A DNA stretch of 64,000 bases from Alphaproteobacteria bacterium. GTDB taxonomy: Bacteria; Pseudomonadota; Alphaproteobacteria; UBA7887. The stretch is from NCBI GenBank assembly GCA_030739735.1, contig JASLYQ010000002.1, positions 62,001-126,000 of the forward strand. The letters run 5' to 3'. The stretch's first letter is position 1. Each line of letters begins with the position of its first letter. Shown one piece after another: positions 1-64,000 of this stretch. The notes below the pieces were generated by a model, which was not told where the DNA came from, searched no databases, and was given only the letters and a program-made list of their open reading frames with translations. The translations under genes and the position numbers were made by a program.

Positions 1-375
1 GAGACACGGAAAATGATTGACGCCGCAGCGCTCGCGCGGATGCGGCGCGGCAGCATTCTCGTCTCCACCGCACGCGGCGGCATTCACGACGAGAACGCCC
101 TCTATGACGCATTGCGCGACGGCCACCTGTACGGCGCCGGGCTCGACGTCTGGGAAGACGAGCCGCCCGCTCTGAACCATCCCCTGCTGAGCTTGCCGAA
201 CGTCATCGCAAGTCCTCATACAGCGGGTGTCACGGTCGAATCGCGCCGCCGCATCTCCTTGATATGTGCCGAGCAGTGGCTGACCATCTGGCGCGGCGAA
301 AAACCGCCACGGCTACTCAATCCCGAGGCCTGGCCAACCTACGAGGCTCGCCGCCTGGCCCGCGCGCAGCCATGA
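1..375 (+). CDS. D-isomer-specific 2-hydroxyacid dehydrogenase, C-terminal part (cut by window start)
   Basis: The reading frame is open to base 1, so the start lies outside the window. The visible 124 residues carry the end of the NAD-binding domain: the stretch STARGGIHDENAL, then GAGLDVWEDEPP, then SPHTAGVT with the catalytic histidine. These are diagnostic of the phosphoglycerate/glyoxylate-reductase superfamily (NAD(P)-dependent interconversion of 2-keto and 2-hydroxy acids). Its stop overlaps the start of the CoA ligase gene (ATGA), suggesting translational coupling in a catabolic operon. The substrate cannot be told from this part. Confidence 0.9.
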   Translation, partial: ETRKMIDAAALARMRRGSILVSTARGGIHDENALYDALRDGHLYGAGLDVWEDEPPALNHPLLSLPNVIASPHTAGVTVESRRRISLICAEQWLTIWRGEKPPRLLNPEAWPTYEARRLARAQP

Positions 376-1844
376 ACGCGGCTGACAGCATCCTGGCCGC
401 TGGCAAAGACGACGCGCCAGCGCTGATATGCAACGGCGAGACCGTCAGCCGCGGCGGCTTGCGGGCCATGAGCGCACGCTTCGGCAATGGCTTGCGCGAC
501 GCAGGTGTTGCGCGCGGCGACCGAGTGCTGTTGTCGCTCGACGACAGCCCAATACTGTATGCCGCCTACCTCGGCTGCCTGCGTATTGGAGCCGTGGCCG
601 TCGCCATAAATCCGCGCTGGAAGAAGTCCGAACGCAATGCCGTGCTGGTGGATAGCGCCGCCAAGCTGATGCTGGTCGAGCCGGGCCAGCCGCGCGATGA
701 CGATCGCTTTTTGGTGGCCGGGAGCGAGCTGTTCGCCGAGCAATCGGCTACACTCCAAAGCATAGACATGTCCGGCGACGATCCCGCCTTCTGGATCTAC
801 ACCTCGGGCACCACGGGAACGCCGAAGGCCGCCGTGCACTGCCACCGGGCGGCCAATGCTGCAACGTCGGGGGTCGCAGGCGTGTCGGGCCTCGGACCGG
901 ATGACAGGGTTCTGGTGACCTCCAAGACCTTTTTCGCCTTTGCCCTGGCCCATGGCCTGTTCGGCGCCTTGACCCTTGGCGCCACAGTGATCTTACACCG
1001 CCCCTGGCCGCGCCCGGACGATGTTCTGACTCTTGCTGAACAAACCAGACCGACCGCCGTCTACAGCGTGCCCACGCTCTATCGTGACATGCTGAAAAGC
1101 GGTGGTGATCTGGGCAACGCTTTCGCCGACACGCGACGCTTCGTCTCAGCCGGCGAGCCATTGCCGCCAGTCCTTTTCGAGCGCTGGCGCGAAGCGACCG
1201 GACGGCCCATCGCCGAAGGCATCGGCACTTCCGAGACTATATTTCTCGTAATCGCCAATCCACCCAACGCGGCGCGCCCTGGCAGTGTCGGCCGGCCAGT
1301 GCCAGGCATGCAGGTCGAGCTTCGCGACGAGGCCGGAAAGCGTATCGACAAGGCGGATCACGTGGGTGATCTTTGGGTATCCTCGGATTCCGTCGCTGAC
1401 GGCTTTTGGCAGCGTCCCGAACTCAGCGCCAAGCTGTTCGTCGACGGCTGGTTTCGCACGGGAGACCGCTTTCGGCTCGATGCGGACGGCTACTGGTATC
1501 ACCAAGGCCGGCGTGACGACATGCTCAAAATTTCCGGGCAATGGGTCAACCCGGGGGAGATCGAGAACTGCGTCACCAGCGCCAAGCTCTGCGGCGAGGC
1601 AGCGCTGGTTACCGCACCTGATAGTGACGGTCTCGACCGCCCGATCCTCTTCGTCGCCGCTGTGACGCCCGAGCGCGAGGCATCGATCGCCGACGCCGTG
1701 CGTAACACCGTGGCACGCGAACTCAGCCCCAACAAATGCCCTGCCGAAGTGCGCAGTATCGAGGCCCTACCACGCACCGCAACGGGCAAAGTACAACGTT
1801 TCCGCCTGCGCAAGATGGCGCAGGCACCCAAACGGGAGACATGA
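372..1844 (+). CDS. AMP-forming acyl/aryl-CoA ligase (benzoate-CoA ligase-like)
   Basis: A 490-residue ANL-superfamily enzyme that activates a carboxylic acid as acyl-AMP and transfers it to CoA. Residues about 142-152 are the phosphate-binding loop (WIYTSGTTGTPK). GIGTSET is the A5-type motif, GWFRTGDRFRLDADGYWY holds the conserved aspartate, and LPRTATGKVQR carries the C-terminal catalytic lysine. Overall form is closest to benzoate/hydroxybenzoate-CoA ligases as I recall them. The frame is open further upstream, but ATG at 372 overlaps the preceding stop and begins the normal N-terminus. The thioesterase two genes downstream fits an aryl-CoA pathway; the exact substrate is inference. Confidence 0.9.
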   Translation: MNAADSILAAGKDDAPALICNGETVSRGGLRAMSARFGNGLRDAGVARGDRVLLSLDDSPILYAAYLGCLRIGAVAVAINPRWKKSERNAVLVDSAAKLMLVEPGQPRDDDRFLVAGSELFAEQSATLQSIDMSGDDPAFWIYTSGTTGTPKAAVHCHRAANAATSGVAGVSGLGPDDRVLVTSKTFFAFALAHGLFGALTLGATVILHRPWPRPDDVLTLAEQTRPTAVYSVPTLYRDMLKSGGDLGNAFADTRRFVSAGEPLPPVLFERWREATGRPIAEGIGTSETIFLVIANPPNAARPGSVGRPVPGMQVELRDEAGKRIDKADHVGDLWVSSDSVADGFWQRPELSAKLFVDGWFRTGDRFRLDADGYWYHQGRRDDMLKISGQWVNPGEIENCVTSAKLCGEAALVTAPDSDGLDRPILFVAAVTPEREASIADAVRNTVARELSPNKCPAEVRSIEALPRTATGKVQRFRLRKMAQAPKRET

Positions 1845-2350
1845 CCATGCCGCTCACCCTCGCCAGCACCAGCTTTGCCGACGGCGACTATCTCGCCCGG
1901 GACCATATCTTGTCAGAGGCGTACGGCTTCGGCTGCGCCGGCGGCAATACCTCGCCGGAAATGCATTGGTCCGGCACACCGGAGGGCACCAAGAGCTTCG
2001 CGTTGACCTGCTATGACCCCGACGCGCCAACGGGGAGTGGCTTCTGGCATTGGCTGGTGGTCAATCTCCCGCCCGAAACGACCTCACTGGCACTTGGCGC
2101 CGGGGACCCAGCGGCTGGGACCCTGCCCACCGGAGCCTTGCAAACGCGCACGGACTTCGGTGCGCCGGGCTATGGCGGTCCCTGCCCGCCCCAAGGCGAC
2201 CACCCGCACCGCTACCTGTTCACGCTGTTTGCCGTGAAGGAAACAGCCCTGTCAGTCGAAGTCGACACCATGCCTGCCGTGGTTGGCTTCATGCTCAACT
2301 TCAACACCATTGAGAAGACGAGCCTGATGGGCCTCTACAAGCGCGGTTGA
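1841..2350 (+). CDS. YbhB/YbcL-type phosphatidylethanolamine-binding-like protein
   Basis: A 169-residue protein of the bacterial PEBP (Raf-kinase-inhibitor-like) family. Typical motifs are the early GGNTSPEMHW, the ligand-pocket CYDPDAP, WHWLVVNLP, and GYGGPCPPQGDHPHRY near the middle. There is no signal peptide, so it is probably cytoplasmic. The family binds anionic ligands; the bacterial role is poorly defined. The chosen ATG overlaps the stop of the CoA ligase (ATGA) and MTMPLTL matches a normal family start. The following thioesterase starts a few bases after its stop, so it is an inner gene of the same operon. Confidence 0.92.
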   Translation: MTMPLTLASTSFADGDYLARDHILSEAYGFGCAGGNTSPEMHWSGTPEGTKSFALTCYDPDAPTGSGFWHWLVVNLPPETTSLALGAGDPAAGTLPTGALQTRTDFGAPGYGGPCPPQGDHPHRYLFTLFAVKETALSVEVDTMPAVVGFMLNFNTIEKTSLMGLYKRG

Positions 2351-2358
2351 GAGAGCCC

Positions 2359-2775
2359 ATGGCTTTCGTCACCGAGCATGTCATCGAGTGGGGCGAATGC
2401 GACCCTCTCGGCATTATCTTCTATCCCAATTTCTATCGCTGGATGGACAATGCCTCGTGGCAGATGTTTCACGCTGCGGGCCTGACACTAGCAAGCTTCG
2501 AAGAGCGCTTCGGCATCATCGGCACACCGTTGGTCGAGGCCAACTGCCAGTTCAGGTTACCGGGCCGCCCCGGCGACAGGCTGTCCGTCGAGACCACCAT
2601 TCCAGAGTGGCGCGAGCGCGCCTTCCGCGTCACCCACCGCTTCACATGCACCGATCGCCTCGTGGCCGAAGGCTTCGAAGTGCGCGTTCCTATCCGCGCC
2701 GACGACAACCCCTCAGGCATCGCCGCCTGTGGTGTGCCAGAAGAGGTGCGTCGAGCTCTGGAGAACGTGCTTTAG
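2359..2775 (+). CDS. 4-hydroxybenzoyl-CoA thioesterase-family hotdog protein
   Basis: A 138-residue hotdog-fold acyl-CoA thioesterase. The N-terminal WGECDPLGIIFYPNFYRWMD is the classic active-site strand and helix of the YbgC/4-HBA-CoA thioesterase group; Asp in ECDPLG is the catalytic carboxylate. ATG at 2359 is chosen over a TTG at 2347 that overlaps the previous stop, because family members begin just before this motif. Together with the upstream CoA ligase it suggests cycling of an aromatic or related CoA thioester. Confidence 0.9.
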   Translation: MAFVTEHVIEWGECDPLGIIFYPNFYRWMDNASWQMFHAAGLTLASFEERFGIIGTPLVEANCQFRLPGRPGDRLSVETTIPEWRERAFRVTHRFTCTDRLVAEGFEVRVPIRADDNPSGIAACGVPEEVRRALENVL

Positions 2776-2801
2776 GCGGCACTGCCAATCAGGACCCAAC
2801 A

Positions 2802-3005
2802 ATGACCGCTTATCTGATCGTTCGTGCGCAAGTCCACCCGTCTATCAAAGAAACCTTGAATATATGGTACCAGGCCGAGCAACTACCCGAAGCTGACAAG
2901 ACTTTTAAGTCCGTCTTCTTAAAGCGCATCTGGAACGCGCTCAACTTCTCATCAATTCCACTATCCGTTATCAGACTATTTTTTACTGGTTCTGTTGCGC
3001 CATGA
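2802..3005 (+). pseudogene. Truncated N-terminus of a small ferredoxin-fold (EthD/DUF4286-like) protein
   Basis: The first ~38 residues (start MTAYLIVRAQVHPS, then WYQAEQLPEA) resemble the N-terminal strand and helix of small dimeric alpha/beta-barrel proteins of the EthD-like type, whose usual length is about 100-110. After about residue 40 the similarity I recognise stops and the frame ends in an unrelated hydrophobic tail, 67 residues in all. Base composition also turns AT-rich at that point. It looks like a gene truncated by a deletion or insertion whose junction lies just before the GNAT gene. The stop overlaps the GNAT start, so it may still be translated. Confidence 0.5.
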
Positions 3006-3451
3006 CTATTACAATTCGGAATCTTACGGATGCTGACAGGAATTCCTGGAAGTCTCTCTGGCAAGACTATCTCACTTTCTATGAGACCAAGCTTCCGGAG
3101 GAGGTCACCGACCATACTTGGTCTCGCCTGATGCTCTCTGGCCAGGATCCGAACGGTCTCTGTGCAGTGACGAAGGACGGAAATACGGTCGGCATCGTCC
3201 ACTATCTCTTCCACCGTACCACCTGGGCGGTAGGCGACTACTGTTATCTACAGGACCTGTTCGTCGCCGCCGAGGCGCGTGGGACTGGTACCGGGCGCGC
3301 CTTAATCGAGGCGGTCTACGCGGCAGCAGCGGTCGTCGGTGCTAGCCAGGTTTACTGGCTCACTCAGCACTTCAACAAAACCGCCCGTCAGCTCTACGAC
3401 CGCATCGGCACCGAGACCTCATTCATGAAGTATACGCACAAACTCAGGTGA
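3002..3451 (+). CDS. GNAT-family N-acetyltransferase
   Basis: A 149-residue single-domain GNAT protein. The acetyl-CoA loop is visible as YLQDLFVAAEARGTGTGRAL (motif A, RGTGTGRAL as the Q/RxxGxG/A variant), followed by the motif-B region VYWLTQHFNKTARQLYDRIG. The N-terminal part starts with IRNLTDADRNSWKSLW, the usual first strand and helix. Acceptor is unknown; the family acetylates amines of small molecules, antibiotics or proteins. Its start overlaps the stop of the truncated upstream frame. The next gene lies on the opposite strand, so this ends the leftward operon. Confidence 0.9.
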   Translation: MTITIRNLTDADRNSWKSLWQDYLTFYETKLPEEVTDHTWSRLMLSGQDPNGLCAVTKDGNTVGIVHYLFHRTTWAVGDYCYLQDLFVAAEARGTGTGRALIEAVYAAAAVVGASQVYWLTQHFNKTARQLYDRIGTETSFMKYTHKLR

Positions 3452-3590
3452 GGCTGCGGGCAATTCCGCGCGGTCGCTAAGATAGTCCTTGTCTGAGACA
3501 TGGTAGCTATAGACTGGCGTGTCCGCCGTGCCGTGGCACACGGGGCCGGGCCGCAAGGGCACAGCGGTGCAGAAATCTCAAACGCGGTCA

Positions 3591-4901
3591 TTACAACAAC
3601 TTCGGTAGGGTCAACGTGATGGCTGGAAAGGCCACGAGTAGCACCACGCGCACGATGTCGGAAGCGAGAAACGGTAGCACGCCACGATAGGTCTCGGTAA
3701 TCGGGATGTCGGGCGCCAGACCGTTGATGATGAATACATTGAGCCCCACCGGCGGGGTGATCAACCCTACCTCCACCACGATCAATGCCAGAACACCGAA
3801 CCAGATCGCCGTCTCCTCGGGACCCATACCAAAATCGAGGGTAGAGATAACGGGGAAAAAGATTGGGATGGTGAGCAGGATCATGGACAGCGAATCCATG
3901 ACGCAACCGAAGACCAGATAGAGCAGCAGCATGACCGCAAGTACCATCAGCGGCGACCAACCGGAAGCAGCCACCGCGGCAGCGGCCTCCTGCGGCATGC
4001 GCGAGAGCGCCAGCGCCGCATTGAAAACTTCGGCGCCAAAGAGAATGAGGAAGATCATGGCGCTTTGTTGAGCCGCCCCCAGCAGGCATTCGACGAGGCC
4101 TTTCGCGCGCATGCGGCCGGCGGTAAAGGCCATCACGGCAGTAAGAAAGGCGCCCACGGCCGCGCCCTCGGTGGGCGTGAAGCGTCCGGTGTAGATACCG
4201 CCAATGACCAGCACGAAGATCGCGCCCACGGCCAGCGCGTTGAGCAAACTAGCCGTCGAGAGATTTTGCCTGGGCGCGGCCGGACCAGCTTCCGGATGCC
4301 GGCGTACATAAATGGCAATAGCCAGCATGTAGCCGAGTGTCGCCAACACGCCTGGGACGACGGCCGCGACGAACATGGTACCGATGCTTTGCTCGGTGAG
4401 GATGGCATATATTACTAGCACCACCGAAGGTGGAATCAAGATGCCGAGGGTGCCGCCGGCCGCCAGCGAGCCCGTGGCAAGCGCGCCCGAATAGTGGTAG
4501 CGGCGCATCTCTGGCAGCGCCACCTGCCCCATCGTCGCCGCCGTCGCTAGGCTGGAACCGCATATCGCTCCGAATGCGGCGCAGCCACCCACCGCCGCCA
4601 TGGCGACGCCGCCACGCATATGGCCTAGGAAGTGGTTCGCGGTCTCGAACAAAGCGCGGCTCAGGCCCGCCTTGGTGGCAAACTGCCCCATCAGCAGAAA
4701 CAGCGGAATCACCGATAGTTCGTAGGTCGAAAAGCGATAATAGGGCGCTGTCTTGAGATAGTTGATCAGTGGATACCAGCCATTGAGCGTGGCATAGCCA
4801 ATCATGCCGGCGATCAGCATGCCCAAACCCACCGGCACACGCAGCGCAATCAGGGAAAGCATCAGGATGAACAGACCGATACCGACCTCGACGCCGCTCA
4901 C
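3591..4901 (-). CDS. dctM: TRAP transporter large membrane subunit DctM
   Basis: A 436-residue, very hydrophobic protein with about 12 membrane segments, the normal size for the DctM sodium-driven permease of tripartite (TRAP) uptake systems. Family motifs are FLLMGQFATKAGLSRALFE, GCAAFGAICGSSLATAATMG and GTLGILIPPSV, and the C-terminal VEVGLITPPVGLNVFIING. A GTG start at 4901 overlaps the DctQ stop (GTGA), as is common in dctQM pairs; the frame runs further upstream but only as a shadow of dctQ. With the neighbouring dctQ and dctP it forms a complete importer for an organic acid. Confidence 0.93.
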   Translation of the reverse strand: MSGVEVGIGLFILMLSLIALRVPVGLGMLIAGMIGYATLNGWYPLINYLKTAPYYRFSTYELSVIPLFLLMGQFATKAGLSRALFETANHFLGHMRGGVAMAAVGGCAAFGAICGSSLATAATMGQVALPEMRRYHYSGALATGSLAAGGTLGILIPPSVVLVIYAILTEQSIGTMFVAAVVPGVLATLGYMLAIAIYVRRHPEAGPAAPRQNLSTASLLNALAVGAIFVLVIGGIYTGRFTPTEGAAVGAFLTAVMAFTAGRMRAKGLVECLLGAAQQSAMIFLILFGAEVFNAALALSRMPQEAAAAVAASGWSPLMVLAVMLLLYLVFGCVMDSLSMILLTIPIFFPVISTLDFGMGPEETAIWFGVLALIVVEVGLITPPVGLNVFIINGLAPDIPITETYRGVLPFLASDIVRVVLLVAFPAITLTLPKLL

Positions 4902-5377
4902 GCCCGCGCCTTCCACAAACTCATCGCAGTGGTATAGAGGCAAACGATGCTGAGCAAGACAAGTGAGGGGACGATCGGCAGGAAGACCGGCCAGACCGGC
5001 ATGCCGAGCACCATGGTCGTCTCGCCGTAGCCGTGCAGGTCTAGCCCGCCGAGGGTGAGGCGCCAAGCAAGCAAGGCCGCAATGCTGGCATAGGCCATCT
5101 GGGCTAGTGCATCGAGCCACAAGCGCAGCCAGAGCGGCGCCCAGGCCATAGCAAACTCAACGAAGACGTTGCCACCGATGAGCTGGCAATAGGGCAGGAA
5201 CGCGAAGACCGCAACGGCGCAGCCGATCTCCACCAGCTCATAATCGCCGGGTACCGGTTGTCCCGTCAACTCCCGCAACGCGATGCTGACCATGGTGAGG
5301 CCAACGATAGCGAGAAGCACAGCGCCGCCGGCCAACGCCAGCCCCCGGCAGGCCTGTGTCAGTGCGTGACCGAACAT
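4898..5377 (-). CDS. dctQ: TRAP transporter small membrane subunit DctQ
   Basis: A 159-residue protein with four predicted membrane helices, matching the DctQ subunit that docks to DctM. Starts MFGHALTQACRG; the characteristic region includes RELTGQPVPGDYELVE and FLPYCQL, and the C-terminal half has the VLGMPVWPVFLPIVPS helix. ATG at 5377 lies 10 bases after the dctP stop; longer starts would run into dctP. It lies between dctP and dctM in one operon and overlaps dctM by four bases. Confidence 0.9.
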   Translation of the reverse strand: MFGHALTQACRGLALAGGAVLLAIVGLTMVSIALRELTGQPVPGDYELVEIGCAVAVFAFLPYCQLIGGNVFVEFAMAWAPLWLRLWLDALAQMAYASIAALLAWRLTLGGLDLHGYGETTMVLGMPVWPVFLPIVPSLVLLSIVCLYTTAMSLWKARA

Positions 5378-5387
5378 GCTTTGGAGC

Positions 5388-6398
5388 TCAGTCGGCGTAT
5401 TGCGCCACCAGCGCCCGTGCCTCGGCGAGCAGTGCCCGCCCCCCGGCACCACGCTGGGCGACCCAATCCTCGATGACCGGCTGCGCCGCCGCTTTCCAGC
5501 GTTCGACCTCGGCCACATCGAGCTCCACGAAGCGATCGCCGAGTGCCTCGGCCGCCGCTATGCCTGGCGTCTCTGCCTGATCCCAGACCCGACCGATATG
5601 GGCTGCAAGCGGCATGCCAGAATTGGCGTCAAGCACCGCCTTCAGATCATCGGGCAAGGAATCGTAGCGGCGCTGATTAATCGCCAGCAACAACACCACG
5701 GTGTAGAGACCGCGATCAGTAAAGATTTTGGTATGGGTATCGGTGATCTCATGGATGCGCAGCGGCGAAGTTATCTCATACGGAAATACCGTACCATCAA
5801 CTACACCGCGGGCAATGGCTTGCGGCACCTGCGGTGCCGGCATGCCGACCGGCACCGCACCGTAAGCCTCCAGGGTCTGGGTTATCGAGCGCGTCGGCGT
5901 GCGCAGTTTAACGCCCTGCAAGTCCTCGAGCACGGTGATCGGGCGCCCGCGCGTGTGAATACTGCCCGGCGCATGGACATGGAACAGGATAGGCTTAATG
6001 CCGGCGAAGCTGTCGTCGAGATTGGCTTGCGAATAGGCCATCACCGCCTGGCTCGTCGCCTCGGCGCTGGCGGCCATGAAGGGAAGCTCGAAGACTTCCA
6101 TATTGGGAAAGCGCCCCGGCGTGTAGCTTGGCACGGTCCAGACCATATCGACCACGCCGTCGCGCACTTGGTCGATGAGCTGCGGCGGCTTGCCACCGAG
6201 TTGCATGGCCGGATAGATGTCGATGCGGATGCGCTCGTCGGAATCAGCCATCACCTTTGCAGCCCAAGGTTCCAGAAATTGAGCTTGGGCGACCGCCGGC
6301 GCCGGCAGAAAATGGTGCAGACGTAGCACCACATCTTCGGCCAGCGCGTTGCCTACGATTGTCATGACTGCAGCCGCGGCAAAGAGTCGCAGTTTCAT
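5388..6398 (-). CDS. dctP: TRAP transporter periplasmic solute-binding protein DctP
   Basis: A 336-residue exported binding protein. Residues 1-20 form a Sec signal peptide (MKLRLFAAAAVMTIVGNALA, cleaved before EDVVLR). The mature part shows the family pattern VLRLHHFLPAPAVAQAQFLE, then YPAMQLGG, the ligand-anchoring LQGVKLRTP with its arginine, and GVVDGTVFPYE. First gene of the dctPQM operon. The ligand is probably a carboxylate; it could be an aromatic or keto acid matching the adjacent catabolic block, which is inference. Only 68 bases separate it from the divergent reductase gene, so the two may share a control region. Confidence 0.93.
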   Translation of the reverse strand: MKLRLFAAAAVMTIVGNALAEDVVLRLHHFLPAPAVAQAQFLEPWAAKVMADSDERIRIDIYPAMQLGGKPPQLIDQVRDGVVDMVWTVPSYTPGRFPNMEVFELPFMAASAEATSQAVMAYSQANLDDSFAGIKPILFHVHAPGSIHTRGRPITVLEDLQGVKLRTPTRSITQTLEAYGAVPVGMPAPQVPQAIARGVVDGTVFPYEITSPLRIHEITDTHTKIFTDRGLYTVVLLLAINQRRYDSLPDDLKAVLDANSGMPLAAHIGRVWDQAETPGIAAAEALGDRFVELDVAEVERWKAAAQPVIEDWVAQRGAGGRALLAEARALVAQYAD

Positions 6399-6466
6399 AT
6401 CCAGATTCCTTCCTGAACGCTCCGGGTTGATTTCTCCCCGCCCCACAGTACGTTGCCCAGGGACAG

Positions 6467-7510
6467 ATGAAAACCGATGGAGCGCCGAAGGTGCCCTACA
6501 AGATCAAAATACGGAATGTCGGCCGGACCGTGGAGGCCGATGACGACGACAATGTGATGAGCGCCGCGATTCTAGCCGGCATCGACTATCCCAGCGGTTG
6601 CCAATCGGGCAATTGCGGCAGCTGCAAATCGGAGCTGCTGTCGGGATCGGTGAAGATGAGCAACTATTCCCGCATCGCCCTGAAGCGCGAAGAGCGGACA
6701 CAGGGTCTCATTCTGGCCTGCCGGGCAGTGCCGAAGAGTGATTGCGACATCGCCTGGCTGGAGCCGGACGAGTATGTCGAGCATCCGCGTAATGAGCATG
6801 ACTGCCGCGTTGCCGCCATCGAGGCGCCGACCCATGACGTGCGCATCGTCAGGCTCGACATCGGGGATGGTGGCGCCCTCGCCTTTTCCGCCGGGCAGTT
6901 CGCCACCCTGCGCTTCGGCGATTTACCGGGGCGCGACTATTCCATGGCCAACCCGCCGAGCACGGAGCAACTGGAATTCCATATCCGCGCCTTGCCCGAC
7001 GGCCTAGTGAGCGAGCACGTGGCACAGAGGCTCAGGGTCGGCGATGCGGTGCGCGTAGTTGGACCCTCTGGTACGGCACACCTACGGCAAAAGCACTGCA
7101 GACCCATCGTGGCGATTGCCGGCTCGACTGGGCTGGCGCCACTCCTGTCAATCATCCAGACCGCGATCGAGGCCAACATGCCGCAGCCGATCCAGCTCTA
7201 CTTCGGCGTGCGCCAGGAACGAGATCTTTACGCGATGGACAGGTTGACCGCATTGGCCAAGTGCCACGCCCCTCTCACGGTGATCCCGGTAATCTCGGAG
7301 CCCAAGACCAACTGCCCATATCGCACGGGCCTAGTCACCGATGCGGTTGCCGAGGATCACGCCAACCTGGATGGCGCCAAAGCCTATATCGCCGGCCCAC
7401 CGGCCATGGTCGAGGCCGCGCTGGATATCCTGCAAGCCCGGCGCATGCGCGGCCAGGACTGCCACGCCGATGCCTTCTTCACGGAAGCTGAGAAAGCGGC
7501 GCTTCCTTAG
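6467..7510 (+). CDS. 2Fe-2S ferredoxin / FAD / NAD(P)H oxidoreductase (oxygenase reductase type)
   Basis: A 347-residue electron-transfer flavoprotein. The N-terminal plant-type ferredoxin domain has cysteines 45, 50, 53 and 85 (CQSGNCGSC, then ACRA). It is followed by an FAD domain with the RDYSMAN motif and an NAD domain with GSTGLAPLLSI and AGPPAMVEAAL. This arrangement is the NADH-dependent reductase of ring-hydroxylating and related oxygenases (BenC/XylZ/phenol hydroxylase reductase type). No oxygenase component is adjacent, so its partner must be coded elsewhere or be unusual. The hydrolase gene follows after 20 bases. Confidence 0.92.
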   Translation: MKTDGAPKVPYKIKIRNVGRTVEADDDDNVMSAAILAGIDYPSGCQSGNCGSCKSELLSGSVKMSNYSRIALKREERTQGLILACRAVPKSDCDIAWLEPDEYVEHPRNEHDCRVAAIEAPTHDVRIVRLDIGDGGALAFSAGQFATLRFGDLPGRDYSMANPPSTEQLEFHIRALPDGLVSEHVAQRLRVGDAVRVVGPSGTAHLRQKHCRPIVAIAGSTGLAPLLSIIQTAIEANMPQPIQLYFGVRQERDLYAMDRLTALAKCHAPLTVIPVISEPKTNCPYRTGLVTDAVAEDHANLDGAKAYIAGPPAMVEAALDILQARRMRGQDCHADAFFTEAEKAALP

Positions 7511-7530
7511 AGACACAGAAAGGACACGCC

Positions 7531-8427
7531 ATGCCTTATGCCAGTTCCGACGGGGTGAAACTCTATTACGTAGACGCATGCGGCGATGCTGCAGGCAACG
7601 ACGCCACACCGATTATCTTCGTGCACGAGTTCGCTGGAGATCACCGCAGCTGGGAGCCGCAAATTCGTTATTTCTCACGCTTACGCCGGACCATTGCTTA
7701 CAACGCACGCGGATATCCGCCATCCGACGTGCCAGCATCGATCAACGACTACAGCCAAGAGATCGTGGCCGATGACATCGCCCGTGTACTCAACCATTTG
7801 GATATCGCCCGCGCCCATGTGGTGGGTCTGTCCATGGGAGGCTTCGCGACGTTACATTTTGGCCTGCGGCATGGTGACCGCGCCGTCTCCCTGACGGTAG
7901 CCGGTTGCGGCTATGGTGCCGAGAAAAAGGGCCGCGAAGGTTTTCTCGCCGATGTCGAGACCGTGGCCAGAGAATACGACAACAAGGGTGCAGCAGCGGT
8001 TGCGGACACCTATGCCTTGTCGGGCACGCGGGTCCAATTCCAGAACAAGGATCCGCGCGGCTGGGCCGAGTTCCGCGACCAGCTCACCGAGCACTCAGCG
8101 CTGGGCTGCGCGCACACGCTGCGGGGCTACATGGCCACGCGTCCCTCGCTCTATGATATCGAGGACCAGCTCAAAACCCTGACAGTTCCGACTCTGATCA
8201 TCACAGGAGACGAAGACGAGCCCTGTCTCGAGCCCGATATCTATCTTAAACGGACAATCCCGACAGCTGGATTGCTGGTGGTGCCGCTCTCGGGCCATAC
8301 CATCAATCTCGAAGAGCCTGAGGTCTTCAATGCCGCAGTGGCTGATTTCATCGCCCGCGCCGAAGCAGGCTCCTGGCCGCAACGCGATCCCCGCTCTCTT
8401 GCAGGAGCCATGATCGGGGAAAAATAG
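7531..8427 (+). CDS. Alpha/beta-fold hydrolase
   Basis: A 298-residue alpha/beta hydrolase. The nucleophile elbow is GLSMGG with Ser at about 101. The oxyanion region is VHEFAGDHRSW (usual HG replaced by HE). A late ITGDEDEPCLEPDIY supplies the acid and PLSGHTINLEEPE the catalytic histidine. The closest general type is the meta-cleavage-product / 3-oxoadipate enol-lactone hydrolase group. It lies 20 bases after the ferredoxin reductase gene and probably shares its transcript, consistent with aromatic catabolism, but the substrate is not known. Confidence 0.9.
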   Translation: MPYASSDGVKLYYVDACGDAAGNDATPIIFVHEFAGDHRSWEPQIRYFSRLRRTIAYNARGYPPSDVPASINDYSQEIVADDIARVLNHLDIARAHVVGLSMGGFATLHFGLRHGDRAVSLTVAGCGYGAEKKGREGFLADVETVAREYDNKGAAAVADTYALSGTRVQFQNKDPRGWAEFRDQLTEHSALGCAHTLRGYMATRPSLYDIEDQLKTLTVPTLIITGDEDEPCLEPDIYLKRTIPTAGLLVVPLSGHTINLEEPEVFNAAVADFIARAEAGSWPQRDPRSLAGAMIGEK

Positions 8428-8451
8428 CTCGTTGGTTTTATTAAACGACCG

Positions 8452-10779
8452 TTAATTAATGTGCTTGGCCTTGCGGTCCAAGTAGATCAGCAAGGTCGGC
8501 AGGAACAGGAAGTCCGCGATCAACGCCACCATGATAGTGATAGAACTGAGCCAACCCACGTGCGAGCTGGGCCGGTAGCCCGAGGTGCCGAGCACGCAGA
8601 AACCAAGCACCAGTACCACGGTCGTGATCAGCAAAGCCGAGCCAACTGTATTGAACGAGTAACGCACCGCCTCCGGCGCATCCATACCGTGCTCACGCCG
8701 GGCCCGTAGATACTTGCTGAGAAAATGAACCGTGTCGTCTACGACGATACCGAGGGTCATAGCCACCACCGTCGCAATGGCAAGCCCAACCTCGGACACC
8801 AGTACCCCCCAGATACCGAAGGCCATGGCCACCGGAAAAAGATTAGGTGCGAGACTAATGAGCCCGATCTTGACGCTACGTAGGGCAAAAATGAGAATCA
8901 TAGAGATCAGAACCAATGCCAAGATGCTACCGAACAACATGGAATTAATGTTGCGCTCTGACAGCCCCGCCACGACTATGGCGATACCACTTCCGGGCAC
9001 CTCGAGGTCGGGCGCGTTCTGCGCGAGCCAAGCCTGTGCCTTGCGGTCGATCTCCTGAAGTCCCCTTGAGGTTTGATCGCGCAAAACGACAATGAAACGG
9101 GTAGCAGACCTTCCAACATTGATCTGATTATTCAAATCTAGACCGTAAGGCAAAGACAGTTCGTAGAGCAATAGATACTGCGCTGCGAGCTTGCGATTTT
9201 CCGGTACACGGTACCATTCTGGCTCGTCGCCATGCATATTTTTGTTGAGTCTCTTGAAGACCTCACTGATGCTGTTGACGTTGACTACTGTCGGCTGCTG
9301 ACGATACCACTGGGTGAAAGCATCGAGCTTGGCTAGATAGTCGGGCCTGCTGATGCCGCCTTCCTCGCCGGCGGAAAGCGAATATTCTATCACGTTCAAA
9401 CCGGTCAGGTTCTCCTGCACGAAATCCGCGTTGCGGCGGAATTCGTAGCGGTGATCAAAATACTCGATGAAATTGTCGTCGAGTTCAATGCGCATCATGC
9501 CTGACGAAACGACGACGATGACAACAGACATACCCCAGAAGATCGAAGCCTTATTGCCGATGACGAAGCTTGCAAAGCGGTCCATCAAAGGTAGATGTGT
9601 GGAGTTGCGTTGGCGAACCCGCACAGGAAGGACCGCCATCATCGCCGGCACGAAGGTCACGGAATAGGCAAAGGCTGCGATCATGCCGAAGGCGACGATA
9701 TTGCCAAGCTCGCGAAAGGGCGGTGCGTCCGAGAAGTTCAGAGCTAGGAAGCCGATTGCGGTCGTCAAGCTGGTGATGGCCACCGGCTGCATATTTATGC
9801 GTAAGGATTCAATAACCGCATCCCGGCGCGAGCGCCCACGTTGCATTTCCTGATACAACGTCACAAGAATATGTACGCTGTGAGCCACCGCGAGCGACAA
9901 CAGCAATACAGGAGCCTTGATGGTGGTGGGGTTGAGCGGCATACCGATCCAGCCGGTGGCACCAACTGCTACGATGGCGGTCATGAAGATACCAAGCATG
10001 GCAAGCACGGTGCCAAACACGGCGCGCAAACTAATGCCCAGAACGATGAAGATGACCAAAAAAGCCATAGGCCAGAGACTCTCGAATTCCTGGAATGCGG
10101 CAATGCCGAATGCCATGTCGGTGGGAATGCTGCCCGCTGTGTAGATATCGATCTCCGGATGATCCTTCTCGAGTTGGGCCAGAGTCTGGTGAACGTGGCG
10201 CATCACATTGCCGACCACGCCTGTGGCGCCACGCTTGAGAATGGTGATATTGACCGAGGCCACATGCCCCCGGTCGGACACCAGACCGTTGACCAGCAAT
10301 GGCTCGGACATCGCTACCTCACGGATGCGAACGAGGTCTTCGTCGCTCAACTCGGCGGCATTCTCGACCAGATCTGTGACGGTCAAGTCGTCGCCGTTGG
10401 CTCGGCTCCACTGGTAATTGGCAATCGAATCGACCCGCAACGAGTGCGGCATCTGCCACGAATCCTCGGTTAGCTTCTCAAGTACGGCTAGGGTCTCGCG
10501 CGTAAATACATTGCCGTCCTTCGGCGCCAACACGTAAAGCATGTTGTCGTTGCGGACATAGGTGTTCTCTATCGCCTCGTAGATATTGTATTGGGGATTG
10601 TCGTCGGCGAAGTAGATACGCAGGTCGCGTGAGATGTTGACTTGGCTCAAGCCATAGCCGATGGCCGCCACACTGAGCAGGCTAGCCAGGATTACCCACC
10701 AGCGATTTCGCACGACCCATTCGCCGTAGGCATAAGGTTTGCGTTTCGACAATTGTGCGCCGGCAGTGCTATCGCTCAC
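8452..10779 (-). CDS. MMPL/RND-family exporter
   Basis: A 775-residue RND-superfamily permease of the MMPL type with two repeats, each a membrane helix, a large periplasmic loop and a five-helix bundle. The first helix follows YGEWVVRNRWWVILASLL. The sterol-sensing-like helices with conserved acidic residues include TLGIVVDDTVHFLSKYLRAR in the second half, and AVAHSVHILVTLYQEMQRGR is its counterpart in the first. These exporters move lipids or hydrophobic compounds. An outer-membrane barrel protein gene lies 18 bases upstream in the same direction, suggesting a joint transport function. Confidence 0.9.
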   Translation of the reverse strand: MSDSTAGAQLSKRKPYAYGEWVVRNRWWVILASLLSVAAIGYGLSQVNISRDLRIYFADDNPQYNIYEAIENTYVRNDNMLYVLAPKDGNVFTRETLAVLEKLTEDSWQMPHSLRVDSIANYQWSRANGDDLTVTDLVENAAELSDEDLVRIREVAMSEPLLVNGLVSDRGHVASVNITILKRGATGVVGNVMRHVHQTLAQLEKDHPEIDIYTAGSIPTDMAFGIAAFQEFESLWPMAFLVIFIVLGISLRAVFGTVLAMLGIFMTAIVAVGATGWIGMPLNPTTIKAPVLLLSLAVAHSVHILVTLYQEMQRGRSRRDAVIESLRINMQPVAITSLTTAIGFLALNFSDAPPFRELGNIVAFGMIAAFAYSVTFVPAMMAVLPVRVRQRNSTHLPLMDRFASFVIGNKASIFWGMSVVIVVVSSGMMRIELDDNFIEYFDHRYEFRRNADFVQENLTGLNVIEYSLSAGEEGGISRPDYLAKLDAFTQWYRQQPTVVNVNSISEVFKRLNKNMHGDEPEWYRVPENRKLAAQYLLLYELSLPYGLDLNNQINVGRSATRFIVVLRDQTSRGLQEIDRKAQAWLAQNAPDLEVPGSGIAIVVAGLSERNINSMLFGSILALVLISMILIFALRSVKIGLISLAPNLFPVAMAFGIWGVLVSEVGLAIATVVAMTLGIVVDDTVHFLSKYLRARREHGMDAPEAVRYSFNTVGSALLITTVVLVLGFCVLGTSGYRPSSHVGWLSSITIMVALIADFLFLPTLLIYLDRKAKHIN

Positions 10780-10797
10780 GATTTGTTCCCTCCAGCG

Positions 10798-12069
10798 TCA
10801 GAAGTAATAGCCAAGTTCGAGTTGAATCATGTCGTCGTCACGGAAGCTGTTGACGATGTCGGCCGCATCAACGTCAGTGAATAAGCGCCCCTCCAGGGTC
10901 AGCTTGAAGCTCTCGCCGATGCGGCGGCTGGCCTCGAGACCGAAGACGCGCGTGCGGTTGCTCAGATCGATGATCACGCTAGCCAGAAGATTCGTGTCCT
11001 GGGCATCATTCAACGCCAGGCGGGCACCGACGAATATGTCGTTCTGGGAGCCGCTGCTCGATTTGTTGAGACGGCTATCGCGGGCGTATTCCGCCAGCAG
11101 GCCAAGATCTGCATTGCTGTCGAGCAGGCCATAGAGCGAATATTCAAAACCACCAACCATGGCGTAGTAGTTCTGCTCTCGCCCGAGTCCGTTCTTCTGT
11201 CCCAGACGGTGGAGCGCCTCTAGCTTCCACAGCCAGGCGCCTGTGGTGTACTGGATGTCGCTGCCGAGTTGATTGATGATTTCGTAGGTCGGGACCTGCA
11301 CCAGCTCGAATTGATCGTTGAAGCCCAGCGCCAGGGTCGGCTCGCGGCTGGTGCCATGAAAGGCGTAGGCACCCACGTCCCAATCACCGATGGAATTGGA
11401 CCAGCGCAGGGCAAAGTCAGGATGCCAGCGCCCGGCACCGGACTCATAGCTGGTTTGCGCATCATCGACGAGGAATTGCCCGCGCATCCTGCCGCGCCGG
11501 CCGACAAATGTGCGGTCGCGGAAATATGGCATATAGATGGCATCGAGATAGCCCCAATTACGGATCAGGGTGAGGTTGAGCATCGGCTGGCCGAGTTTGT
11601 CCTCCATGTCAATATTCTCGACGGCATCAGTCTGGTTGACGACATCTACCAAATGCAGAAACTCGGTGACGCCCCAGAAGACTTTGCCGATGCCGAGCCC
11701 CAGCTCCCAGTCGTCGCGCACAATCTGCATATAGGCCTCGCGCAGGTCGAAGTGGCTGCGGCTGCCGTCGGTGTTGTCAAGGCGCGCAAAAGGCTCGATG
11801 GTCAGGCTCGTATAGTCGTCCCATTCCATGTAGAACTCGGGCTGCAAGGCTAGGGTGGCGGCGTGCCGGTCCTGTCCATGCCAACGCGGTGGATTGAGGA
11901 AGAAACGACCCTCCAGAACGACACTTCCCGATGCCTCCTCGACTACCGGTTGGCCCCAAAGCCAATCGCTGTCATCGGCCTCCTCTTCGGCGCACGCGGC
12001 AGCTGGAATGACGCAGACCGCCAACGCCAGGACAGTGCGGATGGCGGCCGGAACGAAGGGCGAGGACAT
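10798..12069 (-). CDS. Outer-membrane beta-barrel protein (porin/exporter-like)
   Basis: A 423-residue exported protein. A Sec signal covers about residues 1-27 (start MSSPFVPAAIRTVLALAV, cleavage after ACA). The mature part has alternating amphipathic strands rich in Tyr/Trp, and it ends in LELGYYF, the C-terminal phenylalanine recognised by the BAM machinery. I recognise no specific family with certainty; it resembles DUF1302/alginate-export-like barrels found next to MMPL exporters. An alternative ATG at 12123 would add 18 residues, but the signal peptide favours 12069. First gene of a two-gene operon with the RND exporter. Confidence 0.82.
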   Translation of the reverse strand: MSSPFVPAAIRTVLALAVCVIPAAACAEEEADDSDWLWGQPVVEEASGSVVLEGRFFLNPPRWHGQDRHAATLALQPEFYMEWDDYTSLTIEPFARLDNTDGSRSHFDLREAYMQIVRDDWELGLGIGKVFWGVTEFLHLVDVVNQTDAVENIDMEDKLGQPMLNLTLIRNWGYLDAIYMPYFRDRTFVGRRGRMRGQFLVDDAQTSYESGAGRWHPDFALRWSNSIGDWDVGAYAFHGTSREPTLALGFNDQFELVQVPTYEIINQLGSDIQYTTGAWLWKLEALHRLGQKNGLGREQNYYAMVGGFEYSLYGLLDSNADLGLLAEYARDSRLNKSSSGSQNDIFVGARLALNDAQDTNLLASVIIDLSNRTRVFGLEASRRIGESFKLTLEGRLFTDVDAADIVNSFRDDDMIQLELGYYF

Positions 12070-12126
12070 GGCGGAGGGTCTCCAGCAACGAATTGGATTG
12101 GTGGGGTTGTATAGGATGTCCATTAA

Positions 12127-13710
12127 TTGGCCAAGCTGAGCGAAGATAATGGGGAGAACGGCGCCGCAGAAAGGCCGCTCGATGCGCGCACCTGGATCGG
12201 TTTTGCCGTGCTCGTCTTCGGCACCTTTCTGACTCTGGTCAATATCCAGATTGTCGGCTCGTCCTATCGGGAGATTCAGGGCGGCCTGGCTGCAGGGCCA
12301 GCCCAAATCAGCTGGGTGTTGACCGCCTCGCTGACGGCCGAGGTCATCATGATTCCGCTTTCTGCCTGGCTGTCGCGACTGATGTCGACGCGCTGGCTGT
12401 TCACCTGGTGCCTCGCCGGCTTCTCGCTCGCCTCCTTCGCCTGCGCCATGGCGACAAGCATCGAGTCGATGATTGTCGCACGCGCAGCTCAAGGGTTTTG
12501 CGGCGGTGCCATGATGCCGATGGCGATCGCCATCTGCTACCTCGCCTTCCCGCAGCGCCTGCAGCCGGTCATCATCATGGCGATCTCCGTCTTCGGCGTC
12601 TCCTCCATCGCTGTCGGCCCGGCGCTCGGCGGCTGGATCACCGACGTCCTCGGTTGGCGTTGGTTGTTCTGGATCAGCCTGCCGTTCTCGCTGCCGCTGA
12701 TGCTGATAGGCAATTGGGCCATGCGTTTCGACAAGGCGGAATGGCGTCTGGCCCGACGCATTGACCTTTCCGGTATCGCTCTGGCGATCGTCGCACTAGC
12801 CACGCTGCTTGTCGTTCTTGAGGAAGGCCACCGCCGTGATTGGCTGGAATCTGACCTGATCGTCGGACTGTCCGTCGTCGCCCTCATATCGAGTTATCTT
12901 TTCGTTTGGCGACAGGTCACGGCCAGCGATCCGCTCACAGATCTGCGACTGTTTGCCAACCGGAATTTCTCTATCGCCTGTGTCGGCATCGGCGCCTATG
13001 GTGCGCTTTTCTACCTCTCTATATTTATCCTGCCGCTTTATCTCTCCACGGTGCGCGGTGCCGATACTGTATTCATCGGCGTGATCACAGCAATCCTCGG
13101 TGTCACCATGGTCCTTTCAGGCGGCATCGCGGGCGTGTTCTTGCGCTTTCTGCCGCCCCGCATCGTTGCTGCCGCCGGCCTCGGCGGCTTTTGCCTCGGC
13201 ACTTGGCTGCAAGGCTCGCTAACCGCCGAATGGGGCCTTGCTGAGCTCTGGCTGCCGCAGGCGCTGCGCGGTTTCTTTAGCCAGCTTTGCTGGCTTGCAC
13301 TCGTCACTATGGCGCTCGGAACCCTGCCGCCCGACCGTGTCAAGAACGGCAGTGCGCTTTTCGCCCTTGTCATGCGGCTCGGCGGCGCTGTCGGCGTCGC
13401 CGTCATCAACTTTGCCGTCATCATACGCACGCGTGTGCACTACGCGGAGCTCGCCGCCGCAACCCGTGCGGGCCGCGACGCTGGAGCCCACGCCCTACCG
13501 ACGGCAGAAAGCCTATTCCATTCCCTGCATGGCGTGTCGCCGGAGGCCTCGCGCGCGGGCATCGTGTTGATTTCCGAGATCGCCCAGCGCGAGGCTCTGA
13601 TCCGTGCCTATAACGATGTTACCTTGATGGCCGCGGTCATCGGCGGAGCGACGATCCTGTTGCTGCCCTTCGTGCGCACGCCAGTTCCAGGCCGCACACA
13701 TTCCGTATGA
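12127..13710 (+). CDS. EmrB/QacA-type MFS multidrug transporter (14 TMS)
   Basis: A 527-residue DHA2-family drug:proton antiporter. The first helix carries the family pattern FGTFLTLVNIQIVGSSYREI; TAEVIMIPLSAWLSRLMSTR is motif A, and AVGPALGGWITDVLGWRWLF is antiporter motif C. The start is a TTG placed directly after an in-frame stop codon at 12124, so the protein cannot begin earlier. Only 57 bases separate it from the divergent barrel-protein gene. No HlyD-type adaptor gene is adjacent, unlike typical emrAB operons. Confidence 0.88.
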   Translation: MAKLSEDNGENGAAERPLDARTWIGFAVLVFGTFLTLVNIQIVGSSYREIQGGLAAGPAQISWVLTASLTAEVIMIPLSAWLSRLMSTRWLFTWCLAGFSLASFACAMATSIESMIVARAAQGFCGGAMMPMAIAICYLAFPQRLQPVIIMAISVFGVSSIAVGPALGGWITDVLGWRWLFWISLPFSLPLMLIGNWAMRFDKAEWRLARRIDLSGIALAIVALATLLVVLEEGHRRDWLESDLIVGLSVVALISSYLFVWRQVTASDPLTDLRLFANRNFSIACVGIGAYGALFYLSIFILPLYLSTVRGADTVFIGVITAILGVTMVLSGGIAGVFLRFLPPRIVAAAGLGGFCLGTWLQGSLTAEWGLAELWLPQALRGFFSQLCWLALVTMALGTLPPDRVKNGSALFALVMRLGGAVGVAVINFAVIIRTRVHYAELAAATRAGRDAGAHALPTAESLFHSLHGVSPEASRAGIVLISEIAQREALIRAYNDVTLMAAVIGGATILLLPFVRTPVPGRTHSV

Positions 13711-13741
13711 TCACCTCCGTCAACATGGTGATGACGGCATT

Positions 13742-13760
13742 GTCCTCGATTAGCGAGGAC
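13742..13760 (+). terminator. Possible hairpin terminator between convergent genes
   Basis: A perfect 7-bp stem (GTCCTCG / CGAGGAC) with a 5-base loop, followed on the + strand by CTTCTTC. It lies in the 55-base gap between the MFS transporter and iorB, which converge. The T-tract is poor, so termination efficiency is uncertain. Confidence 0.4.
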
Positions 13761-13765
13761 CTTCT

Positions 13766-15211
13766 TCATGTACCCGTCCGCAGCTCCAAGGCCAATGCCT
13801 CGCCGGCCGGATCGGCCAGCGCTGCCTCACGCACCTGACGCAAACGTGCTGCAGCATCAGGCAGGGTTCCGGCCAAGGCGGGTACGGTGATGCGAACGCG
13901 TATCTCGTCGTAGCGTGCCAGCCCGCGCCGGTAGGTATCGCCGTAGCCCTTGAGCAAGCGGCCGCAGGCGGCAATCTCGAAAGCCAGATCGGAATCTTTC
14001 GCCGCGGCAACATCGGCAAGCCACGCATCAATCCAATCCTGCTCTTCCACCCAGCGATAGCCGAGTGGTCGCAAAGGCCTGAGTGCCGCTAAGGCGCGCA
14101 GCAGAAGATAACCCCCTATCGAAGTGCTGCGTAGGCGCAAACCCACATGCATCCGCTCTCTTAACCCACGACGATCCACCCAGCGCAGCAATGCCCGGGC
14201 AAGGCCACCGGGGAGCAGGGCACAGACCTCCTCGATTCCTGGCTTGAGATAGTCGTGCACATGAAACGGCTTACCTACGGCGCCAACCTCCGCGCGCAGA
14301 CGGGCCAGGCGCTCGGGCCGAACCTTGAGTTGGGCAACGCGGATCACGTCGTCATAGGCCATGCGCAGAGCTAGCACTTCCGCCACTTCCTGCGCAGCGC
14401 GCTCACCGACCGCCAGTACACGTTCGAGCCGCATACGGTATCGCCTGGCATAGGCAGTATTCTGATAGTCCTGCATCCGCCGTGCGCCTTCGGTCGCAAC
14501 ATGGCGCAGCGCCTCGGGCAGATCGGCGAAGACAGCATAGTCGCGAGGCACATCAATCTGCTCCGGCTCCGGCGCCGACGCGTCCTGCTCGCCCTGACCA
14601 ATGGCAAGCCCGGCAGCAAACCCAGCCAGATTGGCTTCCACGGCAAGGCCAGAGTCGCGGATGGCATCGCGAAAGAACTCTTCCGAAATCGGCAGCTCTC
14701 CAGTCGCCGACATAGCGCCGAGGATCACCGCATTGACTGCCGCGCCACTCGCCGCGAAGTCTCTGAGAACAGCCCGGCGCGACAGCGTACGTGAAGCGTC
14801 CAACACGCGACCTGCTTCAAATCGGCCGTCGCCCATGGCGCCACGCTCAGCGATGGTATAGACGCGGTGGGTAGCGGCGATAAGCGTGGTGCGCTCGGGC
14901 GAGACATAGCCCGCCGCAATGGCGCGCCCCGCCTCGATGAGTTCGCTCGCCACCATCATGTCGACCTCGCCCGGCGTCGGATAGAGCGCGAATAGCGGCT
15001 CCGGCGCATCCGAGCTTAACGGCTCAGGCCAGACCTCGACATAATAGGTAGTGGCACCAGTGCGTTGCGCAACACCGGGGATCGAAGTTGCCTGCACGTT
15101 CAGGCCTGCCGTCGTCGCCGCATTCACAAGCCAGCCCGAGAGCACGCCACCACCCTCACCACCCATAGCGGCGATGAGTATGCTAATCGGTTTCTGTGGC
15201 CTATCGCTCAT
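13766..15211 (-). CDS. iorB: Indolepyruvate:ferredoxin oxidoreductase beta subunit (long, DUF6537-type)
   Basis: A 481-residue protein. The N-terminal ~200 residues are the gamma-type pyruvate/ketoacid oxidoreductase domain (GGEGGGVLSGWLVNAA, then GVAQRTGATTYYVE). The C-terminal ~280 residues form the extra all-alpha DUF6537-like domain typical of long proteobacterial IorB. It partners IorA in oxidative decarboxylation of aryl pyruvates to aryl-acetyl-CoA with ferredoxin reduction. The start overlaps the iorA stop (ATGA), so the two are translationally coupled. Confidence 0.9.
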   Translation of the reverse strand: MSDRPQKPISILIAAMGGEGGGVLSGWLVNAATTAGLNVQATSIPGVAQRTGATTYYVEVWPEPLSSDAPEPLFALYPTPGEVDMMVASELIEAGRAIAAGYVSPERTTLIAATHRVYTIAERGAMGDGRFEAGRVLDASRTLSRRAVLRDFAASGAAVNAVILGAMSATGELPISEEFFRDAIRDSGLAVEANLAGFAAGLAIGQGEQDASAPEPEQIDVPRDYAVFADLPEALRHVATEGARRMQDYQNTAYARRYRMRLERVLAVGERAAQEVAEVLALRMAYDDVIRVAQLKVRPERLARLRAEVGAVGKPFHVHDYLKPGIEEVCALLPGGLARALLRWVDRRGLRERMHVGLRLRSTSIGGYLLLRALAALRPLRPLGYRWVEEQDWIDAWLADVAAAKDSDLAFEIAACGRLLKGYGDTYRRGLARYDEIRVRITVPALAGTLPDAAARLRQVREAALADPAGEALALELRTGT

Positions 15212-17286
15212 CCCACCACCAGACGTCTGACCCTATCGAGGAAGCGATCGAGGAACCCAGGGTTCTCCACCACCTGCGTGCGGTAGAACGAAGGACAGAG
15301 GACGGCCGCAAGCGCCATCTCGCCACACAGCCCGCAACCGACGCAGCTCTCTGCTACCTTGGTCACTGGGTGATCGCGAAAGCCGTCCGGATTGTCGGCT
15401 ACGCTGAGCGAGGGGCAGCCCGATAGGCGGATACAGGCGTGATCGCCCGTACAGGTCTCGGCATCGACACCGAAGCGCGTACGTACCACGCGCTTGCCCG
15501 CCTCAAGTTGCTCGCGAACCTGCGGCCTGATGCGGCGCTGGCGCGCCAGCTGGCATTCACCATCGGCGACAATGACCTTGAGCCCCTGGGCCTTGGTGGT
15601 TAGCGCCTCGCGCAGGCTGGCGATCATCTTGGCCACGTCATAGGTATGGATGGTCTTGATCCAGCGTACGCCCAGACCGCGCAGAGCCTCCTGGATACCC
15701 ATGCTCGGCGCCGAACTTTTGCTCGACGGAATTGGCTGCCAGCCGGTCGCCGATGTGTAACCGTTCTTGAAGATCACCAGTACGCCATCATCCCTATTGA
15801 ACTGCGTACTAGCCACCCCTGTAGTTAAGCCGTTATGCCAGAAGCCACCGTCACCCATGACGCTGATGACGCGCTTGCCAAAAGCTGGCGCAACGCCGGT
15901 CGAGCTGGCCAGGCCAAGCCCATATCCCAACACCGTGTTGCCGATGTTGAAAGGCGGCAGGGTGGAGAAGGTGTGGCAGCCGATATCAGCAGCGACATGC
16001 GTGGGCCCCAGCTCGCGCTCGACCATCTTCATAGCGCTAAACACGGGGCGCTCGGGGCATCCTGTGCAAAAGCTCGGTGGGCGCGCCGGAATCTCGCCGC
16101 CCAGCGCCTCGGCCGCTTTGGTCTTGAGATCACCGACGGCCGCCATGCGGCCGGTGCCTGACGCTGCCGCGCGCGTGAGGAATTCCTCGACGCCCGCCAA
16201 CATCACCTCACCGGTATATTCGCCGGCCTCAGGCAGCACGTCCTTGCCATGCACGCGCGTATTGATGTCCGCCTTGCGCAAGGCGACGTTGACCGCCTGC
16301 TCTAGGTAGTCGGGATTGCCTTCCTCGACCATCAGCACCGCCCGCTTGCCGACACAAAAGCGTGTGATCTCCTCAGGCAACACCGGATAGGTCGCGTTCA
16401 TTACGTAAAGCGGCACGCGGCTATTGCCGAAGGCATCTGCCATGCCGGTTAGTGACAAAGCCCTGAGTACACTATTTGTCAACCCGCCCTGAGTGATGAT
16501 GCCGATATCGGACATGTCACCATCGAAGAACTCATTCAGCTCTTGTTCGGCGATGAAGCGGCGCGCAGCAGGTAGGCGCTGATCTATCTTCTGCTTCTCC
16601 TGGGCATAGGTCGCAGGGGGCAGGCATATGCGTGAATAGTCAAAGTCCGGGTTTTTCAGCACATGCCGGCGCGAGATGGGCGGTGCCACATTGTCTTTGG
16701 CCTTGAAGCGCCCGTGCACGTGGCAGGCACGGATACGCAATTCCAACATGGCCGGCAGGCTCGACACCTCGGACAGTGCGAAGCCTTGCTCGACCATGCG
16801 CACGATGGTCGGCAGATGCGGGCGCGGGTCGAGCAGGCACAACGAGGACTTCATAGCGAACGCGTGGCTGCGCTCCTGAATGATGCTGGCGCCCTCGCCG
16901 TAATCTTCGCCGATGACGATCAGCGCGCCGCCCTTGACCCCGGCGGAGCAGAGGTTAGAGAGCGCGTCGGAGGCCACGTTGGTGCCGACGGTCGACTTCC
17001 ACGTCACCGCGCCGCGCAGGGGATAATTGATTGAGGCGCCGAGCATCGCAGCGGTAGCGGCCTCGCCAGTCGGCGTCTCCAAATGCACGCCTAGCTCATC
17101 GAGAAGGTCAGAGGACTGGATCATGACATCGAGCAAATGCGAGATCGGCGAACCCTGATAGCCGCCGACGTAGGCGACGCCCGACTGCAACAGCGCTTTC
17201 GTCACGGCGAGAATACCCTCGCCGTGAAAAACCTCCCCATCGCCCAGCCTGAGCTGTGCCACCTCGCGTGCAAACGATCGTTCCAT
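15208..17286 (-). CDS. iorA: Indolepyruvate:ferredoxin oxidoreductase alpha subunit
   Basis: A 692-residue thiamine-diphosphate enzyme. The N-terminal part has GYQGSPISHLLDVM and the transketolase-like pyrimidine region. The C-terminal part has the TPP motif around MGDGGFWHNGL, then two cysteine clusters for Fe-S centres (CTGDHACIRLSGCPS and CVGCGLCGEMALAAVLCP). It oxidises arylpyruvates from aromatic amino acids, passing electrons to ferredoxin. ATG at 17286 has a good Shine-Dalgarno (GGGAAAGG) and is preferred to a GTG 18 bases earlier. Confidence 0.92.
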   Translation of the reverse strand: MERSFAREVAQLRLGDGEVFHGEGILAVTKALLQSGVAYVGGYQGSPISHLLDVMIQSSDLLDELGVHLETPTGEAATAAMLGASINYPLRGAVTWKSTVGTNVASDALSNLCSAGVKGGALIVIGEDYGEGASIIQERSHAFAMKSSLCLLDPRPHLPTIVRMVEQGFALSEVSSLPAMLELRIRACHVHGRFKAKDNVAPPISRRHVLKNPDFDYSRICLPPATYAQEKQKIDQRLPAARRFIAEQELNEFFDGDMSDIGIITQGGLTNSVLRALSLTGMADAFGNSRVPLYVMNATYPVLPEEITRFCVGKRAVLMVEEGNPDYLEQAVNVALRKADINTRVHGKDVLPEAGEYTGEVMLAGVEEFLTRAAASGTGRMAAVGDLKTKAAEALGGEIPARPPSFCTGCPERPVFSAMKMVERELGPTHVAADIGCHTFSTLPPFNIGNTVLGYGLGLASSTGVAPAFGKRVISVMGDGGFWHNGLTTGVASTQFNRDDGVLVIFKNGYTSATGWQPIPSSKSSAPSMGIQEALRGLGVRWIKTIHTYDVAKMIASLREALTTKAQGLKVIVADGECQLARQRRIRPQVREQLEAGKRVVRTRFGVDAETCTGDHACIRLSGCPSLSVADNPDGFRDHPVTKVAESCVGCGLCGEMALAAVLCPSFYRTQVVENPGFLDRFLDRVRRLVVG

Positions 17287-17394
17287 CGCCTTTCCCGACC
17301 CCACTCGCCCGCGTGACCATACACAAAGCCGTGCGCGAAGGCGATTTGTGGCGCACGCAAGTTAACGGTGTAATGCCCTATCAGGGGAGGTGAG

Positions 17395-17713
17395 ATGAGC
17401 GACATCCGCACGTGACTGGAAGCACTGGACCTTGGCGAGTATGCCGGGGCCTTCAAAACCGAGAACACCCCCCCCCCCGGAGCTGGTCAGTGATCTCGAC
17501 GACGGCAACCTCAAGGATCTCGGCCTATCCATGGACCACCGTAAGTTTGTGCTGAAGGCCGCCACCTCGCTTGCGCGCCATTGGCAATTCCAGGGCAAGA
17601 CCCGGGAAGCCCGTGACCTGCTCGCCCAGGTCTACGGTTGGTTCACCGAGGGCTTCGACACGCCCGACCTGGTCAACGCCAAGCCCCTCCTTCACGAACT
17701 CGCGACCGCCTAG
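17395..17713 (+). pseudogene. Decayed SAM-domain / TPR (adenylate-cyclase-type) gene, internally deleted
   Basis: From ATG at 17395 the frame reads MSDIRT, then a TGA where a Trp codon is expected, then LEALDLGEYAGAFKTEN, the opening of a SAM domain. A run of 11 cytosines (17468-17478) shifts the frame, after which DLDDGNLKDLGLSMDHR completes the SAM domain. It is followed directly by KTREARDLLAQVYGWFTEGF, which I recognise as the extreme C-terminus of large adenylate-cyclase/AAA/TPR proteins. The thousand or so residues between are missing. So it has a nonsense mutation, a frameshift and a large deletion; not functional. Confidence 0.7.
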
Positions 17714-17769
17714 GCGCGCCTTCGCCCGCCTGCTATAAGGCGCCTCTTACAAAAGAGCGGGAGTGCGCC

Positions 17770-18468
17770 GTGATCGATTTGTATTTCTGGCCAACGCCGA
17801 ACGGGTGGAAGATCACCATCATGCTGGAGGAGTTAGGGCTACCCTACAAGGTCATCCCCGTCGAGATCGGCAAGGGTGACCAGTTCAAGCCGGAGTTCCT
17901 GGCCATTAGCCCGAATAACAAAATGCCTGCCATCGTCGATCTAGACGGCCCGGACGGCGAGCCGATCTCTATCTTCGAATCCGGCGCCATCATGATCTAC
18001 CTGGCGGAGAAGACCGGCAAGTTGATGCCAGCGGATCCGCGCGGGCGCATCCGCGTACTCGAATGGCTGATGTTCCAGATGGGCACGGTTGGACCGATGC
18101 TGGGCCAGGCGCATCACTTTCGCAACTATGCGCCAGAGCAGATCGATTATGCCGTGAATCGATATACGCGCGAAGCAAGTCGCATCTACCAGGTCATCGA
18201 CACGCGCTTAGCAGACAACACCTATCTCGCCGGCGACGAGTATTCAATCGCCGACATCGCGGTATGGCCATGGCTTTTGCCCCATCGCCAGGGTCAGGAC
18301 CTCGCCGACCTCCCCAATCTCAAGCGTTGGCGTGACAACGTAAAAAACCGTCCCGCCGTCATAAAGGGCCGTGAGGTGATGAAGGACACGCTACCCGTCG
18401 GCGACGTCAAGGACGACAAGGAGCGCTTCTCGATTCTGTTCGGCGACAAGCAGTACACCACTCATTGA
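17770..18468 (+). CDS. Glutathione S-transferase (YghU/YfcG-like)
   Basis: A 232-residue GST. The N-terminal thioredoxin-fold domain contains DLYFWPTPNGWKITIMLEEL and NKMPAIVD with the cis-proline, and the helical domain has RIRVLEWLMFQMGTVGPMLGQ, a signature of the Nu-class YghU/YfcG disulphide-bond oxidoreductases. GTG at 17770 is preceded by a GGGAG ribosome site; earlier in-frame starts would read through the decayed upstream gene. Its stop overlaps the start of the EamA permease. Confidence 0.92.
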   Translation: MIDLYFWPTPNGWKITIMLEELGLPYKVIPVEIGKGDQFKPEFLAISPNNKMPAIVDLDGPDGEPISIFESGAIMIYLAEKTGKLMPADPRGRIRVLEWLMFQMGTVGPMLGQAHHFRNYAPEQIDYAVNRYTREASRIYQVIDTRLADNTYLAGDEYSIADIAVWPWLLPHRQGQDLADLPNLKRWRDNVKNRPAVIKGREVMKDTLPVGDVKDDKERFSILFGDKQYTTH

Positions 18469-19346
18469 GAGACGCCGACGCACCGTCCGGTCGTTCCGGC
18501 CGGGGCCTCGCCCTGATGTTCGCCGCCACTATCGGCTTCAGTCTGATGCATGCCGCCATCCGGCATTTGTCGGGTCAGCTGCATCCCTTCGAGATGGCGT
18601 TCTTCCGTAACGTCTTCGGCCTGCTGGTGATGGGACCAATCCTGCTACGCTATGGATTAGCGCCCCTGCGCACAGCCCGTTTTCCCCTACACAGCCTGCG
18701 CGCCATCCTCAATCTTGTGGCCATGCTGTGCTTTTTCTATGCACTCAGCATCACGCCGCTGGCGGACGTCGCAGCGCTGTCGTTCATGGCGCCGCTTTTC
18801 GCCACCGTGCTTGCGGTCTTGGTACTTGGCGAAATCGTTCGTATCCACCGCTGGAGCGCCATTCTTTTCGGCTTTGCGGGCGCCTTCGTCGCCATCCGCC
18901 CCGGCTTTGAGGACGTCGGCCTCGGGCCCGTGCTACTGCTCGCCCAAGCGGCCGTGTGGGGCGCCACACTGATCGTCATCAAGATCCTGTGCCGCACGGA
19001 ATCGAGTGTCACCATCGCCGCCTATACGGTACTGCTGATGATCCCGCTCTCGGCCGGCCCGGCGCTGATGCATTGGCAGACGCCAACGCTGGAGCAGCTC
19101 GCCTGGCTGGCACTGATAGGCGTGCTTGGCACCATCGCCCAGATGCTCATGACCCAGGCGCTCAAGGAGACCGAGGCGACGCTGGTACTCTCGCTCGACT
19201 TTTTCAAGCTCGTTTGGGCCACCATGCTCGGCTACTGGCTATTCGGCGAAGTGCCGGACGAGTTCACCTGGATCGGCGGCGTCATGATATTCGCATCCGC
19301 CACCTATATCGCCTATCGTGAAGCCCGCTTGCGCAAGATGGGATAA
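18465..19346 (+). CDS. EamA/DMT-family permease
   Basis: A 293-residue protein with ten predicted membrane helices in two EamA repeats, as in drug/metabolite exporters. Repeat one includes FRNVFGLLVMGPILL and PLADVAALSFMAPLFATVLA; repeat two includes AQMLMTQALKETEATLVLS and ends with WIGGVMIFASATYIAYREAR. The frame can start at a TTG overlapping the GST stop (TTGA) or at ATG 18516; the TTG keeps the first helix complete. The substrate is unknown. Confidence 0.87.
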   Translation: MRDADAPSGRSGRGLALMFAATIGFSLMHAAIRHLSGQLHPFEMAFFRNVFGLLVMGPILLRYGLAPLRTARFPLHSLRAILNLVAMLCFFYALSITPLADVAALSFMAPLFATVLAVLVLGEIVRIHRWSAILFGFAGAFVAIRPGFEDVGLGPVLLLAQAAVWGATLIVIKILCRTESSVTIAAYTVLLMIPLSAGPALMHWQTPTLEQLAWLALIGVLGTIAQMLMTQALKETEATLVLSLDFFKLVWATMLGYWLFGEVPDEFTWIGGVMIFASATYIAYREARLRKMG

Positions 19347-19349
19347 GCC

Positions 19350-19684
19350 TTATGGGACAACATACGACGGCAATGCTGATGATCGTAGCCATGCAGATGT
19401 GATTGGTCTCGGCCGTGTCCATCCAGGTGCTGGCGCATGCCGATCACGACGATGCCCTGTTCGCGCGTCTCGCCATCTCCCTGCTCGGTAGTGAATGGCT
19501 GAGCGGGTACGATTTCCTGACGCCCGTCAAGGAGCCAGTCTATCCGATGTGGCTCGCCGCGGTCTCCTCGGGGCCAAGCGCATGGCCTATCTCGCCCAAT
19601 CGCCGCCACCACGGAATCAGACTTAACCGCTCACATTTTCCAAACCTTGGACTGACCCCCGGTGCAGTTACTCGTGATTTGTAG
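19350..19684 (+). pseudogene. Relic of an integral-membrane (GT39-like) protein
   Basis: Starting from ATG 19350 the frame reads 16 residues and hits TGA, then continues in the same frame with VQ/VLAHADHDDALFARLAI, SEWLSGYD and PVKEPVYPMWLAAVSS. This resembles the first periplasmic loop and second helix of bacterial GT39-type glycosyltransferase-like membrane proteins, where the pattern LFxRLAxSL..WLxxYDxLTxxKxPxYPxWLA recurs (from memory). After about residue 75 the similarity ends. It is a truncated, stop-containing remnant, not an active gene. Confidence 0.45.
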
Positions 19685-19845
19685 GGTAACTGGCACCAGT
19701 ATCTGATACAGGCTAACGCATGAAGTAGCATGCAAATCTAAAAGGCTCGTTTCCGAACAACTAAGCGACTTCCAAAACCTGTCGTCAGCTCAATGAATGC
19801 CGAGATATTCTACAAGCCTTCAAGCTTCACCCGCTACCTCAGACG

Positions 19846-20358
19846 TCAGTCGATTGTGATGATTCCGGAGAACGTGAACTTGCCGGCTCTCCCAGTCGAC
19901 AATGACTCGAAGACCATGTCTCCATTCCCTGATGCATTGGCGTATTTTCCGCTTCCTCCGCTGGCAATCCATTTCACCTGTTCGCCCGGGTGACGGACAT
20001 ATCCCAGTATCAGGTAGTCTGCCTCGGCATCGGAAATAATCATTGCTCCGTAGGCGCCGGTACGCTGTATGTAGCCGCAAGGATTCCCCCAATCTCCCTC
20101 TCCTTTTGACGAGTGATAAACGGCGTCAAGATCGATAACTGCGTGCAAGGCCGGGTTTGTTCTGTCCTTCGGCAAGTAGACGCCCTTTCCCTCCGCGACG
20201 CCTTTGGCATGAAAATCGGTTTCCTCGTTCTGGAGATCGGTAAAGGTGAGGTATGCAACACCTGCCATGTCGATATCTGCAGCGTTTGTAGGCACTGTTA
20301 GTACAGCAGCAAACACCACTGCCATCAGCACGGATATAATCGATAGTATTTTTTTCAT
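19846..20358 (-). CDS. Small secreted protein of unknown function
   Basis: A 170-residue exported protein I do not recognise. Start MKKILSIISVLMAVVFAAVL is a clear Sec signal, with likely cleavage after TNA. The mature part is beta-rich and glycine-rich, and contains one cysteine, a DLQNEETDFHAKGVAEGKG segment, and a C-terminal GKFTFSGIITID strand. An upstream in-frame start at 20436 would bury the signal peptide, so ATG 20358 is preferred. Composition is more AT-rich than the flanking genes. It is monocistronic; the neighbouring genes give no hint of function. Confidence 0.75.
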   Translation of the reverse strand: MKKILSIISVLMAVVFAAVLTVPTNAADIDMAGVAYLTFTDLQNEETDFHAKGVAEGKGVYLPKDRTNPALHAVIDLDAVYHSSKGEGDWGNPCGYIQRTGAYGAMIISDAEADYLILGYVRHPGEQVKWIASGGSGKYANASGNGDMVFESLSTGRAGKFTFSGIITID

Positions 20359-20570
20359 GGTCCCCTCCCATAACGTTTGTCTTCGCGGCATATGGGTGCA
20401 AAGTAGCGTTGTGAACCGCCATTTTCCAGATGCCACTCATACTCGTAAAAACTATACCACAAATCCAGCGCCAAGAGTCCAAAACGGACTGGCGAAAATG
20501 CCGTGCATCACCCCAGAATGGCACCCGCTTCGGCGGATGTTTCTTTTTAATTCCGAATCAGTAGCACCCC

Positions 20571-21596
20571 TCACCCGTTCGGCAGACGCCACCCAGGATC
20601 ATTGGTGAAGGTCTTGCGCAGGCTCGGCCCATCGCGCTCGGGCCGCCAGGCAGCGTCAAGAGCGTTTAGCACCAGACCCTGGATCTCGGCCGGCGTGAAA
20701 TTGTGTACGTCGTGCAGAAGCACGTATTCCTCGACCAGGGTGTTGTGAAACATGCCGGGGTCGTCGGTGTTGATGGTCACAGGAATGCCGGCGTCGTGGT
20801 AGCGGCGCACGGGATGTGCGGCAATATCGGCAACCACGCCCGTCGCCAAATTGGATAGCGGACAAACTTCCAGCGGGATGCCACGCTCAACCAAAAGCGC
20901 AACCAGGCTGGGGTCCTCCTCGGACCGTGTGCCATGGCCAATTCTATCTACCTGCAAGGCCTCGACAACGCGGCGCACGCTGTCAGCGCCAGCCGCCTCA
21001 CCGGCATGGGCGCCGGTCCTGAAGCCGCGGCGGCGGGCATCTTCATATAGCTCGGCATAGGGCTGGGGCGGAAAGCGGTGCTCCGAGCCGCCCATGCCGA
21101 TGCCGACGATACCAAACTCGCGCGCCTCATCTGCTTCGGCGACGGTTCTGGCGCCGCTTTCCGGTCCCAGATCACGAACCAGGTCAGCGATCAGCCAGAC
21201 TTCGACCCCGTCGACCCGGTCGAGACCGCGGCGAATGGCTTGCGCCAGTCCCGTAACACTGAGCTTATTACCGCTGAAACGCGCCGGAGAGAAAAAGATT
21301 TCGGCATAGTGGATATTGTGGCGCACCAGATCAGTCGCAGCCGCCTCAGCGATGAAAGCAAAATCGTCGTATTCCCGCAAAAAATTATTTTTCCACAACC
21401 AGGTTTCTATAAACTCAGAAAAATCGTTATATATCAATCTATCTTGTAAATGTTTTAATGTTTTAATTGAATCGTCACCATTGTATTTCTTAATCAGTTG
21501 AAACAAGGTGTCGAGCGGAATTGCCCCTTCCAAGTGCAGATGCACCTCGGCCTTAGGTAAGGCCTGTAGCCAAGCCTGAAGATCGAATTTGCTCAT
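20571..21596 (-). CDS. add: Adenosine deaminase
   Basis: A 341-residue amidohydrolase-superfamily enzyme that deaminates adenosine (or adenine in the ADE branch). Visible residues: the zinc-binding HxH in EVHLHLEGA, the GIGMGGSEHRFPP region, TGAHAGEAAG with the catalytic His/Glu, DRIGHGTR, and the late zinc aspartate in TINTDDPGMFHN. The segment coding residues about 35-75 is noticeably AT-rich compared with the rest of the gene. The start overlaps the stop of the ArfB-like gene (ATGA). Confidence 0.93.
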   Translation of the reverse strand: MSKFDLQAWLQALPKAEVHLHLEGAIPLDTLFQLIKKYNGDDSIKTLKHLQDRLIYNDFSEFIETWLWKNNFLREYDDFAFIAEAAATDLVRHNIHYAEIFFSPARFSGNKLSVTGLAQAIRRGLDRVDGVEVWLIADLVRDLGPESGARTVAEADEAREFGIVGIGMGGSEHRFPPQPYAELYEDARRRGFRTGAHAGEAAGADSVRRVVEALQVDRIGHGTRSEEDPSLVALLVERGIPLEVCPLSNLATGVVADIAAHPVRRYHDAGIPVTINTDDPGMFHNTLVEEYVLLHDVHNFTPAEIQGLVLNALDAAWRPERDGPSLRKTFTNDPGWRLPNG

Positions 21597-22027
21597 TGGG
21601 ACTCTCGTTGGACCCGCGCACGCAAGCTCTTGAGCACAGAGCGTCGGCGTTTTATCTCGAGACGACGTTTGCGAGCCCCGACAGGCACACCGCGCCGACG
21701 GCGGGGCTTGGGCGGATCCGCCGCCTCGCGCACCAAGGCCACCAGCCTGTCAAGTGCATCGCGGCGATTGCGAGCCTGGGTGCGAAAGCGCCGTGCATCT
21801 ATGGTCAGGACGCCACTGGCGTCAGCGCGCCGGCCGGCCAGCACCAGTAGACGCTCGCTGACCGCCTCGCTCAGCGAAAGCGATCCCGCGGCATCGAAGC
21901 GCAGCTGTACCGCGCTACTGGTCTTGTTGACCTTCTGCCCGCCCGGCCCCGAGGCACGTACGAAGCGCCAGACAAGTTCGTTCTCGTCCAGGCTGATGTG
22001 TTCGGTCACAACTATGGGCTCTGACAT
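21593..22027 (-). CDS. arfB: ArfB/YaeJ-type peptidyl-tRNA hydrolase (ribosome rescue)
   Basis: A 144-residue release-factor-like protein. The GGQ catalytic motif is in ASGPGGQKVNKTSSAVQL near residue 30. The C-terminal tail is strongly basic (KPRRRRGVP...RKRRLEIKRRR), which in ArfB inserts in the mRNA channel of stalled ribosomes. Length and layout match the family. ATG 22027 (MSEPIVV) is preferred to a start 36 bases upstream because family members begin near that residue. It is coupled by overlap to adenosine deaminase. Confidence 0.92.
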   Translation of the reverse strand: MSEPIVVTEHISLDENELVWRFVRASGPGGQKVNKTSSAVQLRFDAAGSLSLSEAVSERLLVLAGRRADASGVLTIDARRFRTQARNRRDALDRLVALVREAADPPKPRRRRGVPVGARKRRLEIKRRRSVLKSLRARVQRESQ

Positions 22028-22253
22028 GATGCCCACTATATCGTCCTTAACGGGTGGCACCACGATCGCAATCCGTCCGTCCGGACGCTACCCTAGGGAT
22101 AGAATGGAAGTACCAGCGCGCACAAAGAAGAGCGCAACCATAGACAACTCGAGGCGAGCCTTCCCATCGGCCGAATAGAACGAGGTGGAATGTCGGCTCG
22201 AGTCGTGTCGCGATAGGCGCCAGTAGCGTGTCACTCGACCAAGTATGAGCTTC

Positions 22254-23870
22254 CTAGGGGTTGTCGAATTCTCTTTTCGGTCCAAGGTAGTACCACCAGT
22301 TCAGAACCAGACAGACAAGGTAAAAAACCGCAAACCCATAAAGAGCGTATTGCGGCGTAGCCGCTTTTATCTGCTCACTGAACACCTGGGGTATGATAAA
22401 GGCGCCGTAGGCCGCTACCGCCGAAGTCCAGCCCAAGGCCGGTCCCGCTTGCTCCTTTGGAAAGATCATGGCAATGGTTCGGAAGGTCGAGCCGTTACCT
22501 ATCCCGGAGCCGGCAAATAGCAGCAGAAAAAGCAGGAAGAACGGCACGAAGTAGTCTTCCGGCGTCGCAGATTGATAAGCAGCCTGCATGAAATAAGCCA
22601 CGCCAAAGGCGCTCACGATCATCAGGACGGTGATGACCTGAGTGACCTTGGCCCCGCCGACCTTATCCGAGATCCAGCCACCGATGGGACGTATCAGAGC
22701 TCCGATGAAGGGGCCAAGCCAAGCGAACATCAGGGCGCTCGGGCCATTCGGATTGAGGGTGTCGTGCGTCAGGACGCCATCGACCTCAAGGTGCTGGTAT
22801 CCGAAGATGACCTTTATGGCGAGTGGAAAAGCAGCTGAATAGCCAATGAAGGAACCGAAGGTCATGGTGTATATGACACTCATGACCCAGGTATGCTTAT
22901 TCTTGAAAATTCCGTACTGGCGCCGAAGATTGTCTTTGACGAAAAAGCACACGTAGTAAAGCAGGAGGACCGTCGCGGCGATAACGCCGAGGAGTACGAA
23001 CCACTTAGACCATATTGGCCAGCCCAAGCCGATCGGCGCCGGAAGAATCAAGAAGAGACCGCTGGCAGCAGTGACGAACCCTACCAAGAGCATCGCTGTG
23101 ATACGGGAGAACGCACCCAGCGGACCGCCGGCTACTACCGGTGTCACATCCTGCGTTCGGATGTTGTTCATACCAAACCAACCGGCGAAGGCCAGCGGCA
23201 CGAGAAGGATCAGCCAGACAAAGCCGGCGTTTTGAATCCAGGTTTGCGAGCCGGCCGGAATCTTGCCAACCAACGTGCCGGAGGTGCTTTGCAAGGTCAT
23301 GGGATCGCCCGTCAGCGATCCAAAAACACCAAAAGTCATCACCAGCGGCACCAATATTTGCATGGTCGTCACACCGGCATTGCCGAGTCCCGCGTTCAGG
23401 CCGAGCGCCAGGCCTTGTACGCGCTTGGGAAAGAAAAAGCTGATGTTGGACATCGACGAGGCAAAATTGCCTCCGCCGAATCCCGATAGCAAGGCCAGCA
23501 CTTGGAAAACCCATAGCGGCGTTTCCATGTCCTGCAGCGCGATGCCCGTCCCGACGGCTGGAATCATCAGTAGAGCGGTGGTGAAAAAGATGGTATTTCG
23601 ACCGCCAGCGATGCGGATGAAAAACGTGCTCGGAATGCGGAGCGTAGCACCGCAGAACCCAGCGATCGCAGAGAGCATGAACAACTCGGACTTGGCAAAG
23701 GGAAAGCCAAGATTGAGCATTTGTACCGTTATGATGCCCCAGTACAGCCAAACCGCGAATCCGCAAAGCAAGCTGGGGATCGATATCCAAAGGTTGCGTC
23801 TAGCGATGCGCTTCCCGGTCGAACTCCAGAATGCATCATCCTCGACGTCCCATTTTTCGATATTAGTCAT
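22254..23870 (-). CDS. narK: NarK2-type nitrate/nitrite MFS transporter
   Basis: A 538-residue MFS protein of the nitrate/nitrite porter family. It has two nitrate-signature glycine-rich helices: GFGGGNFASSMSNISFFFPK (with GLALGLNAGLGNAG following) and FAGSGIGNGSTFRTIAMIFP. It closely parallels the second half of the fused transporter upstream, indicating tandem duplication. ATG 23870 follows a GGGAAAG ribosome site and matches the beginning of the equivalent half of the fusion. Last gene of the nar operon, likely nitrate/nitrite exchange. Confidence 0.88.
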   Translation of the reverse strand: MTNIEKWDVEDDAFWSSTGKRIARRNLWISIPSLLCGFAVWLYWGIITVQMLNLGFPFAKSELFMLSAIAGFCGATLRIPSTFFIRIAGGRNTIFFTTALLMIPAVGTGIALQDMETPLWVFQVLALLSGFGGGNFASSMSNISFFFPKRVQGLALGLNAGLGNAGVTTMQILVPLVMTFGVFGSLTGDPMTLQSTSGTLVGKIPAGSQTWIQNAGFVWLILLVPLAFAGWFGMNNIRTQDVTPVVAGGPLGAFSRITAMLLVGFVTAASGLFLILPAPIGLGWPIWSKWFVLLGVIAATVLLLYYVCFFVKDNLRRQYGIFKNKHTWVMSVIYTMTFGSFIGYSAAFPLAIKVIFGYQHLEVDGVLTHDTLNPNGPSALMFAWLGPFIGALIRPIGGWISDKVGGAKVTQVITVLMIVSAFGVAYFMQAAYQSATPEDYFVPFFLLFLLLFAGSGIGNGSTFRTIAMIFPKEQAGPALGWTSAVAAYGAFIIPQVFSEQIKAATPQYALYGFAVFYLVCLVLNWWYYLGPKREFDNP

Positions 23871-23925
23871 TTTACTTTCCCATTGCTTTGCTTGGCGTGA
23901 CTGACCGTGCCTGTTCGAGCTCGCA

Positions 23926-26625
23926 TCAGTCGCACCTGACCTCGGCTCCCTGACGCCTGTACCACCACCAGGTAACAAACAAACAAGCCAGGTAGAACGC
24001 TATGAAGAAGAATAGGGCCGACCGCGGGCTGCCTGTGTTCTCGATAGACACGGCAACCATTGCCGGAATGATGAACATCGCCAGCGCCCCGATCGAGGCG
24101 GTAAAGCCTAGCGCCACGGATGCTTCGATCTCTCCGGTCGATATGGAAGTATCTCGCGCGACCTCAGATTGGCTCACCGCTCGGCCCTCGTGAAGCTTGC
24201 GAAATACGGCCGGTACGAGATGGAAGACCGATCCGTTGCCGACGCCAGCGGTGAAGAACAGCGCCACGAAAACCAGGAAAAAACTGTTCGCGTCACCGCC
24301 GGACCCGGCCGGCAGACTCAGCAACAGACCAACCGCCGCCAGCGCCATGCCCGCAAAGCTCCAGACCGTCACTTTGGCCCCGCCGATGCGATCTGCCAGC
24401 CAACCCCCGAGCGGCCGAACCATGGCCCCCAGCAGTGGCCCGACGAAGACCCACCGAACCATCTCCGACTGTGGAAACAGGGCATAGATAAGGATGGGAA
24501 AGGCGACAGAAAAGCCGATGAAAGAGCCGAAAGTACCGGTATAGAGGCAGGCCAGAACCCAGGCGTGTTTGCGGCGAAAGATCACGGCCTGTTCCGCAAA
24601 CGTCGCCCGCGCCTCGCGAATGTTGTCCTGGCCCAAGGCAGCGGCAAAGGTGGCGCCGAGTATAAACGGCACCCAGGCGAAGCCAGCATTCTGCAACCAA
24701 ACCTTGCTCACCGCATCGCCGTCGACACGGGTCTGGGGCTCGCCGCCCAGGATGGTGAAGGCGCCGGCATAGATCACCAGAGGCACCACCGCCTGCACCA
24801 GACCGATGCCAAGATTTCCGATTCCAGCGCTCCAGCCCAGAGCGGCACCTTGCATGCGCTGGGGAAAGAATAAGCTGATATTGGCCATACTGCTGGAGAA
24901 ATTACCGCCACCAAACCCACATAGTATAGCAATGATAAAAAATATGACGTAATCAGTGCTTGGATCCTGAACTGCCAAGGCCATCCACATGGTCGGGATC
25001 AGCAACGATGCGGTGCTGAACACGGTCCAGTTCCTGCCCCCGAAAACGGGCACGAAGAAGGAATAGAGCAGGCGCAACGCGGCGCCCGAAAGACCTGGTG
25101 CAGCTGCCAGCCAGAAAAGCTGACTTGTCGTGAACTCGAAGCCGACACGCGGCAATTCGACAACCACCACGCTCCAGACCGTCCACACTGCGAGAGACAA
25201 CAGCAACGGCGGCATGGAAAAGATCATGTTACGCAGGGCAATAGCCCGCCCGGTCTTTTCCCAGAAGGCCCTGTCTTCTGGGCGCCAGTATCTCAGCCAG
25301 CTGCCGCGACGCTGCGCCGCTGCCTCCACCTCATCGCGGATCACCTGTTCCCGAAATTCGGTGTTATTTCGCAGCATTTCTAGGCGCTCTTGCCTAGCGG
25401 CAGCCCAGGTCCAGATCATCACCCCTGCAAGAACAGCATACATCACCATGAAGGTACTGCTGCGCACACCCGAGGCGTCCGCTGCGATTCCGAATATGAT
25501 TGGCAAAGTGAAACCGCCGAGGCCACCAATCACACCGACCAGCCCACCTACCGCACCCATATTGCCAGGATATCCGTCGGCCAGACTGCGATAGACGCTG
25601 GCCCCGCCTATGCCCATGGCGATGCCAACAATAAAGATTAGGAAGGTGAAGAAAATTACGCTAACGGCAAGATTGAATGTAATATCGCCAGATATTCCAT
25701 GAACGGTGAAGGTAGTTGCCGGGTAGGAGAGAAAAAACAGACAAATTATCGAAACCCAAAATACCCACCAAGTAACGTTATCACCGCCCCATTTATCCGA
25801 GAACCAACCACCCAGGGCCCGGATCACGCCAGCTGGCAGCGTAAATGCCAATGCGATATACGACGCCTGCATCAAGCTCAGCTCGTATTCCTGCATGTAG
25901 TATTTTGGCAACCACAGGGCCAACGCCACGAATCCGCCGAACACGGAGTAATAGGCAAGACCGTATCGCCACACTCTCTGATCCCGCAGAGGCACGAGTT
26001 GGTCGACAAGCCGCGGCAGATTTCCCTCTCGTCGACGCTCCTCCAGCAGCGGATCGGGATAGGTGAACAGCCAAAAAAGGATAGCCATCACCAGCATTAC
26101 TACCGAGTAAATTTCCGGTACTGTGCGCCAGCCAAAGGTCACTACTATCAGCGGAGCAACTAAGTTCGTCACGGCCGCACCGGCGTTGCCGGCGCCGAAT
26201 ATTCCCATCGCCGTGCCTTGCTGCCGTTTGCTGAACCAAGCCGAGGTATAGGCGATGCCGATGGCGAAGGAGCCGCCGGCAAGGCCCACAAACAGGCCGA
26301 TGATGAGGTATTGCCAATACTGATCCGCGAAAGCCAAGCCATAAGTCGACGCGGCAACCAGGAGCATCTGTATAAAGTAGACGATACGCCCGCCGAAACG
26401 GTCGGTTAGAAGGCCAAGTGGCAAACGCACCAAAGAGCCGGTAAGTATAGGTGTTGCAACCAAAAGCCCAAACTCGGTCTCGTTCAGATCGAGCTCACCC
26501 TTGATCTTGATGCCAATGATTGAAAACATCGTCCAAACCATGAAGTTGACCGTAAAGGCCACCGTACTCATGGTTAGGACGGTGTATTGTTTCCTTTTCT
26601 CGTAGTGAAAGCTATCGCTGGGCAT
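23926..26625 (-). CDS. narK: Fused NarK1-NarK2 nitrate/nitrite transporter
   Basis: An 899-residue protein made of two complete MFS transporters, as described for the NarK of Paracoccus. Residues about 1-420 are NarK1-like (proton-linked nitrate uptake: signature GAGNAGAAVTNLVAP and GGLVGVIGGLGGFTLP). A cytosolic linker with WLRYWRPEDRAFWEKTG follows. Residues about 460-890 are NarK2-like (nitrate/nitrite antiport: GFGGGNFSSSMANISLFFPQ and GVGNGSVFHLVPAVF). Location directly after narI and before another narK2-like gene gives three transporter units in the operon. Confidence 0.92.
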   Translation of the reverse strand: MPSDSFHYEKRKQYTVLTMSTVAFTVNFMVWTMFSIIGIKIKGELDLNETEFGLLVATPILTGSLVRLPLGLLTDRFGGRIVYFIQMLLVAASTYGLAFADQYWQYLIIGLFVGLAGGSFAIGIAYTSAWFSKRQQGTAMGIFGAGNAGAAVTNLVAPLIVVTFGWRTVPEIYSVVMLVMAILFWLFTYPDPLLEERRREGNLPRLVDQLVPLRDQRVWRYGLAYYSVFGGFVALALWLPKYYMQEYELSLMQASYIALAFTLPAGVIRALGGWFSDKWGGDNVTWWVFWVSIICLFFLSYPATTFTVHGISGDITFNLAVSVIFFTFLIFIVGIAMGIGGASVYRSLADGYPGNMGAVGGLVGVIGGLGGFTLPIIFGIAADASGVRSSTFMVMYAVLAGVMIWTWAAARQERLEMLRNNTEFREQVIRDEVEAAAQRRGSWLRYWRPEDRAFWEKTGRAIALRNMIFSMPPLLLSLAVWTVWSVVVVELPRVGFEFTTSQLFWLAAAPGLSGAALRLLYSFFVPVFGGRNWTVFSTASLLIPTMWMALAVQDPSTDYVIFFIIAILCGFGGGNFSSSMANISLFFPQRMQGAALGWSAGIGNLGIGLVQAVVPLVIYAGAFTILGGEPQTRVDGDAVSKVWLQNAGFAWVPFILGATFAAALGQDNIREARATFAEQAVIFRRKHAWVLACLYTGTFGSFIGFSVAFPILIYALFPQSEMVRWVFVGPLLGAMVRPLGGWLADRIGGAKVTVWSFAGMALAAVGLLLSLPAGSGGDANSFFLVFVALFFTAGVGNGSVFHLVPAVFRKLHEGRAVSQSEVARDTSISTGEIEASVALGFTASIGALAMFIIPAMVAVSIENTGSPRSALFFFIAFYLACLFVTWWWYRRQGAEVRCD

Positions 26626-26661
26626 CTGCGCCGAGCTCTTTAGTAAATTTTCATCAGCCTC

Positions 26662-27360
26662 TTATTTTTTTAGTGCAACGTATCGTCTCATAGAAATAAA
26701 TGGCCTCGTAAAGTATGCGAATGGATAGCTGAATATATGCACCAGCTTGGTGAAAGGTAGATAGCTGAAAAAGATCAATGCAACAATTACATGCAGCTGG
26801 TTCACCAACGGAGCACCCGCAATCATGGAAGCATCGGGCTGCAGCTTGAAAATGCTGCCGAGCCATGGTCCAACCGAATAGGATATTCCGAAAAGCCTTT
26901 CGACGGCAGACTGATAAAGCCCGAGACCACTGATTAAGATCAAGAACAGTAGGATGATATAATCATCCAGCTTGCTCATGGCCCTCACTTGCGGAATGGC
27001 CATTCTCCGTAGGAAAGCCCAAACAATTCCATAGAAAAACAGAACGCCGCCACCAAGTCCCGCCCATTGGAAAAAGTTGACCCAGGACGCCAGGTTGTAA
27101 GCACCACCGATAAAGCCGATGATGTGCGCGAAAAACAGGATGATTATGCCCCAGTGCAGGCACAAGGACGCTGGGCCAATCGATGCCCTACCGAAGAATC
27201 CGGTGGAGCGGGTAGTCCATAGGTAGTCACCGCGGACGGACAGATCCCACTTGCCGCGATAGCTGCTCATCATGCCGCTACAGCCGCGATATATCGTGCC
27301 ACCAACCAAAAACAAGATGGCGATGTACGGCAGTCCAATGAAAAAGAAGTTCTCCCACAT
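26662..27360 (-). CDS. narI: Respiratory nitrate reductase gamma subunit (cytochrome b)
   Basis: A 232-residue membrane protein with five helices, the dihaem cytochrome b that oxidises quinol and passes electrons to NarH. Histidines likely to bind haem are in SLCLHWGIIILFFAHIIGF and, near the end, NQLHVIVALIFFSYLPFTKLVH. The C-terminus FSYPFAYFTRPFISMRR is typical. It follows narJ by 17 bases. Base composition is AT-rich like the rest of the nar block. Confidence 0.93.
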   Translation of the reverse strand: MWENFFFIGLPYIAILFLVGGTIYRGCSGMMSSYRGKWDLSVRGDYLWTTRSTGFFGRASIGPASLCLHWGIIILFFAHIIGFIGGAYNLASWVNFFQWAGLGGGVLFFYGIVWAFLRRMAIPQVRAMSKLDDYIILLFLILISGLGLYQSAVERLFGISYSVGPWLGSIFKLQPDASMIAGAPLVNQLHVIVALIFFSYLPFTKLVHIFSYPFAYFTRPFISMRRYVALKK

Positions 27361-27377
27361 AGCTATTCACCCTGTGT

Positions 27378-27974
27378 TTAGTTTATTCCCACGTGGGTTG
27401 CGCTCTTTTCAATACTTATGACATTTGCTAACGCATCGAGCAGGTGTAGATACGGCGTCTCCAGCTCCTCCAGACGGTGGCGCAGCGGAGGCAGAAACGG
27501 CAGGAAATACTCGTTGATGAGCTTATCTCGTATCGGGTCCTCCATGGACTCGGTGCTCAGTGCAAGAAAATCCACCATCATTGGCAGGTAGTCAGGCAAC
27601 TCTATTCCATTCGGCTGCCGACCAAAGTGCTTGTAGATACCGACCAGGTCGATCATGTAGCCGTTCCTGTCGGAAATGGCAGCACTGGCACAGGTCTTGG
27701 GCTCGTCGTATGTGTGACTCCCCAGATACAGAGAACACTGAGGATCCAACTCGAACAGCTCGATATACTCTTCCTCCGAGATATCGTTCTCACCGAGAAA
27801 CGTGGAGAGCAGCGTGGCGCTCGGCGCGTCGATGGCCCGCAACCTCTCAATAACCTCTGCAGCGATCTTTCTGCCTTCATCACGCTCCGCATCCGAATCG
27901 GGCGGGCTGCACCACAATTCCGCTATGAGAGCGTAAACCTCTCCCAGGGTCTCGGTTTCAGCCATATTATTCAT
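27378..27974 (-). CDS. narJ: Nitrate reductase molybdenum cofactor assembly chaperone
   Basis: A 198-residue acidic, helical protein of the TorD/NarJ family that holds apo-NarGH for cofactor insertion. The region DPQCSLYLGSHTYDEP and ELPDYLPMMVDFLAL (the ELPD.LP motif) are NarJ hallmarks. The start at 27974 overlaps the end of narH by 8 bases; an alternative ATG lies 9 bases on. It sits in the standard order narGHJI. Confidence 0.9.
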   Translation of the reverse strand: MNNMAETETLGEVYALIAELWCSPPDSDAERDEGRKIAAEVIERLRAIDAPSATLLSTFLGENDISEEEYIELFELDPQCSLYLGSHTYDEPKTCASAAISDRNGYMIDLVGIYKHFGRQPNGIELPDYLPMMVDFLALSTESMEDPIRDKLINEYFLPFLPPLRHRLEELETPYLHLLDALANVISIEKSATHVGIN

Positions 27975-29535
27975 AGTCTTTCGATTCTGTGTGATACGAC
28001 TTGAAATAACTCTTTCTGCGCTTCAACGGCGACCATGGTGTCATCTGGTCGAACCCAGCGACGCCACGCTCCGTATAGGGACTGATGTCCGCGGATTCGC
28101 GCTTGGTCGTCGGCACCACGAAGCGCTCATCGTAGAATGCCAGGGACAGCGCCCGCACAATTCCATTGGCGTCCTCTTCGCTCAGACCGACCTTGTCGAG
28201 CACTTCCTTATTCGGCGTGCCATCGACCCTTATGCTTCGCTGGTAGTGCCGTATCGCGAGTTGTCGCAGCAGCGCAGTCTTCACCACGTCCTCGTTTCCG
28301 GCGCCGAACATGCTGGCGAGATATTGTAACGGCACCCGAAGCTTCTCGAGCTCGTCGAGCGAAAGCAGCGGGCCGTCCGACGGCTTCTCCATGTCGAAGA
28401 CATCCTCGCCGCTTGGTGAATCCTTTCCGGCGCTGGTTATCATCGGCGCCAACGGCGGTATGTAGAACAGGCTCGGCATGGTCCGGAACTCGGGGTGCAG
28501 CGGCAGCGCCAACTTCCACTTCTTAATGATCTTGTAGACCGGTGAGCGTTGCGCGGCGTCGATCCAATCATCGCTGATGCCGCTTTCCTTGGCTGCCGCG
28601 ATCACGGTCTCGTCGAAGGGATCGAGGATCACCTCCCTTTGGGCCTCGACCAGATCCTTGTCATCGGCCATTGCGGCTTCCTCTACCCGATCTAAGTCGT
28701 AGAGCAGAACACCGAAAGAGCGAATCTTGCCGACACAGGAATGGAAGCAAACCGGAGGCAGACCCGACTCGATCCTCGGATAACAGAGAATACATTTCTC
28801 CATCTTGCCGCTAGACCAATTGTAATACGGCTTCTTGTAGGGGCAGGCCGAAACGCAATAACGCCAGTTTCGGCACCTGTTTTGATCGATGAGAACGACA
28901 CCGTCTTCCTCCCTCTTGTAGGCGGCCCCCGATGGGCAGGAACCAACACAAGCCGGATTGAGGCAGTGATTGCATATGCGCGGAAGATAAAAATAAAAGA
29001 CGTCTCTGAACTTTAGTACCGCCTCCTTTTCGCGCTCGCTCATCTCGTCAAAGTTCACGTCGTGCTTACCGGTGATGTGGGCACCGCCGGCATTGTCTTC
29101 CCAATTCACACCCCAGTTGATGGGGATATCCTCCTCCTCGGTGACCATGGATTTCGGCCTGCCGACAGGTTGCTGCGTCGATTGCTCGGAGGAGTGGAGG
29201 TCATCATAGGTGAAGGTATAAACGTCGCCGTCCCCATAGTAGTCGGCCATCTCCGGCGTGTGGGGGTTCATAAAGAGATTGGAGAGCATGTAGGCCTTAC
29301 TGCCATAGCGCAGTTTCAGCTTGTTGCCATTCCGCACCCATCCTCCCTTCCATACATCCTGGTTTTCCCATTGCTTGGGATAGCCGATACCTGGCTTGGT
29401 CTCGACGTTGTTCCACCACATGTATTCGGCGCCTTCCCGGTTCGTCCACACATTCTTGCAGGCGACCGTGCAAGTGTTGCAGCCGATACACTTCTCCAGG
29501 TTGAACGTCATACCGATTTGAGCTTTGACTTTCAT
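27967..29535 (-). CDS. narH: Respiratory nitrate reductase beta subunit (Fe-S protein)
   Basis: A 522-residue iron-sulphur protein linking NarI to NarG. Cysteines 16, 19, 22 and 26 (CIGCNTCTVACKN) start the first cluster. Later groups are CNHCLNPACVGSCPSGA, CRNWRYCVSACPYKKPYY (Trp in place of one Cys, the mark of the 3Fe-4S cluster) and CILCYPRIESGLPPVCFHSC. ATG 29535 has a GGTGAAG ribosome site and gives the usual N-terminus; a GTG 12 bases earlier is possible. It starts 12 bases after narG. Confidence 0.94.
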   Translation of the reverse strand: MKVKAQIGMTFNLEKCIGCNTCTVACKNVWTNREGAEYMWWNNVETKPGIGYPKQWENQDVWKGGWVRNGNKLKLRYGSKAYMLSNLFMNPHTPEMADYYGDGDVYTFTYDDLHSSEQSTQQPVGRPKSMVTEEEDIPINWGVNWEDNAGGAHITGKHDVNFDEMSEREKEAVLKFRDVFYFYLPRICNHCLNPACVGSCPSGAAYKREEDGVVLIDQNRCRNWRYCVSACPYKKPYYNWSSGKMEKCILCYPRIESGLPPVCFHSCVGKIRSFGVLLYDLDRVEEAAMADDKDLVEAQREVILDPFDETVIAAAKESGISDDWIDAAQRSPVYKIIKKWKLALPLHPEFRTMPSLFYIPPLAPMITSAGKDSPSGEDVFDMEKPSDGPLLSLDELEKLRVPLQYLASMFGAGNEDVVKTALLRQLAIRHYQRSIRVDGTPNKEVLDKVGLSEEDANGIVRALSLAFYDERFVVPTTKRESADISPYTERGVAGFDQMTPWSPLKRRKSYFKSYHTESKDYE

Positions 29536-29547
29536 GGTCTTCACCAC

Positions 29548-32500
29548 TCATTCACTTGGCAACTTATGGAGTTCGCTTTCCTGATAGATCGGTCTGTTCT
29601 CAGACCCCAAGGGCATTTTTCGAATTATCACCCCATGGTCGCGTTCGGACGGACTCGTTCCCCAATAGTTTATGTAATAGGAGAATTGGGCATAACCGCC
29701 GATCATCGTCGCCGGATTCATCAGGATTCTCGTGGTGGCATTGTTGTTTCCGCCGCGCAGGTCCGAGGCGCCGTGCTTCTTGGCAAGCGGCGACAGCGGA
29801 ACGTTCACATGGCGTTCTACCTGATGGTAGGTGATAGCCATGTTGCGCGGCACCTGATGGCTTACGACCGCTCTTACAACTTCGATGCCGTTCTCGCAGA
29901 ACATCTCGACCCAGTCGTTATCGCGCACCTCTATTTCTGTCGCATCGTCGGGATTCAACCATACCGTAGGCCCGCCCCGCGACATGTGCATCATGGGCCA
30001 ATGGTCTCGGAACGAGCTGTGTATCTGCCATTTCCCATGCGGCGTGATGAAGCGGAATATCTTCGACTTTGGTCCGGCTTTGGCCAAATCGATATCGCCG
30101 ATCGCGACCATGTCCAACGGCGGCTTATTCGTCGGCAGCGCCTCTCCGAGTTCCCTGATGCCCTCGTGGTCGTAATAGATCTCCTGGCGTCCGGAAAGCG
30201 TGTGCCACGGCTTCAGCCGTTCCACGTTCATGGTCCAGGGGCCAAAGGTTCGCTGCTTGCCGTCCGAGTCGTGCAACAACGCGCTCCATTGTGGCGTGAT
30301 ATGGATTCTGCGCGGCTGGGAAATGATATCCTTGTAGTGGACTTTCCGGTTCTTGACCGACTCGACCATATCGGCCATCGGCAAACCGACCTTCTTTTCC
30401 ATTTCCTTGAAAAAGAGGTGCGACAGACGGCCGTTAAGCTCAGGAGATATCTGCAGAATTAGCTCGCACGCCTGCTCAGGTTTTTCGAAATAGACGCGGT
30501 CGTTCTTCACGTCTAGCGCCTGGTTGTGCTTGAGCTCCTCCTCGACGATAGGCGTCAAATCGGCGTATTGGCCTTTCGAGCCATAGCCCTTGGGCTTGCT
30601 GACCAACGGGCCGAGCGAGACCATTTTTTCGTAAACCTTAGTATAGTCTCTTTCGACGATAGCGATGTTCGGGAAGGTCTTGCCCGGGACCAGCTCGGTA
30701 TCGCCGTTTTTCCAGTCCCTGACCTCGCCCAATGGCTGAGCGAGCTGGTCTGGACTGTCCATCCACAAGGCGTTGAAGACGATATCCTTGACCGGCTCAG
30801 GAAAATGCTTCTCAGCCATTTTCGAGAATTTTTTGGCAATGATCCTGAACGCATCCCAGTCGTGCTTAGCCTCCCACGGCGGCTGCGTTGCCGGCGTCAG
30901 GGGATGCACGAATGTGTGCATGTCGCCAAAGGTGACATCGTATTTCTCGTACCAGAAGGCGGCCGGCAGAACGACATCAGAATAGTTAGCCGTCGAATCC
31001 ATTCGAATATTGAGGTTCACCAGAAAATCAAGCTTGCCGACCGGCGAATCCTCATGCCACTCGATTTCCTTGACCAAATCTTTTGCCGGCTCCTCGTCCC
31101 AGAGCACATTGTTGTGCGTGCCGAGCCAGTGCTTCAGCGCCAATTCATGCCCCCGCATGCTGGTGCCGATCAGGTTGCCGCGGTAAACGGTAACCATTTT
31201 TAGGCGGTTCTCGGGCGCATCCACGTCATTGATCGCGAAATTCAGCTTGCCGCTCCTGAACTGCCCGGCGACCCAATCCTTCACCTCTTGGTCGGAATTG
31301 CAGCCCGCCTTGACGGCATCCTTGTAGAGTTCCATCGGGTTGGTCTTGTCGACCTGCGGGAAGAACGGCAGCCATCCCAGTCTCACGGCGAGGGAGTTCA
31401 TGTCGGCGGCGTGGTTGAACTCGGGAAGCTTCTTCGCCCCCGTGGACCACTGGGTGTCGAGCGACATGTTGTCGTAGCGCCATTGCCCGGTATGGAAATA
31501 CCATAAGGAGGTGGTGTTCATCAGGCGCGGTGGCCGCGACCAGTCGAGAGCGCCGCTGAGATTGACGAAGGCCGCGTTTAGGCGCGTGTGCTGAGTGCCG
31601 ACATAATGGTTGAAATTTCCGCCATTGACACCGTTGCAGCCGCAAAGCGCGAGCATCACCGCCTCGTTGCGATAATACAAAGAGGCACCGTGATAGAAGT
31701 GCTGAATTCCCGGGCCCGTTATGAACAGGGACTTGCCCTTTGTCTTTTCGGCATTGTCGGCGAATTCCCTGCCCACCTGGATGGCGAGGTCGCGGCTGAC
31801 GCCGGTCTGTGCCTCCTGCCAGGCCGGGGTATACGGTTTGGGGTCGTTGTAGTCTTCGGGATAATCGCCGCCCAGCTCGCCTCTTGCCACGCCGGCTTGT
31901 GCCATCAAAAGATCGAAGGCGGTGGTTACGACCAATTCTTTACCATCGTTCGTCCTGATGGTCTTGGCCGGAACCTCGCGCAAGAACTCTACGGCTTTCT
32001 GGCCTTTACCTTCGGTCTTACCCATGTCGATATTGAAGGTATCGGTGAAGTTACTGAACGAGACCATGGCATTCCGGTCTTCGTTACCGAGGAGTGTCAG
32101 GAGCGGATCGAACTCCTCTTGGGTAACCGCGTTCTTCAGCTGAAGATTCCAGTTGCCGGTCGGCTCTTTCTCCCACCTGAAACCGACCGAGCCCGTGGGA
32201 AGGTGCAACTTTCCCTCGCCGTCGGTCATGATTAGCTTCCAATCGGCGTTTTCCTCACCAGCATATTCGGCAATGTCGGAGGCCCGCACAAAGCGCCCCA
32301 TCTGATATTTGTCACCGTCCTTATCGAGCACGACGAGGAATGGCTGGTTGGTATATTGCTTCACGTAATCCGTGAAATAGGGCGTTTCCTTATCGACGTA
32401 GAACTCCTTGAGGATGACGTGGATGCAGGCCATGAGATAGGCGCCGTCGCTCCCGGGCACAAGCGGCACCCAGGTGTCGGCATATTTCGTCACGTCGGAA

Positions 32501-33309
32501 TAGTTGGGCGAGAGAACCACAATCTTGGAGCCACGGTATTTCGCTTCGGAAAGGAAATGCGCGTCCGCGGTGCGGGTCATATTTATGTTCGAGCCGGCGA
32601 CAACCCAGTAGGTGCCGAGATACCAGTCAGAGCTTTCGCAATTTTCCGTCTGATCTCCGAACATCGAGGAAGAAACATGTGGAAGGTCGTGGTACCACTC
32701 ATAGTAGCTGCAATAAATACCGCCAAGCAAATTATTGTACCTGTGACCAGATATAAAGCTTAGCAGACTCATGGCGGGAATGGGAGAGAAGTTGGCCATG
32801 TGGTCTGGGCCATGCTTCTTGATGGTGTGGATTTGAGCCGCCGCGATAAGCTCCGTCGATTCGTCCCAGCTGACCCTCTTCCAGCCCGCTTTTCCTCTCG
32901 CGGCCTTGTACTTCTTCGAGCGCTCCTCGTCTTCGACGATGCTGGCATAGGCCTCGACTGGATCCTTGCCGCTCTTGCGCTCTTCGGCATAGAAATCCCA
33001 CAACACCTTACGTACGTACGGAAATTTCGGCCGCAAGGGGCTGTAGGGATACCAGGAAGCCGTGACGCCTCTTTGGCAGCCCCTAGGCTCTACGTTCGGA
33101 ATATCAGGATCAATCTGTGGATAGTCCGTTTTTTGCAGCTCCCAGCATATTAGGCCGTCCTTTACGAAGACTTCCCAGCTGCAGGCCATCGAGCAGTTCA
33201 CACCATGACCCGAGCGCACGCTGTAGTCATAACTCCATCGTTTTCTGTAAAACTCCTCCCACGATCGAGAAGCCTCACTAACACTAAACCACTTGCTGCT
33301 ATCTCTCAT
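29548..33309 (-). CDS. narG: Respiratory nitrate reductase alpha subunit (Mo-bisMGD)
   Basis: A 1253-residue DMSO-reductase-family catalytic subunit that reduces nitrate to nitrite on the cytoplasmic side. The N-terminal 4Fe-4S ligands His35, Cys39, Cys43 and Cys78 are present (HGVNCSMACSW, EPRGCQRG). The molybdenum ligand Asp208 is in YEWYHDLPHVSS, aligned by eye with the E. coli NarG Asp site. There is no twin-arginine signal, as for cytoplasm-facing NarG. The sequence is rather divergent from proteobacterial NarZ/NarG in the loops. The gene is AT-richer than its genomic surroundings. Main gene of the nar operon. Confidence 0.95.
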   Translation of the reverse strand: MRDSSKWFSVSEASRSWEEFYRKRWSYDYSVRSGHGVNCSMACSWEVFVKDGLICWELQKTDYPQIDPDIPNVEPRGCQRGVTASWYPYSPLRPKFPYVRKVLWDFYAEERKSGKDPVEAYASIVEDEERSKKYKAARGKAGWKRVSWDESTELIAAAQIHTIKKHGPDHMANFSPIPAMSLLSFISGHRYNNLLGGIYCSYYEWYHDLPHVSSSMFGDQTENCESSDWYLGTYWVVAGSNINMTRTADAHFLSEAKYRGSKIVVLSPNYSDVTKYADTWVPLVPGSDGAYLMACIHVILKEFYVDKETPYFTDYVKQYTNQPFLVVLDKDGDKYQMGRFVRASDIAEYAGEENADWKLIMTDGEGKLHLPTGSVGFRWEKEPTGNWNLQLKNAVTQEEFDPLLTLLGNEDRNAMVSFSNFTDTFNIDMGKTEGKGQKAVEFLREVPAKTIRTNDGKELVVTTAFDLLMAQAGVARGELGGDYPEDYNDPKPYTPAWQEAQTGVSRDLAIQVGREFADNAEKTKGKSLFITGPGIQHFYHGASLYYRNEAVMLALCGCNGVNGGNFNHYVGTQHTRLNAAFVNLSGALDWSRPPRLMNTTSLWYFHTGQWRYDNMSLDTQWSTGAKKLPEFNHAADMNSLAVRLGWLPFFPQVDKTNPMELYKDAVKAGCNSDQEVKDWVAGQFRSGKLNFAINDVDAPENRLKMVTVYRGNLIGTSMRGHELALKHWLGTHNNVLWDEEPAKDLVKEIEWHEDSPVGKLDFLVNLNIRMDSTANYSDVVLPAAFWYEKYDVTFGDMHTFVHPLTPATQPPWEAKHDWDAFRIIAKKFSKMAEKHFPEPVKDIVFNALWMDSPDQLAQPLGEVRDWKNGDTELVPGKTFPNIAIVERDYTKVYEKMVSLGPLVSKPKGYGSKGQYADLTPIVEEELKHNQALDVKNDRVYFEKPEQACELILQISPELNGRLSHLFFKEMEKKVGLPMADMVESVKNRKVHYKDIISQPRRIHITPQWSALLHDSDGKQRTFGPWTMNVERLKPWHTLSGRQEIYYDHEGIRELGEALPTNKPPLDMVAIGDIDLAKAGPKSKIFRFITPHGKWQIHSSFRDHWPMMHMSRGGPTVWLNPDDATEIEVRDNDWVEMFCENGIEVVRAVVSHQVPRNMAITYHQVERHVNVPLSPLAKKHGASDLRGGNNNATTRILMNPATMIGGYAQFSYYINYWGTSPSERDHGVIIRKMPLGSENRPIYQESELHKLPSE

Positions 33310-33352
33310 GACAGACCTTTTGATTCACTTTCGGTTTTTCTGACTCTTTAAA

Positions 33353-33862
33353 TTATCTTACGTCTACTTTCTTTTTCTTACTTACTATAAACCCTACAAA
33401 AGTTAGTCCGAGCAATAGCGCTATGCTTATGGCCAGTGTAGGAACATATTGATGGGGAAGGCCAACCGTCACTACAGTTTGCTGTTCCGTGCTCTTTAAA
33501 TAAGTGATGACTGCGGCCACTTGCTCATCTGTTAGCGGAAGCTGTGGCATCGGCATATCGTCAGCTTCCTGCAACAACTGCATCGCGATCGGGTCGTTTT
33601 CAGCGATCAGCGCCTCAGGGTCCTTGATCTGTCGCTCGAGCCAAGCAGCTTCCCGGCGTGACGTCACGCCTTTCAGATCAGGTCCTATCAATTTACCTTC
33701 GCCAATCGTGTGGCACATTGTGCAAAATTCGGCGAAAACTTCCTCGCCGTCCTCTGCCGCCTCGCCATGATTGATCGACCCCGCCCAAGCGGCAATCATC
33801 AGGATGCCTAACGTAGGAATCCACCATCTGCCTGATAATCCAACACTCATTTTCGCCAACAT
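33353..33862 (-). CDS. Monohaem cytochrome c anchored by a C-terminal helix (nar-linked)
   Basis: A 169-residue protein: N-terminal signal/anchor helix (about 15-30), one haem site Cys47-x-x-Cys50-His51 (CTMCH), a probable methionine ligand in DMPMPQLPLTDEQ, and a second membrane helix at about 141-160 ending in KKKK. It lies immediately upstream of narG, start one base after the stop of the 75-residue gene. A cytochrome c at the head of a nar operon recalls narC of Thermus, although this one has a single haem. It could carry electrons between NarI and periplasmic partners; this is inference. An alternative start is ATG 33850. Confidence 0.85.
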   Translation of the reverse strand: MLAKMSVGLSGRWWIPTLGILMIAAWAGSINHGEAAEDGEEVFAEFCTMCHTIGEGKLIGPDLKGVTSRREAAWLERQIKDPEALIAENDPIAMQLLQEADDMPMPQLPLTDEQVAAVITYLKSTEQQTVVTVGLPHQYVPTLAISIALLLGLTFVGFIVSKKKKVDVR

Positions 33863-33863
33863 T

Positions 33864-34091
33864 TCAATTCGCCGAGTCGATCGGCTCTGTTTTTGCCAAA
33901 CCCACATTCCCCGGACCGACAACGCCGCTCACCCGCTCTAGGAACTCGTTCAATTCCACCAGATGCTGGAAATAGGCCTCCTGCCCCCCCTGAACGTGGC
34001 GGATGTGTCCCCGCCATATCGGTTCGCCGTTGGTTTCGCGTTCAAGGCGAATCCGAGCCACAAAAGAAATCTGTCCTCGTTGTTTAGGCAT
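33864..34091 (-). CDS. 75-residue conserved-looking protein of unknown function, first gene of nar operon
   Basis: A small soluble protein with the pattern FVARIRLERETNGEPIWRGH followed by IRHVQGGQEAYFQHL and a LNEFLERVSGV segment. I have a vague memory of similar small proteins but no function. No membrane segment or cofactor motif. It is separated from the cytochrome c start by one base (TGA A ATG), so the two are translationally coupled. Its promoter region contains the TGTTAC repeats. A role in assembly or control of the nar system is only a guess. Confidence 0.7.
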   Translation of the reverse strand: MPKQRGQISFVARIRLERETNGEPIWRGHIRHVQGGQEAYFQHLVELNEFLERVSGVVGPGNVGLAKTEPIDSAN

Positions 34092-34110
34092 TCAGAACCG
34101 ACTCACACAG

Positions 34111-34155
34111 ATTACAGTGGAGTGCGTAACATCCCCCGGTAACACACCAGTAACA
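34111..34155 (-). promoter_or_regulatory. nar operon promoter with three tandem TGTTAC repeats
   Basis: Read on the minus strand: TGTTAC repeats begin at 34155, 34144 and 34131 (spacing 11 and 13 bases), then 9 bases, then TGTAAT at 34116-34111, which differs from the TATAAT -10 consensus at one position. Direct repeats about one helical turn apart ending 8-9 bases before the -10 are the known operator layout of SARP/BTAD regulators. A BTAD regulator gene lies directly upstream, so these are probable binding sites. The predicted start site is about 13-15 bases before the first gene. Confidence 0.6.
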
Positions 34156-34265
34156 GCCAGCTGATGCGCGGCCCGAAACAGTGCCCGCCAATAGCTGGCA
34201 ACGGCCATGGCCTGAAATACTGGAACGTGATGACGCGTTCGCCGGGGTCGGCCCTATTGGGCTAC

Positions 34266-35447
34266 CTAGCCAGGCTTGGTCGCTGAGACAGAGCCCTTTC
34301 CGGCAATGATCTGGCGGTAGAGCTTCTGCGTCTCAGGCATCGGCTCAACACCAAGCTCAGTGGCCAGAATCTGCCGGCAGTGGTGGTATTGGGCACGTGC
34401 CGAATCGATGTGGCCGAGAAAAGCGAGATATTCCATGAGCGCGCGATGAATGCCTTCGCGACACGGATCGACCACCAGGATAGCGCGGCACACGCCCACC
34501 GCCTCGGCGTATTGGCCAAGCTTGACGTGGCATTCCGCCATGTCGGCCGACATTTCCAAGTGAACCTCTCGGAAACGTTCACGCTCCTCGGCACACCAGT
34601 CGGCATGAATATCCTCTTCCATGTAGTCGCCGCGATAGAGGCGTTGCGCCTCGCTGAAATGATTTAGCGCCATTTCCCAGCGCTGCCGGTCTCGACAGCC
34701 GACACCCTTGGTAATACATGCTTCATAGGCCTGGGAATCGAGCCAGATGGCCTCGCGACGAAGCAAATACGCCTTGCCTGTGGTCTCCACGATTTCCTCG
34801 TGGATGCCGGCGGCTCGCAACTCGCGTCGCAAGGAATATACGGTGACTTTGAGGCGCTTCCAGCCGGTGCCCTCGTCGGTTTCAGGCCACAGCACATCGA
34901 TTAGAATCTCGCGTGGCAGCGCTCGACCCGCGTTAGCAACCAGGAGCTTCAGGAGGGTCAGAGCCTGTTTGCGCTGCCAATCCTCCACTTTGAGACCGCG
35001 GGCTCCGGTGCTGAGGCGGAACCGGCCGAAGGTGAAAATCTGCAACCGGGTGTCAGCCAACGGCCGTTCGCTCTTATCCTTGCCGTTGTGCAAGAATATG
35101 GTTGCAATCCCTGTGAGTTCATCGTCGCTTCGTACCCGCCTCGCCGTGACCACCGAGGTAATGTCCAATGGTACCCAATGATGGTCCTTATGACGCGCCC
35201 GGCAGGACACCGCCTCGAACGGCTGAAATTGCCTGAAGCAACGGAGCCCCTCACAATCGGGGACGCAGAGTGGCTCGCCATCGGGCAAAACGGCTCGCAG
35301 CACATCGGAGCAAGGCTTGCCAATGACTTCACGACGCGTGTGGCCCAAAAGCCGCCGCACCCGGAAATTCCAGGCCACAATCCTCTGATTACCGTCAATG
35401 GCAAAGGCGCCATCTGACGCACTATCGACCAAGTAACGAGCATCCAT
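34266..35447 (-). CDS. PAS - winged helix - BTAD (SARP-like) transcriptional regulator
   Basis: A 393-residue regulator. Residues about 1-125 are a PAS domain containing five cysteines, four of them closely spaced (Cys46, 61, 65, 70, with 82 further on; CVPDCEGLRC). Residues about 135-230 are an OmpR-like winged helix (LQIFTFGRFRLS, then RKQALTLLKLLVANAGRALP). The remainder is the TPR-like bacterial transcriptional activation domain (WEMALNHFSEAQRLYRGDYM). It lies just upstream of the nar operon in the same direction and probably activates it. The cysteines could hold an Fe-S cluster or sense redox/NO; that is inference. ATG 35447 is chosen as the PAS domain begins there. Confidence 0.85.
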   Translation of the reverse strand: MDARYLVDSASDGAFAIDGNQRIVAWNFRVRRLLGHTRREVIGKPCSDVLRAVLPDGEPLCVPDCEGLRCFRQFQPFEAVSCRARHKDHHWVPLDITSVVTARRVRSDDELTGIATIFLHNGKDKSERPLADTRLQIFTFGRFRLSTGARGLKVEDWQRKQALTLLKLLVANAGRALPREILIDVLWPETDEGTGWKRLKVTVYSLRRELRAAGIHEEIVETTGKAYLLRREAIWLDSQAYEACITKGVGCRDRQRWEMALNHFSEAQRLYRGDYMEEDIHADWCAEERERFREVHLEMSADMAECHVKLGQYAEAVGVCRAILVVDPCREGIHRALMEYLAFLGHIDSARAQYHHCRQILATELGVEPMPETQKLYRQIIAGKGSVSATKPG

Positions 35448-35929
35448 CACGATGATGCCCCCAACCACCAACCAACTACGCGCGCAAACCCAATCGAGCC
35501 AAACTAGCGCGAACAGACCCCACGGCGTTCGAAGCAGCATACGCAACTCGCCGCTTTAGTCTTTGATCGAGATTAGTCTTGCGGTCACGGACCACGTCAC
35601 CGCCAATCGATTTCCTGTAGCGATTGTTGGCGCCACGCTTGGCGCACCCATGGACGCGGGATGCGGTCCAAGCTTCCAATTATTACGCCGAAGCCGGAAC
35701 GGACTGCTAATAACGATATGACAATATGCAGTTTTGACATGCTTTGGTTGCACTCGATCAAGGCGCGAACCCTACTGGGAAACCTGACTTTCAGAAAGGC
35801 TCCACAAGGTCTCGATGCTCGGTATACTGCCTTTATATATTTACAATTTCGTGCGATATTTTTTTTGGACAACTCGCGGAAAACTAGCTGTGTTTGTGCT
35901 GCGGGTTCACCGGTGTTAGGAGGTTCGGC
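35448..35929. other. Intergenic region between nar regulator and hemerythrin gene
   Basis: No convincing gene. It contains the divergent promoters of the regulator (minus) and the hemerythrin gene (plus). The stretch 35830-35875 is AT-rich (TTTATATATTTACAATTTCG, then a run of T). Only half-sites of an FNR-type TTGAT-N4-ATCAA box are visible (near 35566 and, on the minus strand, near 35760); neither is complete. Confidence 0.5.
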
Positions 35930-36373
35930 GTGAACTTGATTGACGCACTTCTAGGCGAACATGGCGCGTTCAGCGTGTTGTTCGATACTATCGAGAAGGT
36001 GGCCAAAACAGACGGGGAATTAGCACAAATCGAGAGTGCGACAACGATTTTGACAGCCGAGTTGCTGTCGCATGCCAAATTTGAGGAAAAATCGCTTTTC
36101 CCTGCCCTCAATCCACACTTGGCAGATGGCAATATAATTACTGATTTATACGCAGAACACCAAGCGATTCGGGATGGGCTGGAACAGATACAAGACGCGC
36201 TAGACCTCCGCGGAGCGGTGGATGCCACGCAGCAAACCTTACTGATCGCGCGCAAGCACTTTCGAAAAGAGGAAGAAATTCTTTACGTCACAGCCCGTCG
36301 GGTTCTGGACGATGATGCACAATCCCGTCTCGCCGAGACATGGGCGGCCGCTCGGTCTGTGAACATCAGCTAA
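35930..36373 (+). CDS. Hemerythrin-like HHE domain protein
   Basis: A 147-residue four-helix protein with the histidine/glutamate pattern of di-iron hemerythrins: LLGEHGAF, LLSHAKFEEKSLFPAL, LYAEHQAIRDGLE and ARKHFRKEEEILY. Such proteins bind oxygen or NO, or respond to them. GTG 35930 has a perfect AGGAGG ribosome site 7 bases upstream and fits the family start. It is divergent from the PAS-BTAD regulator, suggesting a role as an oxygen/NO-binding accessory to nitrate respiration (inference). Confidence 0.88.
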   Translation: MNLIDALLGEHGAFSVLFDTIEKVAKTDGELAQIESATTILTAELLSHAKFEEKSLFPALNPHLADGNIITDLYAEHQAIRDGLEQIQDALDLRGAVDATQQTLLIARKHFRKEEEILYVTARRVLDDDAQSRLAETWAAARSVNIS

Positions 36374-36416
36374 TACCAAATTTGGATCCATTCAAAAATC
36401 TATTTTCGTACCCATA

Positions 36417-36590
36417 ATGATGAGCGAATTTAGAGCATGCTTTTTGAAAAGACGATTCTCAAGCGACGACTCGGCGACGAGTTCCTTCATGTCGCGCATC
36501 TCCCAACGGACAAGCAAGCGCAAGACAGAGTTCGCCTATTGCCGCGACCTCGAAGGCCACAAGCCTGTCTTTTTTTACATGTCCAGATGA
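36417..36590 (+). CDS. Possible 57-residue protein, unrecognised
   Basis: A short open frame starting ATGATG, coding a basic, serine-rich peptide (MMSEFRACFLKRRFSS at the start, CRDLEGHKPVFFYMSR at the end). No clear ribosome site is visible and I recognise no family. It ends 4 bases before the convergent dehydrogenase gene. It may be a degraded gene end or a chance frame. Confidence 0.25.
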   Translation: MMSEFRACFLKRRFSSDDSATSSFMSRISQRTSKRKTEFAYCRDLEGHKPVFFYMSR

Positions 36591-36594
36591 GGCT

Positions 36595-37560
36595 CTATAG
36601 CACGTCCTTGTTGATGACGTTGGCAGGGTCCAGCGCGCCGTCGAAGCAGTCGGCGACATTCTTGGCGGCCCAATAACCCATGCGGTAGATAGACTCTTCC
36701 GAGACGCCTGCCGAATGGGGACTGACTAGGATGTTGGGGGCGTGAAAGAGTGGATTGTCGGGCGTTGCCGGCTCGACCACGAAAGGATCGATGCCAGCGC
36801 CGGCGATGGTTCCGGCCTCGAGCGCCTCTACCAACGCCGCCTCATCGATGATGCCGCCGCGCGCCGTATTGACCGCATAGGCGGTCTTCTTCATAGCGCG
36901 AAGTTCAAGGCCTGAGACCATGCCCGTGGTCTCCTCGTTCTTGGGGCAGTTGACGGAGAGAAAATCCACATCTGGCAGCGCCGCATGCCAGTCCTCGACG
37001 GGGATGGCGCCGGCGGTGGCGATGGCATCCTGGATGACATAGGGGTCGTGCACCAGCACCCGCATATCCATGCCCAAACAGCGCTTGACCAGGCGTCGGC
37101 CGATGCGCCCGAAGCCGAGGATCAGCACCGTACGCTCGGCTAGGTCTATCGGTGGTGCGTCGAAACGGATGCCCCAGTTGCCCTCACGCACCTCGCGGTC
37201 GTAGGCCACCGTGTGCTTGGCCAACGCCAGCATGAACATCAAGGCATGCTCGGCAACAGTGACCGAATTGGCGGTGCCGGCGATAGCCAACGGAATGCCG
37301 GCGCGACTCAGCGCCTCGACATCTACCGCGTCATAGCCGACGCCGAAGCGCGAGACGATCTTGAGCTTTGATGTCGCCTCGACGATGCGCGCGCTGAACG
37401 GAGCGATGCCGAGAATAGCACCATCGTAATTGCCGATATGCTGCACCAAATTGTCTTCAGACAGTTCTGTAAACACGTCACATTCGATATCGTCACGCCC
37501 CGCAAACACCGCCTCGATCCCTGCTGAGACCCGCATCTGCACCATCACCCGCTTCATCAT
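36595..37560 (-). CDS. D-2-hydroxyacid dehydrogenase (phosphoglycerate-dehydrogenase family)
   Basis: A 321-residue NAD-dependent enzyme. The Rossmann motif is LGFGRIGRRLVKRCLGM, followed by the substrate/catalytic stretch NCPKNEETTGMVSG, NTARGGIIDEAALVEAL, AGAGIDPFVVEP and the catalytic His in SPHSAGVSEESI. The N-terminus FSARIVEATSKLKIVSRFGVGYDAVD is also typical. It is likely to act on hydroxypyruvate, glyoxylate or another 2-keto acid; the exact substrate is unknown. It is monocistronic and convergent with the preceding small frame. Confidence 0.92.
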   Translation of the reverse strand: MMKRVMVQMRVSAGIEAVFAGRDDIECDVFTELSEDNLVQHIGNYDGAILGIAPFSARIVEATSKLKIVSRFGVGYDAVDVEALSRAGIPLAIAGTANSVTVAEHALMFMLALAKHTVAYDREVREGNWGIRFDAPPIDLAERTVLILGFGRIGRRLVKRCLGMDMRVLVHDPYVIQDAIATAGAIPVEDWHAALPDVDFLSVNCPKNEETTGMVSGLELRAMKKTAYAVNTARGGIIDEAALVEALEAGTIAGAGIDPFVVEPATPDNPLFHAPNILVSPHSAGVSEESIYRMGYWAAKNVADCFDGALDPANVINKDVL

Positions 37561-38019
37561 TCCCGTCGCTCCTATAAGGCTGAAAGTCGAGCCTAAAACC
37601 TAGTGCATGTCAGGCGATACGCGAACCCTTTCTCAGTCCGGTGACTTCCTCTAAGCAATTGGTCCTCCCCCACTGAGTTATTCCATGTCTTATCATTAGG
37701 AATTGGAGAGGAATCAATCATGAGGCCGTATATTTTGTGACCCCAGACGTAAGTTCACTCACCTTATTTCCCGATTGTCTTCACGAAAAAATAGGCCCCG
37801 CAAACAAGCGGGGCCAAAACGGTATGTTGTTTGAATGACGCAATTCACCCTCTGCACCAAAGGGCCATGAGTAGAGCGCCACCTTTGTGTGCGTCTAGTC
37901 GGGTCAGTACTCGCCTTCATCCACGCACTCGTTGTAGTTGGCAATCGGATCGGACCGACAGGACGAACTTTCGACCGCCGGCGGGGGCACCCTTGGCAGC
38001 CTCGCTGAGCCTCACACGC
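37561..38019. other. Gene-poor interval before the IS630 relic
   Basis: No intact gene. On the minus strand, just before the terminator at 37785, an open tail ends in DPIANYNECVDEGEY and TGA at 37907-37909, but it has no start codon within a plausible distance, since a stop lies about 35 codons upstream. It may be the end of a lost short gene. The rest holds only scattered short frames. Confidence 0.4.
37785..37815 (-). terminator. Strong Rho-independent terminator (minus strand)
   Basis: A perfect 8-bp stem (GGCCCCGC / GCGGGGCC) with a 6-base loop. On the minus strand it is followed by TATTTTTTC, a textbook terminator. No intact minus-strand gene lies immediately upstream, only the open tail ending at 37907, so it probably outlived the gene it served. 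Confidence 0.75.
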
Positions 38020-38136
38020 GATGTCGGCGTGGCCGTGTTTCTACCCCGCTAGAACAGCGAGGCCGTGCAGTGACAGCTCGATGAGATCGCCTCCCAGGTC
38101 AGCCAAGGCGCGTTCGCCGTGGTCCTTCTCGATCAG
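38020..38136 (+). mobile_element. IS630-family transposase relic
   Basis: In one frame the sequence reads DVGVAVFLPR, stop, NSEAVQ, stop, QLDEIASQVSQG and AFAVVLLDQ. This follows the IS630 transposase DDE-domain pattern (VLP..NTEAMQ.HLDEIA..V..G.HAVL..DQAGWH) with two in-frame stops and loss of the following catalytic segment. No terminal inverted repeats are apparent. A dead fragment lying 131 bases before the tRNA-Ser gene. Confidence 0.65.
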
Positions 38137-38267
38137 CCCTCGATCATCATGTCCATCAGCACCAACAAATGGGCTCATAGGTCTGGCCAATGCAAAATAG
38201 GCATTAGAGAGTAAATATTAGAGAGCATCGCCCAAAGCCAGCGCCTGTGCTATCTCCTGATACATTC

Positions 38268-38357
38268 GGATGGGTGGCCGAGTGGTTGAAGGCACCGGTC
38301 TTGAAAACCGGCAGACGTGCAAGCGTCTCGTGGGTTCGAATCCCACCCCATCCGCCA
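38268..38357 (+). tRNA. tRNA-Ser (anticodon UGA)
   Basis: A complete class II tRNA. The acceptor stem GGATGGG pairs with CCCATCC, followed by discriminator G and an encoded CCA. The anticodon stem CCGGT/ACCGG encloses the loop CTTGAAA with anticodon TGA (reads UCA). A long variable arm is present, and the T arm has GGGTTCGAATCCC. All features point to serine. It marks a possible integration site; no repeat of its 3' end was found elsewhere in the window. Confidence 0.97.
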
Positions 38358-38532
38358 GCCTTTCTTTTAACATGATAATTTAGCTATAATACTTTGAAAC
38401 AAATGATATTTCGTACTTTTATAATGCAAAGCTATTATGCCTACAGATGATGGGATCAAACGGTAGACAGAATTATTTTTATAGATTTTAGTCAATTATT
38501 TAGGGCCGAGACCTTACTCGTTGCCTGACACA

Positions 38533-38582
38533 AACTCTCTCTGTCACCCACCGTCGTTGACATTCAACTTTCTCTGTGACAC
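38533..38582 (+). promoter_or_regulatory. Two direct repeats upstream of the PQQ dehydrogenase
   Basis: AACTCTCTCTGTCACCC (38533-38549) and AACTTTCTCTGTGACAC (38566-38582) agree at 14 of 17 positions. Their starts are 33 bases apart, about three helical turns. They end 43 bases before the dehydrogenase start. The first also overlaps an inverted pair TGACA-N11-TGTCA at 38526-38546. This layout fits an activator site, for instance of a two-component regulator; the regulator is not in the window. Confidence 0.4.
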
Positions 38583-38625
38583 GCAACTAGCCTAAGAGGT
38601 GGTGTTAACTGTTGGGAGGAATCCA

Positions 38626-40350
38626 ATGAAGGTTTCTACAAATTTTAAGGGAGGTCGACTTGGCGTCCCAGGCTTAGCGTTGGCGGTTGCTGTATCGCTT
38701 GCGGCTTCTTCCGCGCACGCGGGAGCCGGCAAGGAATGGACGGTGTTCGGCGGCGACTCGGCAAATACTCGGTACAGTACCTTGGATCAGGTCAACACCG
38801 GGAATGTCACTAATTTGAAAGTTGCGTGGATGCATTCCATGGGAAGCGTGCTTTCCCAGGAAACGGCACCCTTGATCATCGATGGTGTCATGTATCTCAG
38901 CACGTCTTCGGGACCGGCCTACGTCTTCGCGATAGATGCCGCGACGGGCGACACTCTTTGGGCGCATCAGCCCGATATGCCATCCGACTATCATTCCGTC
39001 GTCTGCTGCGGTGAGGCCAACCGCGGTGTGGCCTACGCGAACGGACGCATCTTCTTCGGCCGTCTCGACGCCATGCTGGTTGCCCTAGACGCCAAAACCG
39101 GCGAGCAACAATGGCAGACTGAGGTCCGTCCCTATGCAGACGGTTTCTCGCTGACTTCTCCGCCCATCATCGTCGGAGACAAAGTGATCACCGGCCATTC
39201 CGGTGGCGAGTATGGCGTGCGCGGTTCGATCCAGGCCTATGACCAGGCCACGGGCGAACTGATCTGGCGCACTTACACCATTCCCGGTCCGGGCGAGCCT
39301 GGTAACGACACCTGGAAGGGTGACTCGTGGCAGACTGGCGGCGGCACGGCTTGGTTGTATGGCTCCTACGACGCCGATCTCAACCTGATTTACTTCGGCA
39401 CCTCCAATGCTGCCCCTTGGGGCGGTCAAAACCGTGGTAACGACTCGTCTGACATCGGGCAATACACCAACGAGGGCAGCGCGTCACAGCTGGCGCTCGA
39501 TCCCGACACCGGCAAACTCGTTTGGGCCTATCAGATGACCCCGCATGACGTGTGGGATTATGACGGCGTGAACGAAGCGGTTCTAGTGGACCTTAATATT
39601 GGCGGCGGCAACGTTCCTGCGTTGCTCAAAGCTGATCGCAACGGGTTCTTTTACGTTATGAATCGCGCGAATGGTGATCTGGTTTCGGCCGAGCCGCTCT
39701 CGTACATCAACTGGGCATCGAAGGTCGACAAAGAAACCGGACGGCCGGTGGAGAACCCGACAATGGAATTCCGGCCTCAGCTCGACAAATGGGCGCGCGG
39801 CATTTGCCCCAACCTTATCGGTGGCAAGAACTGGATGCCCATGTCCTACAGCGAGCAAACCGGACTAGTGTACGTGCCGACCTTTAATCTGTGCATGGAC
39901 ATGGTCAATCGCGAGCAAGAGTTCGTCAAAGGTTCCTTCTACTTGGCCCAGGAGTTCGATCTTGCGATCGCAACACCTGGCATGGAAAACGCGTTGGGCG
40001 AGTACAAGGCTTGGGATCCGGTGAACCAAAAGCTGGTGTGGAGCATCAAGGAAGAGCTTCCTTTCCTTGGCGGCGCTTTGACCACCGCCGGTGGGTTGCT
40101 GTTCTATGGCAATCAGGCTGGTATCCTAAAGGCCGTCGATGCCTCCAGCGGAAACATACTTTGGAGCTTCAAAGCTGACTCTGGTATCAGCGCCCCACCG
40201 GTCACCTACGAGTTGGGTGGCAAGCAGTATGTTTCGATTGTCACAGGCCGCCTTGTGGGTCCGCCGTCGTTCTTTGGCGATCTGGGTCAGCGCGTGATTG
40301 ACGCATCACCTCCAGGTGGCACTCTGATCACCTTTGAGCTTGGTGGCTGA
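38626..40350 (+). CDS. PQQ-dependent alcohol dehydrogenase, lanthanide type (XoxF/ExaF-like)
   Basis: A 574-residue periplasmic eight-bladed quinoprotein. The signal peptide covers about 1-32 (cleavage near SSAHA). The vicinal disulphide Cys127-Cys128 is present (SVVCCGEA). Metal ligands would be Glu195 (HSGGEYG) and Asn261 (GTSNAAPW), and the catalytic base Asp311. Residue 313 is a second Asp (WDYDGVNE), the extra ligand that marks lanthanide-dependent enzymes; calcium-type MxaF has Ala there. ATG 38626 has a GGGAGG ribosome site. It heads an operon with a cytochrome c and MoxR/Bat-like genes. Substrate (methanol, ethanol or other alcohol) is undetermined. Confidence 0.92.
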   Translation: MKVSTNFKGGRLGVPGLALAVAVSLAASSAHAGAGKEWTVFGGDSANTRYSTLDQVNTGNVTNLKVAWMHSMGSVLSQETAPLIIDGVMYLSTSSGPAYVFAIDAATGDTLWAHQPDMPSDYHSVVCCGEANRGVAYANGRIFFGRLDAMLVALDAKTGEQQWQTEVRPYADGFSLTSPPIIVGDKVITGHSGGEYGVRGSIQAYDQATGELIWRTYTIPGPGEPGNDTWKGDSWQTGGGTAWLYGSYDADLNLIYFGTSNAAPWGGQNRGNDSSDIGQYTNEGSASQLALDPDTGKLVWAYQMTPHDVWDYDGVNEAVLVDLNIGGGNVPALLKADRNGFFYVMNRANGDLVSAEPLSYINWASKVDKETGRPVENPTMEFRPQLDKWARGICPNLIGGKNWMPMSYSEQTGLVYVPTFNLCMDMVNREQEFVKGSFYLAQEFDLAIATPGMENALGEYKAWDPVNQKLVWSIKEELPFLGGALTTAGGLLFYGNQAGILKAVDASSGNILWSFKADSGISAPPVTYELGGKQYVSIVTGRLVGPPSFFGDLGQRVIDASPPGGTLITFELGG

Positions 40351-40390
40351 TCAGCGTAATCCTGAGTTTGGTAGCTAATCGGCATAGTCC
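40340..40390 (+). repeat. Imperfect tandem duplication at the end of the dehydrogenase gene
   Basis: Two copies of a 23-base unit (40340-40362 and 40368-40390) match at 18 positions, and all five differences are transitions. The first copy holds the gene's stop codon. Probably a small duplication that has since diverged; no function evident. Confidence 0.45.
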
Positions 40391-40413
40391 GGCGCGCATC
40401 GCGCGCGCCGGAC
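40387..40413 (+). terminator. GC-rich hairpin between dehydrogenase and cytochrome c genes
   Basis: An 11-bp perfect stem (GTCCGGCGCGC / GCGCGCCGGAC) with a 5-base loop. There is no T-tract, so it is more likely a partial terminator or an mRNA-stabilising structure that sets the dehydrogenase level above that of the downstream genes. Confidence 0.5.
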
Positions 40414-40551
40414 GCTGACCGGCCCGCTACCGCATATAATCGCGGGGGTCCGGACCAATCCGGTTCGGCTCCCGCTTTTGCTTTTGCAATGAGCCTTGGT
40501 GCCTTATGCTCTCGGGCGACCGATATCCACAAGCCAACAAACGCCAAAGAC

Positions 40552-40914
40552 ATGAAGACATTATCAAAATTTGCTACAGCGCTAGCCGTGACTCTTTGCC
40601 TTACCGGAGCGGCAATGGCGGATGCCGAAACGCCTCCGGTCAACCCCTTCTCGGGGGATGAGAAAATCATTTCCGAGGGGAGGACACTGTTCAACATTCA
40701 TTGTTCCCATTGCCATGGCCCCAATGCGGCACAAGGCGAGCGTCCGCGTGATCTTCGGCGCCTTACCTTGCGCTACAGAGAGAATATTACTCAGATTTTT
40801 CTGACTACGGCCATGAATGGCAGACCCGATAAGGGCATGCCGCCATGGAAAGAGATCCTCGAAGAGGAGGCCTTGTGGAAGGTTTTCACCTTTCTCGAAA
40901 CCGTTCAGAAATAA
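40552..40914 (+). CDS. Small periplasmic cytochrome c (probable electron acceptor of the PQQ enzyme)
   Basis: A 120-residue class I cytochrome c. The signal peptide covers about 1-23 (MKTLSKFATALAVTLCLTGA, cleavage after AMA). The haem site is Cys51-x-x-Cys54-His55 (CSHCHG); the axial methionine is in KGMPPWKEIL. The position directly after the PQQ dehydrogenase corresponds to the xoxG/cytochrome c-L slot. The frame is open 63 bases further upstream, but the signal peptide fixes the start at 40552. Confidence 0.88.
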   Translation: MKTLSKFATALAVTLCLTGAAMADAETPPVNPFSGDEKIISEGRTLFNIHCSHCHGPNAAQGERPRDLRRLTLRYRENITQIFLTTAMNGRPDKGMPPWKEILEEEALWKVFTFLETVQK

Positions 40915-40956
40915 CACTGTCGGCGACAATACGCGGGTCAGGATCACTCAAACGTG

Positions 40957-41958
40957 ATGGATCAGGAAACGAGCCACGAGGGAGGTGTGCACCCTAGCGA
41001 GCAGCAGCAAACCTTTGCCACGCTTCGAAAGTATCTTGAGGGCGGCATGGTCGGGCAATCACGAACAGTGCTTAACCTAATGATTGCACTGCTTTCCGAC
41101 GGTCACGTTTTGCTTGAGGGCGCACCAGGACTCGCGAAGACGCGCGTGGCGAGACTACTCGCCAACTCGGTCGAAGGAATTTTCCACCGCATTCAGTTTA
41201 CCCCCGACTTACTTCCATCCGACCTCACCGGGTCGATGATCTATGATCAGCGGGAGCACCGTTTCAATTTTCAGACCGGTCCGCTTTTCGGAAACTTTAT
41301 CCTTGCCGACGAAATCAACCGTGCGCCCGCGAAGGTTCAATCTGCGTTGCTAGAAGCGATGGAGGAACGGCAGATAACCACTGGCAAGACAAGTCACCTC
41401 CTTGAGCAACCTTTCTTCGTTATCGCCACCCAGAATCCCATCGAGCATGAAGGCACCTGGGAGTTGCCCCAGGCGCAGCTTGACCGGTTTCTTCTGCATG
41501 TAGTGGTGGACTATCCCTTGAGCGACACTGAGCGGAACATTCTCGATCTTGCTATGCGTGAGGCTGCGACGGACGGCTTCCCGGCGCCCGAGCGCTTGAT
41601 TGCCAAGAGCGAACTCGCCGAGGCGCGGAGCGAGGTTCTTGCGGTTCACGTTTCCGAGCCGGTGCGGGATTATGTGGTGCGCCTGGTCGCCGGCACGCGC
41701 GGTGACCCCGAACCATTGGAAGGCGTGGGTGAGCATTTGTCGCATCCGGTAAGCCCGCGTGGTTCTATTTGCCTTGTGCGCGCGTCGCAAGCACGGGCCT
41801 GGCTGGTTGGGCGTGATTATGTTGTGCCCGAGGACGTTGTTGACCTCGCGCCCGACGTATTGCGCCACCGTATCGGTTTGAGCTACCGCGCCGAGGCAGA
41901 AGGGGTGGAGCCCGGCGAGATTATCGACGCGCTGCTCGAACGCGTCCCCGTCGTCTAA
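40957..41958 (+). CDS. MoxR-family AAA+ ATPase
   Basis: A 333-residue AAA+ ATPase. Walker A variant is GHVLLEGAPGLAKTRVARLL, Walker B is FILADEINRAPAKVQSALLE, with sensor ATQNPIEHEGTWELPQAQLD. MoxR proteins act as chaperones with VWA-domain partners; in methylotrophs MxaR serves activation of methanol dehydrogenase. First of seven closely packed genes with DUF58 and VWA proteins. ATG 40957 is chosen; a GTG three bases earlier is equally possible. Confidence 0.93.
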   Translation: MDQETSHEGGVHPSEQQQTFATLRKYLEGGMVGQSRTVLNLMIALLSDGHVLLEGAPGLAKTRVARLLANSVEGIFHRIQFTPDLLPSDLTGSMIYDQREHRFNFQTGPLFGNFILADEINRAPAKVQSALLEAMEERQITTGKTSHLLEQPFFVIATQNPIEHEGTWELPQAQLDRFLLHVVVDYPLSDTERNILDLAMREAATDGFPAPERLIAKSELAEARSEVLAVHVSEPVRDYVVRLVAGTRGDPEPLEGVGEHLSHPVSPRGSICLVRASQARAWLVGRDYVVPEDVVDLAPDVLRHRIGLSYRAEAEGVEPGEIIDALLERVPVV

Positions 41959-41970
41959 ACGGCTCGAACG

Positions 41971-42891
41971 GTGATAAGCCGGGCGCGATCACAACACCGA
42001 ACCAATCCCTCCGCCTTGACGCTTGGCGAGCTTATCCCGGCGCAGGGGCGCCGCCATCGCGGACACCTGGCGCCGGGGCAACGGTTTCCCTCCGGGATGC
42101 GCCCTAGTCGACGCCGCGCGCAAGGTGTCGACTTAGATAGCATTGGCCCTTACGTGATTGGCGACGACCTTCGCTTCATGGATTGGCGCGCTACCGCGCG
42201 CACGGGACGCGCGCAAATGAAGCGGTTTGTTGCAGAATCTCACCTCGCAAGAATTCTGGTGGTTGATTTTCGACCGCCAATGGGGTTTGCAACGGACACC
42301 CACCCCATGGCAAAGACCGCTGCCCTCGTTGCCGCCGAACTCGCTTGGGAGGCGTTCAACCTCCAAGAGCCAATCGGCCTTTCAGTCGTGCCAGAGCGAG
42401 AGACGATCGAGCCTCGCCGCGGACGCGGTCAAGTCATTCGCGTACTCGATCACTTAGTGGCGCGCTACGCCACCATGAGCGCTGATGACCAAGACTCCGC
42501 CATGCCGGACAATGACGCCCTTGCCGCCGCGATCGATCGCGCCGCGGCGGTACTTCGCAAGGGGGACGAAATCACCGTGATCAGTGATTTCGGTGGGCCG
42601 CTCGACACAATCAAGTCCGTCGCGCGTCAGCTTGCAGGGAGCCGCACGATCCGCGCCGTGATCGTCGAAGACCCCATATATGACAACCCGATTTCTGCCG
42701 GGCGCTATCCCATACGCGTTGCCAGCGATGACGCTCGCGCCAGCGTAGTGGTGCCGCGTTCTGGCATCTCCCGGCAACACGACGTGGCGGAAACGCTGCG
42801 CACCGACCTCCGGCGTTCCCTGCGCCAGTCCGGCATCCACATCGTTGAGATTATCGGTGCCACGCTCTTATCGGAGGGGAACGGGCGATGA
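41971..42891 (+). CDS. DUF58 protein (MxaS-like)
   Basis: A 306-residue cytoplasmic protein. The DUF58 core appears as YVIGDDLRFMDWRATARTGR and the VWA-like fold follows (ARILVVDFRPPMGFATDT). Residues 1-50 are basic. DUF58 proteins are the standard partner of MoxR ATPases; MxaS is the equivalent in methanol dehydrogenase clusters. A GTG start is 12 bases after moxR, and its stop overlaps the DUF4381 start. Confidence 0.88.
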   Translation: MISRARSQHRTNPSALTLGELIPAQGRRHRGHLAPGQRFPSGMRPSRRRAQGVDLDSIGPYVIGDDLRFMDWRATARTGRAQMKRFVAESHLARILVVDFRPPMGFATDTHPMAKTAALVAAELAWEAFNLQEPIGLSVVPERETIEPRRGRGQVIRVLDHLVARYATMSADDQDSAMPDNDALAAAIDRAAAVLRKGDEITVISDFGGPLDTIKSVARQLAGSRTIRAVIVEDPIYDNPISAGRYPIRVASDDARASVVVPRSGISRQHDVAETLRTDLRRSLRQSGIHIVEIIGATLLSEGNGR

Positions 42892-43259
42892 CTCGCGACG
42901 AAATCATCACCCAGCTCCGTGACGTTCACCTACCACCGGGGGCAGGGTTCGAATTTGGATTTGCGATCGCCTCGTGGCCCCTGCTGACATACGCGCTAAT
43001 TTGCGCAGTGATGTTCGTGGTCGCGCTGTGGCGCCGTGGCGCCTGGCGCCGCGAGGCCCGCTCACGGTTACGCGAGATCGAGGCGTTAGATAATACGGAC
43101 CGGCGTTGGCGGCGCTTGCTTGATCTCGCGCTCGCCGTGACGCGCGCCAGCGGCTACCGCGATCCCCTGCCCGACGCGGCGTATCGCGCACCGGAAACCG
43201 TAGCCGACGAGGACGTTTCCATTCTCTCCGAGCATGTAAGACGAACGAGCCGGCGATGA
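42888..43259 (+). CDS. DUF4381-type single-pass membrane protein
   Basis: A 123-residue protein: N-terminal REIITQLRDVHLPP-like segment (here TRDEIITQLRDVHLPPGA), one membrane helix at about 29-48 (WPLLTYALICAVMFVVALW), then a basic cytoplasmic helical part. The LRDIHLP motif before the helix is typical of the DUF4381 proteins between DUF58 and VWA genes in Bat-like operons. Overlaps both neighbours by four bases. Confidence 0.8.
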   Translation: MTRDEIITQLRDVHLPPGAGFEFGFAIASWPLLTYALICAVMFVVALWRRGAWRREARSRLREIEALDNTDRRWRRLLDLALAVTRASGYRDPLPDAAYRAPETVADEDVSILSEHVRRTSRR

Positions 43260-44194
43260 TCGAGTTCGTGCGCCCCTGGATCATTCTGCTTTTGCCGTTG
43301 CCGCTCTTGGCTTGGCGGTTCCTGCCACCAGTACCGGCGCGAGCCGTGCTTTTGGTACCCGAGGGGGTGCGCGCATTGCTCTTTGGACTCACCGCCGACG
43401 GGCGCGGCGCAGTTAGCGAATCTGGTCTGATACACTGGCTACGTGCGCTTGGCTGGGTCGCTGTTTTAGCTGCCTTCGCCGGCCCCTTCACCCGTGGCGC
43501 CATTTTGGAGCGCCCAACCGGACGGGACCTGGTCATCGCTATCGATCTCTCGTCGAGTATGGACGAAAGTGACATGTTGATCGAGGGACAACCCATGCCA
43601 CGCTATCAGGTGGTTCGGGATTTGATAGGAAGATTTATCGCTGATCGGCGTGGAGACAGAGTGGGCTTGATGGCGTTCGGCCATGAGGCATTCATGATCG
43701 CACCTCTCACCTTCGACACAGAGGCGGTGGCGGAGCTGCTCGACGAGTTAATTATCGGCCTTCCCGGTCATCGAACTGATCTTGGCCGCGTGGTCGGGTT
43801 AACGGTTCAAATGCTTCGTGACCAGAAAAGCGCGACCCGCGTGTTGGTGATCCTATCCGACGGGGAAGACAATACCGGTGACCTCACAGGTCTCGATGCT
43901 GCGCGTCTCGCGGCATCTCACAACCTCCGCATCCACACCATCGGTATGTCTGCGAAGCTCGACGCCGATGGCGCTGCGATCCTCCGCACCATGGCAGATG
44001 TAACCGGCGGCACCTTCTACGTCGCAAGCTCCGCGACCGCCCTTGCCGAAATCACCGCTGAAATCGATACCGTGGAACCCTCCGCATTCGAGGGTGATAC
44101 CGAACACTATATCCATGACTGGACCATAGTTCCGGTCGGGGTCGCATTACTTATTCTTACCGGACTATCGTTTTTAGGAATGCGTGAGGCATGA
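43256..44194 (+). CDS. VWA-domain membrane protein (BatA/MxaC-like)
   Basis: A 312-residue protein with two N-terminal helices (about 7-22 and 66-83), a periplasmic-facing or cytosolic VWA domain, and a C-terminal helix (about 287-305). The metal-ion-dependent adhesion site is intact: DLSSSMDESD, with HRTDLGR carrying the Thr and ILSDGEDNTGD the late Asp. In this family it works with MoxR and DUF58 proteins in assembling or metallating a periplasmic enzyme. Overlaps the genes on both sides. Confidence 0.9.
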   Translation: MIEFVRPWIILLLPLPLLAWRFLPPVPARAVLLVPEGVRALLFGLTADGRGAVSESGLIHWLRALGWVAVLAAFAGPFTRGAILERPTGRDLVIAIDLSSSMDESDMLIEGQPMPRYQVVRDLIGRFIADRRGDRVGLMAFGHEAFMIAPLTFDTEAVAELLDELIIGLPGHRTDLGRVVGLTVQMLRDQKSATRVLVILSDGEDNTGDLTGLDAARLAASHNLRIHTIGMSAKLDADGAAILRTMADVTGGTFYVASSATALAEITAEIDTVEPSAFEGDTEHYIHDWTIVPVGVALLILTGLSFLGMREA

Positions 44195-45048
44195 TTCTAA
44201 TTCACCCCCTCGCGCTGCTTTTGCTGCTTCCCGCCGTGGCCATGGTGACTTGGCACACGCGGCGCGGCGCGAGCAGGTTTTCCCGACTTCCTGGGGATTG
44301 GGAACGGCTGGTAACGCCACTGCTGCGCGGCATTGTGGCCCGTGGTGCATCGGAGGGAAAGGCGCCGCACCGTTTTGTGCTACTGGCACTTTGGACCCTG
44401 CTTGTCATCGCGATCGCGCGACCCGCCTGGCAAGTGGAGGCCGGAGGTGAATTCGCCAACATCGCCGGCAGGGTCATTGCCATCGACCTGGGCGGTGACG
44501 CGGATATTTACAGCCAACGGTTTGCCGCTAACACTTTGATTGAAGCCTTGCCGGATGTGCCCACTGCCATTGTGGTCGGAAGCGGTGACGCCTTCAACGT
44601 CGTGCCGCTCACAACCGATCGTTATTTTCTTAACCGCTATCTCAACGTGATTGCGCCCGACGTGATGCCGCTTGAAGGGCGGGCGCTGCCGGTGATCATG
44701 GCCCATGCTGAAGGAGTACTCACCCGCGCTGGAGTTTCAGCAGGTCAGGTGGTCTTGCTCACGGGCGGCGAGCCCCCAGCTCGAGGCGCATACATGCCGG
44801 TTCGTTGGTCGCGGGTGGTGGTCACTGATGATGACGCGCGCGACGACTGGTATGCCTATTCGCAATATCTCGCAGCTCAACTTGTAACCTATGACAGGCT
44901 CGGTCCTGCGACTGAGGATTTAGCGCGGCAAATCGATCGTGCGCGCCGCGACGGCGACCGCGCAGCGATCCACGATCTCACACCCTATGTGCTTGGATTG
45001 TCGGTCTTGCTTTGGCTCGCCCAGTTCCGTAGGAGGCGGTCGCAATGA
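44191..45048 (+). CDS. VWA-like membrane protein with degenerate MIDAS (BatB/MxaL-like)
   Basis: A 285-residue protein with N-terminal helix, a second helix near residue 65-80, a VWA-like domain and a C-terminal helix (YVLGLSVLLWLAQF). The first MIDAS motif DxSxS is replaced by DLGGDAD, so metal binding is probably lost. It matches MxaL-type proteins paired with an intact VWA partner. Start and stop overlap the neighbours (ATGA). Confidence 0.82.
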   Translation: MILIHPLALLLLLPAVAMVTWHTRRGASRFSRLPGDWERLVTPLLRGIVARGASEGKAPHRFVLLALWTLLVIAIARPAWQVEAGGEFANIAGRVIAIDLGGDADIYSQRFAANTLIEALPDVPTAIVVGSGDAFNVVPLTTDRYFLNRYLNVIAPDVMPLEGRALPVIMAHAEGVLTRAGVSAGQVVLLTGGEPPARGAYMPVRWSRVVVTDDDARDDWYAYSQYLAAQLVTYDRLGPATEDLARQIDRARRDGDRAAIHDLTPYVLGLSVLLWLAQFRRRRSQ

Positions 45049-45854
45049 CCGCGCGGATTTTTCTGTTTCTCGCCGGCTTGGTGATCTCGGCGGGTCTGGC
45101 GTGGCTCTGGCCACGCATTCAAGACCCGCCCACCCCTCACGAAATAGCGCGCGGGCTTCTCGAAGACGGCCATCCCGAGGATGCCCTGATTCTTTTTGAG
45201 AACCGCACCTGGCGGGGCATCGCCGAATATCACGCTGGTCGCTTCGACCGTGCGATCGGCGAGTTCTTTCCGCCCGAATCTATTCTCGAACTCTACAACA
45301 TGGGTACCGCGTTTGCGCAGCTTGAGAATTGGAATGCCGCGATTTCTAGTTTCGAACGTGTGTTGCGGCTCGATCCGGAGCATGCCGACGCGCGGCATAA
45401 TCTGAACCTGGTCTCGCTTGCCGCCAAACTGACGGCGGACGAGGCGGTGCCCCCGAACGAGGATTCTCCGCTTCTTCAGGGCAAGGGGGATAATAACCAG
45501 CAGGACAGCGGAGCCCAATTGTCTGACCAGGCGGAACAGAAACCAAGCAGGTCAAACGATAGGAACGGACCCGGCCAGGCAAGCGATTCCTCCCTTGATG
45601 GAACCAGTGACGAGCCGGGCGACCTTGGCGAGTTAGCGGAAAGCCGACACACCGGGACCACGAATGCGGTAGGTGATCCTGGCGAGGACATGCAGGGGGC
45701 ACTGCGCCAAGGTTCCGGCTCAGGGGAACTGAAGGCGCGTGAAAGTGCGCAAGCGGCCGAAATTCTTCTTCGCGAGATCACCGACGACCCTGACAAGGTT
45801 TTGCGGGTCCGTCTCTTCACAGCCCACGAGCGGCGCCAGGCGGGAAATCCGTGA
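45045..45854 (+). CDS. TPR membrane protein (BatC-like)
   Basis: A 269-residue protein: N-terminal helix 4-22 (IFLFLAGLVISAGLAWLWP), TPR repeats at about 27-125 (ALILFENRTWRGIAEYHAGR, LYNMGTAFAQLENWNAAISS, LRLDPEHADARHNL), then a low-complexity Gln/Ser/Gly/Glu-rich region to about 225 and a short helical end. This is the layout of BatC-type proteins in MoxR-Bat operons, where TPRs organise the complex. It overlaps the preceding gene by four bases. Confidence 0.85.
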   Translation: MTARIFLFLAGLVISAGLAWLWPRIQDPPTPHEIARGLLEDGHPEDALILFENRTWRGIAEYHAGRFDRAIGEFFPPESILELYNMGTAFAQLENWNAAISSFERVLRLDPEHADARHNLNLVSLAAKLTADEAVPPNEDSPLLQGKGDNNQQDSGAQLSDQAEQKPSRSNDRNGPGQASDSSLDGTSDEPGDLGELAESRHTGTTNAVGDPGEDMQGALRQGSGSGELKARESAQAAEILLREITDDPDKVLRVRLFTAHERRQAGNP

Positions 45855-47179
45855 TGTTTCCAAGGGTTGGCATCATCGGTCTGACCGCGCTTTTTATTGT
45901 TGTTGCGGGGACGACGCGCGCGCAGCAAGTGGCAATTCCCGTCGTGCCACAACTTCGGGTCATTGTCGAGCCCAGTCACGTGCTCCAGGGCGGCGCCCAC
46001 GTGCAGGGTCAAATTCGGCTTCGAGTACTGCTAGCATCTCCCGATCCGTTTGCCTCGATAGATTTTGTGATGCCAGAGATCACCGGGGCGAAGGTTGTCG
46101 ATCTGTTCCCGCCAAAGACGCGCACCATCAATGTTTACGAGAAGGTGGGCTATGCCTATGAAACCCACCTCGCATTGTTTGCAGAATCCAGTGGTATACT
46201 AACCATACCTAAGATTTCCATATCCATTACCGTGACGACGCCAGAGGGAGAGCATCAACAGTTCGAGCTTTCGAACCCGGCGTTTGATATTCCGATTCAT
46301 CCCATCGACCCGACGCTACAATCAAGCTGGTGGATGGTGGCGGATAAGGTTGAGATCAGCGAAAGCTGGACCCCGGAACCGGAGGCGTTCCGCGCTGGTG
46401 AAACCATCAAGCGCCATGTGTCGATCATTGCGCACGGGGTGAGCGTTGCCCAACTGCCGCATATCGAGCAAATTGCAAACCAAGGCTATGCCGTCGTCGG
46501 TGCGTCCCAAGACACCAAAACCTGGATTACCAAGGAGGGTCTGGTGGCGGAGGTTTCGCAAACTTGGGAAATGTGGCTTCAGGCGGAGGATGTGCTTTAC
46601 ATCAGCCCGATCTTGATTCGCTACTGGGACGCGGCAACGGACGTTCCTGCTGTCGCGCGGCTTCCGAGCAAGCGGGTCGAGCCCCTGCCGCGCGATCCTG
46701 AAGCATCGCGCCGCGCCTTGCTCGAAGAGGCCATGGCCGCGCATCGTGGGCGACGTCTCGGTGCGTTGGTGCTAATTGCCATACCTACTGTTGCTGGTTT
46801 TGTCCTGTTAACCATGCTTGCCTACGCGGCGCGGCGAACCCGGGCAGACAGCCAACTTTTATCAGAATGCCGAAACGAATTGTCCGTGGGCGAGAGCCTT
46901 GCGGCCATCCTGCGCTGGTCAGAATCAAGTTTCGGAGAACGCGGCGGGCACGCGATAACGGCCTTGGAAAAATATCTGGGTGGTTCGGTGACACAAGCGC
47001 TTGCAGACGCTCAGGCGACGGCGTTTGGCGCAGAAGAGCGGGGAATCGATTCACGTGAGGTATCACACATTCTGGTGCGCGCCGCGCGTGTTTCTCGAAT
47101 ATCGCAGGTTTGGGCTAAGCTCGCTGCGCCCTTTGTAACTATGTTCGCAGCGTCCCGTCTTGCCGCGCGTACTGAGTAA
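45854..47179 (+). CDS. BatD-like (oxygen tolerance) membrane protein
   Basis: A 441-residue protein with a signal peptide ending near RAQ, an Ig-like beta-rich periplasmic region (VIVEPSHVLQGGAHVQGQIR, AGETIKRHVSIIAHGVSVAQ), a membrane helix near 308-326 and a cytosolic helical tail. This is the BatD layout, and gene position at the end of the MoxR/VWA operon agrees. ATG 45854 and a GTG three bases earlier (overlapping the previous stop) are both possible. It ends the operon. Confidence 0.85.
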   Translation: MFPRVGIIGLTALFIVVAGTTRAQQVAIPVVPQLRVIVEPSHVLQGGAHVQGQIRLRVLLASPDPFASIDFVMPEITGAKVVDLFPPKTRTINVYEKVGYAYETHLALFAESSGILTIPKISISITVTTPEGEHQQFELSNPAFDIPIHPIDPTLQSSWWMVADKVEISESWTPEPEAFRAGETIKRHVSIIAHGVSVAQLPHIEQIANQGYAVVGASQDTKTWITKEGLVAEVSQTWEMWLQAEDVLYISPILIRYWDAATDVPAVARLPSKRVEPLPRDPEASRRALLEEAMAAHRGRRLGALVLIAIPTVAGFVLLTMLAYAARRTRADSQLLSECRNELSVGESLAAILRWSESSFGERGGHAITALEKYLGGSVTQALADAQATAFGAEERGIDSREVSHILVRAARVSRISQVWAKLAAPFVTMFAASRLAARTE

Positions 47180-47249
47180 TAGAATTAAGACCAAACATAG
47201 GCTTTTCAGTTCGGCGAAGCATTTCCCGCAGCCTTGCGTCTTCCCTAGG

Positions 47250-47550
47250 GTATGCATAGCCACATCCGAGGTTGGCGAGCGCGTCGGCAGCCTCAAGATA
47301 ACGCTATCCGTGCATCGGCTAGCATGGGCTGGGCTGAGCTTCTGCGATCTCTGACGTGAACACGATGGAAAAACGTTTTAAACGCCGACGCCATAGACCC
47401 TATCCGCAGGGCGCAGAAAATTTCAGGTCCAATGGAGAAGCTGTAAAACTTCGCCATTGGCGGCCATGCTTTCGTGCCGGCGCCCATAGAGTTCGGCGAG
47501 TTAGGCGTACTATCGACGCCCACGCATATTTTTAGAGAATGAACTGTCAT
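47250..47550 (-). pseudogene. Frameshifted relic resembling DUF1489
   Basis: Minus-strand frame begins MTVHSLKICVGVDST, very like the LHLIKLCVGVDS start of alphaproteobacterial DUF1489 proteins. One frame over it continues LAELYGRRHESMAANGEV, and later, in another frame, RYLEAADALANLG resembles the family's C-terminal GWRYL..ADAPADL. Stops and frameshifts lie between. I read it as a decayed gene; the identification is from memory. Confidence 0.4.
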
Positions 47551-47567
47551 GGAGAAAGCCTAACCCG

Positions 47568-47882
47568 ATGCGCCATCGTGGTTGTCATTGTGGAAATGCC
47601 GGGTTAGAGCTTTTCTGGACCGCTAACTTGGGAGCAAACACCATGGTCGATCCCATGCGCATGATCGGAGTCCTTCCGCCGGTCCTAGCCCTGTTCGACA
47701 CCGGCCTCGCAGCGAACCTGAAGCGATTTGCAGACCATGTTTCCCGTCAGAAATACCAGCCGGTTGAGCGTGTCACGGGCGGCGAGGCAGCACCCGCCAT
47801 CTTCAAGGTGATGGATCTTGTGGTGATTGCCAACGATAACAACGTGATACGGGACACGGGCCTGGAACAGGCGGCGGAGTAG
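47568..47882 (+). pseudogene. Unclear 104-residue frame, possibly two gene remnants
   Basis: The first 18 residues (RHRGCHCGNAGLELFWT) resemble the start of glutathione-dependent formaldehyde-activating (GFA) proteins, whose zinc site is CHCG, but the second cysteine pair is absent. The remainder, MVDPMRMIGVLPPVLALFDT onward, is not recognised. It may be a fragment joined to other sequence, or the part from ATG 47643 may be a small gene just before the GMC oxidoreductase. Confidence 0.3.
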
Positions 47883-47892
47883 GACTGGCGCG

Positions 47893-49482
47893 ATGCAAGC
47901 AGACTACATTATCGTCGGCGCTGGCTCGGCCGGCGCAGCTCTAGCTTATCGTCTCTCTGAAGATCCTGGCACCACTGTCCTGCTCGTCGAGGCAGGTAAG
48001 CCCGAACACCCCTACGCCCGCATGCCGGCAAGCTTCGGGCTGTTCATCGATCGGCCCGGCGTCAACTGGTGCTATCGCTCAGAGCCTGAGCCGGGCACCG
48101 CCGACCGCGCCATACCGGTACCGCGTGGCAAAATGCTGGGCGGCTCCAGCTCGCTCAACGGCCTGCTTTACGTGCGCGGACAAACGCTCGACTACGATAC
48201 CTGGGCTCAACTCGGCAATCGCGGCTGGAGCTGGCAGGACGTGGCCAAGATATTCCGCCGGATGGAGGGCTACGACCGAAGCGATAGCGAGGCGCGCGGC
48301 AGCGCCGGGCCCCTCGGTATCACCGAGGTTCCGGGCCACATTCCGCTTTATGACGGTCTGTTTGCCGCCGCGGAATCGGTTGGTCTACACCGCAATCTCG
48401 ACTACAACGGCCCTAACCAGGACGGTATCGCCAAGGTTCAGGCGACCATAAAGAGTGGCCGGCGAATGAGCACCGCAGCGTGTTATCTGCGCCCGGCCAA
48501 ACGTCGCCCTAATCTTCGCATCGTGACCGAGGCTATGACGCAGAGCCTGCTGTTGGACGGCAAGCGTTGCATGGGCATCGCCTATAAAAAGGGAGGCAGC
48601 ACCGTCGAAGCACGCTGTGCCAAGGAAGTTATCCTTTCGGCTGGTGCCATCGGTTCGCCACAAATCCTGGAGCTGTCAGGCATCGGCCGCCCCGAGCTAT
48701 TGCAAGGGCACGGAATCGCAGTCAACCACGAGTTATCCGGCGTCGGTGAAAACTTTCAGGACCATATGCTCTCGCGTGCGCAATGGAAGATTACGGATCC
48801 CGAGGCTTCGTATAACGGCACGGCACGCGGCCTGAGAATGCTCGGGCAGATACTCAGATATGCCACGACGGGCGGAGGCTTCCTCAGCCTACCAGCCGCC
48901 TGCATGGCGGCCTGGGCAAAGACCAGACCTGAGCTCGAAACGCCCGACGTACAGATGCAGTTCGTTCCCTACTCTGTCGGTGACCTCAAGCGGCGCAAGG
49001 TGCATCCTTTTCCCGGCATGGCCGCCGCCTGTTTTCAACTGCGCCCGCAAAGCGTCGGCACCATCCATATCCGCTCGTCCGATGCGCAAGAGCAGCCCGC
49101 TATTCGCTTCAATTTTCTCGATGCTGCCGTGGACCGGCAGACTATGGTTGACGGCTTCAAGATCATGCGGAGCATTGTCGAGGCGGAACCCATGGACCCC
49201 TACCGCGGCGAGGAACTGATACCCGGCGAGTCTATTCGCAGCGACGACGAGATTGAGAGCTTCATCCGCCAAAAGGCAGAGACCGGCTTCCACCCCGTAA
49301 GCACCTGCCGCATGGGCCACGGAGCGGAGGCGGTGGTCGACGACCAACTCCGGGTTCACGGCATGATGAGCCTGCGCGTCGCCGACGCCTCCATCTTCCC
49401 GACCATGCCCTCCGGCAATACCAACGCGCCGAGCATTATGGTCGGCGAAAAGGCGGCAGACTTGATCAAGGGCACAGGCTGA
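47893..49482 (+). CDS. GMC-family FAD oxidoreductase (choline/alcohol dehydrogenase type)
   Basis: A 529-residue flavoprotein. The N-terminal ADP-binding motif is DYIIVGAGSAGAALAYRLSE; GGSSSLNGLLYVRGQ is the GMC signature 1 and LSAGAIGSPQILELSGIG signature 2. The active-site histidine lies in HPVSTCRMG, and the asparagine/histidine pair region NTNAPSIMVGEKAADLI closes the protein. It oxidises an alcohol or polyol, substrate unknown. ATG is 10 bases after the preceding frame's stop. Confidence 0.93.
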   Translation: MQADYIIVGAGSAGAALAYRLSEDPGTTVLLVEAGKPEHPYARMPASFGLFIDRPGVNWCYRSEPEPGTADRAIPVPRGKMLGGSSSLNGLLYVRGQTLDYDTWAQLGNRGWSWQDVAKIFRRMEGYDRSDSEARGSAGPLGITEVPGHIPLYDGLFAAAESVGLHRNLDYNGPNQDGIAKVQATIKSGRRMSTAACYLRPAKRRPNLRIVTEAMTQSLLLDGKRCMGIAYKKGGSTVEARCAKEVILSAGAIGSPQILELSGIGRPELLQGHGIAVNHELSGVGENFQDHMLSRAQWKITDPEASYNGTARGLRMLGQILRYATTGGGFLSLPAACMAAWAKTRPELETPDVQMQFVPYSVGDLKRRKVHPFPGMAAACFQLRPQSVGTIHIRSSDAQEQPAIRFNFLDAAVDRQTMVDGFKIMRSIVEAEPMDPYRGEELIPGESIRSDDEIESFIRQKAETGFHPVSTCRMGHGAEAVVDDQLRVHGMMSLRVADASIFPTMPSGNTNAPSIMVGEKAADLIKGTG

Positions 49483-49518
49483 GTCTGGTGTTCCACTCGT
49501 CTGGCCACCCCAAGTCCT

Positions 49519-49827
49519 CCCACACGCGCCATCTGCCTCGAGAACAGCGTCTGCTTAGCCTTGGCCCGCGATGGCCGGCACACCTTACATATTGGTCCCG
49601 TCATGGCACGCGATGAGGCCTCTGTTGTAGCCCTTGTCGCAGCAACACCCTCCAGCGCGACTCAGCCGATCTCTATCGATGTGCCAGCGCAATACACTGA
49701 ATTCAAGGCTTTGCTGGCCAACATAGGCTTTGCGCTGCTTTGGAAATTTACCCACATGCACACGGCCATTGCCGATTTTGGCAATCCGCAACGGTGTTTT
49801 GCCGTTGCCAGTTCAGAATTTCGCTGA
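49519..49827 (+). pseudogene. C-terminal remnant of a GNAT/YitH-type acetyltransferase
   Basis: The frame reads LARDGRHTLHIGPVMARDEA, then ISIDVPAQYTEFKALLANIG and FGNPQRCFAVASSEFR. This is the C-terminal half I recognise from YitH-domain GNAT proteins (RPGR...IGPVVA.D...A..L, IDVP......L...GF, AFGDP.R.FAIAG.EFG). The N-terminal acetyl-CoA domain is absent upstream, where the GMC gene ends, and no good start codon exists. A truncated relic. Confidence 0.55.
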
Positions 49828-49832
49828 CGACG

Positions 49833-50450
49833 ATGACCAAGCACAAGTATCAGCGCATCGCGCGCCTCTACGACCTACTCGACTTGCCATTCGAACGTAG
49901 CCGCTATCAGCCCCTGCGCCACCACCTATTCGAGGGCCTCAGTGGCAGGATCCTGGATGCTGGCGTGGGTACGGGCCGTAATATTCCCTTCTATCCCGCC
50001 GGTAGCCGCGTCACCGGCATCGACCAAAGCCCCGCCATGCTTGAGCGTGCCGCCCGCCGCCTGGCGCGTATCGGCGGCGATGTGGAACTTCGCGAGACAA
50101 ACGTCCTCGATACAGGCTTCTCCGACGACACGTTCAATGCCGTGGTCGCCACCTTTCTCTTCTGCGCGCTCGACGAGACTTTGCAGCTGCCGGCCTTGCA
50201 TGAGCTAGCGCGCATCTGCAAACCTAGCGGCGAGATCCGCATCCTCGAATACCGCTATTCTGACAACCCGCGGAAGCGCTTCATCATGCGCCTGTGGGCG
50301 CCCTGGGTACGCTGGGCCTATGGCGCCGGCTTCGACCGCAACACCGAACACCATATGCCGGAGGCAGGATTGGAGATCGTCGAGACCCGATTCTTGCATG
50401 AGGACATCATCAAGATAATCACAGCCCGGCCTATCCAAGGTCAATCGTGA
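49833..50450 (+). CDS. Class I SAM-dependent methyltransferase
   Basis: A 205-residue methyltransferase. Motif I is ILDAGVGTGRNIPFYP, motif II VTGIDQSPAMLERAARR, then FNAVVATFLFCALDE and the lipid-type C-terminus RLWAPWVRWAYGAGFDRNTE. It resembles UbiE/PmtA-like enzymes that methylate lipids or quinones. ATG 49833 is preferred since earlier starts would extend into the decayed acetyltransferase. Confidence 0.88.
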   Translation: MTKHKYQRIARLYDLLDLPFERSRYQPLRHHLFEGLSGRILDAGVGTGRNIPFYPAGSRVTGIDQSPAMLERAARRLARIGGDVELRETNVLDTGFSDDTFNAVVATFLFCALDETLQLPALHELARICKPSGEIRILEYRYSDNPRKRFIMRLWAPWVRWAYGAGFDRNTEHHMPEAGLEIVETRFLHEDIIKIITARPIQGQS

Positions 50451-50580
50451 TGTCCCACAAGGCTTATGTTTTCTTAAGAAATAATATACTGCTATTACAA
50501 TAACTAATTGTTTTAATATAAAAATATTTACTTTATTAAGTTCACCCACTAGCCTTGATTCGCTACTATCTCGATGCTGT
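50451..50580. other. Very AT-rich spacer
   Basis: Bases about 50475-50540 are almost all A or T (AATAATATACTGCTATTACA and similar), far from the GC-rich composition of the surroundings. No gene or clear hairpin. It may be a recombination scar or a promoter-rich insert. Confidence 0.5.
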
Positions 50581-50772
50581 TTGCTAGGCCTATCCATTGC
50601 TTACCAACGAGACGCCTTCGTTGCCGCCCACCCCAACCCCTATCATCGTGCCAGCAGCACGGTGCCCCTGACCATTCGTGACGGGGATATTGCGTTCGGC
50701 TCGTTGGTCGGTACAAGGTTTGCCACAGACGCCGAGCCCAACTGGTCGGAAATGAAAAGCATGGGAGAATAA
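50581..50772 (+). CDS. Possible small protein or gene end, unrecognised
   Basis: A 63-residue frame from a CTG/TTG-type start, with HPNPYHRASSTVPLTIRDGD and FGSLVGTRFATDAEPNWSEM. Composition looks coding, and it ends just 3 bases before the next gene's start, but no ATG and no ribosome site are visible. It could be the C-terminal stub of a truncated gene. Confidence 0.3.
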   Translation: MLGLSIAYQRDAFVAAHPNPYHRASSTVPLTIRDGDIAFGSLVGTRFATDAEPNWSEMKSMGE

Positions 50773-50775
50773 GCG

Positions 50776-51459
50776 ATGGCGCTGCTCGGCAATGGCATGA
50801 TGGTCTTCTGGCACGACTTCGAGGGAGACGAGACCGACTTTCTACACTGGCACTCATACGAGCACATGCCCGAACGCGTTGGCATTGCCGGCTTTCGTCG
50901 CGGGAAGCGCTTTGCCGCTGTTGCGGGTGCGCCGAAATATCTGACCTATTATGAGACCGAGTCGGTCGACACGCTGACCTCCGAAGCCTATCTCGCGCGC
51001 CTCAACGACCCGACGCCCTGGACCAAGCGCAATTTGGCCGGTTTTCGCAATAGCAACCGAACACTTTGCGCGATCGTCGCGAGCTTTGGCCACGGCCAAG
51101 GTGCCGCCATGCTAACCATTCGGCTATCTCCTGAAGCTGGGAAAGAGAGCAATCTGGCACGTTGGTTGACGGATAAAATATTCCCAAATCTGGTCTCCCA
51201 GCCTGGTTTTATGGGCGCACACTTGTTGCGTGGCGACGAGGCCGCCAGCCGCACCGAGACCGACGAAAAAGCCTTGCGAGACACCGAAGACGAGGTAGCG
51301 GATTGGGCCTTGATGATCGAAGCGATCACGCCGGCTGCTCTGGTGGCCTTACGCGATAGAGCGTTATCCGATTCAGCCCTGGCCGATCACGGCGGACGAA
51401 ACATAGTGGCAGGCATATACCTGCTGCAATGCAACGTGGCCGAGTTTGATTTGGCGTAG
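50776..51459 (+). CDS. EthD/DUF4286-like double ferredoxin-fold protein
   Basis: A 227-residue protein with two alpha/beta halves. The first has FWHDFEGDETDFLHWHSYEH and MPERVGIAGFRRGKRFAAV followed by YLTYYETESVDTLTSEAYLA, the typical pattern of small dimeric-barrel (EthD-like) proteins in which HWHxxEHxPER is conserved. The second half repeats it (WLTDKIFPNLVSQPGFMGAH). Function unknown; related single-domain proteins bind or process small metabolites in catabolic clusters. Confidence 0.7.
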   Translation: MALLGNGMMVFWHDFEGDETDFLHWHSYEHMPERVGIAGFRRGKRFAAVAGAPKYLTYYETESVDTLTSEAYLARLNDPTPWTKRNLAGFRNSNRTLCAIVASFGHGQGAAMLTIRLSPEAGKESNLARWLTDKIFPNLVSQPGFMGAHLLRGDEAASRTETDEKALRDTEDEVADWALMIEAITPAALVALRDRALSDSALADHGGRNIVAGIYLLQCNVAEFDLA

Positions 51460-51546
51460 CAACGTTACCCCAACACTCTGTATAGACCGGTCATATCTGC
51501 GGCGATGTGGTCGTTGACGTGACAGACAAATATCCAGAAACAGAAA

Positions 51547-51801
51547 TTATCTGGCACACCGGGCGCGACTACGGCACGTCCCCGGGAAAGGTCTCGGCGA
51601 GAAACGCCTCAGAGACGGAAGATAAACCTCCTCCGCGTGCGCACTGGCCGTCGTCAGCGCCGAGAGCACGGCGGCAGCGACGGCCAGGCAGGCCGGTTTT
51701 TGGGGAGGACCGGCGCATCAGAACTGGTAGTTGATACCCAGATTTAATCTATTGTCATCCTTGCGGAGGTTAGGTGGATTGCGGGCCAAGCTGCCGCTCA
51801 T
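51547..51801 (-). pseudogene. Tail of an outer-membrane barrel protein followed by an orphan signal-peptide-like sequence
   Basis: On the minus strand a 27-codon frame (MSGSLARNPPNLRKDDNRLN, LGINYQF, stop at 51718) looks like the last two strands of a TonB-receptor or porin, with the terminal Phe. In the same frame after the stop comes CLAVAAAVLSALTTASAHAEE, a good Sec signal peptide without a start codon, running to a stop at 51547. Both pieces are relics; they may be remnants of two neighbouring exported-protein genes. Confidence 0.45.
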
Positions 51802-51905
51802 TTCTTACTCACAAATGTCCCTTACTTCTAATGCGAATGTGTCGCATTCGCGAATAAGAGTCAAGCGATAACTCGGTAGACTTTCGAGGCGTGAGTAAGG
51901 TAGCG

Positions 51906-52691
51906 CTAAAGCCGGGGTAGTAGCAGACCGCCGTCGACGTGGATAGCTTCACCGACAGTGAAGGGCAGCAGGCCTTGCGCCAGGGTGGCGACCGCCGCAG
52001 CCACGTCCTCGGGCTGACCCCAGCGGCGAATTGGCGACAAACCTTCGGCAATCGCCTTATCGTAGGATTCCTTGGCCGGCGCCGTCATATCGGTTTCTAT
52101 GACCCCCGGACGAACCTGGTAGACACCTACGCCACACTCGGCAAGCCGCAGGGCGAAAAGGCGCGAGACCATGCTCAGGCCCGCCTTGGAGACGCAATAT
52201 TCACCACGATTGAGAGAGGCCGCTTCAGCATTGACAGAAGTGATGAAAACGATCGAGCGATGCACCCCCACCTCTGCCGCCGGCATGGCAACCAGACGTT
52301 TAGCAAAGGCTTGGGTCAGAAAGAACGGCCCCCGCGTATTCACAGACAGGCAGCGGTCGTAGCTTTCCGGCGAGACATCGAGAAGGTCAGCGCGGGCGAG
52401 AACTGAGACCCCAGCATTGTTGACTAGGCAATCGAGCCGGCCGAAATGCTCGCTGATACGGTTCAGTAGCCCCTCATGAGCCCTCAAATCCGCGATGTCG
52501 GTGGTGAAAGGCGCTGCCCGTCCGCCAGCCGCTTCAACTGCACCGACCGTCCCCGCCAAGTCCTCGCTATAGTCGAGGTCGTTAGCGGCGATATCAAAGC
52601 CCGCCGTCGCCAGTGCCACGGCGGTGGCACGGCCGATCCCCCTCTGACTGCCTGTGACCAGCGCTACCGGTCTGCTATCACCGTTCGCCAT
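51906..52691 (-). CDS. Short-chain dehydrogenase/reductase
   Basis: A 261-residue classical SDR. The nucleotide motif is ALVTGSQRGIGRATAVALA, then NNAGVS, the catalytic Ser in VFITSVNAEAAS, and YCVSKAGLSM with Tyr and Lys, ending GEAIHVDGGL. It is similar to 3-oxoacyl-ACP reductase FabG-type and sugar/steroid dehydrogenases. ATG 52691 lies 4 bases after the acyl-CoA dehydrogenase stop, so it is the second gene of that operon. Confidence 0.92.
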   Translation of the reverse strand: MANGDSRPVALVTGSQRGIGRATAVALATAGFDIAANDLDYSEDLAGTVGAVEAAGGRAAPFTTDIADLRAHEGLLNRISEHFGRLDCLVNNAGVSVLARADLLDVSPESYDRCLSVNTRGPFFLTQAFAKRLVAMPAAEVGVHRSIVFITSVNAEAASLNRGEYCVSKAGLSMVSRLFALRLAECGVGVYQVRPGVIETDMTAPAKESYDKAIAEGLSPIRRWGQPEDVAAAVATLAQGLLPFTVGEAIHVDGGLLLPRL

Positions 52692-52695
52692 TGTC

Positions 52696-53829
52696 TTATC
52701 CCCTGAGAAGTTCGCGCGCGATGATGCTACGCTGGATTTGGTTGGTGCCTTCGTAGATTTGCGTAATCTTGGCGTCGCGGTAAAGGCGTTCAACCTCAAA
52801 GCCGCGGATATAGCCGCTGCCACCGAAAATCTGCACAGCGTTGGCAGTGTGCTGGACCGCCGCATCACCGGCGAAACACTTGGCCATGGAGCAGGCCATT
52901 GTGACACCGTCACCGCTTTCGAGTCGGGCCGCGGCATCGTGAGTAAGCAGCCGTGCGGCGGCGATGTCCTTGGCCATGTCCGCCAGCATCCATTGCAAAC
53001 CCTGGAAATCCGCGATCGGCTGGCCAAACTGCTTGCGAGTCGGCATGTAGCCGAGCACCGCCTCAAGCGCCGCCTGGGCAATGCCCACGGCAAGGGCGGC
53101 AATGCCGACGCGGCCTTTGTCGAGCACGCTCATCATGATGTGAAAGCCCCTACCCTCTTCGCCAAGCAAGGCATCACCTGGCAAGGCTACCGAGTCGAAA
53201 TGTAGCGCGCCCACCTGGGACGCGCGTTGGCCCATCTTGTGCTCCTTCACGCCCCTGCTCACGCCCTCCTCTGCCAGGTCGACAATGAAGATGCTCATGC
53301 CGCGCTTACCTGCCTCGGGATCGGTGCGCGCCAGCACGAAGCCGAGTTCTGCCACCGGCGCGTTATGAATCCAGATCTTTGAGCCGGAGAGCCGCCAGCC
53401 GTCGCCGTCGCGCTTCGCCAGGGTCTTGATGCCGGACACGTCGGTGCCCGCCTCCGCTTCGGTAATACAGTAGGCAACGCGTTTGTCAGCTGCGAGCACG
53501 GAGCCAAGATGCTCTGCCTTCTGCGCTGGTGTGCCGTGGCGCGTCAGCAAGGTCGCGATCAGTTCAACTAACCCACATTGATCGGCGACCGAGCTATAGC
53601 CCCGTGACAACTCCTCCATGACGATGGCATAAGCCAGCGCATCCATGCCAATGCCGCCGGCATCTTCTGGTGCCGTGATACCAAACAGGCCAAGCTCCGC
53701 CATCTGGGCATAGATCTCGGTCGGAAAGCGCTCCTCCTGATCGAGAGATTCCGCCGCGGGACGGATCACATCGTCGGCGAAGCGCTGCGTGGTGGCACGT
53801 ATTTGCCGATGTTCGTCGGTTTCGCGCAT
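52696..53829 (-). CDS. Acyl-CoA dehydrogenase
   Basis: A 377-residue FAD enzyme. Motifs are [20 protein letters not shown] and [16 protein letters not shown] for FAD binding, [20 protein letters not shown], and [11 protein letters not shown] with the probable catalytic glutamate (YEGT). It introduces a trans-2 double bond in an acyl-CoA. GGAGGGGG lies just before ATG 53829. First gene of an operon with the SDR, preceded by a long palindrome that is a likely TetR operator. Confidence 0.94.
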
Positions 53830-53873
53830 GGCCCCCTCCCGACGGCCGAATTCAAGCGTTCCAGCGACCGCAA

Positions 53874-53900
53874 CTTAATGTAACTATTTAGTTACTTAAG
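53874..53900 (-). promoter_or_regulatory. 27-bp palindrome, probable TetR-family operator
   Basis: CTTAA-t-GTAACTA...TAGTTAC-TTAAG is an almost perfect inverted repeat centred at 53887, 45 bases upstream of the acyl-CoA dehydrogenase start. Size and symmetry suit a TetR dimer or dimer pair. A TetR-family gene lies 180 bases upstream in the same direction, making it the obvious candidate ligand-responsive repressor. Confidence 0.6.
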
Positions 53901-54080
53901 TACCCGATAAGCTTTCTGCCGGCAAGCGGAAACATCATGGCCAGACACGCAGATCAGCTGCGTTATTGATCGAGGGTGGTACCATCGTCGATAGCATAGG
54001 CTTCGCACACTGCATCTTATTTGCCTAATCCGAAAACTCGCCCGGAGAACCCGTCCTGTCCGAACAGGTTCAACTACGCC

Positions 54081-54725
54081 TCAGGGCCGCAGATAGCCGA
54101 GCACCGTATCGACGATATGGGTGAGACGCGCATCTAGTTCCTTCTCTGCCATCAGGTCTCGATCAAAAAGGATCGAAGAGGTATATCGATTAGTCAAATA
54201 ATAATATCCCAGCGCCGCAATACTCATAATAATCTGCACAGGATCAATACCGCCGCGGAACGAGCCGTCGGTTTCGCCGCGCGAGAGAATATCGCCGACC
54301 ATGGCGACAAACGGCGCGTGCAGGTCGCGGATCACGATAGAACCCTCCAAATGCCGTGCCTTGTGTAGGTTCTCGCTATTAACCAGACGCAGAAACTCCG
54401 GATTTTCTAGATAATAATTCCAGGTAAACGTGACCAAGGTACGGATCGCCTCAACGGGTTCCAAATGCTCCAGTTTCAAGGCCTTCTCGGCATCACGAAT
54501 ATCGGCATAGGCTGCCTCGAGTACGGCAAGAAAGAGATCGTCCTTGCCGCCGAAATAATGGTAGAGCATACGTTTGTTGACACTCGCCCGTAGGGCGATG
54601 CCATCAACCCGCGCACCACCCAGGCCAAGCTCAGAGAACTCGGCCTTAGCCGCATCGAGAATGCGCGCACGGGTGCGCACCGGATCGCGCGCGGGGGCCA
54701 CATCGGACTTGGCGTTAGCGCTCAT
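54081..54725 (-). CDS. TetR/AcrR-family transcriptional regulator
   Basis: A 214-residue repressor. The N-terminal helix-turn-helix spans RARILDAAKAEFSELGLGGA to SVNKRMLYHYFGGKDDLFLA. The C-terminal ligand domain has TWNYYLENPEFLRLVNSENL and RDLHAPFVAMVGDILSRG, like regulators of the RutR/CerR group. ATG 54725 is chosen; ATG 54743 would add six residues. It is divergent from the Gfo/Idh/MocA gene, with only about 30 bases between, and upstream of the acyl-CoA dehydrogenase operon carrying a palindromic operator. Confidence 0.9.
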   Translation of the reverse strand: MSANAKSDVAPARDPVRTRARILDAAKAEFSELGLGGARVDGIALRASVNKRMLYHYFGGKDDLFLAVLEAAYADIRDAEKALKLEHLEPVEAIRTLVTFTWNYYLENPEFLRLVNSENLHKARHLEGSIVIRDLHAPFVAMVGDILSRGETDGSFRGGIDPVQIIMSIAALGYYYLTNRYTSSILFDRDLMAEKELDARLTHIVDTVLGYLRP

Positions 54726-54755
54726 GCCTGAGGTTATAAACATGGAGAGACCCAA

Positions 54756-55772
54756 GTGAAACGGCGTATCGGCCTCATCGGACTCGGATTCGGCGCCCCG
54801 GCGCATGCACGCAGTCTTATCGACCTGTCGGAAAGCGTGGACGCGATCGCAGCGAGCCGTACACAGGAGCGCTGTGACGCCTTCGCGGCCCAGTACGAGC
54901 TGCCGACCACTACCGATATCAACGGGCTTTTTGAGAACCCCGATGTTTCCGCTCTCATCATCGTGACCCCGCCGGATACACACCTTGCCCTGGTCGAGCG
55001 CGCCGCCGCCGCCGGTAAACACATCCTACTGGATAAGCCACTGGCAACGACTACCGACGACGCAGCACGCGTCGTCGAGGTTACACGCAAGGCTGGCGTA
55101 AAGCTCGGAGTGGTGGTGCAAGGGCGCTTTCGCGACTCCAGCTTGCGCGCGCGTGAGCTAATCGAGGCTGGCGCGCTTGGCGAGATCTGCATGGCTACGG
55201 TGAGTGTGCCATGGTGGCGTGAGCAGAGCTATTACGACGCGCCGGGCCGCGGCACTTATGCGCGCGACGGCGGCGGCGTTCTGATTACCCAAGCGATCCA
55301 CCTGATCGATCTGTTCCAGAGTCTCACCGGAGGCATCGCAGAAGTCGCGGCAGTTGCCGCACGAACCGCGATGCATGAGCTCGAGGCAGAGGATTTTGTC
55401 GCAGCCGGGCTTGTACTGACGAACGGTGCGCCGGGAAATCTGCTCGCTACCACTGCGTTCTATCCAGGCGCCAGCGACCGTATCGAGATCGTCGGCACGA
55501 AAGGTACTGCCATTCTTATCGAAGAATGGCTGGAGGTGCACTATCAGGACGGCACGAGCGAGATCGCCGGCAAGCCGGCGGCGAAGGGCGGACTCCGTGC
55601 CAACACGGCTGAGATGTCGCACGAGCCCCATCGCGGGCTGATCACAGATTTCCTCGAAGCCCTGGACAAGGACCGTGACCCTGGCGTTACCGGCGAGGAG
55701 GTCCTAGAGGTACACCGCATCATTGACGCCCTGCTTGAATCCGGGCGCAAAGGGCGCAGGATATCCCTTTAA
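54756..55772 (+). CDS. Gfo/Idh/MocA-family oxidoreductase
   Basis: A 338-residue NAD(P)-dependent dehydrogenase. The Rossmann motif is RIGLIGLGFGAPAHARSLID, followed by TPPDTHLALVERAAAAGKHI and LDKPLATTTDDA, with the conserved EKP-type Lys as DKP. The C-terminal beta-sheet domain has GGGVLITQAIHLIDLFQSLT with the catalytic His. GTG 54756 has a GGAGAG ribosome site. The substrate is probably a sugar, polyol or related ring compound. It shares a 30-base gap with the divergent TetR gene. Confidence 0.92.
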   Translation: MKRRIGLIGLGFGAPAHARSLIDLSESVDAIAASRTQERCDAFAAQYELPTTTDINGLFENPDVSALIIVTPPDTHLALVERAAAAGKHILLDKPLATTTDDAARVVEVTRKAGVKLGVVVQGRFRDSSLRARELIEAGALGEICMATVSVPWWREQSYYDAPGRGTYARDGGGVLITQAIHLIDLFQSLTGGIAEVAAVAARTAMHELEAEDFVAAGLVLTNGAPGNLLATTAFYPGASDRIEIVGTKGTAILIEEWLEVHYQDGTSEIAGKPAAKGGLRANTAEMSHEPHRGLITDFLEALDKDRDPGVTGEEVLEVHRIIDALLESGRKGRRISL

Positions 55773-55775
55773 CGA

Positions 55776-56199
55776 GGGACAACCATGGCTGACAGGAGAT
55801 CCCGGGCTGATGCTCATCGACAAAGGCCCGTGCACGTCGCCACCTCGTGAGCCTTCCACGTGCGCCGTGACGACATCTCAATGATCCAGATCGACGGCGT
55901 ACTGGGTAGCACCGTCGTCGGGTTGTAGGGCTGCTAACCTCAACAACGCACCGCCTCCTTAACCCCGATCCCAACAAGCGCCACGACTTCCATTCGGATT
56001 GACAGTTCGTGCCCGACAACGGCACCTTCGCAAGCACCTTCAAGATCCGGTGACAGCCGTTCGTGCGTCACTTCATGGAAGATTTTCCCTTCCCTTGGGA
56101 TCTACTGGCGAGCGCCAAGGGTGTCTAGCTTGCTGAATGCGCTCTGCAAAGCCCCGATCAACGCCAGTGGGTGAAAGTTTCTAATATTCCCGCCTGATT
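55776..56199 (+). pseudogene. Decayed C-terminus of a second Gfo/Idh/MocA-type dehydrogenase
   Basis: In one frame: FHVRRDDISMIQIDGVLGST, VVGL, then stops. One frame over: VPDNGTFASTFKIR, TGA (for Trp), QPFVRHFMEDFPFPWDLLAS, AKGV, TAG (for Gln), LAECALQS. This corresponds piece by piece to the C-terminal domain of Gfo/Idh/MocA dehydrogenases I recall (RRDDI.MI.IDGTHGSAVAGL ... NAFKIQWE.FLRHV.ED.PFPW.LL.GAKGVQLAELGLQSW). At least four stops plus a frameshift; a dead gene, N-terminal half missing. Confidence 0.75.
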
Positions 56200-56271
56200 A
56201 AGCTTGGCTGTCGCGTTGCTGTCGACGATTATCGCGCCCGGCCCATAGCCTCAAACAGGGAGAACAAGAAC

Positions 56272-56796
56272 ATGGCCATGATGACGAGATTCTTGATTGC
56301 CATTATCACCGCGGCGGGCATCACCACCGCGGCGTTAGCCGGCCCCGAACGGATCACTTTTCCGAACGACTATCGGGACAACTTTGTGCAGTACTATGCT
56401 GGCGAGCGCGCCAACGGAAAGCAGTATGCGATCATATTTGCCAACCCCGTGGCGGCAAAGGCGGCCGAGGGCAGCGGTACCCTACCAAAGGGCTCGCAGA
56501 TCGTGATGGAAATCTATAAGCCGCAGAGGAACGCCAACGAGGTGGTCTTCCGCGATACCAACGATGCCCTAATTCCAGGAGAGCTTGCGGCCATCGCCGT
56601 GATGGAAAGCCAGGCCGGCTGGGGTGAGGCCTATGACGACGAGCTGCGTAACCGTGATTGGGATTTCGGCCTTTTCACACCGTCTGGTGAAATCAAGAAA
56701 AACGACTCGACCGCCTGCCTTGAATGTCATGTTGGCTACGGCGACAGCGCCCACATGCACACCTACGACGCTCTAGTCGAGAACGCCGCCGAGTAG
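56272..56796 (+). CDS. Cytochrome P460-family protein
   Basis: A 174-residue periplasmic protein. The signal peptide covers about 1-23 (cleavage after ALA). The mature part holds the P460-fold pattern RITFPNDYRDNFVQYY, IYKPQRN, and the haem site Cys149-x-x-Cys152-His153 (CLECHVGYG). P460 cytochromes oxidise hydroxylamine or detoxify NO-related species with a lysine- or tyrosine-crosslinked haem; many relatives with unknown roles also exist. Its 3' end overlaps the convergent flavoenzyme gene by 34 bases. ATG 56272 follows a GGGAGAA ribosome site. Confidence 0.88.
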   Translation: MAMMTRFLIAIITAAGITTAALAGPERITFPNDYRDNFVQYYAGERANGKQYAIIFANPVAAKAAEGSGTLPKGSQIVMEIYKPQRNANEVVFRDTNDALIPGELAAIAVMESQAGWGEAYDDELRNRDWDFGLFTPSGEIKKNDSTACLECHVGYGDSAHMHTYDALVENAAE

Positions 56797-58454
56797 GCAC
56801 TGGCGACCGCCGCGCTGGCCTTGCCTGGCGCGGCGGCATCTCCGATTACTGTGATCTCCTTGCCCAATCGTCGCTGCAGGCTCTCGCCTGTGGCGATGCG
56901 GGCACGGTAGTAGAGCCAGTCACGCACATCATCACGTGAGAATAGCCTCCGCAAAACGGGCCAGCGGGCAAGTGACATCGCCAGCCGTACCGGCGCCAAG
57001 CGATAGCGCGCACCGGTGGCCAGAACGATGCGATCGAAGCCATCTAGAATGTCTGTTTCAGTGAAGGGATCGGCACCAAGGTGAAAATCGACGCCATTAG
57101 CACAGCAAATATTAACAAGAGAGCCGATATAGGTATCAAAGACATCTTCGGCTGATTCAACTTCTTGAAACAACGGAGCCTTTGCCGCCAACCGCAAGGC
57201 GCCGCCGAGCCGGCTGTCGCGCTCGAAGACGGTGACGGTGTTGCCCTCCGACACCAGGGACGCGTAGGTCAGTCCAGCCGGGCCGCCACCAACCACGGCA
57301 ATGCGCTCATTGTGCGGTGATATACTAACGCCCTCTAGTTCGCTTTCGCGCCCCATGGCGGGATTGACGATGCAGGATAGCGGCGCCCCACCGCGCATGC
57401 TATCAACGCAGGAATTGCAGGAGAGACAGCGGCGCACGGGCTCCCCGGCGCGCACCTTGCGCGGCCAGTCAGGATCTGCAAGCAGGGGCCGACCGAGGGC
57501 AACGAAGTTCGCCTTGCCCTCGGATATTGCCGCCTTGGCGAGTTCCGGATCGCCGAGCCGCGCCACTGCAATAACCGGCACAGCGATCCGTGCTTTTACT
57601 TGCGTCGCGAAATCGAGAAAGGTGGCCTCCGCCATGGCCATGGGCGGGATCATTATGCTCGGTGGCTCGGAGCGGTAGTGCCCGGCGGTAACGTGAATAG
57701 CGTCGGCGCCACGGGCGGCTGCCCATTTAGCAACCTGTATGCCGTCACTAAGGGGCATGCCGTGTGAGAAAAAGTCTTCAACCGTCAAACGATAGATTAG
57801 GGCCAGGTCCGGGACCGCCGATTTAATATGCGCGAGAATATCGAGACCGAAGCGTGCGCGGTTCTCGAGGCTGCCGCCATAGGCATCGTCGCGGAAATTC
57901 TCGGCGGGACAGAGAAATTGCGAGATCAGATAACCATGCGCGGCGTGTATCTCTACTGCGTCGAAGCCGGCGATACGGGCGCGCTCGGCGGCGGCAACGA
58001 AGGCCGCCGTAGTCTCCTTTATCCGACCCAGGCTCATCGCTTTCGGGACGATGGTCTCCATGGTGCCTTCGAAGACGTCATGGGGCACGGCTGAGGGTGC
58101 GATTGGTGTCTCACCGCAAATATCGACCCGCGTATGCCCGCCGCCGTGACCGAGCTGGATGGCCGCACACGCACCCTCGGCCTTGATCGCCGCGGTCAAC
58201 CGCTGCAGACCCGGCAGATAGCAATCATGATAGATGCCAAGCTCACGATGACGGTGACGCCCCACCGCCTCAGGAGAGGCCATCTCCACGGTGATAAGGC
58301 CCACACCGCCGCGCGCGCGAGCACGAAAATAAGCAATGGTAGATTCCGTGACCTCGCCGTCAGCGCTGGCGCTGCGCGTCGTCATGGACGGCATGACGAT
58401 CCGATTGGGTAGGTTCAGCGGCCCGATCTGCCCCGGGCTGAACAGATTGCTCAC
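56763..58454 (-). CDS. NADH:flavin oxidoreductase / 2,4-dienoyl-CoA reductase-type flavoenzyme
   Basis: A 563-residue multidomain flavoenzyme. The N-terminal TIM barrel of old-yellow-enzyme type runs to about 330 (NRIVMPSMTTRSASADGEVT, AIQLGHGGGHTR, HAAHGYLISQFLCP). The 4Fe-4S cysteines are in RRCLSCNSCVDS and SCIVNP. The C-terminal FAD/NAD part has IAVVGGGPAGLTYASLVSEG. It fits reductases of enoyl compounds, TMADH and related. GTG 58454 overlaps the DapA stop. It converges with cytochrome P460. Confidence 0.9.
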   Translation of the reverse strand: MSNLFSPGQIGPLNLPNRIVMPSMTTRSASADGEVTESTIAYFRARARGGVGLITVEMASPEAVGRHRHRELGIYHDCYLPGLQRLTAAIKAEGACAAIQLGHGGGHTRVDICGETPIAPSAVPHDVFEGTMETIVPKAMSLGRIKETTAAFVAAAERARIAGFDAVEIHAAHGYLISQFLCPAENFRDDAYGGSLENRARFGLDILAHIKSAVPDLALIYRLTVEDFFSHGMPLSDGIQVAKWAAARGADAIHVTAGHYRSEPPSIMIPPMAMAEATFLDFATQVKARIAVPVIAVARLGDPELAKAAISEGKANFVALGRPLLADPDWPRKVRAGEPVRRCLSCNSCVDSMRGGAPLSCIVNPAMGRESELEGVSISPHNERIAVVGGGPAGLTYASLVSEGNTVTVFERDSRLGGALRLAAKAPLFQEVESAEDVFDTYIGSLVNICCANGVDFHLGADPFTETDILDGFDRIVLATGARYRLAPVRLAMSLARWPVLRRLFSRDDVRDWLYYRARIATGESLQRRLGKEITVIGDAAAPGKASAAVASAYSAAFSTRAS

Positions 58455-59401
58455 TCGGCGGCTTCTGCTAAAGCCCCTTCCCTGCCGATACCGGCCTCGC
58501 CGAGGGCCGCTTGCAGGCGGGCGATCTCGTCTGCCGGCAACTTCATCAGCGGCGGCCGCACCACCGCCTTGTCGAGCCGGCCGAGCAGCACCAGACATTC
58601 CTTCATGCGATTGTGCATGTCGAGGAAGGGCGGCGCATAGAAGGCCTGTACCATCGGGTAGATGCGATCATTGATGGCCTGCGCACACGCCAAATCCTTC
58701 GCCTGCACCGCCTCGAACAGCGCCACCTGCAGATCGGCGATGACACTTCCCGCGCCCGACAATAGCCCACCCGCCCCCATGGTCAGTGAACTCATCAGCC
58801 AAGCGCTATGCGTCGTCAGCACGGTCACCGGCCTCGGTAGATCGGGCAGAGTTCGGCTGTGCTTCTCGTGCAGCATGGGTTCGGAGCACCAATCCTTAAT
58901 GGCGACGATGCTGGTGATCCTATCCAGCAGCGAAAGCAACGTCTCGAAGGGATAGCCAAGCCCGCTCGCCGCCGGATATTGGAACAGTATCATCGGCAAA
59001 TCGGTGGCCGCCGCGATAGTCTCAAAATGGGCTTGCGCCATCTCAGGGCGCAGCTGCCCGCCCATGCTCATAGAATTGGGCGGAAAAACCAGCAAGCAGG
59101 AGGCACCCGCCTGCTCAGCCATCTTCGCAATGCGCGCCGCCTCGTGGCTACCATCGGCATAGACGCCATTGATCAGCGGCACTTTGTCGCCGACCTCGTC
59201 TAGCGAGAAATCCAAGATGCGCTTCTGCTCATCAAAGGAGCAAGCATGCACCTCGGAAGCATGGCCGTTGACAGTCGCCGCCGTGACGCCAGAAATTAGC
59301 GCGCAATCGCGCAAATGCTTGCGCGAGCTTACCTCGTCGATAGCGTAGTCCTCGTCGAAGGCCAACAATGTCGCAGGAATAACGCCGTGCGGGCGGTACA
59401 T
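58451..59401 (-). CDS. DapA-family lyase/aldolase (DHDPS/NAL superfamily)
   Basis: A 316-residue TIM-barrel Schiff-base enzyme. The N-terminus YRPHGVIPATLLAFDEDYAI is typical, with NGHASEVHACSFDEQKRILD in place of the usual GTTGE region, and VAIKDWCSEPML carrying the Schiff-base lysine. It acts on a keto acid such as pyruvate; the specific reaction is unknown. ATG 59401 is preceded by GGAGGACGAGCC. The flavoenzyme gene follows with a four-base overlap, so both share an operon. Confidence 0.9.
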   Translation of the reverse strand: MYRPHGVIPATLLAFDEDYAIDEVSSRKHLRDCALISGVTAATVNGHASEVHACSFDEQKRILDFSLDEVGDKVPLINGVYADGSHEAARIAKMAEQAGASCLLVFPPNSMSMGGQLRPEMAQAHFETIAAATDLPMILFQYPAASGLGYPFETLLSLLDRITSIVAIKDWCSEPMLHEKHSRTLPDLPRPVTVLTTHSAWLMSSLTMGAGGLLSGAGSVIADLQVALFEAVQAKDLACAQAINDRIYPMVQAFYAPPFLDMHNRMKECLVLLGRLDKAVVRPPLMKLPADEIARLQAALGEAGIGREGALAEAAE

Positions 59402-59471
59402 GGCTCGTCCTCCGTATCGTCTATGCGGCAACAACCCCGAGTATAAGCCGGTCCGCATCCCGATTTCACGC

Positions 59472-59868
59472 TCATTCCGCGACGCGGAAGCCGATATCGC
59501 TGTAGCGCTTTGCCTGAGGACCCCAACCACGCGCGGTCGATCGTAGGAAGGGCGGATTGCTCAGACAGGGGCCATCACGCAGAGTGCGCGAGCTACAATC
59601 CCCCGCCAACTGCGCTGAGCCGTCGCCAAGCCCAACGGAGTAGCTGTCATGGTAACAATTCTCGACCCCCCCAGACATTCCCAAGCATATCGTGCGGCCC
59701 GAAGCTGTTGCCGAAATAGCGGCCGGCCGATGCGGTGTTCGCGGCACCATCGTCACAGGCGGCACTGTCCCATGCCCAGCTCGGGTAGGCCCACAACGTA
59801 GCGCGATCGGCCCCATTGGCGTTACGGCATTGTCCTCTTGCCGCATCTCGATGCGGCCAATGGTACAA
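59472..59868 (-). pseudogene. Frameshifted remnant of an SUMF1/formylglycine-generating-enzyme-like protein
   Basis: On the minus strand one frame gives CRNANGADRATLWAYPSWAW, AACDDGAANTAS and FGPHDMLGNVWG. At that point it shifts, and the next frame continues ENCYHDSYSVGLGDGSAQLA, GDCSSRTLRDG and KRYSDIGFRVAE. These are consecutive blocks of the FGE-sulphatase/SUMF1 domain (CR.ANGAD..., FGLHDMLGNVWEW, DC.H.SY..AP.DGSAW..GDCSRRVLRGGSW, GFRVA). The N-terminal part is missing, and the frameshift falls in the hallmark GNVWEW. Not functional. Confidence 0.75.
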
Positions 59869-59951
59869 GAGTCGGCGCGATCACCCCAATGCGCTACAAC
59901 CCGGCAACGCGCAAAAGCTCAAGGTGCCGGACCTCTCACTTTCATTGCTCC

Positions 59952-61118
59952 TCAGAATGCTGTCACGTCAACTTCCGCGCCCTTGCGCTCTGCCGAGAGG
60001 TAGGCACTGTAGACGGTTGAGATGCAGTTCGCGGCGAGCCGGGAATCGCTTTCGACGTCATCGCCATAGGCTACGGTACGATAGAACGCCTCAATTTCCT
60101 GTGGGAAACCTGTGGTGTGATCCTCGTCGGGTGCGGTTGGGGCCCAGCCCTGCTTGGTGCCGATCTTCTCCACCACGTAGATATCGTCGAACGCCGCCTC
60201 GACCGGGTTGTAGGTCTCCATCGCCGTATTGGGATTGATGTTGCAGCGGGCGCGGTGATTGTTAGCGCAGACATCGAGCCAGTTGTGGATTCCGCCCATG
60301 ACGATCTCGGAAGCGTAGATGTCGGCTATCGCGCCGTCCTCGAAAACCACGTGCATGACCGAGAAATCCTCGATGTCGTGGTAGTCGCTACGCAAGTGGC
60401 CTTCGTCGCGATAGGCCGCGAGCTTGGTGATGGCGTGGGTGCGGGCGCTGACCGCCGCGGGGCGTATCGCCTTGCCGTCACGACTTAACCCCTCGACACG
60501 CTTCAGGTAGAGCGCCGCGGTGAGCGGGTGACAACCCTTGCCGATCATCGAGCCGCCGCCGCCAAGGTGCGAGAAGCCATAGGCCTCAGCATGCGAGCCC
60601 GAATGCGCCTCCTCACCATGCATCCAGAGGATCTGCGCGCCGGTCTTCTCGAGGATCTCGCGCTCTTTCTGGATCGACGGTGCGTAGACCCAGTTCTCGG
60701 CATAGAGAATGCGACCGGCACTCACAGCCTCAGCTTCGAGCATGCGCTGAATGCTGGCAAGCGCCCCGGTCAGCTCTAACTCCTTGGGCGCATCCCCATC
60801 ACCGAACGAGCCAGTCAGCGGCTTCTCCACGATGACATGTTTGCCCTTAGCCAGCGCCGCGACAGCCAGCGGTTCGTGCGTTGCGGGCGGCGTGCAGATA
60901 TGCGTCACGTCCGCCAGGTCGATGACCGCCTCGGCGCTGGCGAGCACATCAAGGCCGTGGACCCCGGCAAAGTGCCTGGCATTGGCCTTGGTCGGTGAAT
61001 ACACGCCGACAATCTCGACATTTGTGCCGTAGACGCGGGCCGCCGCCTCTATGTGCAGGCTGGCTGCAAAGCCCGAGCCGATGAGGCCAGCGCGGACCGT
61101 CTTCTTAGTCTTGCGCAT
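59952..61118 (-). CDS. Gfo/Idh/MocA-family oxidoreductase
   Basis: A 388-residue NAD(P)-dependent dehydrogenase: RAGLIGSGFAASLHIEAAAR as the Rossmann motif, HICTPPATHEPLAVAALAKG, VIVEKPLTGSFGDGD (EKP with catalytic Lys), and the C-terminal domain GGGGSMIGKGCHPLTAALYL with the active-site His. It is clearly different from the paralogue at 54756. ATG 61118 sits after GGAGGTG; a GTG six bases earlier overlaps the preceding stop. It is the second gene after the enoyl-CoA hydratase. Confidence 0.92.
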   Translation of the reverse strand: MRKTKKTVRAGLIGSGFAASLHIEAAARVYGTNVEIVGVYSPTKANARHFAGVHGLDVLASAEAVIDLADVTHICTPPATHEPLAVAALAKGKHVIVEKPLTGSFGDGDAPKELELTGALASIQRMLEAEAVSAGRILYAENWVYAPSIQKEREILEKTGAQILWMHGEEAHSGSHAEAYGFSHLGGGGSMIGKGCHPLTAALYLKRVEGLSRDGKAIRPAAVSARTHAITKLAAYRDEGHLRSDYHDIEDFSVMHVVFEDGAIADIYASEIVMGGIHNWLDVCANNHRARCNINPNTAMETYNPVEAAFDDIYVVEKIGTKQGWAPTAPDEDHTTGFPQEIEAFYRTVAYGDDVESDSRLAANCISTVYSAYLSAERKGAEVDVTAF

Positions 61119-61120
61119 TT

Positions 61121-61894
61121 TCACCTCCCCTTGAATACCGGATCGCGCTTCTCTTTGAAGGCCGTCATGCCCTCGATTCTGTCCTCGGTCTCGAAAGCAC
61201 GGCAGACCGCCTGGCGCTCCATGACTGTGCCGGCAGCAAGCGAGGTCTCATAGGCCGCGAGCACGGCCTGCTTGGCCATGCGCAAGGCTACCGGCGGCTT
61301 GGCGGCGAGCACTTGGGCCAAGGCCATCGCCTCGTCGCAGGCTGTACCGGGCACCACCAGCTTGGAGACCAGCCCGGCCGCGAGGGCGGTCCGCGCGTCG
61401 ATCGGCTCGCCGCCCATGATCATCAGCATAGCTAGCGGCTTGCCGGCGATGCGCGTCACCCGTTGTGTACCGCCGTCGCCAGGCAACACGCCGATATCGA
61501 TCTCGGGCTGGCCGAAGCGAGCATCCTCTGCCGCAACGATGACGTCGGCCAGCAGCATTAGTTCGTGCCCGCCACCGAAGGCAAAGCCCTCCACGGCAGC
61601 AAGTAGGGGTTTGGGAAAACGCTCGATGCGCGCCCAGTCTGCGTTACGTCCGACATTGTCGAGCGCATCGATGCCGTTGGCGATGAACTCCTTGATGTCG
61701 GCACCAGCCGAGAATACGCCATCGCTGCCGGTGATCACCGCGCAACGAACAGCATCGTCACCGGCCGCGACGCTCAGCGTTTCTGCAATGGCGTGGATCA
61801 GCTCGCCGCTCAGGGCATTGCGCTGGCGTGGGCGGTTGAGGGTTAGCAGAAGCACGCCCTCGTCTCGCAACAATTTGGTTAGAACGTCTGTCAT
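61121..61894 (-). CDS. Enoyl-CoA hydratase/isomerase
   Basis: A 257-residue crotonase. The CoA/oxyanion region SAGADIKEF and FAFGGGHELMLLADVIVA contains the first catalytic glutamate (GGGHEL); FGQPEIDIGVLPGDGGTQR contains the second (QPE). Both are present, so true hydratase activity is plausible. ATG 61894 follows GGGAGG. It is the lead gene of a pair with the Gfo/Idh/MocA dehydrogenase, and divergent from the beta-hydroxyacid dehydrogenase. Confidence 0.93.
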   Translation of the reverse strand: MTDVLTKLLRDEGVLLLTLNRPRQRNALSGELIHAIAETLSVAAGDDAVRCAVITGSDGVFSAGADIKEFIANGIDALDNVGRNADWARIERFPKPLLAAVEGFAFGGGHELMLLADVIVAAEDARFGQPEIDIGVLPGDGGTQRVTRIAGKPLAMLMIMGGEPIDARTALAAGLVSKLVVPGTACDEAMALAQVLAAKPPVALRMAKQAVLAAYETSLAAGTVMERQAVCRAFETEDRIEGMTAFKEKRDPVFKGR

Positions 61895-61973
61895 GGAAAT
61901 CCTCCCTTCCCCTAGCATATACCAAGGCCTATTGGTTACGCTCCATGCGATGGCCTGAAGGGAGCGCGACGCG

Positions 61974-62861
61974 ATGAGCAATCAAAAACCGAATCTCGGT
62001 TATATTGGCCTCGGCATGATGGGCGGACCGATGGCGCTGCGCCTCGCCAATGCCGGCTTTCCGCTCAGCATCTGGGGCCGGAGCCCGGCCAAGCTCGAAG
62101 CCGCCAAGGCGGCGGGCGCTCGCGCCGTGGAGACCGCGGCCCAGGTGGCGCGCGACGCGGATATCGTTTTCACTTGCCTGTCCGATACGGAAGCGGTGGA
62201 GGCCGTAGTATTCGGTGAGAACGGGCTGGCCACCGGTGCCGGGCCAGGCAAGCTGCTCGTCGACATGTCCTCGATCCGCCCAGAGGCCGCGCGCGATATG
62301 GCCGCGCGGTTGCGCGACAAAACCGGCATGGGCTGGATCGACGCGCCGGTCTCTGGTGGTGTCGCCGGGGCCGAGAGCGGCAAGCTGACGGTAATGGCCG
62401 GCGGCAGCGAGGCGGACTTCGCGCACGCAGAGCCAATTGTCGCGCATCTCGCCCAGCGCTTCAGTCTTATGGGCACGAACGGAGCCGGCCAGGCGACCAA
62501 GCTCATCAACCAGGTCCTAGTCGGCTGCGTGGTTGCGGTTCTGTCGGAGGCCGCAGCGCTTGCCACGCGCGCCGGCATAGATGCCGCGCGGATTCCCGAA
62601 GCGCTGGCAGGGGGTCGCGCGGATTCCTTGCTCCTGCAACAGTTCTTTCCGAAGATGGTCGCCGGTGACTTCTTCGTCGAAGCCCATATCCGCACCATGC
62701 TCAAGGATCTCGACACCGTTCTGGCGCTGGCGCGCGAAACCACCACGGCAATGCCGATGACAGCGACGGCGCTCGAGTTGCACCGCCTCATGGTGCAGCG
62801 CGGTCACGGCGACGAGGATGGCACCGCGCTCGCCACCCTCTATTTTGATACACCCGTCTGA
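61974..62861 (+). CDS. NAD-dependent beta-hydroxyacid dehydrogenase (3-hydroxyisobutyrate dehydrogenase family)
   Basis: A 295-residue enzyme of the HIBADH/tartronate-semialdehyde-reductase family. The cofactor motif is LGYIGLGMMGGPMALRLANA; the substrate motif is DAPVSGGVAGAESGKLTVMA; the catalytic lysine is in GAGQATKLINQVLVG. It oxidises a 3-hydroxy acid such as 3-hydroxyisobutyrate, or reduces a semialdehyde. It leads into the CoA transferase gene 22 bases downstream. Confidence 0.93.
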   Translation: MSNQKPNLGYIGLGMMGGPMALRLANAGFPLSIWGRSPAKLEAAKAAGARAVETAAQVARDADIVFTCLSDTEAVEAVVFGENGLATGAGPGKLLVDMSSIRPEAARDMAARLRDKTGMGWIDAPVSGGVAGAESGKLTVMAGGSEADFAHAEPIVAHLAQRFSLMGTNGAGQATKLINQVLVGCVVAVLSEAAALATRAGIDAARIPEALAGGRADSLLLQQFFPKMVAGDFFVEAHIRTMLKDLDTVLALARETTTAMPMTATALELHRLMVQRGHGDEDGTALATLYFDTPV

Positions 62862-62883
62862 CAACCTTTCAAGGAACAAAGCC

Positions 62884-64000
62884 ATGACCATGCTCGACGG
62901 CATCCGCGTGCTCAGCTTCAATCATTTCCTACTCGGACCGATGGGCATGCAGGTGCTCGGCGATCTCGGCGCCGACGTCATCGCGGTAGAGCCCGTGAGC
63001 GGCGGCTTCCAGCGCAAATGGAGCGGCGCTAACCGGCGCGCGGATGGGGAATCTCTGCTGCACCTCTGCGCCAACCGCAACAAGCGCAATATCGCGATCG
63101 ACTTAAAGTCCGAGGAAGGCAAGGAGATTGTGCACCGGCTGATCGCCAAGAGCGACGTGATCTGCGAGAACTTCCGCCCCGGCGTGATGGACAAGTTCGG
63201 CTTCGGCTACGAAGACGCTAAGAAAATCAATGCCGGCGTCATCTATGCCTCGGCTTCGGGCTATGGTGGCGACGGTCCCTACCGCGAGCGCCCGGGCCAA
63301 GACCTCGTGGTACAAGCCATGTCGGGCCTGGCTATGATCAACGGCAACGACCAGCAAGCACCGATCCCGGTGGGCGTCTCAGCCGTCGATCACCACGGCG
63401 CACAAATTCTCGCCATGGCGATCCTCGCTGCGCTGGTGCGCCGCGGGCGCACCGGAGAGGGCTGTCGTGTGGAGGTGGACCTGCTTTCGGCGGGCCTCGA
63501 CATACAATGCGAGTCCCTGGTCTGCTGGGCCAATGGGGAACCGGTATCACTAAGGCCGCCGGCCAATATCGCGGGCTGGTACTATGCGGCGCCCTACGGT
63601 ATCTACGAGACTGCGGACGGTCACATGGCCATCTCGCTTGGCGCCATGGAAACTCTCGCCACGGCGATCGACTTGCCGGCACTTGCGGATTTCTCGGATG
63701 CCGAGACCTTCAGCCGCAACCGTGAGATCGCAGCGTTGATTCAGACGCAGGTCGCCGGTTGGTCTAACGATGAGATCGAAGCGCGGCTCGAAGCCCAGTC
63801 CCTATGGTATGCGCGGGTCAATGATTACGCGGCGGTGATGACTGACCCACAGGTCGTGCATAACGGCTCGTTCATGACCGTGGACGGTGCCAACGGCGAG
63901 CCCATTACCCTGCTCGGCCATCCCGCGCGCTATGACGGCAAACGGCCCGGCGTACGTCGTCCGCCGCAGCCCATCGGCGCCCAGACAGCGGAAGTACTGG
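62884..64000 (+). CDS. Class III CoA-transferase (CaiB/BaiF family), cut by window end
   Basis: The frame is open from ATG 62884 to the last base, giving 372 residues (family length about 390-400). It begins MLDGIRVLSFNHFLLGPMGM with the CoA-binding region LGADVIAVE, followed by NKRNIAIDLKSEEGKEIVHR, ENFRPGVMDKFG, and GQDLVVQAMSGLA with the aspartate that forms the covalent acyl intermediate (as in formyl-CoA transferase). It is likely to transfer CoA to a carboxylate in the adjacent catabolic pathway. The end lies outside the window. Confidence 0.93.
   Translation, partial: MTMLDGIRVLSFNHFLLGPMGMQVLGDLGADVIAVEPVSGGFQRKWSGANRRADGESLLHLCANRNKRNIAIDLKSEEGKEIVHRLIAKSDVICENFRPGVMDKFGFGYEDAKKINAGVIYASASGYGGDGPYRERPGQDLVVQAMSGLAMINGNDQQAPIPVGVSAVDHHGAQILAMAILAALVRRGRTGEGCRVEVDLLSAGLDIQCESLVCWANGEPVSLRPPANIAGWYYAAPYGIYETADGHMAISLGAMETLATAIDLPALADFSDAETFSRNREIAALIQTQVAGWSNDEIEARLEAQSLWYARVNDYAAVMTDPQVVHNGSFMTVDGANGEPITLLGHPARYDGKRPGVRRPPQPIGAQTAEVL

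Follow-up and report, generated by a model that had tools for sequence, protein, structure and literature searches.

A regulator that joins a PAS domain to a winged helix and a BTAD domain is encoded beside the nitrate-respiration (nar) operon of the window (the whole 64-kb stretch of DNA analysed here), and the promoter of the operon carries an operator of three direct repeats. Both the regulator and its operator are real and conserved. The regulator is a probable redox-sensing on-switch; its sensing chemistry, its DNA binding and the direction of its control are what we infer. It belongs to a wider PAS-BTAD family of the SARP/DnrS kind with a defined operator, for which the 'dedicated nar switch' of an earlier sequence-only reading is too narrow a description.

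Regulator gene and nar operon

The regulator gene (34266..35447, minus strand, ATG at 35447) encodes 393 aa. All three predicted domains were above cut-off in a Pfam scan: a PAS domain (PF00989, 30 bits), an OmpR-type winged helix (PF00486, 33 bits) and, after it, a BTAD domain (PF03704, 97.7 bits). This is the winged helix and BTAD order of the SARP/BTAD type, so the SARP-type fusion described from the sequence alone was borne out. The same scan gave no match to a GAF domain. By profile, the relatives with solved structures were AfsR (8hvr, E=2.6e-14) and EmbR (2fez, E=5e-12). These actinobacterial SARP proteins have the winged helix and BTAD in common with the regulator, but they carry NOD/TPR or FHA parts where the window protein has a Cys-rich PAS domain. 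A mediocre AlphaFold model (pLDDT 69, pTM 0.42) agrees with a PAS fold but is no guide to the geometry of the cysteines. A gene for a hemerythrin-domain protein (35894-36373, plus strand) lies behind the regulator on the opposite strand.

The regulator is on the same strand as the nar operon and upstream of all its genes, as had been noted. It does not directly precede narG: a 75-aa ORF and a cytochrome c gene come first. The gene order after the promoter is 75-aa ORF, cytochrome c, narGHJI and two narK-like transporters, all on the minus strand. The 75-aa ORF (33864..34091, MPKQRGQISFVARIRLERE...WRGHIRHVQG) matched no Pfam family and has relatives in the same position in G067, G087, G194 and G293; in several loci, the operator is followed first by a gene of this protein family (SFVARIxLE...WRGHIRHVQGxxExYF). 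The cytochrome c (33353..33862; PF00034, 50 bits), a mono-haem protein with a membrane segment at its C-terminus, has the position of Thermus narC in the Thermus gene order. For narG (29548..33309), the match to TIGR01580 was above cut-off (1324 bits). The other genes were assigned as ORFs rather than by profile scan: narH (27967..29547) by its position and by 4Fe-4S Cys motifs visible in its sequence, narJ (27378..27974) and narI (26662..27360) by position, and the fused double narK-like MFS transporter of 899 aa (23926..26625) and the second narK-like MFS transporter after it (22254..23978) by reading the sequence.

Homologues and their gene neighbours

Among 96 relatives searched, close homologues of the regulator were found in G006 (48% identity), G067 (44%) and G087 (44%). 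A class sample of 385 genomes added G188, G194, G287, G293 and G312 and a fragment in G359, and the family of G194 added G749 (two copies), G750, G751, G752 and G755. No further member was found in a phylum-wide sample of 398 genomes, meaning that the PAS-BTAD family is sparse. A scan of a contig collection with the single regulator protein matched only PAS-LuxR relatives. A literature search found no relevant paper combining BTAD and PAS with respiration.

Most neighbours of the homologues were respiratory genes. In G194, G293, G750, G751 and G752, the neighbouring operon comprised two MauG-like di-haem proteins, a Rieske protein and an AioA-like molybdoenzyme; G287 has the same operon on another contig than the regulator. 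The G067 homologue is next to genes for di-haem and Rieske proteins, that of G087 next to a cytochrome cluster and that of G312 next to a porin gene; the neighbour in G006 is a fragment similar to the N-terminal portion of a quinol NO reductase (qNor; read from the sequence rather than scanned). The proteins of the AioA-like operon were profile-scanned for G194. In gene content, this set (Rieske protein, two peroxidases, molybdoenzyme) corresponds to the iodate reductase cluster idrABP1P2 (PMC8692401); despite this content, NCBIfam places the AioA-like enzyme of G194 in the arsenite oxidase type. AioA/IdrA-like operons were located at L068:6592-11997 and L103:1-5375 and in L118, L119 and L120, in several regulator-bearing genomes.

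None of the other homologues examined adjoined narG, and eight genomes of the same family had no narG match at E<=1e-200. The nar cluster is thus only one of the gene clusters that regulators of this type would control, and the dedication to nitrate respiration proposed earlier does not fit relatives that adjoin AioA/IdrA-like operons, a qNor-like gene or a cytochrome cluster. The search of other genomes that had been suggested did yield PAS-BTAD genes with the same repeats, but not next to narG.

Cysteine cluster of the PAS domain

The Cys cluster spans residues 46-82 (35202..35312, minus strand), with Cys46, Cys61, Cys65, Cys70 and Cys82 at the positions reported before. In an alignment of nine homologue sequences (40-48% identical), Cys46, Cys61, Cys65 and Cys82 were invariant (9/9), and Cys70 was kept in 8/9, missing only in G312. 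The regulator thus has the three to four or more conserved cysteines expected of an Fe-S or thiol PAS sensor. Homologues with unconserved cysteines, lying away from nar genes, had been named in advance as evidence against the proposal; their location is indeed away from narG, but the cysteines are conserved.

In the nitrate-related NreABC system, oxygen is sensed by the kinase NreB through a [4Fe-4S] PAS domain. NreB likewise ties a Cys-rich PAS domain to nitrate respiration, but it is a histidine kinase with a different Cys spacing, whereas the window protein is a DNA-binding one-component regulator. Two PAS-LuxR proteins from Chloroflexota MAGs (L010, L011) have a clearly homologous PAS domain with three of the five cysteines in a C-x14-C-x3-C core; they have a LuxR-type output and no equivalents of Cys70 and Cys82.

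Comparison with Thermus DnrS

The sequence-only reading placed the known nar regulators in other families. Thermus DnrS contradicts this: it is an oxygen-sensitive GAF-BTAD protein on which nar transcription depends (PMC5748679, PMC6282519), and its conformation changes with oxygen (PMC5748679). The novelty of the proposed nar switch had been overstated. Together with DnrT, DnrS activates narCGHJIKT and is encoded beside cytochrome c-narGHJI-narK; the window regulator is likewise a BTAD gene adjacent to a nar operon. The winged helix and BTAD parts of both proteins are 30% identical over 185 aa, and within the plasmid collection the closest narG was that of Thermus (47% identical to the window narG).

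The N-terminus of DnrS (C33-x14-C48-x2-C51) resembles the C46-x14-C61-x3-C65 of the window regulator, and in outline the two designs, a Cys region plus BTAD, look alike. Homology of the two Cys regions is suggested by this spacing; given the weak profile scores (hhalign probability 17.7%), it is a lead. The motif is conserved in T. parvatiensis and absent in the Deinococcus GAF-BTAD relatives of DnrS (L124, L125), which adjoin a molybdopterin oxidoreductase and an MFS (nitrate/nitrite-type) transporter. DnrS is longer (601 aa), with a GAF domain in between that is absent from the window regulator, and, unlike the latter, it has no Pfam PAS match. Its gene is divergent from nar and in an operon with a CRP-type partner, whereas the window regulator is on the nar strand, and the DnrS locus is without the TGTNAC array. 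An oxygen-sensitive conformation is known for DnrS only, and a 2020 review calls its sensor not known and assumes the GAF domain (PMC7694296).

The PAS domain could also control the operon in response to a non-redox signal (flavin, haem or a small molecule), with the cysteines in a structural role such as a zinc site. PAS domains bind many ligands, and the C-x14-C-x3-C core also occurs in the Chloroflexota proteins. We regard this as unlikely, since most neighbour genes encode respiratory redox enzymes and DnrS, with its similar motif, is sensitive to oxygen.

Operator at the nar promoter

The operator (34126..34155, minus strand) consists of three TGTTAC half-sites at 34155-34150, 34144-34139 and 34131-34126, spaced 11 and 13 bases apart. 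Nine bases after the third follows TGTAAT (34116-34111; 34111..34116, minus strand), the putative -10 element. The arrangement reported from the sequence alone was thus confirmed. The array was unique in the window, with 0.01 matches expected within 3 mismatches. In the 2.64-Mb genome, the TGTNAC/TGTTA version had one exact match, the nar promoter array; further matches (2 with one mismatch, 11 with three) were within the background of a reversed control pattern.

In SARP promoters, the direct repeats lie 11 bp from each other and the 3' one is 8 bp away from the -10 element; the proteins bind as side-by-side protomers contacting sigma region 4 (PMC10936776). The one-turn spacing given in the earlier reading agrees with this. 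The first spacing of 11 matches the SARP pattern (11 or 22 bp), and the gap to TGTAAT is 9; different from SARP operators are the third half-site and the second spacing of 13.

A repressor that binds the repeats and silences respiratory operons in air would fit the overlap of the array with the place of the -35 element, and the direction of control is unreadable from the sequence. We consider such a main role improbable: those BTAD/SARP members whose mechanism is known act as activators, the distance to the -10 element is SARP-like (PMC10936776), and no good -35 element is visible in the window promoter.

Operator conservation across genomes

The hypothesis (TGTNAC, spacing 11 then 13) was defined on the window, which was then left out of the test on seven other genomes. 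For G006, G067, G087, G194, G293 and G312, the regions were the 500 bases after each regulator, and the array had been seen there by eye before scoring; the region of G287 was chosen because a pattern search had found the array there. The summed best score was 91, compared with 62.6 +/- 2.0 for shuffled sequences, and none of 1000 shuffles reached 91. The 11/13 spacing ranked first among 196 spacing pairs.

Three out-of-sample loci fetched after the test (G750, G751, G752) scored 14/15 each. G287 has two arrays at its operon on C98, one scoring 15/15 and another that is weaker, even though its regulator gene lies on a different contig (C101). At the second regulator copy of G749, two half-sites (TGTCAC and CGTCAC) 11 apart and a poor third were seen by eye. 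Control loci scored at most 11/15; these were 11 narG loci, extending ~1.5 kb beyond narG, from genomes in which the search of the relatives had found no regulator homologue of this type, plus the Thermus locus. The consensus over 13 sites was TGTtAC-Cggc-G-TGTtAC-CGg..cg-TGtTAc. For the -10 element, the enrichment was weak: the summed score was 42 (shuffled mean 33.8, reached by 8 of 2000 shuffles), and the hexamer was recognisable only in the window and in the C13 copy. A search for autoregulatory sites upstream of the regulators themselves revealed no strong operator; the exceptions were G067 and G188, with two half-sites close to the start.

The three-half-site operator therefore travels with the regulator and the neighbouring respiratory operon. 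Conservation of both sequence and spacing alongside the regulator supports the earlier reading of the repeats as a putative operator, and the same three-part sequence beside relatives at nitric-oxide and iodate/arsenite-type respiration genes is probably the target of the regulator.

Two CRP/FNR-type HTH proteins are encoded elsewhere in the genome (above cut-off), and these could also act on nar. That one of them is the main control of nitrate respiration, with the PAS-BTAD protein as a bystander, is highly improbable, as operator conservation tracks the PAS-BTAD protein and no FNR-box-like sequence was found within 2 mismatches in 33865-34265, between regulator and operon. An FNR box near the promoter as the nar control site was rejected on this result.

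Other operator copies in this genome

Further copies were sought by pattern search. Eight sites matched TGTTACYGRYGTGTTACC with at most one mismatch (two-half-site copies), and the next ones had three. The sites C13:50782 and 50622 form a tandem pair ahead of a porin-like gene; a NirJ/AhbD-like radical SAM protein and a protoporphyrinogen oxidase are encoded next to them. The C1:100344 copy stands before an outer-membrane-protein-like gene. Several copies are where no promoter is expected; those at C1:35875 and C13:49197, between converging genes, may be relics. A regulon made up of further copies is possible.

Two segments, C13:50591-50708 and C11:18628-18716, resemble the nar promoter region (79-82% identity along 89-119 bases), meaning that part of the copy set (C13:50622 and C11:18629) arose by duplication. 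On contig C13 of this genome (G000; L062:5197-6799), tandem copies of the promoter region lie upstream of the porin-like gene, and the second apparently interrupts a copy of the 75-aa ORF. The C11 segment (L066; 89 bases) has 82% identity to the first two nar half-sites together with the sequence upstream of them, and it stands before a gene read as lysyl-tRNA synthetase. These shared segments, and the near-perfect but partly oddly placed copies, would fit a dispersed DNA element of this genome rather than an operator, a reading with hardly any probability left because half-sites and spacing are conserved in other genomes where the flanking sequence is not; a purely local repeat family was rejected on the same cross-genome conservation.

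Proposed mechanism and significance

On balance, we favour a one-component, redox- or oxygen-responsive SARP-type activator of the nar operon. Low oxygen (or a change in NO or redox state) would act on the Cys-rich PAS domain, which probably holds an Fe-S cluster or reactive thiols. The change in the PAS domain would alter how the winged helix-BTAD part oligomerises or binds DNA. Adjacent protomers would then occupy the repeats, substituting for a -35 element, and recruit RNA polymerase; a transcription start near 34104 is predicted. The predicted target here is the small ORF-cytochrome c-narGHJI-narK operon, and elsewhere other terminal-reductase operons.

More tentatively, the data may reveal a family of one-component oxygen/redox switches absent from the literature searched. 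In this family, a five-cysteine PAS domain would control a SARP-type winged helix at a three-half-site operator, as an exchangeable module for terminal reductases (nitrate, NO and iodate/arsenite-type), and the same Cys module might be the oxygen sensor of Thermus DnrS.

If true, control of the AioA/IdrA-like operons is predicted; one iodate-reduction paper, searched for regulator terms, names no regulator (PMC8692401). The N-terminal Cys cluster before the GAF domain would become a concrete candidate for the oxygen sensor of DnrS. The DNA target of the family would already be defined, so that binding and regulon tests could be designed at once, and the oxygen-sensing mechanism would become testable via the shared regulator and operator. 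The finding would add a family of respiratory regulators outside FNR, NarXL and NreABC.
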